A DNA stretch of 64,000 nt from Nitzschia sp. pyKryTriq1. Its lineage: Eukaryota; Bacillariophyta; Bacillariophyceae; Bacillariales; Bacillariaceae. Made by a program: the position numbers and the translations under genes. Positions 1-64,000 of the stretch are shown here, in pieces. The notes beneath the pieces were generated by a model. That model was not told where the DNA came from. It did not search any database and saw only the letters and a list, made by a program, of their open reading frames with translations. How positions within the stretch are numbered: the stretch's first letter is position 1; each line of letters begins with the position of its first letter. Location: assembly GCA_956465555.1 (NCBI GenBank), contig OY101115.1:2356001-2420000 (forward strand). Direction: 5' to 3'.

Positions 1-152
1 TCGGGATAGCCCTGGCTGGTTCCGCGTGGAGAGGGCCTGGGGCGTGGGAGATACGAAAAGTTCGGGAGCATCCGGGGATCGGTGTGGTGGCCAGACCGTC
101 CACTTCTTCTGGCCGAACTGCGACATCTCACCCCTTATACAAGATGACGTAG

Positions 153-257
153 TCTTCTGACGGTCAGAAGAAATCTTCTGACCGTCAGACGAAATCTTCT
201 GACTGTCAGAAGAAATCTTCTGACTGTCAGAAGAAATCTTCTGACTGTCACATCACC
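153..257. repeat. 21-bp tandem repeat of hyphenated palindromes
   Basis: Five head-to-tail copies with a strict 21-bp period start at 153, 174, 195, 216 and 237. Most copies hold the inverted pair CTTCTGAC-N-GTCAGAAG, separated by AAAT, so each could fold as a 17-nt hairpin or bind a dimeric protein. Copies differ mainly at the central base. No gene overlaps the array. Confidence 0.9.
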
Positions 258-348
258 AACTTCAACTACTGATAGCCGTACCTCAAACACCAGCAGCACC
301 CACACGATCATCAGCCCACAGCATCGACGACGCCTCTCCTACTCAACA

Positions 349-639
349 ATGAAGGTCAACATGCTTCCAAAGGATGAAGAGTTCCATGCCGGCCGTTTTC
401 AAGGTCATGAAAAGTATAAGATGATTATTCATGGAATCGAATCCATCGGGAACATCGCTTGAAACAGAATGGTAGTCGGTCGGAAGGGACAGGCATCATT
501 GCAGTACAAAGGACACATGAAGCCTCCTCCTAGTTATTGGTTGGTGCCTGATGGTTGGAAGTCAGTTAGTAGCATTCACCAGCAGAACTACTTTTTTGTC
601 CCCCTTTTCTTTGGGAAAATTTGGGGGGAACTATGTTGA
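349..639 (+). pseudogene. Coding-like relic with one internal UGA
   Basis: An ATG at 349 opens a frame of 96 codons that is broken only by TGA at 460-462 and ends at TGA 637-639. Both halves have protein-like composition, the second containing PPPSYWLVPDGWKS. I recognise no family. It could be a decayed gene or transposon piece, or chance. The internal UGA aligns with no known redox motif and I saw no SECIS-like hairpin after it, so I do not call a selenoprotein here. Confidence 0.2.
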
Positions 640-1081
640 CAGAATTTCAAGCCTGCGCGTGTCACCGCGCGGAGCAACAATCAGGAGGTTTGACGTGGAA
701 AGCGAGAAACCCCCGCGCGCAACAGCGCGAAGATATGTAAAAAACGAGGTTACGGGTTTCTGCACGTACGGTACACTACCAGTACGAGTACGGGAGGTGA
801 TCGAGAGAGAAAAAGAGAGACGCCGGGAGGGGAAAGGGGAAAGATGATGATGAAGATCCTCCAATAACGCGACCGCGACCGGAAAGAAGGCAAAGGATGA
901 GACTGGAGTACAAGTAGTGCAGAGAGCAGAGCGGTCCTTTTCATTCGACCTTCCAATCCGGGTACAGGCAGAGCTTAGAGATTTGACTACGAGCAGCCGC
1001 ACTGTATCTCGTTCAATTGCTATCAGATCCCAATCTACGCATCGAAGCTGCTAGCTGATACATAACACCCGATAACACCCG
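640..1081. other. Upstream region of the stomatin-like gene
   Basis: No supportable gene. The stretch has a GTAC-rich cluster near 766-795 and the short direct repeat CCCGATAACA just before the start codon at 1082. It is presumably promoter and 5' UTR. Confidence 0.4.
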
Positions 1082-2363
1082 ATGAGTCGACACTTAATAG
1101 CCCGATCCCTGGCATCGGCGAGCCGACCACCTTTCCCGTCTCGTTCCACTGCGGTGCTCTCGTCCCAGGCCCAGAATGCCACGAGAACTTTCAGTTATGT
1201 TTTGGATGGATGGGGAGGCGGCGGTGGTATGGGAAGCGCTTGGCAGTGGCCCATCACCAAGTCCAACACAGTATTCAACATCGTTCCTCAAGGGTACAAG
1301 TACGTCGTGGAACGCTTTGGCAAATTGCACTCTATTCAGGATAGCGGGTACTTCTTCGCCATTCCCTGGGTAGATCAAATTGCCTATGTTATTGACGTTC
1401 GTGAGCGAGCCATGGATATTCCTCCTCAGGCTGCCATCACGCGAGATAACGTGTCAGTGGAGGTGTCCGGGAATTTGTTCGTCAAGTTTCAAGATCCCCG
1501 GGCAGCCGCCTATGGAGCATTGAATCCGCTGTACAGTGTCACACAGGTATGTAGACCAGGTCAATCCTCGTGAACTGTTGCTTCTGATCGTCTCTTGCAC
1601 CAACCCTCACTTACTGAACGATTGATTGATTGATTGATTATTATTTGTTGGGATCACCTACGATTCGTATGTACCTCTCTCTGGCACATGATAGCACGCA
1701 CAATCGGCCATGCGTTCGGCAATTGGAGAAATGGAATTGGATGAAATTTTGCACGGACGAGCTCGGTTGAATGCGCTCATCAAGGGAAGTTTGCAAGAAG
1801 CTGCGCTTCCTTGGGGCTTGGAAGTCCGTCGCTACGAGATTACAGAAATTACACCCGATCATCAGATTCGGATTGCCATGGACAAGCAGGCGGCAGCGGA
1901 ACGTGATCGACGTGAGCACGTTTTGAGAGCTGAGGGAGACAAACAGAGAGCACAACTGACATCAGAGGGAGTAAAGATTAGCCTGACGAATGAGTCTGAG
2001 GGTAATTTGATCAAGGTCAAGAACGAAGCGGAGGCTTCCAAGCAGAAGATTCTTTTGGAGGCCCAGGGTCAGGCTGAAGCTATTCGATTGACGGCTTCAG
2101 CACAAGCCGAAGCCCTTGCCATGATCGCTGCTCAACTCAACCAAGTAGGTGGGCAAGAAGCTGCTCGTCTGGCGTTGGCAAGAGACTACGTCGCAATGTA
2201 CGGAGAAATGGGCCAACAGTCCAACACAATTATGTTCAATGATAGACCAGCGGATGTCAACGCTCTTCTTTCTCAGGCGGTCATGTCTATGAACGCCGCA
2301 GTGAAGGCAACAAATGTGCCAGTCCTACCAGCTGAAAGCGAGGTTGCAAAGGAAGAAAAGTAA
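1082..2363 (+). CDS. Stomatin-like protein 2 (SPFH/prohibitin family), mitochondrial
   Basis: Two exons, 1082-1546 and 1695-2363, are separated by a 148-nt phase-0 intron (CAG|GTATGT ... AG|CAC) and give 377 residues. The N-terminus is rich in Arg, Ser and Ala without acidic residues, as in a mitochondrial presequence. The SPFH domain starts near residue 63 (FNIVPQGYKYVVERFGK), includes RDNVSVEVSGNLFVKF, and continues across the splice into AMRSAIGEMELDEIL. A long Ala/Glu/Lys helix (about residues 210-310) then resembles the SLP-2 coiled coil, with EAIRLTASAQAEA. Family members scaffold cardiolipin-rich inner-membrane domains and respiratory complexes. The length matches SLP-2. The gene converges on the exonuclease gene 160 nt away. 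Confidence 0.93.
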
Positions 2364-2524
2364 TAAGTTTAGAAATAATAATGAAAAGCTAGTGCAATGT
2401 TACTGCTCTCATGCCTGTAAACGATATACGGTATGCTGTGGTTCTCTCATAGGTGGTTTCACCGGGGGAAAGCGACAACAAATTCGTGCGTTGATGGATG
2501 AAAAATATCTCGAGAACGGCAGAG

Positions 2525-3432
2525 CTAGAACGAGTACCCCATATTGCGACACTGGCAGTCCATTTGGAAATCCCAGTCCATTTGATGCTTTCTATATAGG
2601 GCCATCGCGGTACAAGCGTCCTCCATAGGACAATGAGGTCGGTCATTCTTCTGGATTTCAATGGCGAGATGAATCTTCGCCAGATGACAGAGGCGGCTGG
2701 GACAGTATCGTCCAAATCTATCTTTCTTCTGGTAAGTGGGATAGGTGCACGTATCCCGAATATCACGCCAGGGGTGTCTGATGCCAAGAACAGCCAGATC
2801 ATTTTCGAGTCCGTGACCTACAAGAATTTTGTTCCGAATGAGACGAATCACTAAATTGCGACATTGACCGAATTTCATGGCGTTTGTCGACGACAAGTCT
2901 TTCTCCGAGATCCCCGTAATATGATGGCGATAATCGGTAACTCGTTCCTCGACTTTGACAAATGTGTCGAATATGCGTCGTCCGAAATAGTCGACCAGGG
3001 AAACTCGCGCTAGGACAGACTTCCTTCCTCCTGGGCCAACGCCGACCACTGAAAATCGAATCAAAAGTGAGAGCAAGCAGACGGCTGGTGATGGCAAGAT
3101 TCGAAAAACTTACTTTCGCAATCCAAGGCCACATGTTTTTGAGATGGAAAAGTCGGTGCGGGCGAACCAGAGTACACATCCGAGGAAAGACGACCGGCGA
3201 GAGGGTTGGAAAATCCCGGCGGAGGAGCAAGCATTTTCCCATCGCCGCGGTCGCCTCGTCTACAATTCCGAGGCTTGAAAGAGGTCGCTTTTGGGTTGAG
3301 ACATCGAACAGAAGAAGTGGGCTGCGATTCATCGAAAATCTCCAAGTCCATGCTGGCCTCCGAAAGCGATGCTGTGCTTTCATCAGAATCCACCAGCAAA
3401 GCTTCTGCCATGGCTTTTCCGATGGGAATCAT
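2525..3432 (-). CDS. RNA exonuclease 4-like DEDDh 3'-5' exonuclease
   Basis: Exons 3432-3114 and 3048-2525 join over a 65-nt phase-1 intron with a strong GTAAGT donor. The splice restores the Exo I motif ALDCEMVGVGPGG, giving 280 residues. Exo II is VGHGLENDL, and Exo III is HCPMEDACTAM with the DEDDh histidine. This is the REX4/ISG20L2 pattern, a family that trims rRNA precursors and structured RNA in the nucleolus. The first 90 residues are low in conserved motifs, Ser/Pro-rich and probably disordered. The ATG at 3432 is the first in frame but the true start could differ. The neighbouring 1672-residue gene lies on the same strand 517 nt upstream. Confidence 0.88.
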
Positions 3433-3949
3433 CTCTCAAAGTTCACGAAAGGACAATTGTCGAATGGTGTGTTGTCTTGGTGTCGAATGCTGATATCAAC
3501 TGTTATTTTTTGTGTCGACTATGTCGTGGAGACTCACTCTAGCTAGAGAGAGTGGAGGAGTGAGTTGTTGGGTCGTTTCCATCCAAAACGTGAGTTGAAA
3601 CTCTTCTGGGTTTGCTTTCAAACAAATCTCAAATCTTGGGCGCGAATAATGTGGGAATCGGTCCAACTCCTTTTTGCGCGCGGGTCACGCCACGAATAGT
3701 CGTCATTCGTCAGTACATGACGTCACCAAAGCGAGCCCGCCGGGCCGGATTCTCCGGGCAGCCACACTTCCCTCCGACAGACCACATCACACAGTACCAC
3801 CAGTACCTGGTATAGTCTTCTGCTGATGCTTGTGAGGTTTTCGGGAATTGCTTGTATCATAGTACGGTATCTTACTCGTATGGAACCAATCTCATTTTCT
3901 GTGCGAGTATTGGCTACGATGATCAACAAGACCCCTTCCCATGTCGCCT
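3433..3949. other. Intergenic, between two minus-strand genes
   Basis: No gene seen. It contains a CTAGCTAGAGAGAG tract near 3538 and a GACGTCACC-type palindrome near 3718. It should hold the 3' UTR of the large gene and the promoter of the exonuclease gene. Confidence 0.4.
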
Positions 3950-6900
3950 TTACCCTTCCACAAGGAAATCTTCTAGATCGACAAATGCATCCGACGGCGC
4001 CCCATCTTGCCCGTCGTTCTTGCGATCCAGGCTCATGAACGCGTTAACTATGGGATTTCTGCTTTTTGCGATAGTTATGGCGGCACGTTTCTTTGGTCGA
4101 ATTGAACTATGCCGGCGAGTCTGTCTCTTTTTCGTTGTGTTTGTTTCACTGAGAGTCGGGAAATCAGGAAGAGAGGTCGCAGCGTACTCTGAAGGCATCG
4201 CTAGCTCTACAAGGCGGAGTTTACGCTTCGATAGACGGATGATTTCCGAGAGGCCACCGGAGAAAAAAGTGCGGAAGGCAGGACCCAACCCATCCACATC
4301 GATTTTACCAGATAGCACCTTTTCAAAATTTCTGAGGCTTGCATGAAGGTCGCGAACCAGTAGGGAGGTCTTTTCAACCCAAGGTAATAGTTCGGTGGTA
4401 TCGATTCTCTTGCTGGGATGCTCACCTGGTGGCCGTTTGCGCCGTAGGATGGATAGCCAGCGAAAGGTGCCAACAGTAAAGTCAGCGTTGGAATCATCGA
4501 GGACCAGCCAAGCTCCCACAGCACCGAGGGCTTCCAGGAAGCAAATCTTCGTGTAGATTTTGCATGCACCAGCTGAACCAGTGTCCAAGATCGAGCACAG
4601 TTGGTCGATCGAAAATTTTAACACCTTCGAGACCGTTGCGACCAACTGGCAAAACCTGATTCTAGGCGCGCTTGGTAAATTCATTGCCAACATATCCAAG
4701 ACGGCTGCTTGAGTTTGAGACTCGACAACGGCTGTAGAAGACTTGAAAAGCCTGGCTATCCTCTCTAGCGACAAGAGAAGATCCTTCTGCCTCCAAGAGA
4801 GGAAATTCAGCATCGTGCCGAGAGCAGCATTGTCGACGAATCTCTCAGGACGCCGCATGTCGTATACTATGGATCGAAAAGACTCGCGCCAATTCTCTTC
4901 CAGAGCTAAAAACGTACACGACAAAGCCCAGGACCAGAGCTCCTTTCTTCCCAAGCTCACCTCGATTTGATTCGCGGTCTTATCGGTGGGATACTTCGGT
5001 GCGTCTTGATCCAATGTCTCTCCATCGCTGGTTCCATCTCGAGTTGATTGCTCCTGAGGAAAGATTTGACTGCCGTTTTGTGTGCCCTCCGTGTGGAGTC
5101 TTCCAGCGATATCTTCCCACGGCACAGAGTTTGGATCGCGAAGTGAACCCCATCTCGTCAAAATAAAAATACAGTCCTCGAATAAGCCTGACACTAACTC
5201 GCTTTCGGGATTCATCAATTTACACATCTCAAACGAATCCATTGGGCGAGTCATTAAATGATCTCTGAGCATTCCTCTAATGATCGAAGGAAACTCAGCA
5301 GCGGCTGTAATCAAAGACGACCGGAACAGGGTGGCGTCTGGAAGCGGGAATGATCTCAGTATCCCACGAATGGACTTGACAACTTTTGCAAAAATGGAAA
5401 GGAATCCTGGAGTGGCCCCAATGTCAGTCGACATCAAGAAATGGTAGATCAACGTGACACAGGTCTGAATTGAAGCGAGATAGGATTCGTACATTTCAGT
5501 GGTGATCCCTCCACTGTGTCCTTCGAGCCCAGCCTTTAGATCTTGTACAATTTCCCTCAAAATACTTGCGATAAAGGTGCTGTCGGCATCCAATACTTCA
5601 CTGAGGGCACTTGTTTCTACGGAACCAGCTCCTGAGACCGACTGAATTTCAGAAGGAGAAGCAAGTTGAAGGCACCTCTCAAGTGCTGTCAATACGGCGA
5701 CCCGAATGCCCCGGATTGAATTGTCCACGTCGTCTGCACTTCGGATAGACTTTAGAGAGCACACACTGTTATCTGTCTTTGAGACATCTGTCTTTGAGAC
5801 TGCTGCCTCGGTTGTAACATTTGATTCTAGGTATGCGACAAACCGAGAGGCGCCTTTCTCACTCCCAACGACATGATACAACGTCCAGAGACTTCGAAGA
5901 AGAACGAGCCATACCTCCATCTCCATTTCACCTGGCGAGTCACCAATAGCCTGGCAAAAGTGGACAATCGATGTCAAATGCTCTTCTGCGTCTTCCAAAG
6001 GTGAATTTTGTGACACAATATCTTGCACGACCCGTGATGCTGCCGAGAAAAATTCTGCGGCCGTGCTGGTTATTGTAAGTGTATGAAGTGTGCTAGGATG
6101 ATCGTTCGTCTCCGTATTCATTGCTTGGACGCGGAGATTTTGTTTTAGCTCGAGAACGCAGCCAACTGCACGAACCAATTTCCGACACACATTGACTGGC
6201 CTTTCCCGCCGTCGGACGTTTCGCAATGTTTGACCGCAGAGAAATTCGACAAGGAATTCGCAAAGAGAAGAATGGACCAGAACCATAGATGAAGGTTCTA
6301 CGTCGACCTCGCGACTACTCATCAGAGTATCGGTTCCTGTGGTGAACCACTGAGGTAGCATCATTTCCGCGGACACGCGCGTTAAGTCATCGTCGATAGC
6401 TTCGCTTTCTTGCTTCACAACACAACCCAGGCCTTGCTCCAAGACTTCATAACCATTGCCTTGAGGTACAAAGCCCTGAAAATCTGCTTGTGACTCCTCC
6501 ATGTGTGTTAGATAGTCGAAGACTGCCGCAAAATAGGTTGCCATCATACAGAATTGGAGCATGAATTCGTTTTTACTGCTGTCTTTGAAGCAGGCCTTCA
6601 ATGCTTCGCTTGAAGTACGGCGGTCATCAATTTTTGTCCGGCGCGTGTAGGAAAATAGCACATGGTAAACGAATAGGTCGTGAATTTTTACTGCCTGGTC
6701 CAAAGACGAAGCGTCGACCTTTTCAGAGAAATTATGGAAAAGCAACGATAGGGATAATCGAAGCAGGCCAACCAGATCTTCGGTCTGCCTAGTCTGAATC
6801 AAACCGACAGCTGGATCCTCCCAAACAATGAATGCATTCTCTGCAACGAATCGCGCCGAAAATTCTGGTGTTTCCTTCAACACAAACTTTCCAAGTCTTG

Positions 6901-8968
6901 CAATTGTGGCACGGAGAAAATGATTGGCCGCGGATTCATCCAATTCTTCGTCCTGTAGTAGGTCCGATATTTGCTCATACAACCAGGTTCGATCAGAAAC
7001 GTGCAGGGGCGGAGTGTCCATTACTATAGAATCGGACAGTATGAACCAGGATTCTAAGGCGATCCTGTCCCAGGGAGAAGATCGAAGTAGCTCCAATAGT
7101 CCCAACAAGCCAGCACGAGCCATATCATCACTCCTTGTTTCGACGTCGTCACGTTCTTCCCATGCACCACAGTAGGATCGATCCAACAAAGCTTTTGAAC
7201 TGGAAAGCACCGCTCCTCGCGCCGATTTGCACGACGATACGGAGGCAGCGAGCTGCATGAAGGTTTCTGCGTCGAGAGGTTGATGGAGCAACGAAGTACA
7301 AGGTTCAAGAAAGTGCAAATCCAGGTCTTTCTGATGCCTCGAGCCCGCAATGAGCGCCACTGCCGCGATACATGAGTTTGTGCGTATCAGATCTGAGCCT
7401 TCACAAAGTAGCCCTTGGCGGATTGTGTCGACAACCATTCCTCGACAGCAGGGCGACTCAATGTACAGTAAAGCGACCGAGGTGATAAAAAATAGCATTG
7501 TCCTCGCTTCCTGAACAACTTTCCCACCAAAGATATATGAGCGTGCCAGTTTCACTATTTCCACGCTCTTTCGTCTGAGATATGCATCGGATTCGCGTCC
7601 AGCAGGATTCCCAATCCACACTATGCTCAAAAGCAGCTTGGCAGCTCTCGACAATGAAACCACTCTAGTATCGTCGGGATCAACAAAAATGCCTACGCCC
7701 CCATAAGCAACATCCCCCAACAGCTCAACAAGTAGAACTTTGTCCGTCTCAAAATCATCCGAAAGGCCCAGTTGTGCGATCGTCTCCTCCTTGGGATAGA
7801 GAATATCCAGTAGACGAGCCTGACAATCAGGAATGGAATAGTCATCATCTTGGCTAGTAGAGTCTTCTTTCTCGACCGCCTGAGAAAAAAGTTCTGATAT
7901 CACACCCGAGGTCGAATTTTGTGTACATTGACAGATGATCAACAGAATGTTCACTCGGACCCATTCAGGCCCGCTGGTTTCTGCATCAAATACTTTCCAA
8001 AAGTCATTGAGTCTGGTCGTTGTGAGTTCTGTCAACATATTACTGAGATGATCATCCAGCGAAGCATAATCTTCCCGCCTGCTCGTTGCTGCAAAAAGTA
8101 TTTGAATGGGAATCTGATACCAAGATAAATAATTGCCCTCAACGACGGTATGTGTGGCAACCTCCATGGACACATTCATGATGGTCCTGAGAGCACCCAC
8201 TGCTATTTCCAAGCCATGCTGCTTCAGATATTTGAGTGTCGAGTCTCTAGCCGTGTCCATTTCCATTGCCGTCACCATTGATCTCAATCGCTGTACTAGT
8301 CTGATCCAGACATGGATGGTCACCGAAGAAAGCTTCCGTTGAAATACCCAGAGGTTTAATTTTTCGACCGTCTCTCCATTGCAGTGTTTCTTCGCGAAGA
8401 AGAAGAGACTCGAAATAAGATCACAAAGTAGGAATGCTCGATCGTTCGGACACAACCGCAATCCGTCCAGGAGCCTGTCGATTGCATCTTTTATAGCCCG
8501 TATTATGGATTCATCACAGCCAGAGGCAGAGACCGATCGAGCACCGATAGAGCTGGAAGCCTCTTGTAAAAATACTTCCACAGCCGAAACACAGACATAA
8601 AACTCCTCTATCCTCATATCAAGGCATTTTGTTGTAAACTCAGTGATAGCCGCCCACGGTGTCACATACCATGGACGTATCAGGAGCAGAGCTTGGAGCC
8701 CCTGGACAGCTGAGAAAGGCGCAGTCGATGACTCCCCGCCAGTACTCCCCGTCATTGTCGAGTTCAGCTGCGACTGCCAAGCCTCCAAGAGATCACGGGC
8801 GCGGTCCGATGACGGGTGGAGAGCAGCTCCGATTACTGCTGCATTGTTATTATTATTATTCAGTAGTTTACACTCCAGCAGAGAATTCAGCGTTCGCGAG
8901 TTGCCGTTCTCCACAGCCCCCAGAATCTTTTCTACTAGCCCCTTGTCCATCATGGTTGCTACCGACAT
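3950..8968 (-). CDS. Large protein of unknown family, 1672 residues, probably alpha-helical
   Basis: One uninterrupted frame of 5 kb runs from ATG 8968 to the stop at 3950 and needs no intron. I recognise no named domain. The protein is a long run of Leu- and Ala-rich amphipathic helices, as in HEAT/ARM-type scaffold proteins. There is no signal peptide or clear membrane segment. Near the C-terminus is a basic patch (KKRQTRRHSSIRPKKRAA, about residues 1608-1625) that looks like a nuclear signal, followed by SRNPIVNAFMSLDRK and an acidic end DAFVDLEDFLVEG. This layout could suit a nuclear genome-maintenance or ribosome-assembly scaffold, but that is inference. A second Met at residue 6 could also serve as the start. 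Coding is certain from length. Confidence 0.85.
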   Translation of the reverse strand: MSVATMMDKGLVEKILGAVENGNSRTLNSLLECKLLNNNNNNAAVIGAALHPSSDRARDLLEAWQSQLNSTMTGSTGGESSTAPFSAVQGLQALLLIRPWYVTPWAAITEFTTKCLDMRIEEFYVCVSAVEVFLQEASSSIGARSVSASGCDESIIRAIKDAIDRLLDGLRLCPNDRAFLLCDLISSLFFFAKKHCNGETVEKLNLWVFQRKLSSVTIHVWIRLVQRLRSMVTAMEMDTARDSTLKYLKQHGLEIAVGALRTIMNVSMEVATHTVVEGNYLSWYQIPIQILFAATSRREDYASLDDHLSNMLTELTTTRLNDFWKVFDAETSGPEWVRVNILLIICQCTQNSTSGVISELFSQAVEKEDSTSQDDDYSIPDCQARLLDILYPKEETIAQLGLSDDFETDKVLLVELLGDVAYGGVGIFVDPDDTRVVSLSRAAKLLLSIVWIGNPAGRESDAYLRRKSVEIVKLARSYIFGGKVVQEARTMLFFITSVALLYIESPCCRGMVVDTIRQGLLCEGSDLIRTNSCIAAVALIAGSRHQKDLDLHFLEPCTSLLHQPLDAETFMQLAASVSSCKSARGAVLSSSKALLDRSYCGAWEERDDVETRSDDMARAGLLGLLELLRSSPWDRIALESWFILSDSIVMDTPPLHVSDRTWLYEQISDLLQDEELDESAANHFLRATIARLGKFVLKETPEFSARFVAENAFIVWEDPAVGLIQTRQTEDLVGLLRLSLSLLFHNFSEKVDASSLDQAVKIHDLFVYHVLFSYTRRTKIDDRRTSSEALKACFKDSSKNEFMLQFCMMATYFAAVFDYLTHMEESQADFQGFVPQGNGYEVLEQGLGCVVKQESEAIDDDLTRVSAEMMLPQWFTTGTDTLMSSREVDVEPSSMVLVHSSLCEFLVEFLCGQTLRNVRRRERPVNVCRKLVRAVGCVLELKQNLRVQAMNTETNDHPSTLHTLTITSTAAEFFSAASRVVQDIVSQNSPLEDAEEHLTSIVHFCQAIGDSPGEMEMEVWLVLLRSLWTLYHVVGSEKGASRFVAYLESNVTTEAAVSKTDVSKTDNSVCSLKSIRSADDVDNSIRGIRVAVLTALERCLQLASPSEIQSVSGAGSVETSALSEVLDADSTFIASILREIVQDLKAGLEGHSGGITTEMYESYLASIQTCVTLIYHFLMSTDIGATPGFLSIFAKVVKSIRGILRSFPLPDATLFRSSLITAAAEFPSIIRGMLRDHLMTRPMDSFEMCKLMNPESELVSGLFEDCIFILTRWGSLRDPNSVPWEDIAGRLHTEGTQNGSQIFPQEQSTRDGTSDGETLDQDAPKYPTDKTANQIEVSLGRKELWSWALSCTFLALEENWRESFRSIVYDMRRPERFVDNAALGTMLNFLSWRQKDLLLSLERIARLFKSSTAVVESQTQAAVLDMLAMNLPSAPRIRFCQLVATVSKVLKFSIDQLCSILDTGSAGACKIYTKICFLEALGAVGAWLVLDDSNADFTVGTFRWLSILRRKRPPGEHPSKRIDTTELLPWVEKTSLLVRDLHASLRNFEKVLSGKIDVDGLGPAFRTFFSGGLSEIIRLSKRKLRLVELAMPSEYAATSLPDFPTLSETNTTKKRQTRRHSSIRPKKRAAITIAKSRNPIVNAFMSLDRKNDGQDGAPSDAFVDLEDFLVEG

Positions 8969-9616
8969 TTGGACTTTAGCATCTTGGCGACAGCAAAAAC
9001 GGAAACGTGTCTTGTCTTCTGGAGTAACTTTTCTACGAAGTAGAGTAGGTTATTGAAGACTCTCTACCGGTAGTAGAGGAGGGAGTCCATTCTTCCAGGT
9101 TCATCATCATCATCTCTTATCTCTTCTTGGTCCTACTAGGTCCATGGTCTCCCTCGCCGTGCTCACGCACGAGACAGCACGGCGTAAAAATTCAAAATAG
9201 TGCGCGCTAAAGGAAACATTTTGCGACTCGATCGACCCCTGGGCGAGCAAAGCATTGATCATCAACACTGCCGGTAAGTTGCAGGCTAAGATTGAACATT
9301 ACCATTCACGAACCCAGAGATAATTAACCTGACGATACTAGCAACTGAAATTATAAGTGCTAAGGATATAATCTCATGTGAGGCTTCCATCGTGTCTATC
9401 CTCTCTTTCTTTTAGAGAGCTATCGTAGTTTGTTGACTTTCTCGCCTGACCCTTAGTTCTAGAGTAGATAGAAAGATCAGTGCGACAAAGAAGCACCTAA
9501 CGTTCACGCATATTTGATTGATAAGCTATTATATATTCCTGGGTTTTACTTGTGCAGCAACGGCGAGCCATCTAGAACGTAAATAATGAATTTCACCCCA
9601 TACGAGATGTAGCATC
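8969..9616. other. Intergenic, upstream of the large gene
   Basis: No gene seen in about 650 bp. Features are CTCTCTACCGGTAGTAGAGG near 9060 (short inverted repeat) and an AT-rich stretch at 9320-9560. It probably carries the promoter of the large gene and the 3' UTR of the bZIP gene. Confidence 0.4.
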
Positions 9617-10099
9617 CTATTTGTTCACATCGCCACCCATTCCTGCACCACCTGGCATGGCGAGCGCCGCGAGTCCTTGACCACCCTGCAGCAAAGACTG
9701 GATGTTCGGAATCATGCTCACGGACGCAGCTCCCCCCGACTGCTCAATGAGCGCGGCCAGTTCCCGGCGCAGCCCCAAGTTTTCCTTGGAAAGGTTCGCA
9801 TTATCAGAAGTCAAGCTTTCCACCGACTCTTGAAGGTCCGTAAGAAGCTTCTTCCTTCTCTCTCGACTCTCGCGGGCAGATCTTCGATTAGCCATGACCC
9901 GACGCATCTTTCGGACTTCTCGACGCTTCTCGGGGTCCAGTTCAAATTCATTCAAGTCGGCGGCAGCCAATTCCTCGGCGGTAAGCTCGCTGATGGGCTT
10001 GTCTGGTAGGCTTCTCTTGCTGCCTGCGAAACGTTCGCCTTCCTTTTCGGAGTCACTTCCTTCAAAATCTTTATCTTTGTTGCTTTCTTCTCCGCTCAT
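9617..10099 (-). CDS. bZIP transcription factor, 160 residues
   Basis: A single exon runs from ATG 10099. An acidic, Ser/Lys-rich N-terminus (about 60 residues) precedes a basic region with the invariant N-x7-R spacing, ANRRSARESRERRKK (about residues 69-83). Heptad leucines then form a zipper through LQESVESLTSDNANLSKENL and LRRELAALIEQ. The tail is rich in Gly, Ala and Met. The family binds DNA as dimers, usually at ACGT-core sites. Short stramenopile bZIPs of this layout are common, and the target genes cannot be read from the sequence. There is no light-sensing PAS or LOV domain as in aureochromes. Confidence 0.92.
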   Translation of the reverse strand: MSGEESNKDKDFEGSDSEKEGERFAGSKRSLPDKPISELTAEELAAADLNEFELDPEKRREVRKMRRVMANRRSARESRERRKKLLTDLQESVESLTSDNANLSKENLGLRRELAALIEQSGGAASVSMIPNIQSLLQGGQGLAALAMPGGAGMGGDVNK

Positions 10100-11714
10100 T
10101 TTGACTTACGGCCGTTTTCCCTAGGAGCAATGGATAAATTAATGCGAATGTGCGAGATGCGAGAACAAAAAATTCAAATTGTGAACAAAAGAAATGCCTC
10201 CGTGCCTCCTCGCTCGAGAGTTGTTGGTTGACAACTCACTGAATTCGTTTTGTGCCACGCTGGCACTTTTTCCCCTTTTCCCTCATCACGTAGAAAACCT
10301 ACTACAGTCTACGCGACAATCGACCTTTGTTTGCGTGTTGTTGTTGCGGTCAGTTGTTGTTTTGTTGGGACTTAGTTGGGATTTCTTCAAGAGGTCTTTT
10401 GCCCCGATTTCACGTTGAAGCTTCGTGATGACCTGTCGCTTGCCGTGCGTGTCGATATTCATTCTACATGCGCTTCACGCGCGGACTACGCGCGTGAAAA
10501 AGTGTGGTCAAACGTCAAACTTCCCCCGCCCCCGCCAAGCTAGAGCCCTCGCGTCATCTCTCTCGCCGCACTGGCCATGAGTTTTCCTCGTGACAAACCG
10601 CGGCAACCGGCAACTCCTCATCCACAAAAACCACAATCCACAATCCACAATACCATGAAAACACCACAGAACAAAACAATACATCAAACGATGATACAAC
10701 ACAACGATTCAACGATGATATGATACAACGCAACAACTAAACATTATTTCCTCGCCTCGGCTGTAAGGTGTGCAGAGATTTGCTGCATGTGAAAACCCTT
10801 GATTGATGGCAGGCTTTGCAGAAGGCGCAGTCAAAAAGGCAAGATTTTATTTTGTTGTGGCCTTGTGGCCCGTACCGGTATCGGTCTTGCATTCATGACA
10901 TCACCTTATTACAACTGAAGGCTATTATCATGCCAGTTCGGCGTTCTTTTTGACATTTAAATTTGAATTCAAAATGGAGACTGTTGGATACAACCAACTT
11001 TGGGTTGGTTTGACATCATAATGCTTCACCATAGCGAGCAGACGAGTCCACGAGGAAGTCACTCCAGGCAAGCCGAAGCCAGCAGCATTGCCTGTCACCG
11101 AGGTCGATAAGCATCTCAGGTGCTTGGTTCGAATATATGGCATGCAAAGGTTACTTGTTGATGTAATTTCTGTTTTGGAGGAAAGCACGGCTATGTTGTT
11201 GTCTGAAGCTGACAAGATGAAGACGGAGGCTGGTTATTTGGGCGCACGGCTCAATTTTCGAGTGAGTACAATGGAAAGCGTAGTTTCGTTGGACCTACAA
11301 AACTTAAGCACATGTTCAATTTCTCCAACAAGCCGGGCACCCATCGTGCCAGTGAATGCACCAAGTCAGTTTCCATTTGAAATATTGTCGGGAAAGACTG
11401 CAAAGCTCGAATTTATCTGCCACAGGCCACAGATCTGATGTACCGATACCACGCCTTTTTCAATTCTTGGTGCGTCAATGATGAACGACAATACTCTTCC
11501 TCTTCGCCACCGAGTGCTCAAGGAAGTGTGATGGAATAGCTTCATTGAACCTGCAAACCCAAGCACCCCTAGACTAGAAATAGTATTAGACTTCCTTGAC
11601 AAACAACAGAAATAAGCAGTTCCTATCGTAGGAGTAGTTTTTAAATACAAAAAGTGCATGATAAATTTCCAAATAATAACACCTTTGACCGTCGGCAGAA
11701 GCTGGTAGTTGTTT
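10100..11714. other. Long gap between the bZIP gene and the selenoprotein S 3' UTR
   Basis: No supportable gene in 1.6 kb. Small ORFs on both strands have no recognisable domain. A short repeat of CCACAAT occurs near 10624-10650 and related ACAACAC/CAACGAT repeats near 10690-10735. The part next to 11714 may still be 3' UTR of the gene ending near 11881. The rest could be old transposon sequence, but I see no coding match. Confidence 0.35.
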
Positions 11715-11756
11715 TTCAGTTCAGATCTGCTTGGTAGCATTTGGTCTGAACGTCAT
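11715..11756 (-). promoter_or_regulatory. SECIS-like stem-loop in the selenoprotein S 3' UTR
   Basis: On the minus strand the order is ATGA (11756-11753), C, GTTCAGA, CC, AAA, TGCT, ACCA, AGCA, GA, TCTGAAC, then TGAA (11718-11715). GTTCAGA and TCTGAAC are perfect complements. TGA opposite TGA gives the tandem G.A quartet. An unpaired AAA sits 10 nt above the quartet and TGCT/AGCA forms a mini-stem. This is the type II SECIS layout known from eukaryotic selenoprotein mRNAs. It lies about 140 nt after the candidate Sec codon. Folding was judged by eye. Confidence 0.72.
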
Positions 11757-11880
11757 TCAAGAGCTGCCAATGTTATACTTCGTTCAACAGTCAAACATTT
11801 CGCAAATTGTTGCTAGAGAGAGTGGAAGGGCTCAAACGAACATACTACTCGCATGATCGTGCGATACCATATCCACTCTA

Positions 11881-12742
11881 CTAGCAACCCGGCCGACGTC
11901 ATCCTCCTCCATTTACTGTTCGTCTCGCAGGTCTTTATCGTTTCATCAGTTTCAGTTAAAGGCCCAAAGAGACAAGGTCAGAACAATGTCCATACGAGTA
12001 CGGCATTGTAACCCTCGTGTTGAAACATGGACCCAGAAGAAACCATTCTCATTGGCACTTACCGGTATCCCGAAGAATGCGTCGCCCAAGGTTGCATTGG
12101 ATTATACCCCGGAGTATCCGCCGTTGTTGTTGTTGTTGTTGTTGTTGTTTTGTTTCCTCCTAATTTGTCTCCCTTCAAATCAGTATTTTTCCTCGCCGCA
12201 TTATTCTTTCGTTCTCGTTCCTTGGCTTCTTTTTCTTGACGTAATTTGGCAGCCTCCTTGGCCCGTTCGTCGGCTAGTTCTTGTTGACGCAGTCGCACCT
12301 GACGTAATTCCTCTTCGCGACTCGTAGCATTCCTGGCCGCACTGGTACCTTGTGCCAAAACATGACCACCTCCCGCGGCTTCGATAAAGGATGAATTCTT
12401 GGTGACTGTGAACATTGACATCATCATCATCGTCATATGGTGTTGTTTGTGGGTGTGGCGTTGAACGAGGTCGAGAAGCAATAATTATAAAAAGTGAGAA
12501 GTGAGAACACACACTTTTTGACTTGCTTCTATTCAACAGAGATGACGACGCTTCCACCTCCCACACACTAGAAGAAGATCGTAACGTACTGTAACGCAGC
12601 ACAACTTACCACTACTCCGAACAAAGTAGGCAATCACCAGTATGAATCCAATAGCGACCCCATTTTGGGAAATGTAGTGGACAACCGCATCAATGCCAGA
12701 ATTCAGGGCCGATGCCCCCTGATTAATCCAATCCATGACCAT
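11881..12742 (-). CDS. Selenoprotein S / VIMP homologue
   Basis: Exons are 12742-12610, 12405-12063 and, less surely, 11923-11899 or -11881. Donors are GTAAGT at the first two junctions and phases fit (1 and 2). The N-terminus has one membrane helix (GVAIGFILVIAYFV, about residues 28-41). A long charged coiled coil follows (EEELRQVRLRQQELADERAK), then poly-Thr encoded by a TTG/ACA repeat, then the family signature GYNPM. VIMP anchors the p97/VCP ATPase at the ER for protein retrotranslocation. The last exon reads RRTVNGGG and reaches UGA at 11901-11899. Animal SelS ends Gly-Gly-Sec-Gly, so UGA is probably Sec, with a further RRPGC before TAG at 11883. If UGA is a stop, the protein has 166 residues; with Sec, 172. 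Confidence 0.8.
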
Positions 12743-13246
12743 TATAATTATTTATACAGTCTGTCCTTGCTCTCTCTTGTAGTCTGTGCTTCTCTCTGTT
12801 TGTTGTTGCTGAGAGATAGAGATGATGGTCTACTAGCTAGAGAGAGAGAGTTGTCGGTATTGTGTTGTTGTAGAATAAAGATTATTCGTCGCAACGAACG
12901 AACAACGAACAACAAACAACAGCTGCAAAAACGTTTGTGTTACGGCGGTCGGTTTGGGTTTTTTCGAGCCGTTTCAGCACTCACGCCGCGATGACGACTC
13001 CGATGACCCGGAAGTAAGTTTCGAGGACGGGGCGGGGAAGCACCCATAAAGGGGGATGGAATTCTTTTCAAGTCCTTTGAGTCGGCTGCTCCATTTCGTC
13101 CATTTTCGGCGGCCATCTTTGCCGATCATGATGAGAAACTTTGAAACTTTGGCACACAAACTCCAAACGCTGTTTCGAGGTCACTTTGCTTACTTTGAAT
13201 ACCATACTTGTACCTCACAAAGTTCAAAAACAACAAAAACAACAAA
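12743..13246. other. Shared upstream region of selenoprotein S and PLAA genes
   Basis: The two genes diverge across about 500 bp. It contains a CTAGCTAGAGAGAGAG tract near 12832 and AACGAACAAC-type repeats near 12892-12925. No gene was seen. It should hold both promoters and 5' UTRs. Confidence 0.45.
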
Positions 13247-15643
13247 ATGCAAGTAGACTGGGAACTATCACAGCAATTTGTCTCGGACAGTCAAGGAATC
13301 CGAGCGGCTGTGGCTCTTGAAAGGAGCAGCAGCGATCAAGTGGACTCTTTCCAGATTCTCACGGGAACGCAGGGCGGTGGATTGTGTGCCTTTGGTGTCC
13401 CTTCTGCCTCGCTGTTTCCGATTGAGTATCAACACAATCATTCCGTGACGGCCCTGTTGGTGATTCCTGGTACTGGTTTGTACGCGACGGGCTGCAAGGA
13501 TGCCAACATTCGTCTCTTTGACGTGGAAACGCATCAACTGCAAGCGACATTGGAGGGACACGAAAAGCCCGTGACCAGTCTAGCGTTGGCAAGCACTACA
13601 ACAGCAACAGCAGAAGGCAACGTGTATCTTTTGAGTGGTTCATGGGATGGCACGGCCAAAGTTTGGGATATAGGTCGTCGTGCCATGCTGGCTACCTTGC
13701 CGGGGCATGAAAATTCCGTCTGTGTCACTGGACTTATTTCTACTGGAACTGGAACTGGAAGTTTGTTGAAAATAGCCACGGGATCGGCAGGAATTGCGCA
13801 AGGCAATCAAATTTCGGGTCATACCGTTCGAATTTGGACGGTCGATGTCAAAACAGGTCAAGTCCAATGCACTCACCAGGTCGCCAATGATCACGACGGT
13901 CCGATTCGGGGCATCACCGTCTTGGGTAGTGATGGAAGTCGCCTGGCGACCTGCTCCAATGACGGATCCGTGAGGCTACGATCCACTGATACAGGAGATA
14001 CTCTATCCACACTGGTATTTTTGCAGCAGCAGCAGCAACATCCACCGATGCTGTTGTCGGTCGTTTCGTTAGACGATGGTGCTTCCATTGCGGCGTCAGC
14101 AGAGGATGGTCACGTAGTGGTGTGGAACTTGGATGGTGGTGGTGGTGGTGCTGGAGATCCACAAGTCATTTTGCACCCGGCGTGTGTATGGAATGTCGTG
14201 GCCTTGCCAAATGGAGATATAGCAACCTGCTGTGATGATGGCACGCTTCGCATCTTTACCAGAGCCAGTGATCGGATGGCACCCGTGGAGGAGCGAGAAA
14301 AGTTTGGGCAAACAGTCCAAGAAGCACACAAGAAGAAATCGGGCGGGCCCACACCCGAAGAAATTGCCAAGCTACCTTTGTGGGAGCATAGTGTATCGCG
14401 TCCAGGAAACTCGGAGGGACAAGTGCAAGTTTTCAACAAGGGTGGAATTGCTATTGCCGCTCAATGGAGTGTCGTTTCTCGAACTTGGGTAGAAGTAGGT
14501 CAAGTCACGGGTTCGAGTGACGGGGGAACCATTGATGGGACATCCTTTGATCATGTTTTGCCGATCGAAGTGGATCAGACAGGTGGTGGCGTCGCCAAGT
14601 TGCAAATTGGATATAACAATGGAGAAAATCCATTTGTTGCCGCGCAACGGTTCATTGACTCGCACGTGCTCCCACAGCATCATCTCTCCGAGATTGCAGA
14701 CTATATCCAGCAACGCGTCGGTACCCAAACACCCACATTGGGGGGTATGGCGCCCAGCGGGGGTACAGCTCCTCCTGTGGCGACGTCGGGTGTTCCCATG
14801 GTGTCGTTCCAGTATCTGCCCATGACATCATACAAGGCCTTTGAATTGCCCAGCAAGTCAGCTGCGACAACGTTGGAAAAGATGAGCACAAAAATTCGAG
14901 AATTCGGCAAACTGTCGGATGCACAGACGGCAAGCCTTTCATCGCTCATGGAGACTTTGGGAGCTACGAATCGATATCATGCTACCAATGTAGCTTCTGC
15001 CGAGCTGGCACTCATTTCGGACATGTTGGAAGAATTTCCTCCATCCGAGGCATTTCCAGCACTGGATCTGGCGCGTATGACGGTAATGCATCCAGATGCC
15101 GCTTCTGCCAAGAACGAGGCTATCTGGACGAAGATTTTAGCACAGGCAGTTTCATTAGCTGGTAAGACGGGAGGATTAGAGGGTCCTGCCGCTGTGGCCA
15201 TTCCAATGCTCTCCCTTCGACTCTTTGCCAACTCCTTCCGAGGAGGCCCCGGATCGTTTGCTGCCGTTGTTGCCCATCTTGAAGACACGTTGAAGTGTGC
15301 GCAAGCGTTTATTGCGTCCAATAACAAGAACGTCCGACTGTCTGTGGCCACTCTTCTCTACAACATTGCCTACTACCTCCATTCCAACAAGGCCATTACT
15401 CCTCGACCTGACATTGCGGCCCAAGTCGTCACCATGGTCGATACGATATTGCAGGCACGAACCTACGAAGCGGAAGCGATTGTACGATCTCTGGTGGCTC
15501 TCGGTACTGCTGCGTTGGCATGTCCTGAAGTCAAGGAGGTGGCCAAGACTCTATTTTTGGTGAGTCGAGTGGAAATGGTAGCCTCTCCTCATGGGGACCT
15601 TGCCAAATCCGTTGCCAAGGAAGTCTATCAAGTATTGCAATAG
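13247..15643 (+). CDS. Phospholipase A2-activating protein (PLAA/Ufd3/Doa1)
   Basis: One exon of 798 residues. I start at ATG 13247 (MQVDWELSQQF), since the frame upstream has no ATG. WD40 repeats fill about residues 1-350, with WDGTAKVWDI and NDGSVRL as examples. A PFU ubiquitin-binding domain follows (about 370-490; NKGGIAIAAQWS, GYNNGENPFVAAQRFI). The C-terminal PUL domain (about 530-798) is an alpha-helical repeat domain that binds p97/Cdc48. The three-domain order and length match the family. It works with p97 in ubiquitin recycling and sorting, so it is functionally related to selenoprotein S, which lies just upstream in divergent orientation, though such proximity in a eukaryote may be chance. 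Confidence 0.95.
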   Translation: MQVDWELSQQFVSDSQGIRAAVALERSSSDQVDSFQILTGTQGGGLCAFGVPSASLFPIEYQHNHSVTALLVIPGTGLYATGCKDANIRLFDVETHQLQATLEGHEKPVTSLALASTTTATAEGNVYLLSGSWDGTAKVWDIGRRAMLATLPGHENSVCVTGLISTGTGTGSLLKIATGSAGIAQGNQISGHTVRIWTVDVKTGQVQCTHQVANDHDGPIRGITVLGSDGSRLATCSNDGSVRLRSTDTGDTLSTLVFLQQQQQHPPMLLSVVSLDDGASIAASAEDGHVVVWNLDGGGGGAGDPQVILHPACVWNVVALPNGDIATCCDDGTLRIFTRASDRMAPVEEREKFGQTVQEAHKKKSGGPTPEEIAKLPLWEHSVSRPGNSEGQVQVFNKGGIAIAAQWSVVSRTWVEVGQVTGSSDGGTIDGTSFDHVLPIEVDQTGGGVAKLQIGYNNGENPFVAAQRFIDSHVLPQHHLSEIADYIQQRVGTQTPTLGGMAPSGGTAPPVATSGVPMVSFQYLPMTSYKAFELPSKSAATTLEKMSTKIREFGKLSDAQTASLSSLMETLGATNRYHATNVASAELALISDMLEEFPPSEAFPALDLARMTVMHPDAASAKNEAIWTKILAQAVSLAGKTGGLEGPAAVAIPMLSLRLFANSFRGGPGSFAAVVAHLEDTLKCAQAFIASNNKNVRLSVATLLYNIAYYLHSNKAITPRPDIAAQVVTMVDTILQARTYEAEAIVRSLVALGTAALACPEVKEVAKTLFLVSRVEMVASPHGDLAKSVAKEVYQVLQ

Positions 15644-15776
15644 GCCTAGAATATATAGTGCAGGTACAAACATTGGAACTAATAGCGCCCGACGATCCTT
15701 TTTTAGGGACTACGAAGTACACGTACTGTACCCGAGTAGAAACAGAGCAGGGGTAGTGTTTGTACCGCACGATGCC

Positions 15777-16984
15777 TCAGTTTGTAAGATCTTGAACCAT
15801 CCCCCGAAAATTCAGGTTTGGACAGCTCTTCTCTGCAACTTTGAGGGAACTTTCGAAGTCGTTCTCGTCCATGTTGTTCGACGTGCGCAGAATACGAAAG
15901 TAAGCGAGGTATTCGGCTTCCAGAGCCGTGCAGAGTTGGCGGCGTCCCTCTGGACTCATGGTGCGAGTGACGGGTAGCTGAATGGCAGAAATGTTCCGTT
16001 GATTGAAGCTACTCGGTGGAATGTATACCGTATCTTTCTGTCCCCACAGAATATTCAGATTCTTCCAGTCGTTCCAGAGATTTTCTTGACGAATCGCATA
16101 TATCTGTCGGGGAGGATCTGTAGGAAGTTTTGTGTATAAGATATTTCGATAGTTGAAAAACAGATGGACAAAGAAACGAACTTTTCCGTGAAGCGTTGCA
16201 CAGGCTAGTGCAGCACAGTCCGTAGCATCCACCACATTATGCCGATAGGGGTAGTTGCAATCGTCTGGATTCTTTATTCCTCCGACCATCGCAGCAAACT
16301 CATCGAGGGTATCAAAGCAACTGTATGCTAGGGGACCGTAATCGTCGTGTCCATTCGTCAGCTTTACATTATTTACAGCAGCATTTTTTGGATGATGATA
16401 CAGGAAGGAGGAAACTGTTCGTTCGAAGACATCTCGGACAGAAATGATGAACGATCCATGACTTGAAGTGGGCAACCGATGAAAGTCTGGAACGTGATAA
16501 TAATGTTCCTAAAAACGAGAAGGTGAGCAAAAAGAAAAAAACAAGTCGTTCCAAACTGAGGAATATACCGTCTTGCCATAGTCCACTTTTTATCATAATG
16601 GTAACTTACCACCTTTTTGGATACAATGGATTCCTTCGTAACGTTACGACAAGGTCCCGCCACGAAAGATGTGCACCCATGACGCAGCAATTTGGAAATA
16701 GTGGAGCCTCCAGTCTTTCCGATATGGATAAATCCTGCCGTACTTTGGGAGGATTCTTGTGGTGGCATTGTCTTTCGCCGCATTATTTTCGGTTTTTTCT
16801 TCTTTTCTGGTGGTTCCTGCTGATGGCGAAGAGCCGATACAGCGGGGGAGGAGTTGTTTACGTCCAGCGATTCCAGCTTGCTTCCAGCAATCCATGTTAC
16901 CAGGAAATTCGCAGCTATGCATATGAAAAGTACGGAAATAATGAGAGAAGTTCTTTTGCCCACGGGGTGGATATACTTTCTCAT
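15777..16984 (-). CDS. Golgi-type sulfotransferase, type II membrane protein
   Basis: Exons 16984-16610 and 16508-15777 are separated by a 101-nt phase-0 intron (GTAAGT ... TTTTTAG) and give 368 residues. A basic N-terminus precedes a membrane helix (TSLIISVLFICIAANFLV, about residues 12-29). A Lys-rich linker is followed by the PAPS 5'-phosphosulfate loop FIHIGKTGGSTISKLL. After the splice come EHYYHVPDFHR and SVRDVFERTVSSF, the 3'-phosphate-binding motif. These motifs place it with PAPS-dependent sulfotransferases that modify glycans in the Golgi lumen. The acceptor is unknown; diatoms make sulfated mannans and glucuronomannans. The 3' end converges on PLAA with 133 nt between stops. Confidence 0.87.
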
Positions 16985-17595
16985 TGGTCTTTCAGGGGAG
17001 TTTCTCCACGACTACGGCGGCATCCCGTGGTCTCCAACAACAGGGCACTTGAGGGCATTTGGACCGACTGTGGCGGATTCATCCGAGGCCCTGGCAATAG
17101 CTAGTTAACCGGATAGTCTTTCAAGTTGGCCAAAAAGAACCAGAAGTGTACCCAGATGCTAGCAACGACCAGAGCAGTTTATAGGCCGAAAGGATTAGAA
17201 CGACCCCAAAACCGAGCACCACGGATGGACTGACGGGCGGATCACTCGAGTCGGGAGCACAGCGCACCCACGCGGCCAAAAGAGGCGGCGGGGGCAGCGA
17301 AAGGGCAACTGTAGTAAGCAGGCGTCTCTGACGATCTTCGATCGCTAAAGACTACGTGTACTCGTATCTTGCTCGTATTATTACAATGCAAAGAGTGAGT
17401 CGTGCGCGCGCGACCACCTGGGAATAGTGACGTCAAAGATTTTTCTGACGTTCGACGTTCGTACGAGTACGTATGAGTGAGCCTGGAAAGTACAAGACTT
17501 CTTGTACCGTTTGTCTGTCATCCGTATCAATACGTAACTACAGTGACAATATGTAGAGAGGGGCGAACACTCAAAATGGAAAGTCGGAACCTCAA
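16985..17595. other. Intergenic, GTAC-rich
   Basis: No gene seen. GTACTCGTATC and GTACGAGTACGTATGAG clusters occur near 17356 and 17460. The region should contain the sulfotransferase promoter at its left end. Confidence 0.4.
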
Positions 17596-17842
17596 ATAAT
17601 GCGTGCTTTTTCTCGTGCTTCATGACATAATAATAATAACAGGAATGCGTGCATTTCCTCGTGCTTCATGAATGCGTGCATTTCCTCGTGCTTCATGACA
17701 TAATAATAATAACAATAATGCGTGCATTTCCTCGTGCTTCATGACATAATAATAATAACAATAATGCGTGCATTTCCTCGTGCTTCATGACATAATAATA
17801 ATAACAATAATGCGTGCATTTCCTGACATAATAATAATAACA
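17596..17842. repeat. 46-bp minisatellite
   Basis: Copies of a unit starting AATGCGTGCATTTCCTCGTG and ending in CATGACATAATAATAATAACA follow one another. ATGCG occurs at 17599, 17645, 17672, 17718, 17764 and 17810. The spacing is 46 bp except for one 27-bp partial copy at 17645-17671. The last copy is truncated and abuts the recombinase-like relic on its 3' side. Confidence 0.92.
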
Positions 17843-18324
17843 AGGTAGCTGGCCATCCACTTATCCATTTCTATATAGTATGTTCTTGGTAGCGGTTCAT
17901 TGGCTTGCTCGGAGCCATATAAAATGGCATCGTTGTATTTTCTCATGTTGATGAATGACATGAGTTTACCATCATCCTTGTTCTTCCTTGATGCGAAGAA
18001 GGCAAGAATGATTCCGACATTAAGACCACGATACTTGAGGTCTTTCGTATTTTTGTATCTGAGGGACCTCTCCTGCTCCGAGAGGTCCCGCACACCACCC
18101 AAGGCACAATATTCTGGGTATGACGATTCCATGAATGTAATGATGTGCTGGATGCGGTTCCAGTAGTTTCTCGTGGTGGCTACTTTACGAGCATGTTCGT
18201 TGGTCTCGTCAAGGCCTTGTTGGTGGTCATCGGCCAATTGTAGGCTAGCCCCAATTATTTCAACATTCTCAGTCGCCTCCCTCTCATAAGGACGGATGCG
18301 ACCAGTGCTCACAGGACGAGACAT
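17843..18324 (-). pseudogene. Truncated recombinase-like ORF (Crypton-like relic, tentative)
   Basis: A minus-strand frame starts at ATG 18324 (MSRPVSTGRIRPYEREA) and runs about 160 residues with good coding character. Examples are TTRNYWNRIQHIITFMESSY, GLNVGIILAFFASRKNKDDG and SFINMRKYNDAILYG. It then enters the minisatellite, which translates as IIIMSGNARIIVIIIMS, and stops at 17785. The helical part resembles the N-terminal core-binding region of tyrosine recombinases in Crypton-type elements of diatoms and other protists. That match is from memory. No catalytic Arg-His-Tyr domain follows, so it is a 3'-truncated copy. Confidence 0.5.
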
Positions 18325-18962
18325 CTTGGTGTTGTGAAGCCGTTGTGTGATGTGATATGTGATGTGATGCTGTGTGGCGTTGGCGTTGGCGTTGGTACTG
18401 TAGGATGCCAGCGAAATGCCAGCGAAATGCCAGCAAAATACCGCAGCAAAATACCAGAAGCAACTCGTTACCGTACGTATTATTGAGGTACGAGGTATGT
18501 ACTTGCATGATGCCGAAACACCGCGATATTTGCAGTGCAAATCGAATCATCCGATCGATCGGTATTAGTACCTGATCGGTACAAGAAATCGAGCTCGCAC
18601 TCTTGTACTTTCCAAGGAGTACCTGTGGTGCTACTCGAATTTACGCGATAACCCTCGAGAATTCTAAAAGCTGGTATCGGTGGAAAGTACAAGGATTTCT
18701 TGTACTTTTACCTAAAAAGCTCGTAGAACAAGGACTTTTCTTGTACTTTCCACGATTATGTACCGGTACTGTACCAGGTACTGGTACTCGTCCGGTACAC
18801 GAGAGTACAGTACTGTACAAGTACAAACCGGTACCGGCACGTCGGATGTACGCAAACTCCGAGCGACGCCGAAAGAACGATTTTGGGGTTGATGGTTGAT
18901 GGATGGATATGCGATGATCGAAGCACGAAGGTCATCAATCGCTTGCCGGTACGGTAATAGAA
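18325..18962. other. Upstream of the aldo/keto reductase-like gene; GTAC palindrome cluster
   Basis: No gene seen. GCGTTGGCGTTGGCGTTGG and GCCAGCGAAATGCCAGCGAAATGCCAGC are short direct repeats at 18377-18433. From 18550 to 18850 the sequence is dominated by GTACC, GGTAC and TTGTACTTT elements, many as inverted pairs, including GTACCGGTACTGTACCAGGT near 18767. Confidence 0.5.
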
Positions 18963-20940
18963 ATGCCTCGATTACATTGCTTCTCCCCACTACTGATTAT
19001 TCTGATCTCATTGATCACTTTCAATTGTCTCCAGACTGGATATTGTATTAGCAGCATTCCTGACTTTCAGGACCTTCAACAGAATAGGATGAGCTCCGAT
19101 GAACCCGCCACCAAGCGGACCAAGTCGTCCAGTGCTAGTATTGCGGATATCGCGGAAGCGGCCGTGGCGAAATACCCAAAGAGCGCCATTGAAATCGCCT
19201 TGGAGTTTCTGAAAGAGACCCTTCCCAGGTTTTGCGCAACCGATAATGATCGTCTCGTCAAGATTGGACGGAACATTCAGAGTCTTGTGGATATGAAGGA
19301 AGAAATTTCGTTGGAGGCTGGACTCAATCTGATTCTCGAAGAATGCCAACATCTGATGGAAACGGACATCAAGGTCCCGAAAGTACGATTTGGAAAGACG
19401 GAACTTGAGATGCCCATAGTCACTATTGGCTGCATGAGGTTTCAACAACAATGGGGCCGTAAGATTGATTGCATGGACCAAGTCTACTCGGACTGCCAAG
19501 AAAATCTAGTAGAAATCTTGAGACGAGCGATCCTCAAGTATGGAATCAACCATATTGAGACTGCGTGGGGTTACGGCTCCTCCCAGCTTCAATTGGGTGT
19601 GGCTCTTAAGCAAATGATGCTGAATGGAGAGATCAAGCGAGAAGATCTGATCATTCAAACTAAAGTTGGCCCGCGCGAAGATGTCAAAGCTTTCCGTGAG
19701 ATGATGGAGGAATGCTTTGAACGCCTGCAGGTCGATTGCATTGACATGTTTGCATTTCACGGCTTGAATGGATCGTGGCAGTGGGACTGGATGTTTGGGG
19801 GCGAAGACAATTGCTGGAACGTTATCCAGGAGTACAAAGCCGCGGGGAAGATCCGTCATATTGGATTCAGTACACATGGACCCGCCGATTTGATCCACAA
19901 ATTCATTGCCACCGAGAAATTCGATTACGTCAATATTCATCATCACTTCTGTGGCTCCTACACTGCTTCGGGAGACGGCGCGCACATGTTGGGTAATGCG
20001 CCGAACGTGCGACTGGCAAAAAAGCTGGATATGGGAGGTAAGCTAGCCGGCATCGACTCATTCGGACACTTTCGAAAAAAGTGTCATGAACACCAATGAA
20101 TTTCACTAGACTAACTGTGCCTCTTTCTATTCCTTTGCATTGCCTTGAACTTCAGTTTCAATTATCAGTGTTTTGGACAAGGGTGGGAAAATCTACGAGC
20201 CATCCAGGAAATTGAGGTCGTTGACGTTGCCTGATCTCGAGCCAATGTCGCACGGCTTGGGCTGGCTGTGGAACTTGGAGGAGTTCGACGCTGAAAAGGC
20301 CTCAGCGCATACCGTTCAGATTGGGTTTGCTCGGCCAGTGGATTTGGACCAGTGTGTAGTCCCTGCGTATCTACAGGGGAAAGGCGAGCTGCTCTCACGC
20401 GTAAAAGCGGCAGATGCAAGGTTGCGTCAAGCCGAGGTCGATGCGCTGGGTGAAGACTGGACCAAGACCTGTTACGAGGGAATTCTCAAGTGCGATAAGT
20501 CAAAATATCTGGTAGAGCACACTCAAACCATTTGGATGTACAATTGTATGATGGCTTGGGGCATGCACCAATTTGCCAAGGATCGGTACAAAATGTTAGT
20601 CCAGAATTTCAAGAAGTACGACCCAACCTTGCCCAGAGAAGAAGCCATCGACAAGATTGATCGGGGTGGATGGGGTTTCTGTCCCGGTTTGCCCCCAGAC
20701 CCAGAACAGGATTACTTTGTCGATGATCTTGCCGGTGTTCCCGAAAAGAACCGCGCACGAGTGAAAGCAGCCTATGCTCTTGTAAAGAAGTGGTGCACTC
20801 CAGAAGAACCAAAGCCGGAAGAAAACAAGGACAATGCAGGGGAAGAGAAGAAAGAAGATAACGCGGATCCACCAAAGGAATGGCAAACGGCTTTTGATCT
20901 AAGGCCGTGGAAGGATTTTCCCGATCGTCCGTACCCGTAA
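18963..20940 (+). CDS. Aldo/keto reductase family protein
   Basis: Exons 18963-20037 and 20156-20940 join over a 118-nt phase-1 intron (G|GTAAGC ... TTCAG|TT) and give 619 residues. A second AG at 20168 was rejected because it breaks the frame. The AKR core begins near residue 140 (VRFGKTELEMPIVTIGCMR). Catalytic positions are readable: HIETAWGYGSSQLQLG (Tyr present, the usual Asp is Glu), IIQTKVGP (Lys) and DMFAFHG (His). NADPH-binding elements follow in exon 2. The first Met gives a signal-like leader (LLIILISLITF); a second Met at 19089 starts MSSDEPATKRTKSSS, which looks nuclear or cytosolic. The C-terminus is Lys/Glu/Asp-rich. The substrate is unknown. Confidence 0.85.
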
Positions 20941-21373
20941 ACGTGCAACTTGAACAAGGCACGTACACGTACCGCAGTGACGAAGAAAACAGCATATGCC
21001 AGAGAAGCTTGATGATTCCTCTCTTTTAGAACCAGATAGTTAGTTGACACTCAGCATACCATAGTCTTGCCTTGACTGGAGTACCACTACCTATATACCG
21101 GTACGAATTTATGGTCGGGAATGGACAACGAGCGAGATAGTATACTGTACCCGGTAGGTAGGTCCGACACTTTAGTCACGATCCAGTCCCGAGCTCAGCC
21201 TCATCGTTTTCGACGGCAGGCAAAGCGCTCGGCATGCAACGCACGACTGAGATGCGGATTGATTGATGATGATTCGCCACAACGAACAACGAAGGCGATG
21301 GAGGATGAAGGACTTCTTGAAAGTGGAAACCCAAGCATCATCGTAGAAATCATAAAAGGAGAAGTCTTCGATA
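20941..21373. other. Intergenic
   Basis: No gene seen in 433 bp between two plus-strand genes. A TATATACCGGTACGAAT element lies near 21092. The stretch should hold the 3' UTR of the AKR gene and the promoter of the AIM24-like gene. Confidence 0.4.
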
Positions 21374-22831
21374 ATGAATGCCTCAATACGGGCTGCCCGT
21401 ACAGCTACCCTGACTCGAACAAGGGGGGCTGCGTCTCTGCGACGACGATGTCGAAGTGATGCCGCCACTTTCACTTTGTTTCCAGCGGTTCGCCGGAATT
21501 ATTCGTCGTCTAGGACGCCCTTTTCTGCGTCCTCATCAGCAATAGTGCCAACCGGTGATGGCAATAATCACTTGCCCTCGACACTGATCGACTTTTCGGT
21601 CTCGGCCAAGATTGAAGGAGAAGAATCTCAAGTAGCCATGGTATCACTACGACCCGGCGAGACGCTGCGCGCCGAAAGTGGTGCCATGTTGTTTATGACG
21701 CACGGTGTGGAAATGAATACGGATTTGCAAGGGGCTTCTTCGGCATTTTCTCGAATGATGACAGGTCAAAATGTATTTCTGACCGATTTTACGTACAATG
21801 GAGACAAGGGCGAAGGGATGGTTGGTCTGGGAACGGATTTCCCCTCTAAAATCATCCGCCTGTCTCTTGAGGACTACGAGAATTCCACGTTAATTTGTCA
21901 GCGTGGTGCCTACATGGCAAGCAACCCAAGTGTCAATATTGATATGGAAGTGACTAAGAAACTGGGAGCTGGCTTTTTTGGTGGGCAAGGCTTCATTCTT
22001 CAGCGTCTAAGTGGACAGGGTGATGTACTAGTCAAAGCTGGTGGAACTCTGGTGGAGAAGGACCTGGAGGAGGGCGAAGTATTGCGAGTAACGAGTGGCT
22101 CGATCGTTGCGTTCACCTCCACTGTGGAGTATGATATTCAAATGATGCCAGGGATCAAAAACGCAATGTTTGGTGGAGAGGGTCTGTTTGTGACGACGCT
22201 CCAAGGGCCCGGCAAAGTGTGGCTACAGGGAATGCCACCCGATCGAATGATTTCGGAAATCGCCCGAAGAGTGCCTAGTGGAGGCCCTGGGATTGGAATT
22301 CCGATAGGTTTAGGCGGCGGCGGCGGTGGTGGTGGAGCAGCCGAAGCAGGTGGTGAGGCTGCTGGAGATGGCGCTGCTGCTGCAGCAGCTGGGGGCGCAG
22401 TAGCCGACCCTGGAGCTGCTACTGACCAGGCCATTGAAGCTGATCGTCAAGCGACTGTGGCATCCTCTGGCATGATGGGTTCCGAGACAGATGCGAACTC
22501 ACCTTCGGAACTCTTTGGTGATGCCGCCCCTACCGACACACCATCAGCACCGACTTCGGATCCTGCTGGGTCTGCCAGTGGTGATGATGGATTATTTAAG
22601 GAAACAACCTTTACCGATGATGGCACAACCAGCACCATGGACGACACCACTTTCTCAGACGACACTGGCTTTTCCAGTGACGAATTCGAACAACCGCAAG
22701 AAGGCTTTTGGAGCGAGGGCGATCAAACAACGACGGACGTATTTGATTCGGGTGCCACTGAAGAAGCAAGTAACACCGCTTCCAGTATCTTCAGCACTCT
22801 TTGGGACTTGTTTACTGGCGGCGACGACTAA
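21374..22831 (+). CDS. AIM24-like / TIGR00266 family protein, mitochondrial
   Basis: One exon of 485 residues. The start region (MNASIRAARTATLTRTRGAA) is Arg/Ala/Ser-rich without acidic residues, a likely mitochondrial presequence. The beta-rich AIM24 domain covers about residues 65-325, with VSLRPGETLRAESGAMLFM, FFGGQGFILQRLSGQGDVL and VEYDIQMMPGIKNAMFGGEG. In yeast AIM24 supports inner-membrane organisation and respiratory complex integrity. Poly-Gly and poly-Ala tracts follow at about 315-355. An acidic Ser/Thr/Asp tail of some 120 residues is unusual for the family and probably disordered. The stop is only 56 nt from the converging DGAT2 stop. Confidence 0.88.
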   Translation: MNASIRAARTATLTRTRGAASLRRRCRSDAATFTLFPAVRRNYSSSRTPFSASSSAIVPTGDGNNHLPSTLIDFSVSAKIEGEESQVAMVSLRPGETLRAESGAMLFMTHGVEMNTDLQGASSAFSRMMTGQNVFLTDFTYNGDKGEGMVGLGTDFPSKIIRLSLEDYENSTLICQRGAYMASNPSVNIDMEVTKKLGAGFFGGQGFILQRLSGQGDVLVKAGGTLVEKDLEEGEVLRVTSGSIVAFTSTVEYDIQMMPGIKNAMFGGEGLFVTTLQGPGKVWLQGMPPDRMISEIARRVPSGGPGIGIPIGLGGGGGGGGAAEAGGEAAGDGAAAAAAGGAVADPGAATDQAIEADRQATVASSGMMGSETDANSPSELFGDAAPTDTPSAPTSDPAGSASGDDGLFKETTFTDDGTTSTMDDTTFSDDTGFSSDEFEQPQEGFWSEGDQTTTDVFDSGATEEASNTASSIFSTLWDLFTGGDD

Positions 22832-22887
22832 AATAATGCAGCGGCGGTGATATTATAAAGTACAATACTCTACGAGTACTGTAGGAC

Positions 22888-24015
22888 CTACTTGATGATT
22901 AACTTCTTCTCCTGCCATCCATACAGGCCCTTGTAGCGTTCAAAAATTTCCTGCATTTCGTCCAACAAAAGCTTTTGAATACCATCAATTTGTTCTTGGG
23001 TAGGTTCGTCGCATTTGATCTGGAACGTGGGGATTGGTTTGCCCATAACACCAAGGACAGGAACACGTCGAGGAATTGGCAATCCAAATCGGCCATGGAT
23101 GATAATAAGAGCGAAGCCTATCTTTCTCGAGATCTTCTCCAGAATGTTGCGGCCCTGTGGGATTCCCTCACCAGCCCAGCACCCCAAGAGCTCCGTATTT
23201 CCAAACAGATAACACGGTACCAGGTCTGCTCCAGTACGAATAGCTAACTTGACGAGTCCTATCCTTTGCTTGAGTACGATGCACTCGTCATCTTCGTTAG
23301 TCTCAAAAACTTCTGCCACGCCCCCCGTCGAAATACCTAAACTCTCTCCATCTTCAACTGCTTTTCGTGCAGTCTCGCGAGAAGCGTCAATGACTCCCAT
23401 GGAACGAAGAATCTGCTTGAAAATGGGCGGCCGCAAGGCCGAGGAGGCGGCGAGGCCCCGAAAGGTACTACCAGTGACAGCTGGCCATACCAGCATGGCA
23501 AGTAAATTGCCATAGGGGAAGACTCCATGGGGAGGAGCTACCATAATTCTGGGACGGTAGTTGGGATCTTGTGGGTTCTTGGGAGGCGGTCGATCTTCAA
23601 AGATGAATCGAAAGCTGAAATACTTGATGACGCGCACCGCCATCCAGCTTTGAAGAACCGAGGGCACAAAGGGCTGCGGTAGGATTGCCAGTGGAAACAA
23701 CACTGCTCCGAGCACTGCAAATGCCGTGCCGACGTTGCCCACGATGAATTTTCCAACCAATGCTGTCACTAGCGGAATAGTGAAAACACCGTTCGGGACA
23801 CCAAATGCGAGAAAGATCATTGTGATGACTTCTTCCCAGAGACTCATCTTGGCTTGGGCGAGAACCTTCTCGTGAGTCGCATTTTTCGCCGAGGTACTGA
23901 CTGCCGCACGATCTTTCTCGGTCCCGGACGCGAGCTTTCGAATCTCCTCGTCATTCAAAGAGCAAAAGTCCAGGAACTCGGCCTTTTCCAGCTCCTTGTC
24001 AATCTTTTCCACCAT
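22888..24015 (-). CDS. Diacylglycerol acyltransferase type 2 (DGAT2 family)
   Basis: One exon of 375 residues from ATG 24015. Two adjacent hydrophobic stretches (about 65-125) fit the ER membrane hairpin of DGAT2. The active-site block is MVAPPHGVFPYGNLL, where the family usually has HPHG, so the first His is replaced by Pro here. Further family blocks are STGGVAEVFE, GLVKLAIRTGADLVPCYLFG and GFALIIIHGRFGLPIPRR. The enzyme makes triacylglycerol from diacylglycerol and acyl-CoA. Diatoms carry several DGAT2 paralogues, and divergent active-site motifs occur among them. A mono- or wax-ester acyltransferase role is possible. Confidence 0.93.
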   Translation of the reverse strand: MVEKIDKELEKAEFLDFCSLNDEEIRKLASGTEKDRAAVSTSAKNATHEKVLAQAKMSLWEEVITMIFLAFGVPNGVFTIPLVTALVGKFIVGNVGTAFAVLGAVLFPLAILPQPFVPSVLQSWMAVRVIKYFSFRFIFEDRPPPKNPQDPNYRPRIMVAPPHGVFPYGNLLAMLVWPAVTGSTFRGLAASSALRPPIFKQILRSMGVIDASRETARKAVEDGESLGISTGGVAEVFETNEDDECIVLKQRIGLVKLAIRTGADLVPCYLFGNTELLGCWAGEGIPQGRNILEKISRKIGFALIIIHGRFGLPIPRRVPVLGVMGKPIPTFQIKCDEPTQEQIDGIQKLLLDEMQEIFERYKGLYGWQEKKLIIK

Positions 24016-24605
24016 ATTTAGACTTGCTTCTTAAATGATATTGCGTCTCCTTTCTGTTGTATGATGATTATTGTGTTTCCAGTGTTTCCGGTTTCTACCG
24101 CTACAAGTACGAAGACTAGTAGAGTTTGTTCTTCTTCGTTTCGGGTTGGGTTTCGGCTTGTGTTTTGTTTTTGTCGCGTCGACGGTCGACGACGATGATG
24201 ATGTCGGCGTTTTGCGTTTTATCTTTACGAAGTCCGACCGCTTCGACCAGTTGATCGACGCCCGTGAACGTCCGTTTGCGTTCGCGAACGCCCAGGTCTG
24301 CCGAGATTGGATCTTCGATCTTCGCACCGACCGACACCAACCCAATCAACAGCAACTCTACACGACACGGTTGTGGTAAAACTCCTCTTCTACATAACGT
24401 TCCTACCGTCTCGTACTCTACACGTACAACTACGTAGATACCTCGTACACGAGACTGCAGGCCTTGCTACCGCTGCCTCCGCAGTACAACTGCTACGTAC
24501 ACATCCACTGCACCACACTGTTCCGTCGCTAGGCGTTTGCAACAATCATCATCATCATCATCATCATCATCTTTTCCTGTCAACAAGAACGAACAAAAAA
24601 TAAGA
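24016..24605. other. Shared upstream region of DGAT2 and YbeY genes
   Basis: The genes diverge across 590 bp. Palindromes GTCGACGGTCGACGAC (about 24178) and ACGTACAACTACGT (about 24421) are present, and a CAT microsatellite covers about 24544-24570 in the YbeY 5' UTR. No gene seen. Confidence 0.45.
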
Positions 24606-25379
24606 ATGTCCCGCTCTCATCTACTAGTAGGGATTTTGGCCCGAAGTTCTTCTACTGCTGCGTTTGTCGGTACTCGCGCTTTGGCTGCACGACAATGCTT
24701 CTCCAGCACGCCCATTTCTAATATTCTGAATCATTATCATCATCATCATCATCATTATCATCATCATCTTGCGACATGGCCAAGAAACAGCAACACACGA
24801 TTGTTTGGAACGAAACGGGGAGTGGAGGGCAATCCACTCGGGACTATTGCCATCTACAACGACCAGGGGGCTATCCAGAATATTGATGAAAAGGCACTGC
24901 ACAATACGGTGCAACGAATATCCCAAATTTTGGGCTATGAAACCTACGATGTGACGCTCCTTTTAGTGGACGATGAAGAAATGCGGGAAACGAATCTAGA
25001 GTCGCGGGGAATCAACGCTCCAACAGATATTTTGTCGTTTCCGTTTCTAGAGGCCCGAGAACCAGGTTTGTTGGAAGAGCCAGAGTTTGATGTACCAGAT
25101 TACTATACATTGGGAGATATGATGGTGGATGTACCATATGTGATAAGAAGATGTCAAGAAGACAGTGAGGGTGGTTTCGAAGACGACGGCGACGACGACG
25201 AAGATGATCGCGGCGTGTCTGGAGCAATGGCACATGTATCGGATCCTGAGAAACGAATTCATATGCTATTGATTCATGGCATGTTGCATCTAGTGGGCTA
25301 TGACCACGAAGAAGAAGACGAATATGAGGAGATGGTGGAAAGAGAAGAAAAGATTTTGAAGGAATTGGGTTATATTTAG
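24606..25379 (+). CDS. YbeY-type endoribonuclease (UPF0054), organellar
   Basis: One exon of 257 residues starting at ATG 24606; upstream codons in frame lack an ATG. The leader is Ser/Ala/Arg-rich and contains NHYHHHHHHYHHH, produced by a CAT/CAC repeat. The catalytic zinc motif H-x3-H-x5-H is HGMLHLVGYDH near the C-terminus, preceded by RGINAPTDILSFPF, a family block. Between the two blocks is an insertion with a long acidic run (DDGDDDEDDRG, about residues 197-207). YbeY matures rRNA 3' ends and acts in ribosome quality control. In algae it is expected in plastid or mitochondrion. The leader does not decide which. Confidence 0.92.
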   Translation: MSRSHLLVGILARSSSTAAFVGTRALAARQCFSSTPISNILNHYHHHHHHYHHHLATWPRNSNTRLFGTKRGVEGNPLGTIAIYNDQGAIQNIDEKALHNTVQRISQILGYETYDVTLLLVDDEEMRETNLESRGINAPTDILSFPFLEAREPGLLEEPEFDVPDYYTLGDMMVDVPYVIRRCQEDSEGGFEDDGDDDEDDRGVSGAMAHVSDPEKRIHMLLIHGMLHLVGYDHEEEDEYEEMVEREEKILKELGYI

Positions 25380-25818
25380 CGGAGAGGTTGAACAGGTAGG
25401 AGTAGTATGTCATATCCAACTCGGTTTCTCTAAAGGTTAAACCTGATTGAAAGCCCTCGAGAGAATTGAACTCTCCTTTCTACTTTTCTTATTCTCCTCT
25501 CTCTAGTAGTAGTAGTAGTAGTAGAGACAGAAGGCTACTAGCTAGTAGCTCTGTCTACTACTACGGGTAGCTCTCTCTACTACTAGCTACTACTCTAGTA
25601 GAGTGCGAGTAGAGAATAGAGTACTGTAAAGAGCAGAAAGAGACTGCCAACGGGTACCGGTACCGGTAGGAGGGTATCGGTCAGCGAACAATCAGGGGTC
25701 CGTCAAGTCGAGACTTGGAAAGACGCACGGGTCATTGTGACTGATGTCGCGCCCTTTCTCACCCGACGGGGCACGCTCGCATGTTCCACGTCCGTACTGT
25801 ACCAGGTACTATTATTAC
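25380..25818. other. Intergenic with CTAGTAG repeats
   Basis: From 25503 to 25603 the sequence is a TAG/CTA-rich inverted structure: (AGT)n, then GGCTACTAGCTAGTAGCTC, then (CTA)n. ACCGGTACCGGTAC occurs near 25655. No gene seen. Confidence 0.5.
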
Positions 25819-26470
25819 TGAGGCTGCGGGAACGTGATGTTCGTTCCCCCAGGCGCATCTCCGTTCCCGCAGGCGCAGCTCCACCCCTTGGTAAAAAAAT
25901 TCGATTCCCGCAAGTGAATAGCAGGACCTGCGGGAATCGAATTTTCCGTTCCCTCAGGCGCGCGGGAATTCCCGCAGGCTGCGGGAATTCCCGCAGGCTG
26001 CGGCTATTACCGCAGGTCTGCGGGAATTCCCGCAGGCTGCGGCTATTACCGCAGGTCTGCGGGAATTCCCTCATACCTGACCGTTACTCGGGTACTTGTA
26101 CTGTACGAGTCCTGTACTGCTCTACCGGTACAGTGCTGGTCGGTGCCTGTTTCGTTCCCCCAGGTGCATGTTCGTTCCCTCAGGTGCATGTGCGTTCCCC
26201 CAGGTGCATGTTCGTTCCCGCAGGCTGCGGCAATTCCCTCAGGTCTGCGGGAATTCCCGCAGATCTGCGGGAATTCCCGCAGCCTACGGGAATTCCCGCC
26301 AGATTCCCTCAGGCTGCGGGAATTCCCGCAGCCTGAGGGAACGGAAGATTCGATTCCCGCAGGTCCTGTCATGCACTTGCGGGAATGGAATTTTTTTACT
26401 AAGGGGTGAGCCGCGCCTGCGGGAACGGAGATGCGCGTGGGGGAACGAACATCACGTTCCCGCAGCCTCA
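25819..26470. repeat. 650-bp foldback (inverted-repeat) element
   Basis: The left end (TGAGGCTGCGGGAACGTGAT at 25819) and the reverse complement of the right end (26470) run in parallel for about 145 bp with only scattered mismatches. Both include CGTTCCCGCAGGCGC, TAAAAAAATTC and CAGGACCTGCGGGAATCGAA. The centre holds many copies of GGGAATTCCCGCAGG, itself palindromic, and tandem CGTTCCCNCAGGTGCATGTT units at 26153-26220. No transposase is present, and I see no clear target-site duplication. It fits a non-autonomous foldback or MITE-like element. Flanks GTACTGTACCAG and CTGGTACAGTAC extend the symmetry. Confidence 0.85.
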
Positions 26471-26841
26471 CTGGTACAGTACTGGTACCGTACTGGTGAT
26501 CGTGATCTTCGTCGGTCAATAAATATTCCGCGATCTCGCTCGTCCCGCCCGCCCGCCCCTCGCTTCCTTTTTCCATCACACGAAAACGAAAGGCCGAAAG
26601 GCCAAGATAGCGAGATCTACAGTAAGCGACAAGCGACGTCTCGATCGTCGATCGCAAGATCGATGACTTTATCTCTCCTCTCCATCCCCTCATTTGCACC
26701 TTTGAGACACAAAACCGAAAGACGAAGGAGCTCCAAGGGTGCCGTCCCTATCAAAACCACAACAGTTATCCAAGCTTAAAAACTGGATCCAAGAAAAGGC
26801 TGTTCCAGCGAGAAACTCGTTTGTTTTGACCAGAGATAAGA
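26471..26841. other. Upstream region of the kinase gene
   Basis: No gene seen. The left edge has GTACC/GGTAC elements shared with the foldback flank. The rest should be promoter and 5' UTR. Confidence 0.35.
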
Positions 26842-28083
26842 ATGGCATCTCGGACTTCTACGGACGAGTCACTTGGGGGACGCAGTGGCCATCGGACTCA
26901 TCCCGCCTATGAACTTCATCGAAGTTATGATCGGGACACGCATTGCACTGGAATGACCGGTGATACCGGGATCAGTCTTAGTGAAGAAAGAGAAGATGCA
27001 GATTATGGATTGTCTCCGGACTTGGCTGAGAGGCTCGTAAAGAGAACAGAAATGAGAGTGGCCCAGGTCGTTGCCTCGTCGGCTTATGTTCAGCGCTACT
27101 GCGGGCTGTATCAGCTTCCCCGTTTTGACCGAGACGACTTTGAACTCGGTGATTTGATTGCGTTCGGAGGATTCTCAAATGTCTATGAGGTTAGCAGCTT
27201 CAAGGTGGAATCGGAGTTAACGGAAGAGCCAGCGGGCAACTCGCAAAAATATGTTGTTAAGCACTTGAATCCTAAGCTGGCATTCAACCCAAAGAAACTT
27301 GTGGTTGGAGCCAAAGATCTCGTCATGGAGGCGCATTTCTTATCGGCGCTTGACCACGAAAACATCATCCGATTGAGAGGATGGGCAGCTGCTGGAATTG
27401 GAGGGTTTGCCCAAACAGGCAGAGCTGATGGTTTCTTCCTCATACTGGATCGCTTGAATATGACACTAGCGAAGAAGATTTCGTTCTGGCGAGAAGAAGC
27501 CAAGGCCCGGAAAGGACTGATGAAAGGCCGTAGCTCAGAGAAAAATCGTCTGTTTCAGGAGCGTCTGAAAACTGCTATCGACGTGTCTTCTGCTGTCACT
27601 TACCTTCACGAACGGCGAATTTTGTTTCGTGACTTGAAGCCTGCAAATGTTGGCTTTGATTATGATGGTCTTTTAAAGATTTTTGATTTTGGCTTGGCAG
27701 TGGAAATCCCGTACCATGCAGAGCCTGACACGACCTTTAAGCTCGCAGGAAACACAGGTACCTCGAGATACATGGCTGTGGAAGTCATCCGAAAAGAGCC
27801 ATACAATCTTGGTGCCGATGTCTTTTCGTATTCCATCCTTTTGTGGGAAATCATGGCACTGACAAAACCATATGAAGGACTCATGGGAAACCAAGTCAAG
27901 GAAAGCGTTTCAATATTCGGCGAGCGACCCTCGGTGCCCCGATCATGGCCCGTCGCCATTCGCAGATTGCTTCGGCGGGGCTGGTCCGAGTCTATCCCCA
28001 ACCGACCATCTATGGACGAAATCCACAAGACGCTTACAAAAGTCCTTGAGGCATCGGTCAAGTCTTCGGGGAAATTATTTTAA
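26842..28083 (+). CDS. Protein kinase, tyrosine-kinase-like type
   Basis: One exon of 413 residues. An N-terminal tail of about 95 residues precedes a full kinase domain. The glycine loop reads IAFGGFSNVYEV, the ATP lysine is in KYVVKHLN, and the alpha-C Glu is in KDLVMEAHFLSALDHENI. The catalytic loop is ILFRDLKPANVGF, so the usual HRD is FRD. The magnesium motif is FDFGLA and the APE motif reads AVEVIRK. The insert between the N-lobe strands is long. The GT-rich activation loop (AGNTGTSRYMAVE) fits a Ser/Thr kinase of TKL or protist-specific type. All catalytic Lys, Asp and Asn are present, so it is probably active. Target unknown. Confidence 0.92.
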   Translation: MASRTSTDESLGGRSGHRTHPAYELHRSYDRDTHCTGMTGDTGISLSEEREDADYGLSPDLAERLVKRTEMRVAQVVASSAYVQRYCGLYQLPRFDRDDFELGDLIAFGGFSNVYEVSSFKVESELTEEPAGNSQKYVVKHLNPKLAFNPKKLVVGAKDLVMEAHFLSALDHENIIRLRGWAAAGIGGFAQTGRADGFFLILDRLNMTLAKKISFWREEAKARKGLMKGRSSEKNRLFQERLKTAIDVSSAVTYLHERRILFRDLKPANVGFDYDGLLKIFDFGLAVEIPYHAEPDTTFKLAGNTGTSRYMAVEVIRKEPYNLGADVFSYSILLWEIMALTKPYEGLMGNQVKESVSIFGERPSVPRSWPVAIRRLLRRGWSESIPNRPSMDEIHKTLTKVLEASVKSSGKLF

Positions 28084-28503
28084 CCTTCTCCACGAGCGCG
28101 AATCGAAGACCCATCACATTATTAGCGACCTGCAAAGGCCACAATACCGCAATTATAGCTTGCTTCTAGACGAGCTTATCGTATACTTTTACCAATACTC
28201 ATCCTTTCTAGACTAGTTGAAGGCCACGACATACCCTGTTGTTGGTAACATGCGATGGGAAAGAATACACGGGCAACATGCATTTTGGCGGTGGGACAAT
28301 TTCTTCATGCTCTTCGAATACAAGTGCGCTCATGCGTCGAGCGGTTGCATCATGTTTACTCTCTAATTGTGTCATTGAAACGGAACTTACTACAGTGTAT
28401 GTAATAGAGTAATACAGAAAGCTTCGCTCTTTATTGTTGATGGTAAGTATTTTGTGTACTTCGTAGATACGAAGAACGATGATTCAATCAACCACTCTAC
28501 AAT
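28084..28503. other. Intergenic between convergent genes
   Basis: No gene seen in 420 bp between the kinase and proteasome stops. It should hold both 3' UTRs and poly(A) signals. Confidence 0.4.
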
Positions 28504-29554
28504 CTAAGAGTCTCCTGCCGAGGCATCTTCGGCCTCAACAGCATCAATGACTAGCTGCGCCTCTTCCTTGTTAAGAATATGATGCTTGCATTCTTCACCT
28601 TCCAAAGTCATGGTATAAAGCTCCATCTTTTCGGCGGCAGCAGCAGCCGTGGTACCGTCCATTGTCTTGTTGAGGACCTTGACAGCTAGTTTCAAAGCTT
28701 CTTGAAGATCTGGGATCGATCCTTCGTCATCTTCACCAGTCTTGTACTCTGTCTTTAGTAATGACTTTCCCGCTTGGTTGTTGGCGCCGATGACAGTTGC
28801 CTTCCACCCACTGTAGTTCCCCGAGGGATCCGACTGGTACAGCTGGAAGCCATGGTGCTCATCGTATCCCGCAAACAAAAAGGCGACACCAAAGGGCCGC
28901 AATCCTCCACGTTGCGTGTAGAACTGCTTATAGTTGCATACGTATTCCACCAACTGTTCTACAGGAATGGGTTCCTGATATTGATACGCATATCGACCTG
29001 CTCGCAGACGGGCTTGATCAATCAAAATATTGGCATCTGCCGTCAGACCGGCAACGTTACAGGAGGCGTGAGGACACAGCTGATAGGTCTTTTCCGAAAC
29101 CTACAAGGAAGTTATTGTATTGGAACGAAAGTAGAAAACATGAGTGGTGAGTATGTATACCGGTAGGGTTTTCTTTCTCTGGTGCGGCGTGTGGCCATCA
29201 GTCAATCAGTCAATCCATCATCATCGCTCACCTTGGCAGGGGCCAACAATCCGCTGGTAATTCGGCGTTCACTCGCCATGACGATTCCATCCTTGGCCAA
29301 GATACCCACACAAGTACCGGCATTGTTGATGGCTTCGATAGCATACTCGACCTGTCGAAGAAAAGTTGGAAAAGGTTAATCATGATTGATTCAAAGTAAG
29401 AGGAAGTGAAACCAAACGCAGGACGAGTAGTAGTATCAAGGCATTGGCCCACAAGAGCCGCAGCCTCGAAGGGCCGTCATCTTCATTGGCGTACCTGATG
29501 GAGTCGCCCTTCCGGCGAGAATGTTGTTGTAGAGGAATCGTAACGACGCGCCAT
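28504..29554 (-). CDS. 20S proteasome alpha subunit, PSMA4/alpha-3 type
   Basis: Three exons, 29554-29495, 29351-29232 and 29100-28504, join in phase 0 and give 258 residues. Exon 1 encodes [20 protein letters not shown], the alpha N-terminal gate and helix signature. Exon 2 starts [18 protein letters not shown]. Exon 3 has [33 protein letters not shown] and [18 protein letters not shown], closest in my memory to PSMA4 among alpha types. The C-terminal tail is acidic, as is usual. Alpha subunits form the outer rings that gate substrate entry and dock the 19S cap. The first intron has a GTACGC donor, the others GTGAGC and TAG|G borders. Confidence 0.95.
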
Positions 29555-29964
29555 GGTTGGATAATTGATGAGATGTATCAATCAAGTGGCAAGCAATAAA
29601 CGAAGACCAGCGGGGTCAAGTAATAGCATGCATGAATGCAACGCGTAGGCGGATAATCTTTCACCATCGCCATGGCGGCGTGTCGATATCGAGACCAATC
29701 CGGAAACCGAAGGATGCCAAGCGAAACAAAACTGAAAAGTTCTGAGAAAGTCCCTTTTCGTGTTTTGATTCACTTGACTGCAAAAATTCTGGCAGGGTTC
29801 GTGGATCGTCTGGCCTGCTGACGTTCGGGACTGATGACTGCTCTGCCAACAAAACAACTGCCAACTGCCAACCAAGAAAATGCGACCATATATTCTTGAC
29901 GACAACATACGCAATAGTCACCTATAATATAAAAAGCATCCACAAAGAACCAAACATCATTACC
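29555..29964. other. Shared upstream region of proteasome and fusion genes
   Basis: The genes diverge across 410 bp. No gene seen. It should hold two promoters, with short 5' UTRs. Confidence 0.4.
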
Positions 29965-32406
29965 ATGGCTACCACCGCTAATGATATAGGCAAAAAGAAA
30001 CCGCCACAAAAGCCACATTCTGCTGTGCCTCAGAAATGCTCTGGATGCGGGGAGGCATTTGCGTCTCGCAATGCCATATTCCGACACTTGCGAGACACCG
30101 ATGGGGCATGCCTGTCGGGTGCTGACTACGAGCACTTTTGCAAACAAATACGATCTATTAAGACGGTGAAAGTACTGATTCTGTTTGGCTACATGTCAGC
30201 TCCTGGTAGAATAAAAAACGGGGATGACGCTGCCACAATCATACTGGAGGCCGCCCAGCAGTGGCAGGATGGAGTCGACGGCACGAGTCATCAAAAACCA
30301 TCACCGTCGTCGTCGTTAGAGGATGCTCCAGGAATCAGATACAACCGAGCATACGGGTGTGTGGCTCGAGGTACGGCGGTAGCACAAGATGACGATACTG
30401 GCGCCATCACGGAAGTTCTGGCAACTCGTCTGCAACCGATCCGTGGCAATCGAACTGTCGACCAGTGGCTGGACCAGGTACAAGAGATTCTCAATGCAAA
30501 GTTCCCCTCCTCCAATACTACTACCCCCTGTCCTGTTCGAATACTGGGACGCCAAGACGTACCGCAAGCAAATAAGTTCAATGCCGAGCTGGATGTCTCT
30601 CATCGGCGTGTCAATTACGTGTTGCCCGTGGATTTTATTAGCTGGAACACTCCCGAATTTCAAAAGAGATTGGAGACCCTACCGACATTCTTGGAGAACA
30701 ACAAACATCTACTAAGTCATAATCATGATCCCGAGCCAAATCTGACCGACGAAGAAACTCGAATCTACCTCTTTCAGTTGAAAAGGATTATGCAAAGCCT
30801 CACGACACAAATTGTGGAACTGGATGTGCATGACAAAGCGGCCGTGATGGAGAAGGGCTTTAGCCTGCAGAAGCGCAAGGCGGTTGCCAAGAAATCCAAG
30901 GAGGGTAAAAAGGCGAAAAAGGGAGAGAAGGAAAACGGATCAAAACCGAAGGACTCTGCCGAGGAGTCGCCTGTTACAGAACATCATCGTATTTTGCGGA
31001 GAAAACGATTTCACAACTTTACACCTTCGATGATGGCGCACGAATACTTGGCCTATCGCCGTATGGATCGATTCTATCACCGAGCAACTCTTAGCTTTCC
31101 GTCGCTGGATCTCGCGAAGAAGCCCTTTATCGTTTTGAGCATAACAGGCGATTTGTTATTGACTGGTCAAATTTGTCGAGTTGTTGGACTTTTCATTGCC
31201 CTAGCGAATCAATTGATCGACAAGGAATTCGTTGATTGTATTTTTGATGAAAAGTATCCACATTTGATTCCCACACCTCCGGCGCCAAGTTGTGGGATGG
31301 TAGCAAGTGAAGCTTCCTACATGACTTGGGAAGGCAAGCTCAAGTCGATTCTCAGTGCACGCAGTACGGACCGCTACCCTGCAGGTTGGAATCAGCACAG
31401 CACTCTCCAAAGAGTGAAAGAGTGGAATGATACTATTCACGAGGCTATGGCAAAACAATGGCTCGCAAAAGGCCGTGATCAGGAAAATGGTCGTCTGAGC
31501 GCGGAGAAGGAATGGACCGAGAATATTTTGCTCCCATGGGTCGAAGAAGCAAAGAGACATTTGGATGAATACAAGCAGTGGCGGAAATACCGGACTGACC
31601 AGGAATCTGAGACCCAGCCAGATACTACAGTCAATCCTGATGCTTTGATTGACGAAAGCAAGAATTCGAATACGACTATCCTTGATCAGTCCCTGGAGTC
31701 TGTAGACCCTACTGTCCCCGAAGCTTTCTCAAAGGTGCTGTTTCATCTTCGCAAAGTAGACGAGTCTGGTCAATGGCCCTCCACAACATTGAAACGACAG
31801 CTGGTTATGGTTTCAACAGCAGATACTGAAGAAGCAAAGCAGAAAGCAGCCACATCCTTATCCATGGCCCATGTCAAGGCACGAAAAAACAGAGCCACTC
31901 GGTCTTCAGCGTATTCTTTTACGGAAGGGCAAGGCGGCGCAAGTGGTAGTTTCTCTGTGGGTCTCATGCCTGGAGGACAGAACAAGCAACCTAAATCCAA
32001 CTTTCTTTTTCCTGATCTTGTCAAGGCCGCATTTGAGTTGGAACGTGCCCTTTTTCCCGACCGGGAGCCAAGTAGCACTATTGCCATAAATCGGAACGCA
32101 CAATTTCGGCCACACACGGACAGTGGTGCTGGTGCTGGACAATCCACAAGTTTGATTGTTGGACTAGGAACCTATGCTGGCGGAGAACTCCTGGTCGAAG
32201 GTGAAAAGCACGACATTCGCTACAAAGCAATTGAGTTCAACGGATGGAAACAACGGCACTGGACCATGCCATTTGTGGGAGAGCGCTACAGTCTCGTGTG
32301 GTTTACGCCGAAGGGATGCGAGGGGATGAGAGGAATCGATTTGGACTTGACCGTGGTACCGAAGGATGATGCGTCAATCGACGAAGGGGACGACGACTCC
32401 TCATAG
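29965..32406 (+). CDS. Fusion protein: C2H2 finger, TruA-like domain, 2OG-Fe(II) oxygenase
   Basis: One exon of 813 residues from ATG 29965. Residues about 26-50 form a C2H2-like finger (CSGCGEAFASRNAIFRH). A pseudouridine-synthase-like part of the TruA type follows, with LGRQDVPQANKFNAELDV in the position of GRTD-x-GVHA, keeping the Asp, and TGDLLLTGQICRVVGLFIAL resembling the TruA C-terminal helix. A Lys/Glu insertion separates the two halves. The last 180 residues look like a prolyl-hydroxylase-type 2OG-Fe(II) domain: AQFRPHTDSG (HxD iron ligands) and RHWTMPFVGERYSLVWFT (distal His and 2OG Arg). The TruA assignment is weaker than the other two. The role is unknown; modification of RNA or a ribosomal protein is possible. 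Confidence 0.75.
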   Translation: MATTANDIGKKKPPQKPHSAVPQKCSGCGEAFASRNAIFRHLRDTDGACLSGADYEHFCKQIRSIKTVKVLILFGYMSAPGRIKNGDDAATIILEAAQQWQDGVDGTSHQKPSPSSSLEDAPGIRYNRAYGCVARGTAVAQDDDTGAITEVLATRLQPIRGNRTVDQWLDQVQEILNAKFPSSNTTTPCPVRILGRQDVPQANKFNAELDVSHRRVNYVLPVDFISWNTPEFQKRLETLPTFLENNKHLLSHNHDPEPNLTDEETRIYLFQLKRIMQSLTTQIVELDVHDKAAVMEKGFSLQKRKAVAKKSKEGKKAKKGEKENGSKPKDSAEESPVTEHHRILRRKRFHNFTPSMMAHEYLAYRRMDRFYHRATLSFPSLDLAKKPFIVLSITGDLLLTGQICRVVGLFIALANQLIDKEFVDCIFDEKYPHLIPTPPAPSCGMVASEASYMTWEGKLKSILSARSTDRYPAGWNQHSTLQRVKEWNDTIHEAMAKQWLAKGRDQENGRLSAEKEWTENILLPWVEEAKRHLDEYKQWRKYRTDQESETQPDTTVNPDALIDESKNSNTTILDQSLESVDPTVPEAFSKVLFHLRKVDESGQWPSTTLKRQLVMVSTADTEEAKQKAATSLSMAHVKARKNRATRSSAYSFTEGQGGASGSFSVGLMPGGQNKQPKSNFLFPDLVKAAFELERALFPDREPSSTIAINRNAQFRPHTDSGAGAGQSTSLIVGLGTYAGGELLVEGEKHDIRYKAIEFNGWKQRHWTMPFVGERYSLVWFTPKGCEGMRGIDLDLTVVPKDDASIDEGDDDSS

Positions 32407-32775
32407 ATTATCGCTAACAATATTGTCATTGAATTGAATTGGCTAGTAGAGTTTGTTTTCGAGTTTTAGTTTCAGTTGCACAGTCAGTTCTTTCATACCA
32501 CTCTCTCCAGTTCCTTCGTCATTTAGATAAGATTAGCTCGTACTACAGTACTACATACGAGTACTCGTACTGTAGTGCACCACGAATGACGGGAAATCAA
32601 GCACTATCGTATGAACGTTTCTAGAGGTACAGTACTCGTAGTACGCTCGCTTGCCAAAGTTACCAAAGCTTGCACCTATTCGACAAAAAAGCATGTATGT
32701 AGGTGAAAACGAAAGCAGCGAGTATACCAACGAATATTCTAACCTGAAGGCGAATATTAACCCGCGGGCCCTAAT
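32407..32775. other. Intergenic between convergent genes
   Basis: No gene seen. TACGAGTACTCGTACTGTAG near 32557 is a near-perfect GTAC palindrome, and GAGGTACAGTACTCGTAGTACG follows near 32624. Confidence 0.45.
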
Positions 32776-34182
32776 TTAGGGAGCGCTTGTTTTGGCCCGT
32801 TCTTGTTTCTCCTTTTGTTTCTTCAGCATCACTTCGTTCCACTTTTCAAACTTGCGCTTCATGTCCTCCTCCTTTTCTTCTTGGCGTCGATTCAAGAAGC
32901 CCATTAGACCGGCGTCCCTACCACTCGCCGGTGGTGCCGCACCTACCAAGTCCTTGGATGTCAACTGTTGGGGTGCGCGGAAATTTGACTTTTGAGGCTC
33001 AAGCTCAGGTTGAATTTCCAGGGACCGCGATGCCAACTTGGCGATTCCCCCAAGCCCTCGGCTCGTGCGCTGATCCTGGGCTTGTCGATAGTACTGGATT
33101 CTTCGTTCCTGCTCGTCTGCGATCTCATCGGCGTCCATTCCCTCGTATTGGCTGAGTAGCTCGGGAATGTTGTCGTAGCCCTCTCTGGCAATTTCGATCA
33201 AGAATGGGGTGATTCTCTCCAAAGCATTATCATCGCGATCATTTGGGTCAGTGTAAGCTTTGATGCGGATCATATTTTGAGGAAACATACCGGATTCCAT
33301 TGGATCATCGTCGAGCACAACCATGCGGTTGATGTTGCGATTGAGTCTACTGAGATCCTTCATGTGGACTCCATCCTTGTAATACGTCGCATCGCGATAA
33401 AGACGATGCATAATGCATCCTGATTTATCTAGCGATGTCACAACAGGATCCGCTACTGCGTCAATGGAAGGTGAATATAGCACAATCTCATAGTACTGCG
33501 CCATGTCCAACAGAAACTTATCCACCCCTGGACGCTTGGCATGCCGCCAACCATACTTTCGATCCCATGTGGAATTCACCAGTGTGTTCTCCAAGTCCAA
33601 AACTAGAGTATGCGGAATCGGTATGTCGTGAGGTACATTAGGCATCTTTTGAATGGCGTCATGCAAAACATCATATGTGAGTTATAGAAAGGGGCAAGCA
33701 ACTTCGCTAGCACAATAATGGCTTCATCTGCATACCTGAGACCAGTCAGGCAAAAGCTTGTCATGAGACGGCTTAGCGATTTCGTCCGTATAGTTTCGAA
33801 TGAACCCCGTTAAACCGATCATCTCCGCTAGCTTGGCTGGAGGACTATTTTCATCGCTGAAACCCCATACTAGGAGTGCGGACGGAACACCGACGGCCGC
33901 ATACCAAATCCATCGCGATGCCAAGAATCGTTTCGTTGCCACACTGCCAGCGTTTGAAGCGACAGCATCTCCAGCTTCTTTTTGATGCTGTTGCAAAAGC
34001 TGCGCAGCGCGTTCCTTGCGAGCGGCTCGAAGAGCAGCCCGCTCCTGGGCTGTGATTTCTTTGCGAACCAGCGGTACGCTCGAGGCAAAACGAGAAGTCA
34101 AGCTTGGTCGACTTCCTTGATTTGCATGGCGAAAGGACGCGGCCGATGCCACTCTGAGCACTGAAAGCCTACTCGCAAACAT
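32776..34182 (-). CDS. TIM50-like subunit of the mitochondrial TIM23 translocase
   Basis: Exons 34182-33736 and 33645-32776 join over a 90-nt phase-0 intron (CAG|GTATGC ... CAAAAG|ATG) and give 438 residues. The leader (MFASRLSVLRVASAASFRHA) is a clear mitochondrial presequence. One membrane helix (RWIWYAAVGVPSALLVWGF, about residues 90-108) precedes an FCP1/HAD-like domain with LVLDLENTLVNSTWDRKYGW, AKRPGVDKFL and YEIVLYSPS. The catalytic DxDx(T/V) reads DLENT, so the second Asp is Glu; TIM50 is usually considered non-catalytic. It is a presequence receptor in the intermembrane space. A charged C-terminal helix extends about 90 residues beyond the domain. Confidence 0.93.
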
Positions 34183-34825
34183 TCTTTTGTAATGATTGCC
34201 CTTTTCCCAAGCTCGTTAAAGCGACTACGTCTTATAGTTGTATGAAGCTGGACAAGAACACTGCGGTACCGGTACGTAAGTGTGAGGTGATCAGTGATGA
34301 TGTGTGAGATGTGTGCCATGGTGCCATCTGGAGAAATATAGAAATCAAAGATCGAAACGGGCGAATGAAGGACGCCAAAAAGTCACCGTCCGGACCAATG
34401 CCAGACACTCTGCATCCATCGGCTGACGCACAGACTAGTTTTTGGGTCCTTTTAGGGGATTTTTAAGGGGACCAATGCACGAGGTAGTCGACAAGAATGA
34501 TTGAAAGTGTAAATTGTGAGCTAGAAATGAATTGTTATTTTGGAACTACTTGTTTCAAAATCAATTGTTGAGAAAAGATATTGCGCTGACTTGGCGAAAT
34601 ATTAGTCTTGCATGACTTTCACATGGTTGACCAGATGAATCTATTTCATGTGGTGTGAATCTCATTTTATGTGGTGAGCTATTTTCGGTGCCTGTTTGGC
34701 AGTTGTAGTCTAGTACATAGACTTGTAGTTTCTGTTGAGTCTTTGCAACGGACGGGGGCCAGTCGTACGTCGCGCGTCTCACACGCACCGGAGTCATTAC
34801 GGGCCGACCATGTCATCGACTGGTC
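34183..34825. other. Intergenic
   Basis: No gene seen. GCGGTACCGGTACG near 34262 is one of the GTAC palindromes. The left end should be the TIM50 promoter. Confidence 0.4.
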
Positions 34826-35432
34826 GTGGCTAGGGCGTCTGCGCATGCACGGCGCGCACTAGCGTGGAAGATCCTTCAGGACATTATCTACCGACAACGG
34901 GCAGACTATGGTCGTACGAGTCGCGTAGACCGTGTGTGTATTGCAATGGAATATTTTGTGAATTATCCACGAATGATTGATGAAGGATCTTCCGAGGAAT
35001 TCTACCAAGATTGGCAAAATGTGCTGGTACAGAAGCCCACAATCGGGCCAGGAAGAAAGAAAGTGGCAGCATCTGACTATTAGCCACCACGCCTGTGCCT
35101 CCCACTGTACCCCCCGTACCTGCCACTACCACCACGGCACCATCAGTCCCGACTCCAGCACCTACTACTACTACAACAACAACCAAAAAATGATGCAGTG
35201 ATGCCCAGATGGAATATTTTGTGAATTATCCACGAATGATTGATGAGGGATCTTCCGAGGAATTCTACCGAGATTGGCGAAATGTGCTGGTACAGAAGCC
35301 CACAATCGGGCCACGAAGAAAGAAAGTGGCAGCATCTGACTATTATGTCAGACCCAGTGCTGTTTGGCTTCCCCATCTCATTATTGATTATTTGTTGTGT
35401 TGTTGTCGTTACCACATGAAAGTTATGGAAGT
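34826..35432 (+). pseudogene. Decayed coding region with an internal 135-bp direct duplication
   Basis: A module of about 137 bp occurs twice in direct orientation, at 34949-35085 and 35210-35346, with a few changes. It starts at GGAATATTTTGTGAATTATC. Both translate in phase as MEYFVNYPRMIDEGSSEEFY and KPTIGP-RKKVAASDY, so it was coding. Between the copies, a different frame gives a Thr/Pro-rich stretch (ATTPVPPTVPPVPATTTT) ending in KK and a stop. The frames do not join without a shift or intron. I do not recognise the protein. It looks like an eroded gene or transposon part. Confidence 0.45.
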
Positions 35433-35640
35433 ATTACTAGCGCTATCGCGTGAATGAATGTACAACAATGTCTATTACTAGCGCTATCGCGTGCTCGAAT
35501 GTACAACAATGTCTATTACTAGCGCTATCGCGTGAATGAATGTACAACAATGTCTATTACTAGCGCTAGCGCGTGGATAAAAATAAAATAATGTCTATCA
35601 CTAGAGAGCGCTTTCGCGTGCTCGAATGTACTCGCATACA
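35433..35640. repeat. 41-bp minisatellite with AGCGCT core
   Basis: Five copies start at 35433, 35474, 35515, 35556 and 35597 (41-bp period). The unit is ATTACTAGCGCTATCGCGTG, then AATGAATGTACAACAATGTCT. Copies alternate GAATGAATG and CTCGAATG. The last two copies are more diverged. It ends about 300 bp upstream of the DsbA-like start codon. Confidence 0.92.
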
Positions 35641-35942
35641 AAATTTCTGCGCCCTGCGGACGCGAAATGGTCATTACCCACGAAAACTTCAATCCACTCC
35701 TCAGTCAGTCAGTCAAGCGACTGATGGAAGGACGGACGTTGTCGGTGGCCCCCTTGCAGTGGGGTGAATTCCCTCCTTGTCTATCCCTCCGTCTTACCCG
35801 TGACCCTCTCCTTTCCCTTCGACTCGCCCAAAAGTCCGAGCATTACTGGTTACTGGAATCGAGCAGCTACCGGGAGTTGCAGTGTAGGGGTCACTGTATC
35901 CAGACGATATCAAAACAAGTTGGAAGTGTTTACTGCATCATC
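35641..35942. other. Upstream region of the DsbA-like gene
   Basis: No gene seen. An open frame continues upstream of ATG 35943 but lacks protein character. Presumably promoter and 5' UTR. Confidence 0.4.
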
Positions 35943-36933
35943 ATGTTCAGTTCAAAGCTCACACGTGGTGCATTGAACGCATTGGCGCGAGAGAGATCAA
36001 TGCTATCGATGAGATCATTGTCGTCATCCTCAAGCAGCAGCCCTCTTGTGATCCCCGTCGAACTCATTTCGGATACTCTGTGACCTAACGGTTACATCGG
36101 GAAAAAACATCTGAATAGGGCCATCGAACAGGTCCTCAGAGATCCACTTCCTGGTGCGCCCCGTCCGATTGCTTTCTCGGTACTTCGTGTACCCTTTTTT
36201 CTGGAACCGTCGTATAGCGAGGACAAACCGTACATTGAACGTAACAGGGACCGCCTCGAAAAGAAGTGGGGCGGTAAACAGGGCTGGGAAGAACAAAAGC
36301 ATCGACATGATCTCAAGGGACGAGGACTCGAAGCAGGAATTCCCCACTTCAATCTCGATCGATTGGCTGCAAACACAATGGCTTCACATAGATTGATTCA
36401 GAACATTGGGAAGCGATATGGATTGTTTGCATCAGAAGCCGTTTACGACTGTCTCAATGAGTAAGTATCGTACCTTGTATTCGTTCCCGCCTGGTTGGTG
36501 ATGCGACCATCTTACCTGTTCTTTCCTCCAACATTCAAAAAGATATTACTTCGTAGAAGGGCATTCACTAAATGATCGTCCACGCCTTGCTGGGGTAGTA
36601 GCTGAATTACTTTCAAACTTGCTGGGACCAGAAGAGACCACCCCGACCGATAACGAGCTGCTCGAGTTCCTCAATGGCAATGAAGGACGAGAAGAGATCA
36701 TGAAAGCCTTACAGGCGCTCAATAAACTTGGAATTCATTCTATCCCCAAATTCATCATTGAAGGAAAAACGATTGTGGATGGTGCTGCACGTCCGGAAGT
36801 ATTTGTGCAAGTGTTCCGGGATATCGAGAGGAAAGGAGAAATCCATGCAGGGCCTTTCTTTGGTGACATCCTTGGGGTACCTGATGATATTATTGTCCGA
36901 GGAAGCCATACTCCAGAAAGCATTGCAGTCTAA
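35943..36933 (+). CDS. DsbA/FrnE-like thioredoxin-fold protein with in-frame UGA (candidate selenoprotein)
   Basis: Exons 35943-36460 and 36543-36933 join over an 82-nt phase-2 intron (GA|GTAAGT ... AAAAAG|A). The total is 302 residues if UGA at 36081-36083 is read as Sec. The leader (MFSSKLTRGALNALARERSM) looks mitochondrial. The domain starts VIPVELISDTL, then UGA, then PNGYIGKKHLNRAIEQV. Homologues of the FrnE/DsbA family have SDTVCPWCYIGKK here, so UGA replaces the first active-site Cys and Gly replaces the second. Exon 1 stays open and family-like for another 126 codons, and exon 2 holds the cis-Pro loop (LGIHSIPKFIIEG). Nothing else is broken. A SECIS-like stem-loop lies 70 nt after the stop. 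Confidence 0.78.
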
Positions 36934-37280
36934 TCGGGTTTTTCAACAAATTTGGACGACCGAGGGACTCCACTTTAGACAAGGGACGGCAAGGTACTCA
37001 GAATGACAGCTTGGTCCAGATGTGCTGTGTCACATGCACTTGTGGATTAACGCTTGATATGAGCTTTCACCGTTTTGGTACTTACTTGGTAGAGACCCCC
37101 GAGTCGTCAGTTCTAAAATGAGAGACTTTCAATCTACGAATACTCTATGCGTAGGATCAATGGATGATTCTATGATCAACTTTTAATCAGCATTATAAAA
37201 TCTATCAGTATCATATGTAATCATGCACCTCATTCATATTATGCATGCGGTAAGCCTTGACAATAATCCGTGTGTTTGGT
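36934..37280. other. Intergenic between convergent genes; contains the SECIS-like element
   Basis: 3' UTR of the DsbA-like gene followed by the 3' flank of the ankyrin gene on the other strand. Apart from the stem-loop at 37003-37058 nothing further was seen. Confidence 0.4.
37003..37058 (+). promoter_or_regulatory. SECIS-like stem-loop in the DsbA-like 3' UTR
   Basis: ATGAC (37003-37007) is followed by AGCTTGGTCC, and GGATTAACGCT is followed by TGAT (37055-37058). The two arms form ten base pairs, two of them G.U, with one bulged C. TGA opposite TGA gives the SECIS quartet. Above lie AG, then ATGTG-CTGTGT-CACAT as an apical mini-stem, as in type II SECIS elements. The usual unpaired AA is AG here, and the 3' internal loop is larger than normal. 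The quartet flanks match the selenoprotein S element in this window (both start AUGAC). Judged by eye only. Confidence 0.55.
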
Positions 37281-39293
37281 TTAAGACTGGATTCTGGGCA
37301 AGGCAAGAGATGGGTTTTCATGGAGTAGTTGGTACACTACAGATGTCGCAAGCTCATCGGGGAATGAAGCAGAAGAAGAGCAGGACTCTCTTGTGCTTGT
37401 GGCTTCGGCGGCAGCCTGTAGGAAGGGCAGCAGTCCTGTACTCGGGTCGGGTTCATGGAGAGAGTCTGGATTGAGCTGAACAAAATATTGGAGAAGCTCT
37501 AGAACTTCAACAACCGACATCGGAGAGTAGGAACGCCCACTCGAGCAACATGCACGAATGAAGGTTCGGACTACGTAATGTAGTGGTAGACAGTTGGATT
37601 TGTCTTTGCACCTCGCCGCCTCAGGGGGTGAGAGTGACATGGCAGTTCTGAGGAGAAAAGCTGACTCCATTTGTAGAACCTGAGCGTTGGCGTTATCACT
37701 AGTACCATCTTGCCGGGGCCAGTCCCATGCATGCCAAGGTCGACGAGCAGCATGGTGAAGTGGGAGGCGGCCTTGAGTATCCAAGATGCTCAATTCTTCA
37801 GGATACATCGAAGCAACTATTATTGCCACAGGTGGAGGGCAGCTCACAGTCTTGAATGCCGCGCGAACAAGTGAAAAGCCTTCACCATTCTGCCCGGAGC
37901 CTGCTGCCCAGCTTGCTTCAAGCATTGAAACAAGTTTCGTCCAGAACAAACTAGATACAGCTTCAATTCTTGAAAACATGATCATTCCCTCGGCGTCAGT
38001 AGCTCCGCTGTTGTAACGTCCCCGCACTCGTTCCAGTATCTCTACCGTCTTTTCTGCCCACTGCAAGGCTTCATCTTCCTCCAGGACTTCAGAAGGGATA
38101 TGACGCATTCGAAGGAAGTCAACTGAGGGATCAAGTCTTCGCACCAGCGCCAGATCTTGCTCAAAGTTGCCCTGAACCAAGGTTGCAAAGGCTAAATAGT
38201 CAGAGAGCCCCGAACTGCCTTCCCTTCTCCGTAGCGGTATGTTCACAGCAGCACCTCTGCCACCATCGTCAAGCGCAAGAAGAGTACTAACAAACCGGAC
38301 CCAAAGCCAGTGTATCGGAGTAAGCCCCGATGCGTCCCTCATGGTAACAGCCTCGGGCGCGGCGGCTGCTACCAATGCAACGGAACGCGGCGGCTCCCCA
38401 CGCATAGCACAGAAGTGAAGAGGCATTTCACCTTGAGTATTGGCCAAAAGGCCTGCTCTGTCCTTTGAGGGGCAACGCTTTTCGGCCTGGATCAGTGACT
38501 CTATTGTCTCGGCACACCTTCCATGAAATACAGCGGAATGCAACGCCGTGTATTTCCCTCGATACCCGTTGAAGACACAGCTAGCAGCAGCCGGATAGTA
38601 ATGCAGCATGCAGTTCACCATTTCGTTGATATTTCTTTCAATCCGAGCTGCAGTAGCATCTCCGGGTTGTATAAGTGGTGCATACACATTTGCTTTCAGA
38701 GCCATTACAATTGGCGGCTCCTCGTATTCGCCACGATCAGGAACAACTATTGCCTCTGGTGAGCTCTTCACAAGCATCTCCAAGAGTTCCATCAAATAAC
38801 AACTTCCTTCTCCCGATGGTCCAAGAACATGCGACTGGAACCTTCTCCTTATCAGCAAATGAAGTGGTGTGTAGCCATCAACGTCCTGCATCAGTGTTGC
38901 GCGTTGAGTAGAGGAGCCAAGTTGTACGTCCGCTGCCAACAAAAGATCAATAACCTCAGGACCCACATCGTCACAAACTATGGCTTCGTGTAAAGGTGTC
39001 CCTCGTGAATCCAATAGATGTCTGAGCTTGGAGGGGCAGAGCTGCAATATTGTCTTAACACACTCATAAGGAGCCCCCAACCGACAGGCCAGCGCCAACG
39101 GAGAAGGATTCTGGTTGCTACTGGCTTCTTCCGGGTTCAATTGTAATCTTCCTAGGGCGGCCTCCCACTTTCGATCCGATAAAAGCTCTCTTAAGCTTCG
39201 TTCTGTTTCGTTGATTTGTTGTTGGGAATCATCAAGGCTTACACCTGTCACCCTTTGCCGCTTCAACGGTCTTGCCATTGTATTCATGCTCAT
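37281..39293 (-). CDS. Ankyrin-repeat protein, 670 residues
   Basis: One exon. I start at ATG 39293 (MSMNTMARPLKRQRV) because upstream in-frame codons lack ATG. Ankyrin units are visible, such as NPSPLALACRLGAPYECVK, RGTPLHEAIVCDDVGPEVID, DGYTPLHLLIRRRFQ, KYTALHSAVFHGRCAE and GEMPLHFCAMRGEP, with a later LPLHHAARRPW and LPLHYVVRTF. The repeats have diatom-typical long insertions. There is no membrane segment, kinase or other catalytic domain. Diatom genomes carry very large ankyrin families of unknown role, mostly protein-binding scaffolds. Confidence 0.9.
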   Translation of the reverse strand: MSMNTMARPLKRQRVTGVSLDDSQQQINETERSLRELLSDRKWEAALGRLQLNPEEASSNQNPSPLALACRLGAPYECVKTILQLCPSKLRHLLDSRGTPLHEAIVCDDVGPEVIDLLLAADVQLGSSTQRATLMQDVDGYTPLHLLIRRRFQSHVLGPSGEGSCYLMELLEMLVKSSPEAIVVPDRGEYEEPPIVMALKANVYAPLIQPGDATAARIERNINEMVNCMLHYYPAAASCVFNGYRGKYTALHSAVFHGRCAETIESLIQAEKRCPSKDRAGLLANTQGEMPLHFCAMRGEPPRSVALVAAAAPEAVTMRDASGLTPIHWLWVRFVSTLLALDDGGRGAAVNIPLRRREGSSGLSDYLAFATLVQGNFEQDLALVRRLDPSVDFLRMRHIPSEVLEEDEALQWAEKTVEILERVRGRYNSGATDAEGMIMFSRIEAVSSLFWTKLVSMLEASWAAGSGQNGEGFSLVRAAFKTVSCPPPVAIIVASMYPEELSILDTQGRLPLHHAARRPWHAWDWPRQDGTSDNANAQVLQMESAFLLRTAMSLSPPEAARCKDKSNCLPLHYVVRTFIRACCSSGRSYSPMSVVEVLELLQYFVQLNPDSLHEPDPSTGLLPFLQAAAEATSTRESCSSSASFPDELATSVVYQLLHENPSLALPRIQS

Positions 39294-40717
39294 TTGTTGT
39301 TCCAAGCTTTTGAGGGTTTGTTGCAAAGGTTTTATGTTTTGCCTCCTTTGCAAACAACTCTTCGATTAATACAGGTTTTGTATTGTTGTGAGTGGAGAAT
39401 TGTGTCGGCTTGATTCGTTTGTGAAAGTCTCTGTCTTCGCAGCCACAAAGCGATGAATCGATAATCTATGTAAATATGCAGTACTTGTACCGCACAGCAT
39501 GAGTAGCGTTTCCCATGATGCTTCTCGAGCTTCTGCGTCTCTGCAAGAACAAAAGAGGAGATCGAGAGGCTGGGGTGTCGTTACGTTCGAAGAACAAAAC
39601 GTCGTGTCGCAGGCCGCTGACGTTAGATTTTCCTTAAGTAACAACCATCTGACCCGAAATGACGTGTTACTTTTACTTATTGAACTTGGAAGTTAAGGAT
39701 ATGCCACGGGTCAAAACCAATTTTCATTCATGTAGTTTGGTAAGTGTGAAGAAGAACGCAGAAGGAATCATCATCCATCATCCCAAACCACAGTTTTCGT
39801 AACAATGGACCAAAATTCGCAGTAGGACGCGAATGGAGCGCTGGAACAGGTATCTTCGTAGTAGAGGGGTTTGATGTTCGCGCAGCTACAAGAAGTTTTC
39901 ATTGGGGTTGTCTCTGCTGGAGCTCTCTACTAGCTACTCTAGTAGCTAGAGTAGAGGGACCTACTAACTCGTAGGGCAAAGTAGAGTAGAGTAGAGAGCA
40001 CTGGAACTGTAGCGCGCTCTCTCGCGAGCAGCGCTGGTCTTGCTTGGAGCTTGGAGATTTCTACTATATATTAATAGCACGACGAGAACTTTTGCGTTGC
40101 GAAGTAAGCACTCGTACTTTACCGGTGCGGTAGTCTTCCACGTTGGTAAGAGATGACAAGTACGTACTCCTCCAGGCCGTCTGATGTTATGGCAGTTGCG
40201 ACCAAGAATCACACGTGTGTTGAGAATGACGAGAATCATGTTTTGATGAGAACAAATTCACTTGCTTCGCCCTTCTCAGATATATAAGCTACTAGTATAT
40301 ACATAGACGACGACTCCATCTTGTGTAGCTACAGTAGCGTAGAGTTTTGCAACCAATACCAATCCTGCCCCTGAAGTAGGAAGCTGTCAAGTTGAGAATT
40401 ACGAGTACTGGTACTCGTAGACCATAAGCATGAACATGGACGCGAAGATTAGGGATTCCCCTCGAAGAGGCCCCTCTTTTCGTTGCAGATCTTACTACGG
40501 GTAGTAGACTCTAGTATTCATAGTAGTACCGCCTCCTCACAGAAACGGAGCGATTTGTGGCTGTTGCTGGCTCTAGTTAGTATTATCATGGTTGCTGGAT
40601 CTGTTGCGTTTCATCATTCGTTTCGCTGCTCTACGATGTAGTTTCAAACCAAGTCTAGACTTGGTCGAGCAGTAGACATAACGTCACAGACACTAGTTTC
40701 CTGTGACTTCTGACGTA
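39294..40717. other. 1.4-kb gap between minus-strand genes
   Basis: No supportable gene. A 65-codon ATG frame at 39499-39696 is the longest sense-like stretch, without a known domain. CTAGTAGCTAGAG inverted repeats lie at 39921-39990, and GTAC-rich spots near 40105, 40400 and 40530. TATATAAGCTACTAGTATATAC near 40281 is AT-rich and partly symmetric. Confidence 0.4.
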
Positions 40718-42577
40718 CTAACGGGTTTCGACAACGCCAGCAGCGACAAGCCTCTCGATCTTTGCTCTCATACCTGGGTCTTTCATGGCTTGTTGCGCAG
40801 CTGCTGGGTTTTCCCCAAAGTCGCGGAGCGTTTGCTGAACGATGGGGTCTGTAAGAATAGCTTGGATCTGCGGATCAGCCATGGCATGAGCGGCTTGCTC
40901 CTTCTTCTGTTCGTCGGTCATGTTCTGTCTTCCGTAGTTGATCTGCTGCATGGTCTTACGAAGGCCCTCCTTGCAACTGGAATTGTCTGGTTCGAGTTCC
41001 AAGCCGTGTTTGTATGAATCCATCGACTTGTGGAATTCCTTCATTACGAATTCGATATCACCTTTGCGGGCCCATGCCTTGACATACTTTGGATCGAGTT
41101 CAATAGCCTTTTCAACTTCTCGCTTCGCACCATTGAAATCCATGATTTTGCACAAGGCCGCGCTCAGATTGTTCCGGATGGCAGCATTCTTCGGGGCACG
41201 TTTGACAGCGTCTTCGTACTGTTCGACTGCCTTCGGCCAGTCCTGCGCACGAAAGAATTCATTTCCCCTTTGCTTGGCTGCTTCAGCTTTCTCATCGTCC
41301 TGATAGGCCTGGGTGTCCTTCTTTTTCTTTTCCAACTCATAGGTCTTGAGTAGTCGTTGGGTTTCCTTGCTATAGCTTTCTAGCTGCGCACTGTTGCACA
41401 TCTCAATAGCCTTTGCGAGGTCGCCCTTTTTCTGGTACGATTTGGCACATCGTGTAAGTGCCTTGGCGCGATCCTCAAATGGAGCCTTGTTCTCCTTTCC
41501 AACCTCGATAGCCTTCAAGCACTCTTCGATACATTCGTCGTACTTCTTTAGTGTAAAATAGACGGCTGCCTTGTTAGAAAGGAACGTCATATTGGTTGGG
41601 TCGATGGCAATGGCTTCGTCGTACGCCTCAAGGGCCTTCTCAAACTCTTTCTTCTTGTATAATTCGTTACCAAGATCCTTCTTTTCCTTGGCTGCCTTCT
41701 CGGTTTCTTTCTTCTTGAGTTCCTCGGGGGACAAATTCGACCAGTCTTCCTCCATGGGTTCTGGTTCAGGCGGTGGCGCCTTCTTTGCTGGAGCACGTGC
41801 TGGCGCTGGTGCAGGGGAGGACTCATCGTCATCTCCTGGATCTTGACCCATCATCATACCTAGCAACTCCATCATTTTGGGATCTTGCATGATAGCGGGC
41901 AGCATGTTTGGATTCTTCTGGACGAGTTGAATCTTTTTCATGACATCGTCGTCGTTCAAGTATTTTCTCATTCGAGGATCCATAGCCATTTGCGCCATCA
42001 TTTCCGGGCCAAACAAGCCACCCAATGCAACACCCCCCGGGGGGCCTCCTCCATTCTTGTCGCGTTGCACTTCTTCCAACCCCTTTTTCAAACCAGCATC
42101 CGTCGGAAACTTTGCCAAACCTTCTTCGTACGCGCTAATGGCATCGTTGAGACGTTTCAATGAATGCAACGCGGCACCCTTTCGCGAATATCCCTTGGCG
42201 AAGGCGGGATTCAAAGCTATGCATGCCTGAGCATCTTCCAATGCGTTGTGCGCATCTCCCTTTTTCAAATAGGCCGCCGATCTATTCGAGTAGTAAACGT
42301 GGTTGGAACCATCGGCGTTGATTGCCTTGGTGTAATTTTCAATGGCCAAGGAAGTGTTCCCCTCCTGGAGAGCGGCGTTTCCAGCTGCCTTGAACTGTGG
42401 TCGGGAACAAAAACGTAACAAATTAAAAATAAGAACAACCAAATTAATGAGAATCATCAATCATTATCCAATCCTGTCGTAGGATATTATTATTATTATT
42501 ACTGCAATAACTGCAATAGTATTGCACACGCAACAACAACGGACAGAAAGAAAACTTACATCTTCTGCGGTCGACAT
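40718..42577 (-). CDS. STI1/HOP co-chaperone
   Basis: Exon 1 is only 18 nt (42577-42560, MSTAED), then a 165-nt phase-0 intron (GTAAGT ... CCACAG) leads to 42394-40718. The protein has 564 residues. Three TPR blocks are visible: TPR1 at about 5-120 (FKAAGNAALQEGN), TPR2A at about 240-350 (KDLGNELYKKKEFEKALEAY) and TPR2B at about 375-490 (AKQRGNEFFRAQDW). DP1 lies after TPR1 (MAMDPRMRKYL, MQDPKMMELLGMMMG) and DP2 at the C-terminus (FGENPAAAQQAMKDPGM). The linker is Pro/Ala-rich. HOP bridges Hsp70 and Hsp90 during client transfer. Domain order and length match the family. Confidence 0.96.
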
Positions 42578-43103
42578 TTTATTGGGCGATGATCAGTGTT
42601 TTCGGAATTCGTTGAATGGTTTGTTTCTTTGATTGCAATCGATTGCAACTATACGAATGGTCAAGCGTCAAGCTAGGATTTCGACCATGGTCGCTTGATG
42701 GTTGATGGTGCAGTCGGATCCTCGAGAGGGTTCGGTGCCGCTCCATCGAAATCGAAACTCTGTCTGTCGAAGGTCGAAAGAGGTCGATTTCCCGCCAACC
42801 AAATATTGACGGGCGAGGCACAGACTGAACACCTTCCGAGCGTGATTGAACGCGCGATCACACTGAAAACGCGCAACAAAGCGACACGTGGAAATGAAGA
42901 TGATGTTGTGTCTGTCCCCCATGCGTTGATGGCGTCAGTTTCCATCCATCGAAAATCTTCAATCCATCATCGCACCCATCGATCGATCACTCATCACAAC
43001 AACATGATCACTTACTTCATTCTTCTCGCCTCTTCGCCAGCGTCAGATTGGTTCGAAGTGTCATTTTCGGGATTTGTCTGAATCATTATATTATCAGTAG
43101 AAT
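42578..43103. other. Shared upstream region of STI1 and NusG-like genes
   Basis: The genes diverge across about 525 bp. ATCGATCGATCAC-type repeats occur near 42978. A CGAAAGGTCGAAAGAGGTCGA direct repeat lies near 42760. No gene seen. Heat-shock-type GAA..TTC arrays were not obvious. Confidence 0.4.
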
Positions 43104-45471
43104 ATGGATGTCTCTGCGGTAGTGGCCCTTCTGCTGGGGAGCCTCTTCTGTTTCCCGGCGACCACAACATGGGGGTTCGTGCCGAGCCTCACCTCGCACC
43201 GCATCCCAAATAATAATAATCAGCACGGGATTGTGAATTTCCCTAGTCCATCCAACAGAAACAACAACAACAACAACAACAACAACATGGCGGTGGCGGT
43301 GGTGGACACTACCGGTACTACTTCCAGCACTGCACTATTTATGGCCAAGCTATGGGATCGTATGGAAATTGAGGAGGATGAAGAGCCAATGTGGTATGTC
43401 TTGAATTGCGTCGCTGGTCTGGAAATTGATTTATTGCGAATGTGTCGACAGCGTTGCGAGGGAATGGAAGATATCGAAAAATTCGTCGTTCCCATGGTTA
43501 CCACCACTCGATCCCATGGAGCAAACCGAATGGTGAAGGATACCAAGGTCAGATATCAAGGCTACGTCTTTGCCAAACTTCGACTATGTCCAGAGACATA
43601 TGAGGCGATTCAAGGTAAGCGGATTTTTCTGTTTGTCGTTTCAGATTATTTGTGGATGGCGCTTGGATTCCTCAGCCGCGATCTCATGGCTGCTCGTCAT
43701 GCCGGACTTTCTTCTAAATTCAGGATTGGATCTTTGTCGATCCTGGATGGGTACTGTCAACCAAAAGGGGCACAAAAAATTACCTCCCGCTCCCGTCGCC
43801 TTGAACGAAGATGAAATCGAAAATTTTGGACTGGAAGAATTAGAAGCTGAAGAGCCAGAGGAGCCCGATGGTGATGAGGATATTATTTTGGATTCAGAAG
43901 AAGCAGATAAGGAAGCTGCCGATATGGAAGAAACAGTGCAAAAGGTATATAAGGGTCTGCGAGTCGACGATATGGTCAAAGTCACTGCTAAAAACAAATT
44001 TTTCGACGAGGACGCGGTTGTGCGGCGTCTCAAGGACGGAAAACTGTTTTTGCGATTTTACACCTACGGCACTATGTACGAAGAATGGATGGATCCTGGT
44101 GATGTTCGAAAGCTTACCAGCATTGAGATTCTGAAGGGACTCTCAGGACCTCAACAGCCCATTACGCAACAGGATATTGATGGTCCAAATCAAGGGGACC
44201 GAAGGAGAGGCGGCTTTGACGATCAAGGCCCCAGGGACCGCAGAAACCTGCAGGGCGCCTTTGGAGGAGGAGGGCCTCGAAACCGGCGTCAGGATAGCAA
44301 CGTCGCTCGAGTCCAGCAAGACTCGAATTTTGATCGGCAACGAAACGATGAGAACTGGAATTGGTATAAAGACAATGAACGCCGAAATCAGGGAGGTGGT
44401 TACGATGATGGCAATGATATTGAAATCCGAGGCTCGTCCCGCAATAATAATCAGAGAGGAGACCGTCGTGATGCTGGATGGGCGCAAGGAGATGTTGATA
44501 GTCAGTGGGGTCGAACTACCCAGCGGGAAAATCGACGAGAAAAACGCCGGGATTCCAACGACGCTGATGGAGACTGGAGCGCATTCGTATCTCCCGTGAA
44601 GGATAAACCGAGCCAAGATGAAACTGACGATTTCTTTGCATCACTGATGACTGATCTGTCGAACGATTTGGACTCGGACAGTGGATCTAAGGGAACATCC
44701 AACAGAAAATCTGATTCGGGTGGTTTGTCCTCAGGCGAAGATGACTTTTTTGCATCTCTCATCTCGGAGATCGAAGGTGATGCGCCCTCATCGTCGCAAA
44801 GCAAAAGCACGCAGTCGTCAGATTCGGGAGAAGATGATTTCTTTGCCTCTCTAGCGGAGGAAATCCAGGATGTACCCAAGCAGCAGCCCCCAAAACCACC
44901 AGTACGACAGACCAAAAGATCGTCCTCTGTTGACGCAACCCCAGCTTTGTCTTCCACTGAAGATGACTTTTTTGCCGCCTTGGCAAAGGAGATTGGAGCG
45001 CCAGAGCAAGAGCCAAAATCCAAGGCTACCGAAAAGGCCCGTGAAGTGGCTGATCTGGACGATTTCTTTGCAGGACTTGCGGCATTTGATGACGATTCCT
45101 CATCTGGAAAGTCAGAGCCCTCGGGAAGTGGTGGTGAGTCCGATGATTTCTTTGCCAGTCTAGAGGCGGAACTTGAGACACAGCTTTCAATAGAATCTCC
45201 GCCGAAGGAAAACAGTAATTCGGTGGATGCCGAGGGTGCCGAAATCGACAACTTTTTGTCAGAGCTAGGTGGCGGGTCAGAACCCGTGAAAAAGAGCACA
45301 CCAAATAAGTCGAAAGCTCCAGCTGGCGGCGAGGCCCCGACAAAATCTGTCGATGTCTCTAGCCTCGACAAGTGCACGGTACCTGCACTAAAGGAGATGC
45401 TTCGCGAAAAAGGATTGAAAGTATCGGGGAAGAAGTCTGAACTTATTGAACGACTCGCTTCTCATGCATAA
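43104..45471 (+). CDS. NusG-like protein with KOW and SAP domains, probably plastid
   Basis: Exons 43104-43614 and 43724-45471 join over a 109-nt phase-1 intron, giving 752 residues. A signal-like N-terminus (VVALLLGSLFCFPATTTWGFVPS) resembles the bipartite plastid leader with an aromatic residue at the cleavage site. An AAC repeat encodes poly-Asn. The NusG N-terminal domain follows (MWYVLNCVAGLEIDLLRM, RYQGYVFAKLRL, and LCRSWMGTVN after the splice). A KOW-like part is VDDMVKVTAKNKFFDEDAVV. A basic Arg/Gly/Asn-rich region and an acidic half with seven DDFFASL-type motifs follow. The end is a SAP DNA-binding motif (LREKGLKVSGKKSELIERL). A role in plastid transcription or nucleoids is likely, in the manner of pTAC13. 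Confidence 0.85.
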
Positions 45472-45789
45472 ATGTCACTGTAAACAACTATTGTACGAAG
45501 TAGCTCATACATATCATCATCTACGAAGTAGCTCATACATATCATCATCTATCAATCAATCTTCGAGAAAGCGTAGCTCTAATCAATTATAAACTAGCTC
45601 TATCTTGTACGTAGCAGCATGCATGTGGTCTAAGCGGTGTTATGTGTGTGTGTGTGCGCGCGTGTGTGAAATAAGTACATTCGAAAACGAAGAGTGGACC
45701 CGAGCACTAAAGACCGGTGATTGTAACGGACAAGCGGCTCAAGGGAAAGGGTAGCAGAAACAAGAAAGGAAAAAGAGATTGCAGACATT
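45472..45789. other. Intergenic between convergent genes
   Basis: A 33-bp direct repeat (ACGAAGTAGCTCATACATATCATCATCTA) occurs twice in tandem at about 45495-45551, and a GTGTGTGTGTGCGCGCGTGTGTG tract at 45644-45667. No gene seen. Confidence 0.55.
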
Positions 45790-47125
45790 CTAGACACCCA
45801 AATCTGAAGGGAGGTCGGTCACGAACATGTGACCAGCACTGTGAGTGATGGCAAATGGCACTTTACTGTCCATCAAGATGCTCTGTGGTGTGACGCCACA
45901 GGCATGGAAAATGGGGATTTCATCCGAGGCAATGTCAATTGCTTCGCCCCACTCTGGCTTGTCCAAGTCGGCGATACCAATGGCGGTACCACTTCCAACG
46001 GAGACGGGTCCACCATGAGCGTGAGAGTATTTGGAAGTGATCTCGATGTGCTTGGAGACTTTCAAAGCGGGGATAGGTTTCATACTAACAACCATGTTTC
46101 CTTTCAGGGATCCCGCCGGACGACACTTGAGCGAGGTTTTGTACATGGGGACATTCTTCCCTTGTTCGGCACTCTTCAATGGGATGCCAGCATCCATCAA
46201 AGGACCATCGTAGGAGAACGAGCACCCGATCAAGAAAGCAACAGATTGCTCAGGCCAGTATTCCGTCACATCGGTCACTTCCTTTTCGAGCTTCCCATCG
46301 CGGTAGATGGCATATCTAGTGGTGAAGAAAAGGCAAAGGCAGCTGTTAGAATCGAACCACCATGCTGATAAAACTATCTTGCTCGTTCTTTCCCGCTACA
46401 GAGTGTACTTACTTTGGAACATCAGTACGAAGATCAGCTCCAGGCGCAACTCCAGAAGCGAACGGTGAACCAACATCACACACGTCAATCAGCGGACAAG
46501 CCTTCGGGTTACGTTGGCAAAACAGCAGGAAATCAAACGCGACCGGTCCTTGTGGCAAGACAACTAGATTGCACTGCAAGAATCCCGGACAAACACCATT
46601 GGTGGGGCCCGTAAACTCGCCCGAGCGTACCTTTGCCCGAAAGTCTCGGGGCAGGGAAACTTCCTTGTGGAAACGAGGGGCGCCGTGCCAATCCAACGTA
46701 TCTTCTTGCGGCAGCGATGGCATCAACTCTTCAGCTTCGCCTGACTGCGGGCCTTGGGCTTCCCATTGAGTAAAGTTGCAAATGTCGATTGTGTTACTGA
46801 TGGCCTCCTTCTTATCAGCCTCGCCGACCTCAATACTGGGGAGTGCTTTTCTCAAGTCATCCAATTCAGATTCTTTATTAGTTAGAAAAGAAGCACATGA
46901 TGGGGTGAGTAGACAAGACGATGCGAACAGATGCAAGCTGAGGAGACAAAATTGGAACGTACGAGTAAACGTGTTTTGAGGGGTTCCTTCTTGCGGCTGG
47001 CAAGCAGGAAGGACATCACGCAACAACTCTCGTTGTTCCTCCTTTGTCAAAGTGTGGTCGTCGAGTCTCATTTTGGCCTGTGGTGAATCCGATCTTTTAA
47101 CGCGTTGGTTGGCGGTAGTCTCCAT
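45790..47125 (-). CDS. D-glutamate cyclase-family protein (DUF1445 / UPF0317)
   Basis: Proposed exons are 47125-46963, 46872-46413 and 46315-45790 (382 residues). The 97-nt intron before the last exon is certain (AA|GTAAGT ... CTAG|A) because it restores RTDVPKYAIYRDGK. Intron 46962-46873 (90 nt) is in frame and open, so skipping or keeping it both give a protein; read through, it encodes an odd hydrophobic piece (FCLLSLHLFASSCLL), so I favour splicing. Family blocks are EFTGPTNGVCPGFLQCNLVV, FLLFCQRNPKACPLID, SPFASGVAPGADLRTD, FLIGCSFSYDGPLMDAGIP and CGVTPQSILMDSKVPFAITH. The family includes mitochondrial D-glutamate cyclase of animals and bacterial putative hydro-lyases. Confidence 0.86.
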
Positions 47126-48318
47126 TTTGCCTATTCTTTGTGATGTGTTTGGAGTCCTGATACGACCGGCTGGGTTGTTGTCAATTCGTGATGATTGGAC
47201 CGAGAAACCACAGTGAGGGAGACTATGCGTGAAGATGAAATCAATCAATATCCACAACTAGTACGAGTAGTCTAGTGTCTTTGAATCCCTCAAGGCGCAA
47301 CTTGTGAGTTCTGCAGATTCCGGAAAGGTCAGACAGAGAGGGTGGCAAGGTGGAAGGGAAATGGATTGGAATGCACTTGAGAACAGCTGTTTTTTGGAAG
47401 TGCAGCTCGAGGGTGATGTTGATTACTGGTTGGTTTGCTGAGTTGATGCGAAGAGGTCCAGATTTCTGTGAGAAACGGAGTTGCGCTCCCAGTTGTTATG
47501 TTCGGAGTTTAACACTCTCCAGTTTCCTCCTTCGAAAGTCATATTGAGAGGTCCCACTTTGAAAAAAGTTGTGCCCAAAGCACGATGTTCGAATTCGCAA
47601 GCGATGTTCGTTCGCCAACAACAACTAACGAAACCGAGAAGAATTTCCCAAGTACTCGTATGTAGGAGCGTGTGGCACCCGTGGTAACGAAGTAGTATCG
47701 TGTCCCAGCCAAAAAAGGCTATGGTCTCATTTAACATTTTCGAGACTCCGATGATTTTGATAATGTCATAATTCGAGACCATAAATGAAAATATGTATGC
47801 CTAATTTCTTATACAAGTAGGGTGCAGTGAGCAAGAAAATGCCAAGTCCATGTAGTCCAATTCACATGTTCTGCTGCTGCTTTAGTAGTTGCTTGTTGCA
47901 TGATTTTTTTCATTCAGGCATACTACTACCAGTGTTTGCTCAAGGCACTATCCATCAGAGCTCTTTCCAGGCATTTGCTGCACCACTGGTAGCACATAGA
48001 AACCTTGGATTAAAAGTGGCAGACGCAGGACGTAAGAAGGCGTCTATGTGGTGCGCCTTTTGCTCTTTCGAAAGAGTCCCAACCAAAGGAACAACGTCAA
48101 TCGACTGCAAGGAATCATCAACATCAAGCCACTTTCCAAGCTGTTTATGGAACGCCTCAGGGGGTGTCTTTCTTCATTTACTGGAGGCGGCTTGACCGCT
48201 ATATTGCGGAAAAGGAGCTTGGTGGACTTGTTGTCCGAGTAGGGGCGTAGGTTGGACGCCCATCTCTTTTGACGCTTCCGTCCCTCTTCGACTTCTACGG
48301 CGACCAAGTGTCCGTTTT
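47126..48318. other. 1.2-kb gap
   Basis: No supportable gene. A minus-strand open stretch at 48044-48322 (containing RKRQKRWASNLRPYSDNKST) has coding flavour and may belong with the neighbouring ORF in another frame. The rest is featureless. Confidence 0.3.
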
Positions 48319-48850
48319 TCATGGTTCCTGAGCGGGGGAACCATCGATAAGGAGTCTCTGGGGATTCTCCTTCCTTGGTGGGCTGATATGAGGCTTCCCA
48401 GAGGTGTACTCCTGCGTTGGGCGCGTCGGCGTCCGATGCTTCACTTTTCCAAGTCGACAGCTCGGCGCGCCCACCCTGGGGCTTACCACCATTCCCCGGT
48501 CCTGCAAGTACCGGAACTTGCAGGCCTCGATGTGATCGAGGTTTGGGGAAGAGTTGGTGGTCCGGGACGGACTCGAAGTTACTGTACCGTACTGGTTTTG
48601 ACGGTTCAAGGTCGTTTTGTGGGAGTCGTCGTTGTCTTCTTCTTTGGGTTCAGGTAGCGGTACAGCAGCGCGTTCCTCAAGGAAAGGGAGGCTGTGCTCC
48701 TGCGGCCAGCTTGTCCATTCCATTAGCTCGCCGGGACCCAAAGCTAGGCTTACCAAGTCGTCTTGGAGCCATTCGGCGAGGGGATGAAGTGATGGGCCCA
48801 GAGCTCTTGATCTATTGGACGTATAGTCCTCGATCTCGTAATAGTATTGA
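48319..48850 (-). pseudogene. Unrecognised coding-like ORF, possibly a decayed retroelement
   Basis: A minus-strand frame with strong protein character runs from about 48850 to the stop at 48319. It includes YEIEDYTSNRSRALGPSLHP, LAEWLQDDLVSLALGPGELM and EWTSWPQEHSLPFLEE, then a basic Arg/Pro/Ser-rich tail. The only ATG in frame (48756 region) is not at its beginning and no upstream exon was found. The next frame (48322-48044) carries on with EVEEGRKRQKRWASNLRPY. This could be a frameshifted gag-like relic or exons of one gene. I recognise no family. Confidence 0.3.
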
Positions 48851-49198
48851 GTAACGACTCGAGTCCTATGTCGTCCGTACGTCGTTCGTCATACGTCATC
48901 ATGAGAACGTTTCTCAACACGCTTCCATACATTGCTTCCATCAAAAGCTCCTTCTGCCTCCGTCTGGCCGGCTGTCGAGCCAGGTGCCTTCGATGCAACT
49001 TTGAACTTTGCTTGAACTCTCGCTCGAAAGAAAAACGCTCGACGATGAGCGATGGAGCGATGAGATGCGAGTTTGCGATGACCCGCACCGGTACAGCATT
49101 TGTACCGGTAGATTTCGTGCTTGTTACCATCCAATCAATCGAGACTTGCCATTGTTATAGACTACCTGTCCCGACAACGACAATCAGACGCATAAACA
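48851..49198. other. Upstream region of the Got1 gene
   Basis: No gene seen. ACCCGCACCGGTACAGC and TGTACCGGTAGATTT near 49081-49112 form another GTAC/CCGG palindrome pair. Confidence 0.4.
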
Positions 49199-49743
49199 AT
49201 GATTAGCGACAATGCAAAAATTGGCACCGGCCTTTTGGCGCTGGGGATTGTTTTTCTCTTCTTGGGGATGCTCTTTTTCTTCGATTCCGCCATGCTGGCT
49301 TTGGGTGATGTCCTATTTCTCATTGGTTTGACGCTTACAATCGGTAGGTCTACAGTTTGTTGCTCTATTACAGTACTTGAAGCGCCAGTCTTTCACCTGT
49401 TCTCAACGCTCCACTTGACGACAACTTGACGACGACTCCATTCAATCAATCGATCGATCGTTCTCCAGGCCCGGGTCGAACAGTGCGTTTCTTTTCTAGA
49501 AAGGACCGCCTCCGCGGAATCATATCCTTCTTTGGCGGTGTCCTCTTGGTGATGATTCGATGGCCGATCATTGGTATGCTTTGTCAACTCTACGGGCTTG
49601 TCTATTTGTTCGGTCAGTTTTTCCCTATTGCGGCACAGTCCATGCAAGATACACCTGTCATTGGAGACATTTTGCGTATGCCAGCCATAGCAAATTTTTT
49701 CGAGAGCTTCGGTGGGGGTAATGCAAGAAGGGCGCCAGTTTAG
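49199..49743 (+). CDS. Got1-type vesicle transport protein
   Basis: Exons 49199-49343 and 49469-49743 join over a 125-nt phase-1 intron (G|GTAGGT ... CTCCAG|GC) and give 139 residues, the normal Got1 length. Four hydrophobic segments are visible: [57 protein letters not shown] and [16 protein letters not shown]. The block [17 protein letters not shown] between the second and third is typical. Got1/GOLT1 works in ER-to-Golgi transport and COPII vesicle budding. Confidence 0.93.
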
Positions 49744-50237
49744 ATGGGTCAGAATGATGCAACGGACGACTATTTAGTAGGAAGGAATAGAAAGGTCGTG
49801 GCAGATGGCCATCCATTGCCTTCGCTCGATTATTCATTATTCATGCACATGCTAATCTAGGGACGACGAGACGAGTCGACTCCTCGAGGCCACACTGAAT
49901 TCGGATTGTTCCTTGGAAGCCTTTCGAGAAGAACGGGGAAAGGATCAATATAGAGTCGATGTAGTTCAAATTCCCTCAATGTTCTATAGAGTATCAAGTG
50001 ACGATGATTCTTCTTCCTCTCTACCTTTTTCGAGCTATGCTAGCGACACGACGGAAATTACGTGCAGTCTACTTGTGGCGTCAATGATATCATCTATCAT
50101 GCTGATTATAATTACGATACGGCGATGGTACCATACCGCCACGACCGGCTACTTGTGGGGTCAATGATGTCATCTATCTTTCTGATTACAACTACCGGTA
50201 CGTTATGGTGATGATTATTCTATCTCTTTCTTAAAAT
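49744..50237. other. Intergenic between convergent genes
   Basis: A direct repeat pair with (T)CAATGAT(A/G)TCATCTATC(A/T)TGATTA covers about 50080-50110 and 50161-50190; the second copy lies next to ACTACCGGTACGT. No gene seen. Confidence 0.45.
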
Positions 50238-51956
50238 TTAACCTCGTAGTTTTGCTTGTTTCTTTTTCTTGGCTTCTAGACGCTTCTTGGAATGTTTGTC
50301 TTGGTATTGTTGCGCCAGCATTCCATAACCCTTATCCAGCTGTTGTTGCTTGATTGTCTTTGCTACAATTTGGACGACATCCTGATCATCCAAGTTGTGA
50401 TTCAATCCACAACGTTGCGGTGAGTGCTTGGCACTCGTACCCCATACCAAAGCGTAGTTGAAGTCGCGAAGCATTTGAGTGGAAATATTGGTACACAGTG
50501 ATTTGACTGAAGTTCCTCTTCGAATTTCGGATAAAATGACGGGTTCCTCCAAATCCGGTGGCGACCCTACGACAGAAACGACGATACAGTATCACAGGAA
50601 AGAAAACGCCAAGTCACTGTTAGTTTGAATCACACGACGAAGCCTTTTGCGCAATATACTCGTACCGGACCGCATTCATCGTCCATCATTCATCGAAACG
50701 CATTCATGTACGTACCTTTGCGCTTGGTATAGATTCGCGTCAATCCAAGATACTCCCACATTTTTTGCTTCAGCAAATCATCTTCCAGAGGTTCCGCAAT
50801 ATTGAGATGTTCATTCACACTACCAACGACGGAGTGTGGCATTCGTGCTAGTTGATCAACTTCTTCGATTGTGATGGTATCAATCTTGTTGTAGAGATAC
50901 AAGCAAGGTTTGTATTCTCGATTGCCCTGAATGACATCAACGAGTTGATCGACAGTAATCTCCTCTCGTGCCAAGAGATCAGCACTGTTGATTTTGTATT
51001 CTCGGAGGATCTGATACACCAATTTTTCTGGATCCGGGCCAAGTTTCGTTTGGGGTACCGTGGACGCGAAGCGGACACCCCCACCTCCCGTCTTTCGTTT
51101 CGACAAGGTGACATCCGGCGGTCTTTGATTCAGCCGAATACCAACCGTCTCCAATTCCCGTTCCAAGATTTCTCGATGCCGATTCAACCCCTCCTTTCCT
51201 GCATCTAGAACAATCAAAATAGCATCCGCACTTCTCGCCACTGCAATCACTTCTTTTCCACGACCCGCTCCATGCGCCGCACCCTCAATAATTCCCGGCA
51301 AATCCAGCACCTGAATCTTACTGCCCTTGTATTGTAACACCCCAGGGATGCACGTTAAAGTAGTAAATTCGTACTTTTGTAGAAGTAGTAGTAGTAGTAC
51401 AAGTAAATGTTCAAAAAAAACGTTGTTAGCGTCTGCAAGACAATTCCAGGGGTGGCTTTCGACACGTTGTTTGTTGTACTTACAGCAGCGGCTTCTGATT
51501 CTGTCGCCGTGAGGGCTCCTAAAAGTGTCGACTTTCCGACTGACGGAAATCCAATGAGAGCCACTCTCGCATCTCCATTTCGTGCGACATCGAATCCTTC
51601 TCCACCGCCGCCGCCGCTCCCGCCCGCCTGTTCGACAAACAATTCGTTTCGAAGCTTGGCCAGTTTGGCTTTGAGCGTTCCCAAGTGATAATTTGTGGCC
51701 TACGAGTGCAGTGCAGTGCAGTGCAGTGCAGTGCAATGCAGTGCAGTGCAGTGCAGTACAGTACAGTACAGTACAGTAAATAACATAACGCACAGTGAAA
51801 TAATAAGAGGTGAGAAGAGTGAGATATCATTGCCAATGTCACGAACAACGAACGATGAAAGATCGACCAATCAACAATCCACAATCAACGTACTTTGTTT
51901 TTCTGAGTTCGAGCCATTTCATGCTCGATCTCTTTGATTTTCTCCATGAGACCCAT
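50238..51956 (-). CDS. DRG-type developmentally regulated GTP-binding protein
   Basis: Four exons, 51956-51894, 51699-51484, 51373-50716 and 50566-50238, give 421 residues. Exon 1 encodes MGLMEKIKEIEHEMARTQKN, the DRG1 start. The G1 loop is GFPSVGKST, the G2 region YEFTTLTCIPG follows the second intron, G3 is DLPGIIEGAAHGAGRG and G4 is NKID. The C-terminal TGS domain follows (TNISTQMLRDFNYALVWG, QDVVQIV). DRG GTPases associate with ribosomes, where DRG1 partners DFRP1. The protein is longer than the 367 residues of human DRG1 because of inserts near KRKTGGGGVRFAS and a basic C-terminal tail. Intron 1 carries a TGCAG/TACAG pentanucleotide repeat. Confidence 0.94.
51706..51777. repeat. Pentanucleotide microsatellite in DRG intron 1
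   Basis: About 14 copies of TGCAG change to TACAG towards the high coordinate, with one TGCAA variant. The array ends 6 nt from the 3' splice site of the first DRG intron, so on the transcript it reads (CTGTA)n(CTGCA)n just upstream of the acceptor. Confidence 0.95.
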
Positions 51957-52413
51957 GGTTGCTATCTATGTATGTGCTGGTACTTGTACGAGTGCCTGCT
52001 ACTTGAGAGGGACGATGTGGTGGTGATGGGATGTTTTTCTTTCAGCAATGATACTCTCCACGGACCGTAGTGGGTCCACCATCCACCGTCCACCGCATCC
52101 ACCATCGTCGATCGTTCGTCTGCTTTATTTCTTCGCAGAGGATAGCGAGCGCGTCAAAGATTATTGCGGCAATTGTGCGGCCGATCGTGAAAGGACTTTT
52201 TTAGTTCCTACATACATCGGCTTTTTGTTGCGTTGTTGGGATTTCTTCGTTCATCTCCTCTTCTAGTAGTTGTTCACATCCTTCGTGTGCAGAGTGTAGT
52301 CTAGTCTAGTCTAGTCTAGTCTAGTCTCCTCCATTTAAACTCTACCAGCCTCTAAACGGAACTGTACCGTAGTATCGCGAAAGAAGAAGAAGAGAAAGAA
52401 TCATAAACATACA
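51957..52413. other. Shared upstream region of DRG and TAF7 genes
   Basis: Genes diverge across about 457 bp. A (TAGTC)6 pentanucleotide repeat covers 52297-52326. TGGTACTTGTACGAGTGCC lies near 51978. No gene seen. Confidence 0.5.
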
Positions 52414-53529
52414 ATGGGGGACCGGCAACCCATTCGCGATCGCACCCTGATTTTGAGGATTTTGGTGCCGGGTTTGGAGACTCGATTACGCGACAAAATG
52501 AAAGAAATGGAAGACGCGCAAAACGAAAAGATGGGTGGTCCAGGGCCTTCTCCCTCGGCAGCAAATATTTCTTCTTCTAGTACGTCTACTTCTACTAGTG
52601 CCAAGGAAACCTTGTTGGATTTGGAGGGCGTCACGTGTGAACCCACACAAGAGGGGTCCACGCTGTTTAACTTTCATTGCGACGGGGCGACGTATCCTGC
52701 CCGATTGGTCAATTTACCATGTCCCATTGAAGTCCATAAAACTCATGATCACGCCATGTATTACAAATGCGTGGATATCGCGCAAATGTTGATTGTCTAC
52801 GAAGACAGCATGGCGCTCGACGAAGCCGATGCGGTTCCCAAAACGGAAGGATATCCTAGCTACTATCATTCGGGTCTGACACCGCCACTGAAACGTGTCG
52901 TGGAACGCCGATTTGCACTGCGAGAACATGCGGCGGTTCCACCACCGAGGGCGGAAGTGAGTGATGTCGAAGCAGAGTTGCACAGTCTCATGTGCAAAAT
53001 CTCCAAGGAACCGGGGAAACGAAATAAGGTGCCATCTCTGGCGTCGGCACAACACGCCAACAAAGTATTGGATGAGGTTGTGGAAGAAGTAGTAGACTAT
53101 GAGCCATGGATGGATGACTATGGAGCACAGCCATCGGGGATTGAATTTGATGCGGGGGATCAGATTGCGTCATTACATCCAGAAATTTGGTTGCCGCCAG
53201 AACAAATAGAACAGCTCAAAGCCAAAGAACGAGAAAAAGAAGAGGAGGAGCTACGAAAGAAACAAGCTGCTACCGAAAAGAAGGAAAAGAAAAAGAAGAA
53301 GAAAAAGGCAGAAAAGGCTGCTGCAGCGGCGGCAGCTGCCGCGGAAACATCGTTCCCCTCCAAAAAGAAAGGAATCGCGTCCAAAAAACACGAAGAGCCT
53401 GTCGATGAGGTTACGCAAGCCGCTCTGGAGAGTATGACTGCAGGTGACTTGATGGACGCTGTTCTAGACGAAGATGATCCATTGGACTTTGGATTTGATC
53501 TAGATAATATGGACGATATTCCCATGTGA
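52414..53529 (+). CDS. TFIID subunit TAF7-like (TAFII55 domain)
   Basis: One exon of 371 residues. The TAFII55 domain covers about residues 10-170: EQ-type start (DRTLILRILVPGLETRLRDK), DGATYPARLVNLPCPIEVHK, YYKCVDIAQMLIVYED, and the end block HSGLTPPLKRVVERRFALRE. A Ser/Thr-rich insertion breaks the domain near residues 45-65. The C-terminal half has a Lys/Glu coiled coil with a KKEKKKKKKKAEKAAAA tract and an acidic end (DEDDPLDFGFDLDNMDDIP). TAF7 binds TAF1 and restrains its acetyltransferase activity during RNA polymerase II initiation. Confidence 0.93.
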   Translation: MGDRQPIRDRTLILRILVPGLETRLRDKMKEMEDAQNEKMGGPGPSPSAANISSSSTSTSTSAKETLLDLEGVTCEPTQEGSTLFNFHCDGATYPARLVNLPCPIEVHKTHDHAMYYKCVDIAQMLIVYEDSMALDEADAVPKTEGYPSYYHSGLTPPLKRVVERRFALREHAAVPPPRAEVSDVEAELHSLMCKISKEPGKRNKVPSLASAQHANKVLDEVVEEVVDYEPWMDDYGAQPSGIEFDAGDQIASLHPEIWLPPEQIEQLKAKEREKEEEELRKKQAATEKKEKKKKKKKAEKAAAAAAAAAETSFPSKKKGIASKKHEEPVDEVTQAALESMTAGDLMDAVLDEDDPLDFGFDLDNMDDIPM

Positions 53530-53957
53530 AGCGAATATACAAGCACAGACAATCTTCCACTACGTACCCACAATCGAAAGCAACCTGATCATTATTATTT
53601 TTGGTCGGGCATGCAATCCTTGGGGTCGAGTTTCCGATTTCTGCTTGCTCTGCGCATCAAGTTTCCAGCAATGAGGCATTGCTTCCACGGGACGATGCCA
53701 CAAGCTTTTTCATCGAATCGTCACCTGATAGCCTCTCCCCTATAAATGCTACCGCACCTGTATCCTGATTTCCAAATGACAATGGTTACTTTGCATGCAC
53801 GCTACGGTACCCTAGTTTTGAAACAAGAAGTTGTGATGTAGTAATGGATTTTATTTGCGCGAATGAAAGATGTCTCGGACTGCTATGCTATCATTTTTCT
53901 AGTATTTGTTTGGGGTCATTTGCGCGAGAGTGGTGTACGTGTTTATGTCTGCCCAGA
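53530..53957. other. Intergenic between convergent genes
   Basis: No gene seen. ATTATTATTTTTGG near 53592 is AT-rich and may hold a poly(A) signal. Confidence 0.35.
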
Positions 53958-55879
53958 TCAACGATATTGCTGTTGGTATCCCATAGGAGGAGTTTGTTGC
54001 TGGTGAGCGAATCCTCCATTTGGCAGACGCGCACCAAGTCCGAAACCCATTGGTTGATGAAGTGGCGGTGGACCTTGCCCATGCACGACGAGAGCACCAG
54101 CCGCCGCCGCTCCTGAGGTAAATACACCCGGGGGAGGAGCCTGCATCACACCATCCGCCGTATCCTTCAATGTTCGTTCCTGTTCCAATAAAAATATCAA
54201 GAAACACGTGTTAGATGAGATGCACCATAGTTGAATAGAGATTGTCCACGACCAATCCAATACAATACAATCCTTACCTGTACTCCAACCTTCACCTCCT
54301 TGATTTGAGCAAGGGTTGCACCACTTCCAACAACGGTCCTTGCAACAGGTGGAAGGGGGACACTCTTTCCTTTAGCTTGCTTCTTCTTAGCTTCCTCTTT
54401 TTTGACCATAGTGAGCTTTATCTCTCCTTCGGCTGGCTCATCAATATGATCTATGTTCACCAAATTCCTCATTGCCTTTTCAAGCTCGTTGACAGGGCCT
54501 TGTTCCTCTTCGGCAGTTACCGCCAGAGCCTGCATCGACTGCACATACCCACCACCACCATTGGATTGCGGAGTATAAGGGCTACCTCCATTTTGCTGCG
54601 GAGTGCCTCCTGCCGTTGGCGTGGTCGGCTGAGGGCTGTTTTGGTAGGCTCCCAAGATCATGCTTGCAAAATCTTGCTGTGGTGGAGGTGGTGGAGGCTT
54701 TGGGGCAAATGGATCATCCATAGGATTCGAATTGTACCCAAAAACTTGGTTGCTTGGCGGGGCGGGACTGTTTGCGTAATTCATTTGTGGGTTAGTCGGT
54801 GGTGCTCCATAATACGTTTGCAGGGTCGGAGCGGGTGCGGGTGGAACAGGAGGCGGGCTACCGTATGAGGGTGTTGACGGGGGAGGGGCCTGATAATATC
54901 CGCCGGGGCCGTGGGACGGGACGAGGGCACCAGGACCGACAGGAGGCTGACCAGCCTGAGGGGACTGATAGGGCGCAGGGCTACCATAGGGTGGCTGCTG
55001 AGAGTACGAGGGAGGAGCACTGTAGTAGCTCATACCAGAGACCGACCGAGCATCGGAAGGAGGTTGGTTCGGAGGACCAGAAGGAGGTGGTGATCCAAAG
55101 TCCAGTAAATCGGCTTCGGTCTGAACACTTCGACCACCAGCACCAGTAGGGGCACCGGAGCTTCTACCTTCGAGATGTCTGCGACTCTCTTCCAAGGAAG
55201 CCTGGATGGCTCTACGCAAGTCCGCCTCTTCCTGGTCCCGGGATGCAGGGACATAATCGTTGCCAACCGATCTCGGATACCCACTGTCCATACTGATAGG
55301 GCTCGTAGGATTGCTGAAACCTCCTGCAACACGAGCATGCGATGGAGCGGAACCCTTGAGGCCGAGCTCGTACACCTTCGGCATGGTGAAGAATGACTGT
55401 CCATCAACATAGAGGTCGTACTGACGGAACCCAGGAATAGGCGTCAAAGGACCCGCCGCGTGACAAACCACCTTGATCACATGATTGCCCTTGGCTGTCC
55501 AGCTAAAATCTAACAATCCAGCTCGACTAGATGAGTAGTGAATTTCTCTGTTGTCCATCTGGATTTGTCGTTTTCCCGACGTAATCGACCAAATGACGAC
55601 GATATCATGCTCCTCCCCCCGACAATCGGTGCCAGTTCTCCCCTCGTCCAAAGCCTGTTTGTTGGGAAAGCCGAATCGCCTGAACGGTCATCGAACAAAG
55701 AGAAGAAAGAATTGTCGTGAGGAGACCTGGGAGGAGGGAGAGCTTACCCACAAAGAAACGTCAAATTGCGCCTACCATTGGATCCGACGTTTCGTCGATG
55801 CGACGCGCTTACCAGCTGCCGTCGCAGCAAAGTCAATCTGGTAGACTGGAAATTTCGAAGACAAAGCTCCAGAGGACAT
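53958..55879 (-). CDS. CRGEEH-domain protein with UIM and proline-rich tail
   Basis: Exons 55879-55776, 55679-54278 and 54179-53958 give 575 residues (phases 2 and 0). The N-terminal domain, about residues 1-135, joins FPVYQIDFAATAAGKR and KRRIQWRFGFPNKQ to TDCRGEEHDIVVIWSI and RQYDLYVDGQSFFTMPKVYE. The same domain occurs in the gene at 58.2-60.2 kb. A ubiquitin-interacting-motif-like helix follows (EEADLRRAIQASLEESRR, about residues 173-190). Then comes a long Pro/Gln/Tyr/Gly-rich region with a DPF motif (MDDPFAPK), and a C-terminal helix near NELEKAMRNLVNIDH. UIM plus DPF suggests an endocytic or ubiquitin-sorting adaptor, as an inference. I know no formal name for the domain. Confidence 0.82.
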
Positions 55880-56812
55880 GCTCACAGTCAGTCACTATCT
55901 ATCGATCGATAAATCTACTTCTTTTCAATGAGTTCTTGTTGAGAGATAATGTCTCAAGAGTAGCAACCGGAAACCTGGTTTGTAATGGTCGGAAGTCGGA
56001 AGGTTTGAGGTTGTGCGCTTCCCGCGGGGCGGTTGGAGAGAAAAACGCCCGACCGATGTGGTCATTTTTGCGCGTGGTGGATGATGGGCATCGCCTTGGG
56101 TGGTAGTTTTTCATAAATCCACGATAATAGCTACGACGGGATATTTCTCACGATCGACGAAGCAAGAAGAAACCGCGAGATCATGCATTACCAAGACTGA
56201 ATCTGTGACGTACACCGTAAAATAAATATGAGTATTCGTAAATACTAGACGGGCTGGGAACTTTGGGAATTTGTACGAGATTTCAGACTGGACTGGCCAA
56301 AACGACTAAAAAATTAGTACAGTTGACTATGGAGACACATCCGAGGGTTGCGTGCTCTATGGCCTTCTTTTACCGCTTTACAAGAGCAAAAATTGTCGAC
56401 CATTTTTTACTTCTAGTCGAATTGGTCATTCGTCGGCGGCAGATAACACAACGGACGGAGGAAGGGCACAAAGGAGCTTCTTTAGCTTCGCTTTTTCAGC
56501 GAGCCTATCATCGCGTCGATGATGACGATCACGATGATTGAAGAATTGAAGCTACGACGATGATGTTGCGTTTTGCGTTGTCTGGTGTCTGGTGTTGTGT
56601 GGCAGCAGGCTGCAGGTACCGGTAGATGATAGCTGCACGCGAGGTAATCCACATTCGTAATTCGCAAGACTACATACAGTACAACTCAGTTTGGTCCATG
56701 TAGTTGGTAGAAAGCAAGTCATCGCCATAGTCTGATCAAAAGAAAGGAGGCCCCACGCACCCCATAGTAATAACAAGTGTTTGCTGTGTTCGCAAAGAAC
56801 AACGTCATTCTG
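55880..56812. other. Shared upstream region, 0.9 kb
   Basis: Divergent promoter area. No gene seen. GCAGGCTGCAGGTACCGGTA near 56607 is symmetric, and ATCGCGTCGATGATGACGATCACGATGATT at 56509 has repeated GATGA/CGATG units. Confidence 0.4.
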
Positions 56813-57997
56813 ATGTCTACGCGAGGATCAATTTCCCTCTGTAGAGGACCCGTCCTCGCACTCGGGGTGGCTGCCTCCATGCTCTGGCCTTACGTTTCGA
56901 CATGGTCAACCCGATTCATTCTTCAATTGGTCATCGCTTCCGTTGGGCTCCTGTGGTTTATTTCGGATCTGCTTCGATTCACAAAGAGAAACATTCGGGA
57001 TACAATTTCAAAGCTACTGGATGGTTTTGTTTTGGACAACTTCTTAAAGACACTCTATGATCCGGAGACTGGTATTATACCCTGCGCCATTGGAAGTTTT
57101 GTTGGGGCATCCAGTATGTACGGGCTCCGTTTAGACGAAGCACAGAAGGCTGAACTGGTCCAGGCCTCTCTCTGGACCACCAACGAAGAGGCGCGCTCAA
57201 TATTGCTCGATGCAGGAGGTACCAAGAAACTTCTTCCACGATCTCTACAGGAATGGCTTGATGCTGGAAAGCCAGTGACGGGTAATACCGAGACGATGAG
57301 GCCACAAGCGGTGACTGTGGAAACTGTGGAAGAAGCTGCCAGCGATAGCAGTATATCGGAGTGCCAGCACAGTTTTGACGAGTCGTCACCCAAGGTTTCA
57401 GGTCCCGAGGCGAGCGGTAAAATGCCAAAGGGGTTTTCTAGAGATGTCGATAAGAAATCGAATGAAGGTACAGGAAGAAGGCCCGACGAGGTTTCCTTTG
57501 GAGAAGAATCATCATCATCGTACCAGCGGGTACCTCGCCACATCCCCACGGATCCTGTGGCGGTCATGTTTTCTATCCTACGGAACATGGCAATCGAAAA
57601 AATGAGACCATATTTCGCATCTATTCCTGATTCCAAGGTGGAAATCGTCGGCACTGTAGCTGCAATGGGTCTCTGTGCACACGCACTATTGCGCTGGCGG
57701 TCTAGGCGGTCAACGTTAGGAACTGTCAGCGCATTGTGCCTTTCCGGGGCCACACTAGGAGCTTTTTCAACGGTGTTGCTACGCCATGCTGTTCTTGGAA
57801 GTATTCACGACATGGAATCTTTGAAGATTATAAGCGCTGCAACGGTATCAAGGTCGTTCGAACGGATAGAACAAGTTCTGTCAACGAACAAGCGCTGGCG
57901 AGGCGCTTTCGCGCTGGTCATTCTTGGTCTCATTGGACGAAAGAGAACTATTCGGGCAGAGGCGTCGCAGGTTCCTGTGTCCCGAAACCACCGGTAG
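56813..57997 (+). CDS. Predicted membrane protein of unknown family, 394 residues
   Basis: One exon. The start is ATG 56813 (MSTRGSISLCRG), as the upstream frame has no ATG. Two hydrophobic stretches lie near the N-terminus (VLALGVAASMLWPYVSTW and FILQLVIASVGLLWFISDLL). Three more lie after residue 280 (VEIVGTVAAMGLCAHALL, ALCLSGATLGAFSTVLL, FALVILGLIG). Between them is a hydrophilic Ser/Glu-rich loop of about 130 residues. I recognise no family. It lies between the two CRGEEH-domain paralogues. Confidence 0.75.
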   Translation: MSTRGSISLCRGPVLALGVAASMLWPYVSTWSTRFILQLVIASVGLLWFISDLLRFTKRNIRDTISKLLDGFVLDNFLKTLYDPETGIIPCAIGSFVGASSMYGLRLDEAQKAELVQASLWTTNEEARSILLDAGGTKKLLPRSLQEWLDAGKPVTGNTETMRPQAVTVETVEEAASDSSISECQHSFDESSPKVSGPEASGKMPKGFSRDVDKKSNEGTGRRPDEVSFGEESSSSYQRVPRHIPTDPVAVMFSILRNMAIEKMRPYFASIPDSKVEIVGTVAAMGLCAHALLRWRSRRSTLGTVSALCLSGATLGAFSTVLLRHAVLGSIHDMESLKIISAATVSRSFERIEQVLSTNKRWRGAFALVILGLIGRKRTIRAEASQVPVSRNHR

Positions 57998-58233
57998 ACT
58001 ATTACAATATCATTACGTCTGAAGATCTTTTTCATGCCAGATTGGTTCGACCTCGAATCGAAAAGATGCTATGAATACAATAATAGGAAGGACGTTTCAC
58101 ATCATGTACTCGTACTCCGAGTAGACAGCAAAAAGGTATTATGAAGTTATAAAGAACAACTATGTTTCGTCGGTCGATGAGAACGAAATCTTTATGAATA
58201 GCAATGGGTCGGGATAAGACGGGAGGGGGGGAC

Positions 58234-60160
58234 TTAGAAACTAGGTTGTGGCGAAACCTCTGGGCTGTCAAATACCCGCGAAGATAATGACCTTGCAGGA
58301 ATGTTCACAAAGACATTGGGTTGCAGTATTGACATACCGGTAGACGTAGCAGGGCATACAAGGGGTATGTCTACGTCACTCGCCGTCAGGAAGGGCGCAG
58401 AGTTCATCACCGCATCAATGGTTATGGTATTCCTTTGATGTGACCTTCCGCGCACTAGATTCGGCTTTGTGAACAGTGGTGAAGGATCTGACTGCGCTCT
58501 TTCGACGGTGGTAGGAAGGTTTCTTGGTGGGTGATATTCCACCCGCAAGACAATCGGGGCTTCTCCATTGATCAATAGCGTACCAGATGACGAGGCTGCC
58601 ATTACCTTTACCACGCTTTGTTCGTCGCGAAAGCGGCAAATTCCAAATTTTCGTCCTTTGGACATGGCTGCCTCAGAAATCTCTCCGAATAAGCGCATTG
58701 CGCACAACATATCTTCTTCGTCGCCATGGTTGTCCGTCCCATGGATAAGTATCGTATCCTTTCGAAGAGGAACTGCTAGCTCCAACCCAAGCAGCGTAGC
58801 AACGTTGCAGAGGATACGGACCGCGGCATCTTCACTCAGATTTTCTCGGCGAACGTGCATGAAGATCATATCAACCTGCTTCTGAAGGAAAAGACGTTTC
58901 CTTTCTTCAACGTCAGGGCGCGGAGCATAATCGAAATTCAATTCCATCCAAGATAAAGCATCGCGAACGGAGTTCACTTCGATATGGATAGGTGAAGGTT
59001 TCATGCTGTCAAAGGAACAGGATGACATACTACTTGATGAGCCTGGATCATCAGAGAAGGCGTTGACAATTGCTCGGGACACCACGTCTTCGATTTGCGG
59101 AATCATCGTCGTCATTCGATGCCGTAGACTGTCCAGGTTATTCGTAAACAGTTCAGACGTCAATTCATCCTCCAAAGCGTCACGAACTTCCGGTTTCTCG
59201 CAGGAAGGCGACATACCCGCCATGACAAAGCGAACGTTAACATCTTGGGGGTTCGTCTCTGTATGATCGGGTGTCGGTTCAACATCAGTGGAGTTCTGAG
59301 TTCTCTCCTCGTTATCTTCGAAGCTCGAAACAGAGATTTCGGAAGCAACATCGTATGGGTCAACCGCTCGGAGCTGAGATGGGCGGGGAAGGGAGAAAAA
59401 GCTCGAGCCGTCTATCAGGAGATCATACTGTGGGTGGTCTTCGCACGGCTTCGCCCTTGCAATTATTTGAAACCTCTCCCCCGACCTTGATTCCCAAGAG
59501 AAGTTTACTTCTTCAAACAGGTGTTCTTCGCGGAAGTAATGAGATATGTTCATTCCGTTCCAAAAAACCCTCGTCTTTCCGCTCTTAACGGACCAGATAA
59601 GTTCGATTTCGTGTTCCTCCCCTCTACAGTCTCGACCATCCTTTGTTCCGTCTGTGAACGAGGACAACTGTCTTAAGTTGGTGAAACCAAAGCGCCTGAT
59701 GAATGAATGCAGCAAGCATAGATCCATCGATTGTACATACGTAGTAAGAAAATATAATAATGATGAGAAAAAGGCAAGCAAAAAGGGACAAACACATACA
59801 TAAAATACCGGTAACCGTTATACGCTCTCCAAAAGATGCGTTTTCAGATGCGTTTTCCCGCGCGAGAGGGAAGTCGGAGACGCGCCGGCACGTCTTTCAT
59901 TCACACCAACTCCGACTAAAATAATTAGAGCGCTGTAAAATCGATCGACGGCAACCATGCCGGAACGACGAGCAGCCTCCTCCTCTCTCTTCGGCGTTTT
60001 CAACCAGTAGTGCGACGGGCCCTGCGATGATCGAATGAATTGCAAACGCACCGATGTGAACTCACCAATTTATCCGGCGTTTCGAGGATGCAATATATTT
60101 TCCCCTGTGTTGACAGGAGAATTGAAGCCTGTATGCTGTGGCGGGTGTTATTGTCGTCAT
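58234..60160 (-). CDS. Second CRGEEH-domain protein, with RRM-like region
   Basis: Exon 1 is 60160-60066 (MTTITPATAYRLQFS, ending KYIASSKRRIN-W) and exon 2 is 59695-58234, joined over a 370-nt phase-2 intron (TG|GTGAGT ... ATCAG|G); 518 residues. The junction falls at the same codon phase and site as in the paralogue (RRINW-RFGF versus RRIQW-RFGF). The shared domain continues with GRDCRGEEHEIELIWSVKSG and YDLLIDGSSFFSLPRPS. The middle region has an RRM-like segment (DTILIHGTDNHGDEEDMLCA and GRKFGICRFRDEQSVVKVMA). No UIM or Pro-rich tail is present, so the C-terminal halves have diverged or were swapped. An in-frame ATG at 60277 would add 39 residues. Function unknown. Confidence 0.78.
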
Positions 60161-61587
60161 GGTCGAGGATTTTCGTTCCTCTTGCGTGCAACTACTTGTA
60201 TTATGGGGTGAAGCGACTATCTCCACAAACTGTTGTGTTACTGCGATGATTTTTGGAGCCATGATGCCGGCCGCCATGGAAACATTCGATACAAGAACAG
60301 GTACCGGTATGCTGTTGTCAGGGATAAAGGGTGCGAGAGTTATTATGAGGCGAGGTGGATGATGTCGTCGTCTGTGTTCTGGTTTGGCCGTCCTTGCGAA
60401 GTTAAATTTGGATATTTGGGCTTCGTGTGCGCTTTGGCGGTGGCCCTAAGTAACTTTATGTGCATCCATAAATCTCTCGTGTCGCCAGATTTTGGTGCTC
60501 TCATTTTTTACTCTCCATGTTCTTGTGCATGTGCTTGCCGGTACGCCGATAAATGTTGATGCCAAAAAATGGTTCAAATTTAACGCCCATTTTTATGAAA
60601 AATTGAAAATTCGGTGAATTGAACACAATACAGTACTCCGACCCTTAATATAAAACTACAGACTTGAATAAAGATATATTCGTGGCATCGTTCCGACCAA
60701 TAACAATAATGAGACCATTCCGTTGAGATGACAGAGCAAGCCGAGATTGAGTTTCCCCCGTTTTGATGCAACTCCAACCACTCGATGAATAATTTCGCTA
60801 CATTTCATGATCTTATTTTTATTAATGGCAACGGAATTCCTGAGTACCCGATGGCAAACTCCGACCAAAAGAGGGGCTGATGCATGCTGCAAGAGGTAAT
60901 ACTTAGACATATTACCTCTTGCATGCTGTCATCAGTTCGGGGGGATAACAATGGTACCTGGTACTAGCTCCGTCGCACTAGCTTACTGCTGATCCAGCAT
61001 CATTATGTTAGTAATGATCATGCTCATTTCAATTGTCCTTTTCTTCTCTTCTTCGGTGCTTGTTCTAGGAAACATCAGTACTTCACGCATGAGAAAAGTC
61101 AGAACAGCGGACATGTCGTCACTCTTGCTTCCTTCTGCTCTCTCTCTCTCTCTCTCTCTACATAGTACTGTAGAGTCTCGTTGAGATTATGAGGAGATCC
61201 CATCGCTTCCCCCCGAATTAGTGAGGGTGCAAACTTATAGTTTGACTAGATCGATCACTGTACACGTAACATCTTCGGCTGTACCCGGTACGAAGTAGTA
61301 CCGGTATTGCTTTCCAGAGCCGGACGCTCCCTCGTCACTATGGCGAGGGTTCATTGATCGTTGGCACTATTTGTACTGTACCAGACTACAAGTATTCGTA
61401 CAGTACTACGCCGATACCTGCACAGTACAATACATCATGATGTTGTTGTTGTGTCTCGAGTACAACAAATAATGGAGACTGGAGACAACTACTCGCTCTT
61501 TCCACAGCTAGCTTCAGGGAACCCAAGTAGTAGCCTCCCAACTTTCCACTTGCGATTACATCGACAAAAAGTCCATGTTGTAATGTA
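60161..61587. other. 1.4-kb gap between divergent genes
   Basis: No supportable gene. It contains the hairpin at 60889-60922, a (CT)11 tract at 61138-61159 and GTAC-rich spots near 61259, 61290 and 61372-61432. The ends should hold the two promoters. Confidence 0.4.
60889..60922. repeat. 12-bp perfect inverted repeat
   Basis: GCAAGAGGTAAT and ATTACCTCTTGC flank a 10-nt loop. GCATGCT before and ATGCTG after extend the symmetry with an offset. It may form a hairpin in RNA or be a small insertion scar. No gene is adjacent. Confidence 0.85.
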
Positions 61588-62709
61588 ATGACATCCATTG
61601 CTGTTGGCATCACCTCTCAGTCAACGACGTCGTTCTTCATGCTTTGTTTGACCCTCTTGGTCGTCGCAGGTCTGAGTAATTTAGTATACGGACTTGACGT
61701 CAAGGGACCCCTGATTCCGAAGCAAATTCTGACAACTGGAATTACCTCACTCGCGTCGAACAAAGATCGCACGACGCTAGTTGCCGGAACTAAGAGCGGC
61801 AGGATTTTGACGGCCACAAGAGAGGTTGCAGATAACGAACAAAGTGCATGGGTCGAGCTACCACGAGAGGAATATGGATCCAAGTTTCCCGTATATTCCC
61901 TCGCGTTGGGAAGAGATGCCGAGGGCGAGGTTTTGTTTGCTGGAGCTGGAGATAGACTTGTGTCTACATGGCGAAAGAAATCCGGTAGCTTCCGTTTTTC
62001 TTCCACTCTCGGACCACACACTGGGTGGGTGAAGGATACGAAGTACCACCAGAAGACAGATACGTTGTTTTCAATTGGCTGCAACTGTATCGAAAGCTGG
62101 GACTGCTCTCAAACACCCATTCGTCATGTTTCTAAACGGGCTATCGAGAATAGTCCTGAAATGGGATCGACTCTCTCTAGCGATTTGCTGAGTCTCTGCC
62201 TGATCGACGATCTTTGTCTAGTATCCGGAGGGGTTGACGGGAGAGTACATCTTTGGTCGCTGGATCCACTGGAAATGGGACCGTTTTCTTATCGGTGCCA
62301 CGATGGCAGGGTGAATAGCTTGGCTTATTCTGCGACTATGGGATTGATTTTTTCCGTGGGACATGATGGCATGATGGTTGCGTCTACGGTGAAGACCGAT
62401 TCTTTGCAGGTTCTATCTGAGGTTGAAGTAATGGGTTCCCCACGATTGAGTACAGTATTTATCATCGATGAGGATGCAAGTGGCTCCTCCTGCAAGCTCG
62501 CGTTGGGCACGACGGATGGCCGTCTCATCATTCTTACTGTGGAGAAGAGCGATGACAAAACTGTCATGAATGAAGAGAGCAGGCTTGAACTTGATGGACA
62601 GCCCATGATTTACAGTATCTGTAGCTTCCATCTACCTGTTTCTGATGGGTGTCCCTATTCGATACTTATCGGACATGCCACTGGTATGCATCAAGTTTGG
62701 CTACATTGA
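61588..62709 (+). CDS. WD40-repeat protein with N-terminal signal or anchor
   Basis: One exon of 373 residues. A hydrophobic leader (SFFMLCLTLLVVAGLSNLVYG, residues 15-35) suggests a signal peptide or membrane anchor. Several WD-type units follow, such as TTLVAGTKSGRILTATR, EVLFAGAGDRLVSTWR, DDLCLVSGGVDGRVHLWSLD and GLIFSVGHDGMMVAST, enough for one beta-propeller. Orthology is not clear. An extra-cytoplasmic WD40 propeller is unusual, so the leader may instead be an organelle-targeting sequence. The stop is 17 nt from the converging TrmB stop. Confidence 0.85.
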   Translation: MTSIAVGITSQSTTSFFMLCLTLLVVAGLSNLVYGLDVKGPLIPKQILTTGITSLASNKDRTTLVAGTKSGRILTATREVADNEQSAWVELPREEYGSKFPVYSLALGRDAEGEVLFAGAGDRLVSTWRKKSGSFRFSSTLGPHTGWVKDTKYHQKTDTLFSIGCNCIESWDCSQTPIRHVSKRAIENSPEMGSTLSSDLLSLCLIDDLCLVSGGVDGRVHLWSLDPLEMGPFSYRCHDGRVNSLAYSATMGLIFSVGHDGMMVASTVKTDSLQVLSEVEVMGSPRLSTVFIIDEDASGSSCKLALGTTDGRLIILTVEKSDDKTVMNEESRLELDGQPMIYSICSFHLPVSDGCPYSILIGHATGMHQVWLH

Positions 62710-62726
62710 TATAAATGACTATAGTA

Positions 62727-63647
62727 TCACGGTTTCTCGCAATCCTCGATAAAGAAAGGTTCCGATGTTCGTGTAAATGTTGTACGATAGACAGATAGAT
62801 TCTTGTCAAGAACACTCACTTCGCGTTCGGTTGGAATCCCGAAAATATTCTCTTCGAGATATTCGTCCTCATTTTCCACCCCGTCGCGGAAAAGGGTGGG
62901 TTCCTGCCGAAACTGAAATCTCATGTCATCTAGAACTGGCTGGATATCTGATTGAAGGAAGACAGTTGCGCCAGCTGGCATGAACTTGGCCAAAGTAAGA
63001 ACCAATTCGGACGTTACCACCCTCCGCTTTGCATGTCTTGCTTTGAAATGAGGGTCGGGGAATTGAATTGTAACCACCTGAAGTTTGTCGTTGGCCTCTG
63101 CAATTGTCAATAATCGCTCAAGGTCGACGTTTGCATTACATCCTACAAAGTCAAGAAATCCTTCAAGTCCATGTTTTTTGACTCTGGTCTGTGCTTGATG
63201 TACAACAATGGGTCGGATTTCCAGTCCTAAATAATTGTAGTCGTCGGGTCGTTGTGACGCGAAGTCCACCAAAAAGCCACCTCTGGAACATCCAATATCA
63301 ACAAATAGCGGCCGACTCAAGTCATTGAAGACATCACGGGGCCACTGGGGAGATAGTACAGTGGGTTGCTGAAACTTGCTAGCAAGCGGATTTACGTGTT
63401 GACGCGATCGGAATGCATGTCTTCCCTCTGCACGCTCTTCGAGTCGAGGATCGTTCCAAGGAGAAAAATCTCCTTCGCTTTCGGCATCACCATACACTGT
63501 TTTGTCCTTGTCACTGGTAGGCGCCTTTGGCGATGAAAAGGCAGCAACGGCCCCAAAAACTGACCGACTATGTATCCTGGAGGCTTTGGCAATAGTCGAA
63601 GAACAAATCAAAGATATCATGATGGGGCTGCTGGTCAAGAATCTCAT
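62727..63647 (-). CDS. tRNA (guanine-N7-)-methyltransferase, TrmB type
   Basis: One exon of 306 residues from ATG 63647. An N-terminal extension of about 110 residues begins with a Ser/Ala/Ile-rich leader, consistent with organelle import. The SAM-binding motif is FVDIGCSRGGFLVDFA, followed by YNYLGLEIRPIVVHQA. The signature QFPDPHFKARHAKRRVV contains the family's PDPxxKxxHxKRR core. The C-terminal block is GIPTEREVSVLD. The enzyme makes m7G46 in the tRNA variable loop. Bacterial-type TrmB with a leader suggests plastid or mitochondrial tRNA. It needs no Trm82 WD40 partner, though a WD40 gene lies next to it. Confidence 0.95.
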   Translation of the reverse strand: MRFLTSSPIMISLICSSTIAKASRIHSRSVFGAVAAFSSPKAPTSDKDKTVYGDAESEGDFSPWNDPRLEERAEGRHAFRSRQHVNPLASKFQQPTVLSPQWPRDVFNDLSRPLFVDIGCSRGGFLVDFASQRPDDYNYLGLEIRPIVVHQAQTRVKKHGLEGFLDFVGCNANVDLERLLTIAEANDKLQVVTIQFPDPHFKARHAKRRVVTSELVLTLAKFMPAGATVFLQSDIQPVLDDMRFQFRQEPTLFRDGVENEDEYLEENIFGIPTEREVSVLDKNLSVYRTTFTRTSEPFFIEDCEKP

Positions 63648-64000
63648 TTCGTCGAATTCTACGGGAGGATAATTTTGGATGATTCCAATCGAACAATTCC
63701 GATATCGCCGATTCTCTTCTAGGGACAGATTCCTCGATTGTGGACGGTAGGATAGACTTGTATGCTTGCTCCTATAGATCTCGATCTATCTTTCCATCGA
63801 CAAATTCTTCAGTTTTCGTCTTTTGTGGTTTATGTTGGTGGACGCTGGACGCTGGGCGCTGGGAGCTGGTGGAAGACCCATCATCCATCATCACAATTCA
63901 TCGCGTCTGCGATCGGCATCTCGCTCTTTTTCTCGTGGTGTTGGACTTATTAGGTTATGAGTTGGAGTGTGGTCGTCCAGGTCATTAAGGTCGTTGGAGT
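63648..64000. other. Upstream region of TrmB and window edge
   Basis: No gene seen. GACGCTGGACGCTGGGCGCTGG near 63842 is a short direct repeat. Confidence 0.35.

Follow-up and report, generated by a model that had tools for sequence, protein, structure and literature searches.

The class of selenocysteine (Sec)-containing DsbA/FrnE proteins is not new, having already been reported from algae (PMC7539508, PMC6627142), and Sec-DsbA is described from both algae and marine invertebrates (PMC7539508, PMC3473315, PMC2874816). As characterized in the available parts of these sources, Sec-DsbA proteins would resemble the gene analyzed here in three features, each of them probable in our gene: a DsbA-type thioredoxin fold, the use of Sec for the upstream Cys and the presence of a SECIS element in the 3'UTR. 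Compared by description, however, their active site is U(or C)XXC (PMC2874816), whereas that of our gene is UXXG and lacks a resolving Cys. The Sec-FrnE of PMC6627142, likewise compared by its description in the available part of the paper, shares with our candidate the FrnE-like family, Sec and a eukaryotic algal host, but was reported from Mamiellophyceae, whereas ours derives from a diatom. In the accessible portion of PMC2375036, the 2007 selenoprotein list of Thalassiosira pseudonana does not name DsbA, and the term 'UxxG' is absent from the main text of PMC7539508. With high confidence, we interpret the present locus from its sequence as a nuclear diatom gene for a divergent FrnE/DsbA-like thioredoxin-fold selenoprotein, in which the UGA at positions 36081-36083 would be read as Sec. 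The predicted single-selenol site, with no partner Cys, would set it apart from the Sec-DsbA proteins described.

The genome searched comprised 40.65 Mb in 20 contigs, and the gene lies within a 64-kb stretch of contig OY101115.1 (hereafter the window, to which the positions of the gene refer). On the + strand, a single frame joins exon 1 (35943-36460) to exon 2 (36543-36933) and runs through 302 codons to a TAA stop (36931-36933). According to the translation and the FrnE alignment, exon 1 encodes a Ser-rich N-terminal leader, which may be a targeting peptide, followed by a FrnE/DsbA-like domain that includes the in-frame UGA; exon 2 encodes the C-terminal part, with the cis-Pro motif SIP. 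The 82-nt intron (36461-36542, + strand; GTAAGT...AAAAAG) was inferred from the frame and the GT...AG splice consensus, and splits the codon GA|A. The preliminary description had given the UGA at 36081-36083 as the sole break in a two-exon frame, and the translation agrees: this TGA is codon 47, and no further stop or frameshift occurs before 36931. Judged by a codon-usage score, the + frame was the best of six, and free of stops, in exon 2 as well as in the portion of exon 1 beyond the TGA. The 46 codons ahead of the TGA ranked only third of the six frames, and this lack of a clear coding signature would favor a true stop, with either a 46-residue product or a protein begun past the UGA and a meaningless frame upstream. 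However, residues 36-46, including an SD motif, align with FrnE and with both paralogues (see below) right up to the active site, and a product begun past the UGA would be devoid of its nucleophile; we accordingly consider a true stop to be highly improbable. If the UGA is instead read as Sec, gene finders of the ordinary kind would be expected to cut the gene at its active site. On its upstream side the gene adjoins a tandem repeat (35432-35604; 41-bp unit, 4.2 copies, 89% matches), and two stretches with similar peptides (MIDEGSSEEFY..DW.NVLVQKPTIGP), likely a local duplication, are located at ~34739-35457.

The family assignment was examined by a phmmer search against the PDB, which matched residues 36-266 to FrnE (5cp1 and 5cnw; E ~4e-5) and aligned the UGA residue with the first Cys of SDxxCPWCYIGK. 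In the preliminary description the UGA had been placed at the first Cys of a FrnE/DsbA CPWC motif; the FrnE alignment confirms the position, but the motif itself is UPNG (within SDTLUPNGYIGK), in which the codon GGT at 36090-36092 (+ strand) encodes Gly50 where the aligned relatives have their second (resolving) Cys. A two-residue redox site of the form CXXC or UXXC is thus absent, and the only Cys elsewhere in the protein is C170. The two FrnE structures align with it across the CPWC region and the cis-Pro motif but, in contrast, have Cys at both active-site positions. Because the site is UPNG without a second Cys, we describe the protein as FrnE-like and not as a classical FrnE. Its SIP aligns with the VP of FrnE and of the paralogues, that is, with the cis-Pro motif, which faces the active site in FrnE/DsbA thiol oxidoreductases, and in the alignment with the paralogues the other invariant positions are also kept.

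The Pfam DSBA model scored 23.4 bits on the whole protein, just below its cut-off of 25.6, and 20.7 bits on exon 2 alone; exon 1 alone matched no Pfam family at E values up to 1, and NCBIfam gave nothing below E 0.15 for the protein. A profile search that included both paralogues reached 3.9e-32, a score driven by those paralogues. At least 491 relatives were confirmed in a contig scan, and CPWC was present in 80/80 of the best 80 of these at least 491, which are bacterial; the count is biased, as Cys-Pro-[NWF]-[CG] was demanded by one of the two patterns used for searching. In a scan of viral contigs, 6 stretches matched, with no relatives among them.

The DSBA family had four matches in the genome: exon 2 of the candidate itself, one match without a TGA (L015) and two (L013 and L014) with one TGA each, at the catalytic Cys. 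The TGA of the latter two stands at the same residue as in the candidate and gives UPFC in L013 and UPWC in L014; like the candidate, both carry a GAATGAC box in the 3'UTR. They differ from it in that the second Cys is kept, where the candidate has Gly, and in having AA at spacing 9 in the hairpin, where the candidate has CC at the same spacing. Our gene would thus add a third Sec-containing FrnE/DsbA-like gene to a single algal genome. Since one base separates TGA from the Cys codons TGC and TGT, an assembly or sequencing error in a Cys codon might also be proposed; such an error would leave unexplained both the identical UGA position in two paralogues and the selenoprotein-type box in the 3'UTR, and we assign it very little probability. 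A decaying FrnE-like pseudogene with an already degraded active site, in which the UGA is a nonsense mutation, would fit the replacement of the second catalytic Cys by Gly, the high divergence (26% identity to L014 and 27% to L013) and the Pfam score just short of the cut-off. The 302 codons, however, contain no other stop or frameshift, the splice consensus is intact, the cis-Pro and other invariant positions have been retained, and a GAATGAC hairpin follows the gene; moreover, TGA is the only stop and falls on the single codon at which Sec would be expected, a position where two paralogues have it as well. We therefore regard a pseudogene as unlikely, if somewhat less so than a true stop or a sequencing error.

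Other families of the genome also contained TGA codons. In total, 12 TGA-containing matches from six families were obtained, of which 8 were accepted as selenoproteins (L013, L014, L019, L022, L023, L024, L055 and L064) and 4 were set aside. The accepted genes, each with its UGA at a Cys position, are the two FrnE-like paralogues, SelT (TGA giving CASU), three glutathione peroxidases (GPx; TGA in 3/4 matches of the genome), a thioredoxin (Trx)-like gene (TGA giving GUGYC) and SelM (one TGA); names such as SelT follow the Pfam family and are presumptive. On visual inspection, L018 (3 TGA), L056 and the PMSR matches in L066 and L067 were classed as introns or as unclear, and a search with PF13911 yielded no TGA-containing match. 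As for the Sec machinery, three tRNA-Sec genes with a TCA anticodon scored above the Rfam cut-off (G000:C4:2830576-2830822 and C5:2573652-2573737), two of which form a tandem pair whose start positions differ by 161 nt; SepSecS was found, and the model of the fourth domain of eEFSec had a match above its cut-off. From this gene content, the genome is predicted to be able to make selenoproteins. The same genome includes a plastid-like contig of 123.5 kb, which encodes PsaL. Among the best 60 of 82 PDB matches to this PsaL, the chains 8xls, 8zeh, 6l4u and 6ly5 scored highest (291-263 bits; 204 for the next), and at least 8xls, 6l4u and 6ly5 are structures of diatom photosystem I.

We then examined the hairpin downstream of the candidate. 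A SECIS-like stem-loop with a ten-pair helix had been described at 37003-37058; its location, quartet and ministem were confirmed, and the helix has 11 pairs with one bulged C. With its GAATGAC box, which begins at +67 from the stop, the element occupies 37001-37058 on the + strand (67-124 nt into the 3'UTR) and comprises the non-Watson-Crick quartet AUGAC/UUGAU, helix II, CC at spacing 9, the ministem and the closing TGAT. The fold was only moderately better than those of shuffled sequences (z -2.2; 6/200 shuffles as good). The apical loop is without the usual unpaired AA and has the CC in its place, which is paired in the MFE fold and stands where L013 and L014 have AA. The available part of PMC2874816 describes a rare CC form of SECIS, one example being the Sec-DsbA from Ciona savignyi, a sea squirt.

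According to the available text of PMC2375036, a strict SECIS filter demands NTGA followed by AA or CC 10-13 nt on. The candidate fails this filter, as do 8/9 other elements of this genome: the AA/CC spacing is 9 in L013 and L014 (AA in both), 8 in L019, 7 in L022 and 6-7 in L055, and L023, L024 and L064 have no AA/CC at spacing 6-14. The filter was passed by a SelS-like gene of the window alone (AA at spacing 10; see below), and 9/10 elements examined would be missed. Rfam reported no SECIS in the candidate region, and Rfam SECIS_1 had no match in the whole genome (133/718 first-look candidates scored); these null results were treated as uninformative because clear selenoproteins were also without a SECIS_1 match. 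The spacings suggest that SECIS elements of this lineage depart from the published arrangement, which would affect automatic selenoprotein annotation; since the 10-13 nt filter misses nine of ten elements, counts of selenoproteins in algae of this kind may be too low, provided that a class of short-helix elements truly exists.

An earlier AA-centred scan of 3'UTRs gave no convincing set, and it was by folding and reading the UTRs that a shared GAATGA box was found. This box occurs 63-126 nt past the stop in 8/9 other selenoprotein 3'UTRs examined (7/8 of the accepted genes, plus SelS); L055 has none in that interval. Its background frequency per 200 nt was 0.092 across the window and 0.098 across Trx loci, and that of the longer GAATGAC was 0.012-0.023. 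We ranked candidates by a simple score based on the 5' box, the 3' box and the helix energy, with training on the eight accepted genes and the candidate excluded. On both strands of the window (128 kb), the scan returned 350 candidates, among which the hairpin of our gene ranked 4th (score 24.1); ranks 2 and 3 were presumed to be chance. The top candidate, at 11760 on the minus strand, lies 122 nt past the stop of a SelS/VIMP-like gene (12742-11881, minus strand; TGA 11901-11899, stop TAG 11883-11881). The SelS-like protein has a hydrophobic N-terminal stretch, a charged middle and the C-terminal sequence NGGGURRPGC, and scored 20.9 bits with Pfam Selenoprotein_S, below the cut-off of 29.8. 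Its hairpin (~11760-11714, minus strand) is a canonical SECIS with GAATGAC and TGAA. This gene was not known when the scan was trained, and is a useful unplanned positive control; the available part of PMC7539508 lists SELENOS with the Sec proteins of most restricted distribution in algae.

When the score was retrained on nine genes, with SelS added, the candidate hairpin obtained 24.3. Scores of at least 24 then occurred five times over both strands of the window (128 kb), including the candidate and SelS, and twice in 194 kb of Trx loci. As Cys-type controls, we used 30/61 Trx matches, of which 2 were dropped for want of an in-frame stop. Among the remaining 28, which include copies or fragments of a single gene and in which the 'UTR' begins at the first in-frame stop with introns ignored, one scored above the candidate (L054, 27.5 versus 24.3) and the next best reached 16.5. 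The hairpin of L054, a gene whose stop is TGA, was presumed to reflect chance. In leave-one-out tests, each known gene's top score fell between 16.6 and 29.5 (nine genes, range limits included), and the assigned site was the best in 7/9, the best site of L022 and L055 being a different one.

Taken together, the UGA on the catalytic Cys, the two UGA-containing paralogues, the Sec machinery and the hairpin with the shared box make a selenoprotein by far the best reading, and the preliminary proposal of a candidate selenoprotein is upheld on these grounds; the gene very probably encodes a real one. In a possible mechanism, the hairpin at ~37001-37058 would recruit SBP2 and eEFSec with Sec-tRNA, and the UGA would then be decoded as Sec via the SECIS pathway. 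The resulting single selenol, with C170 as the only other Cys, would work without a second active-site Cys: the selenolate may attack a disulfide or a peroxide, and an external thiol, for example glutathione, may then free it, which would make the protein a reductase, isomerase or peroxidase-type enzyme, in contrast to a classical CXXC oxidase. The upstream Cys of DsbA can catalyze exchange without the downstream Cys, according to earlier work cited in the available text of PMC2874816. A Sec active site without a partner Cys would allow single-selenol chemistry to be tested in a DsbA fold. The combined proposal of a working single-selenol FrnE-like enzyme (UPNG) with no resolving Cys and of a short-helix class of diatom SECIS, defined by GAAUGA with AA/CC only 7-10 nt on or with no AA, is put forward tentatively, as something that may well prove incorrect. 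Finally, 377 nt separate the UGA from the exon junction downstream of it, so that, under the general rules of nonsense-mediated decay, the transcript may be sensitive to this decay when selenium is short.
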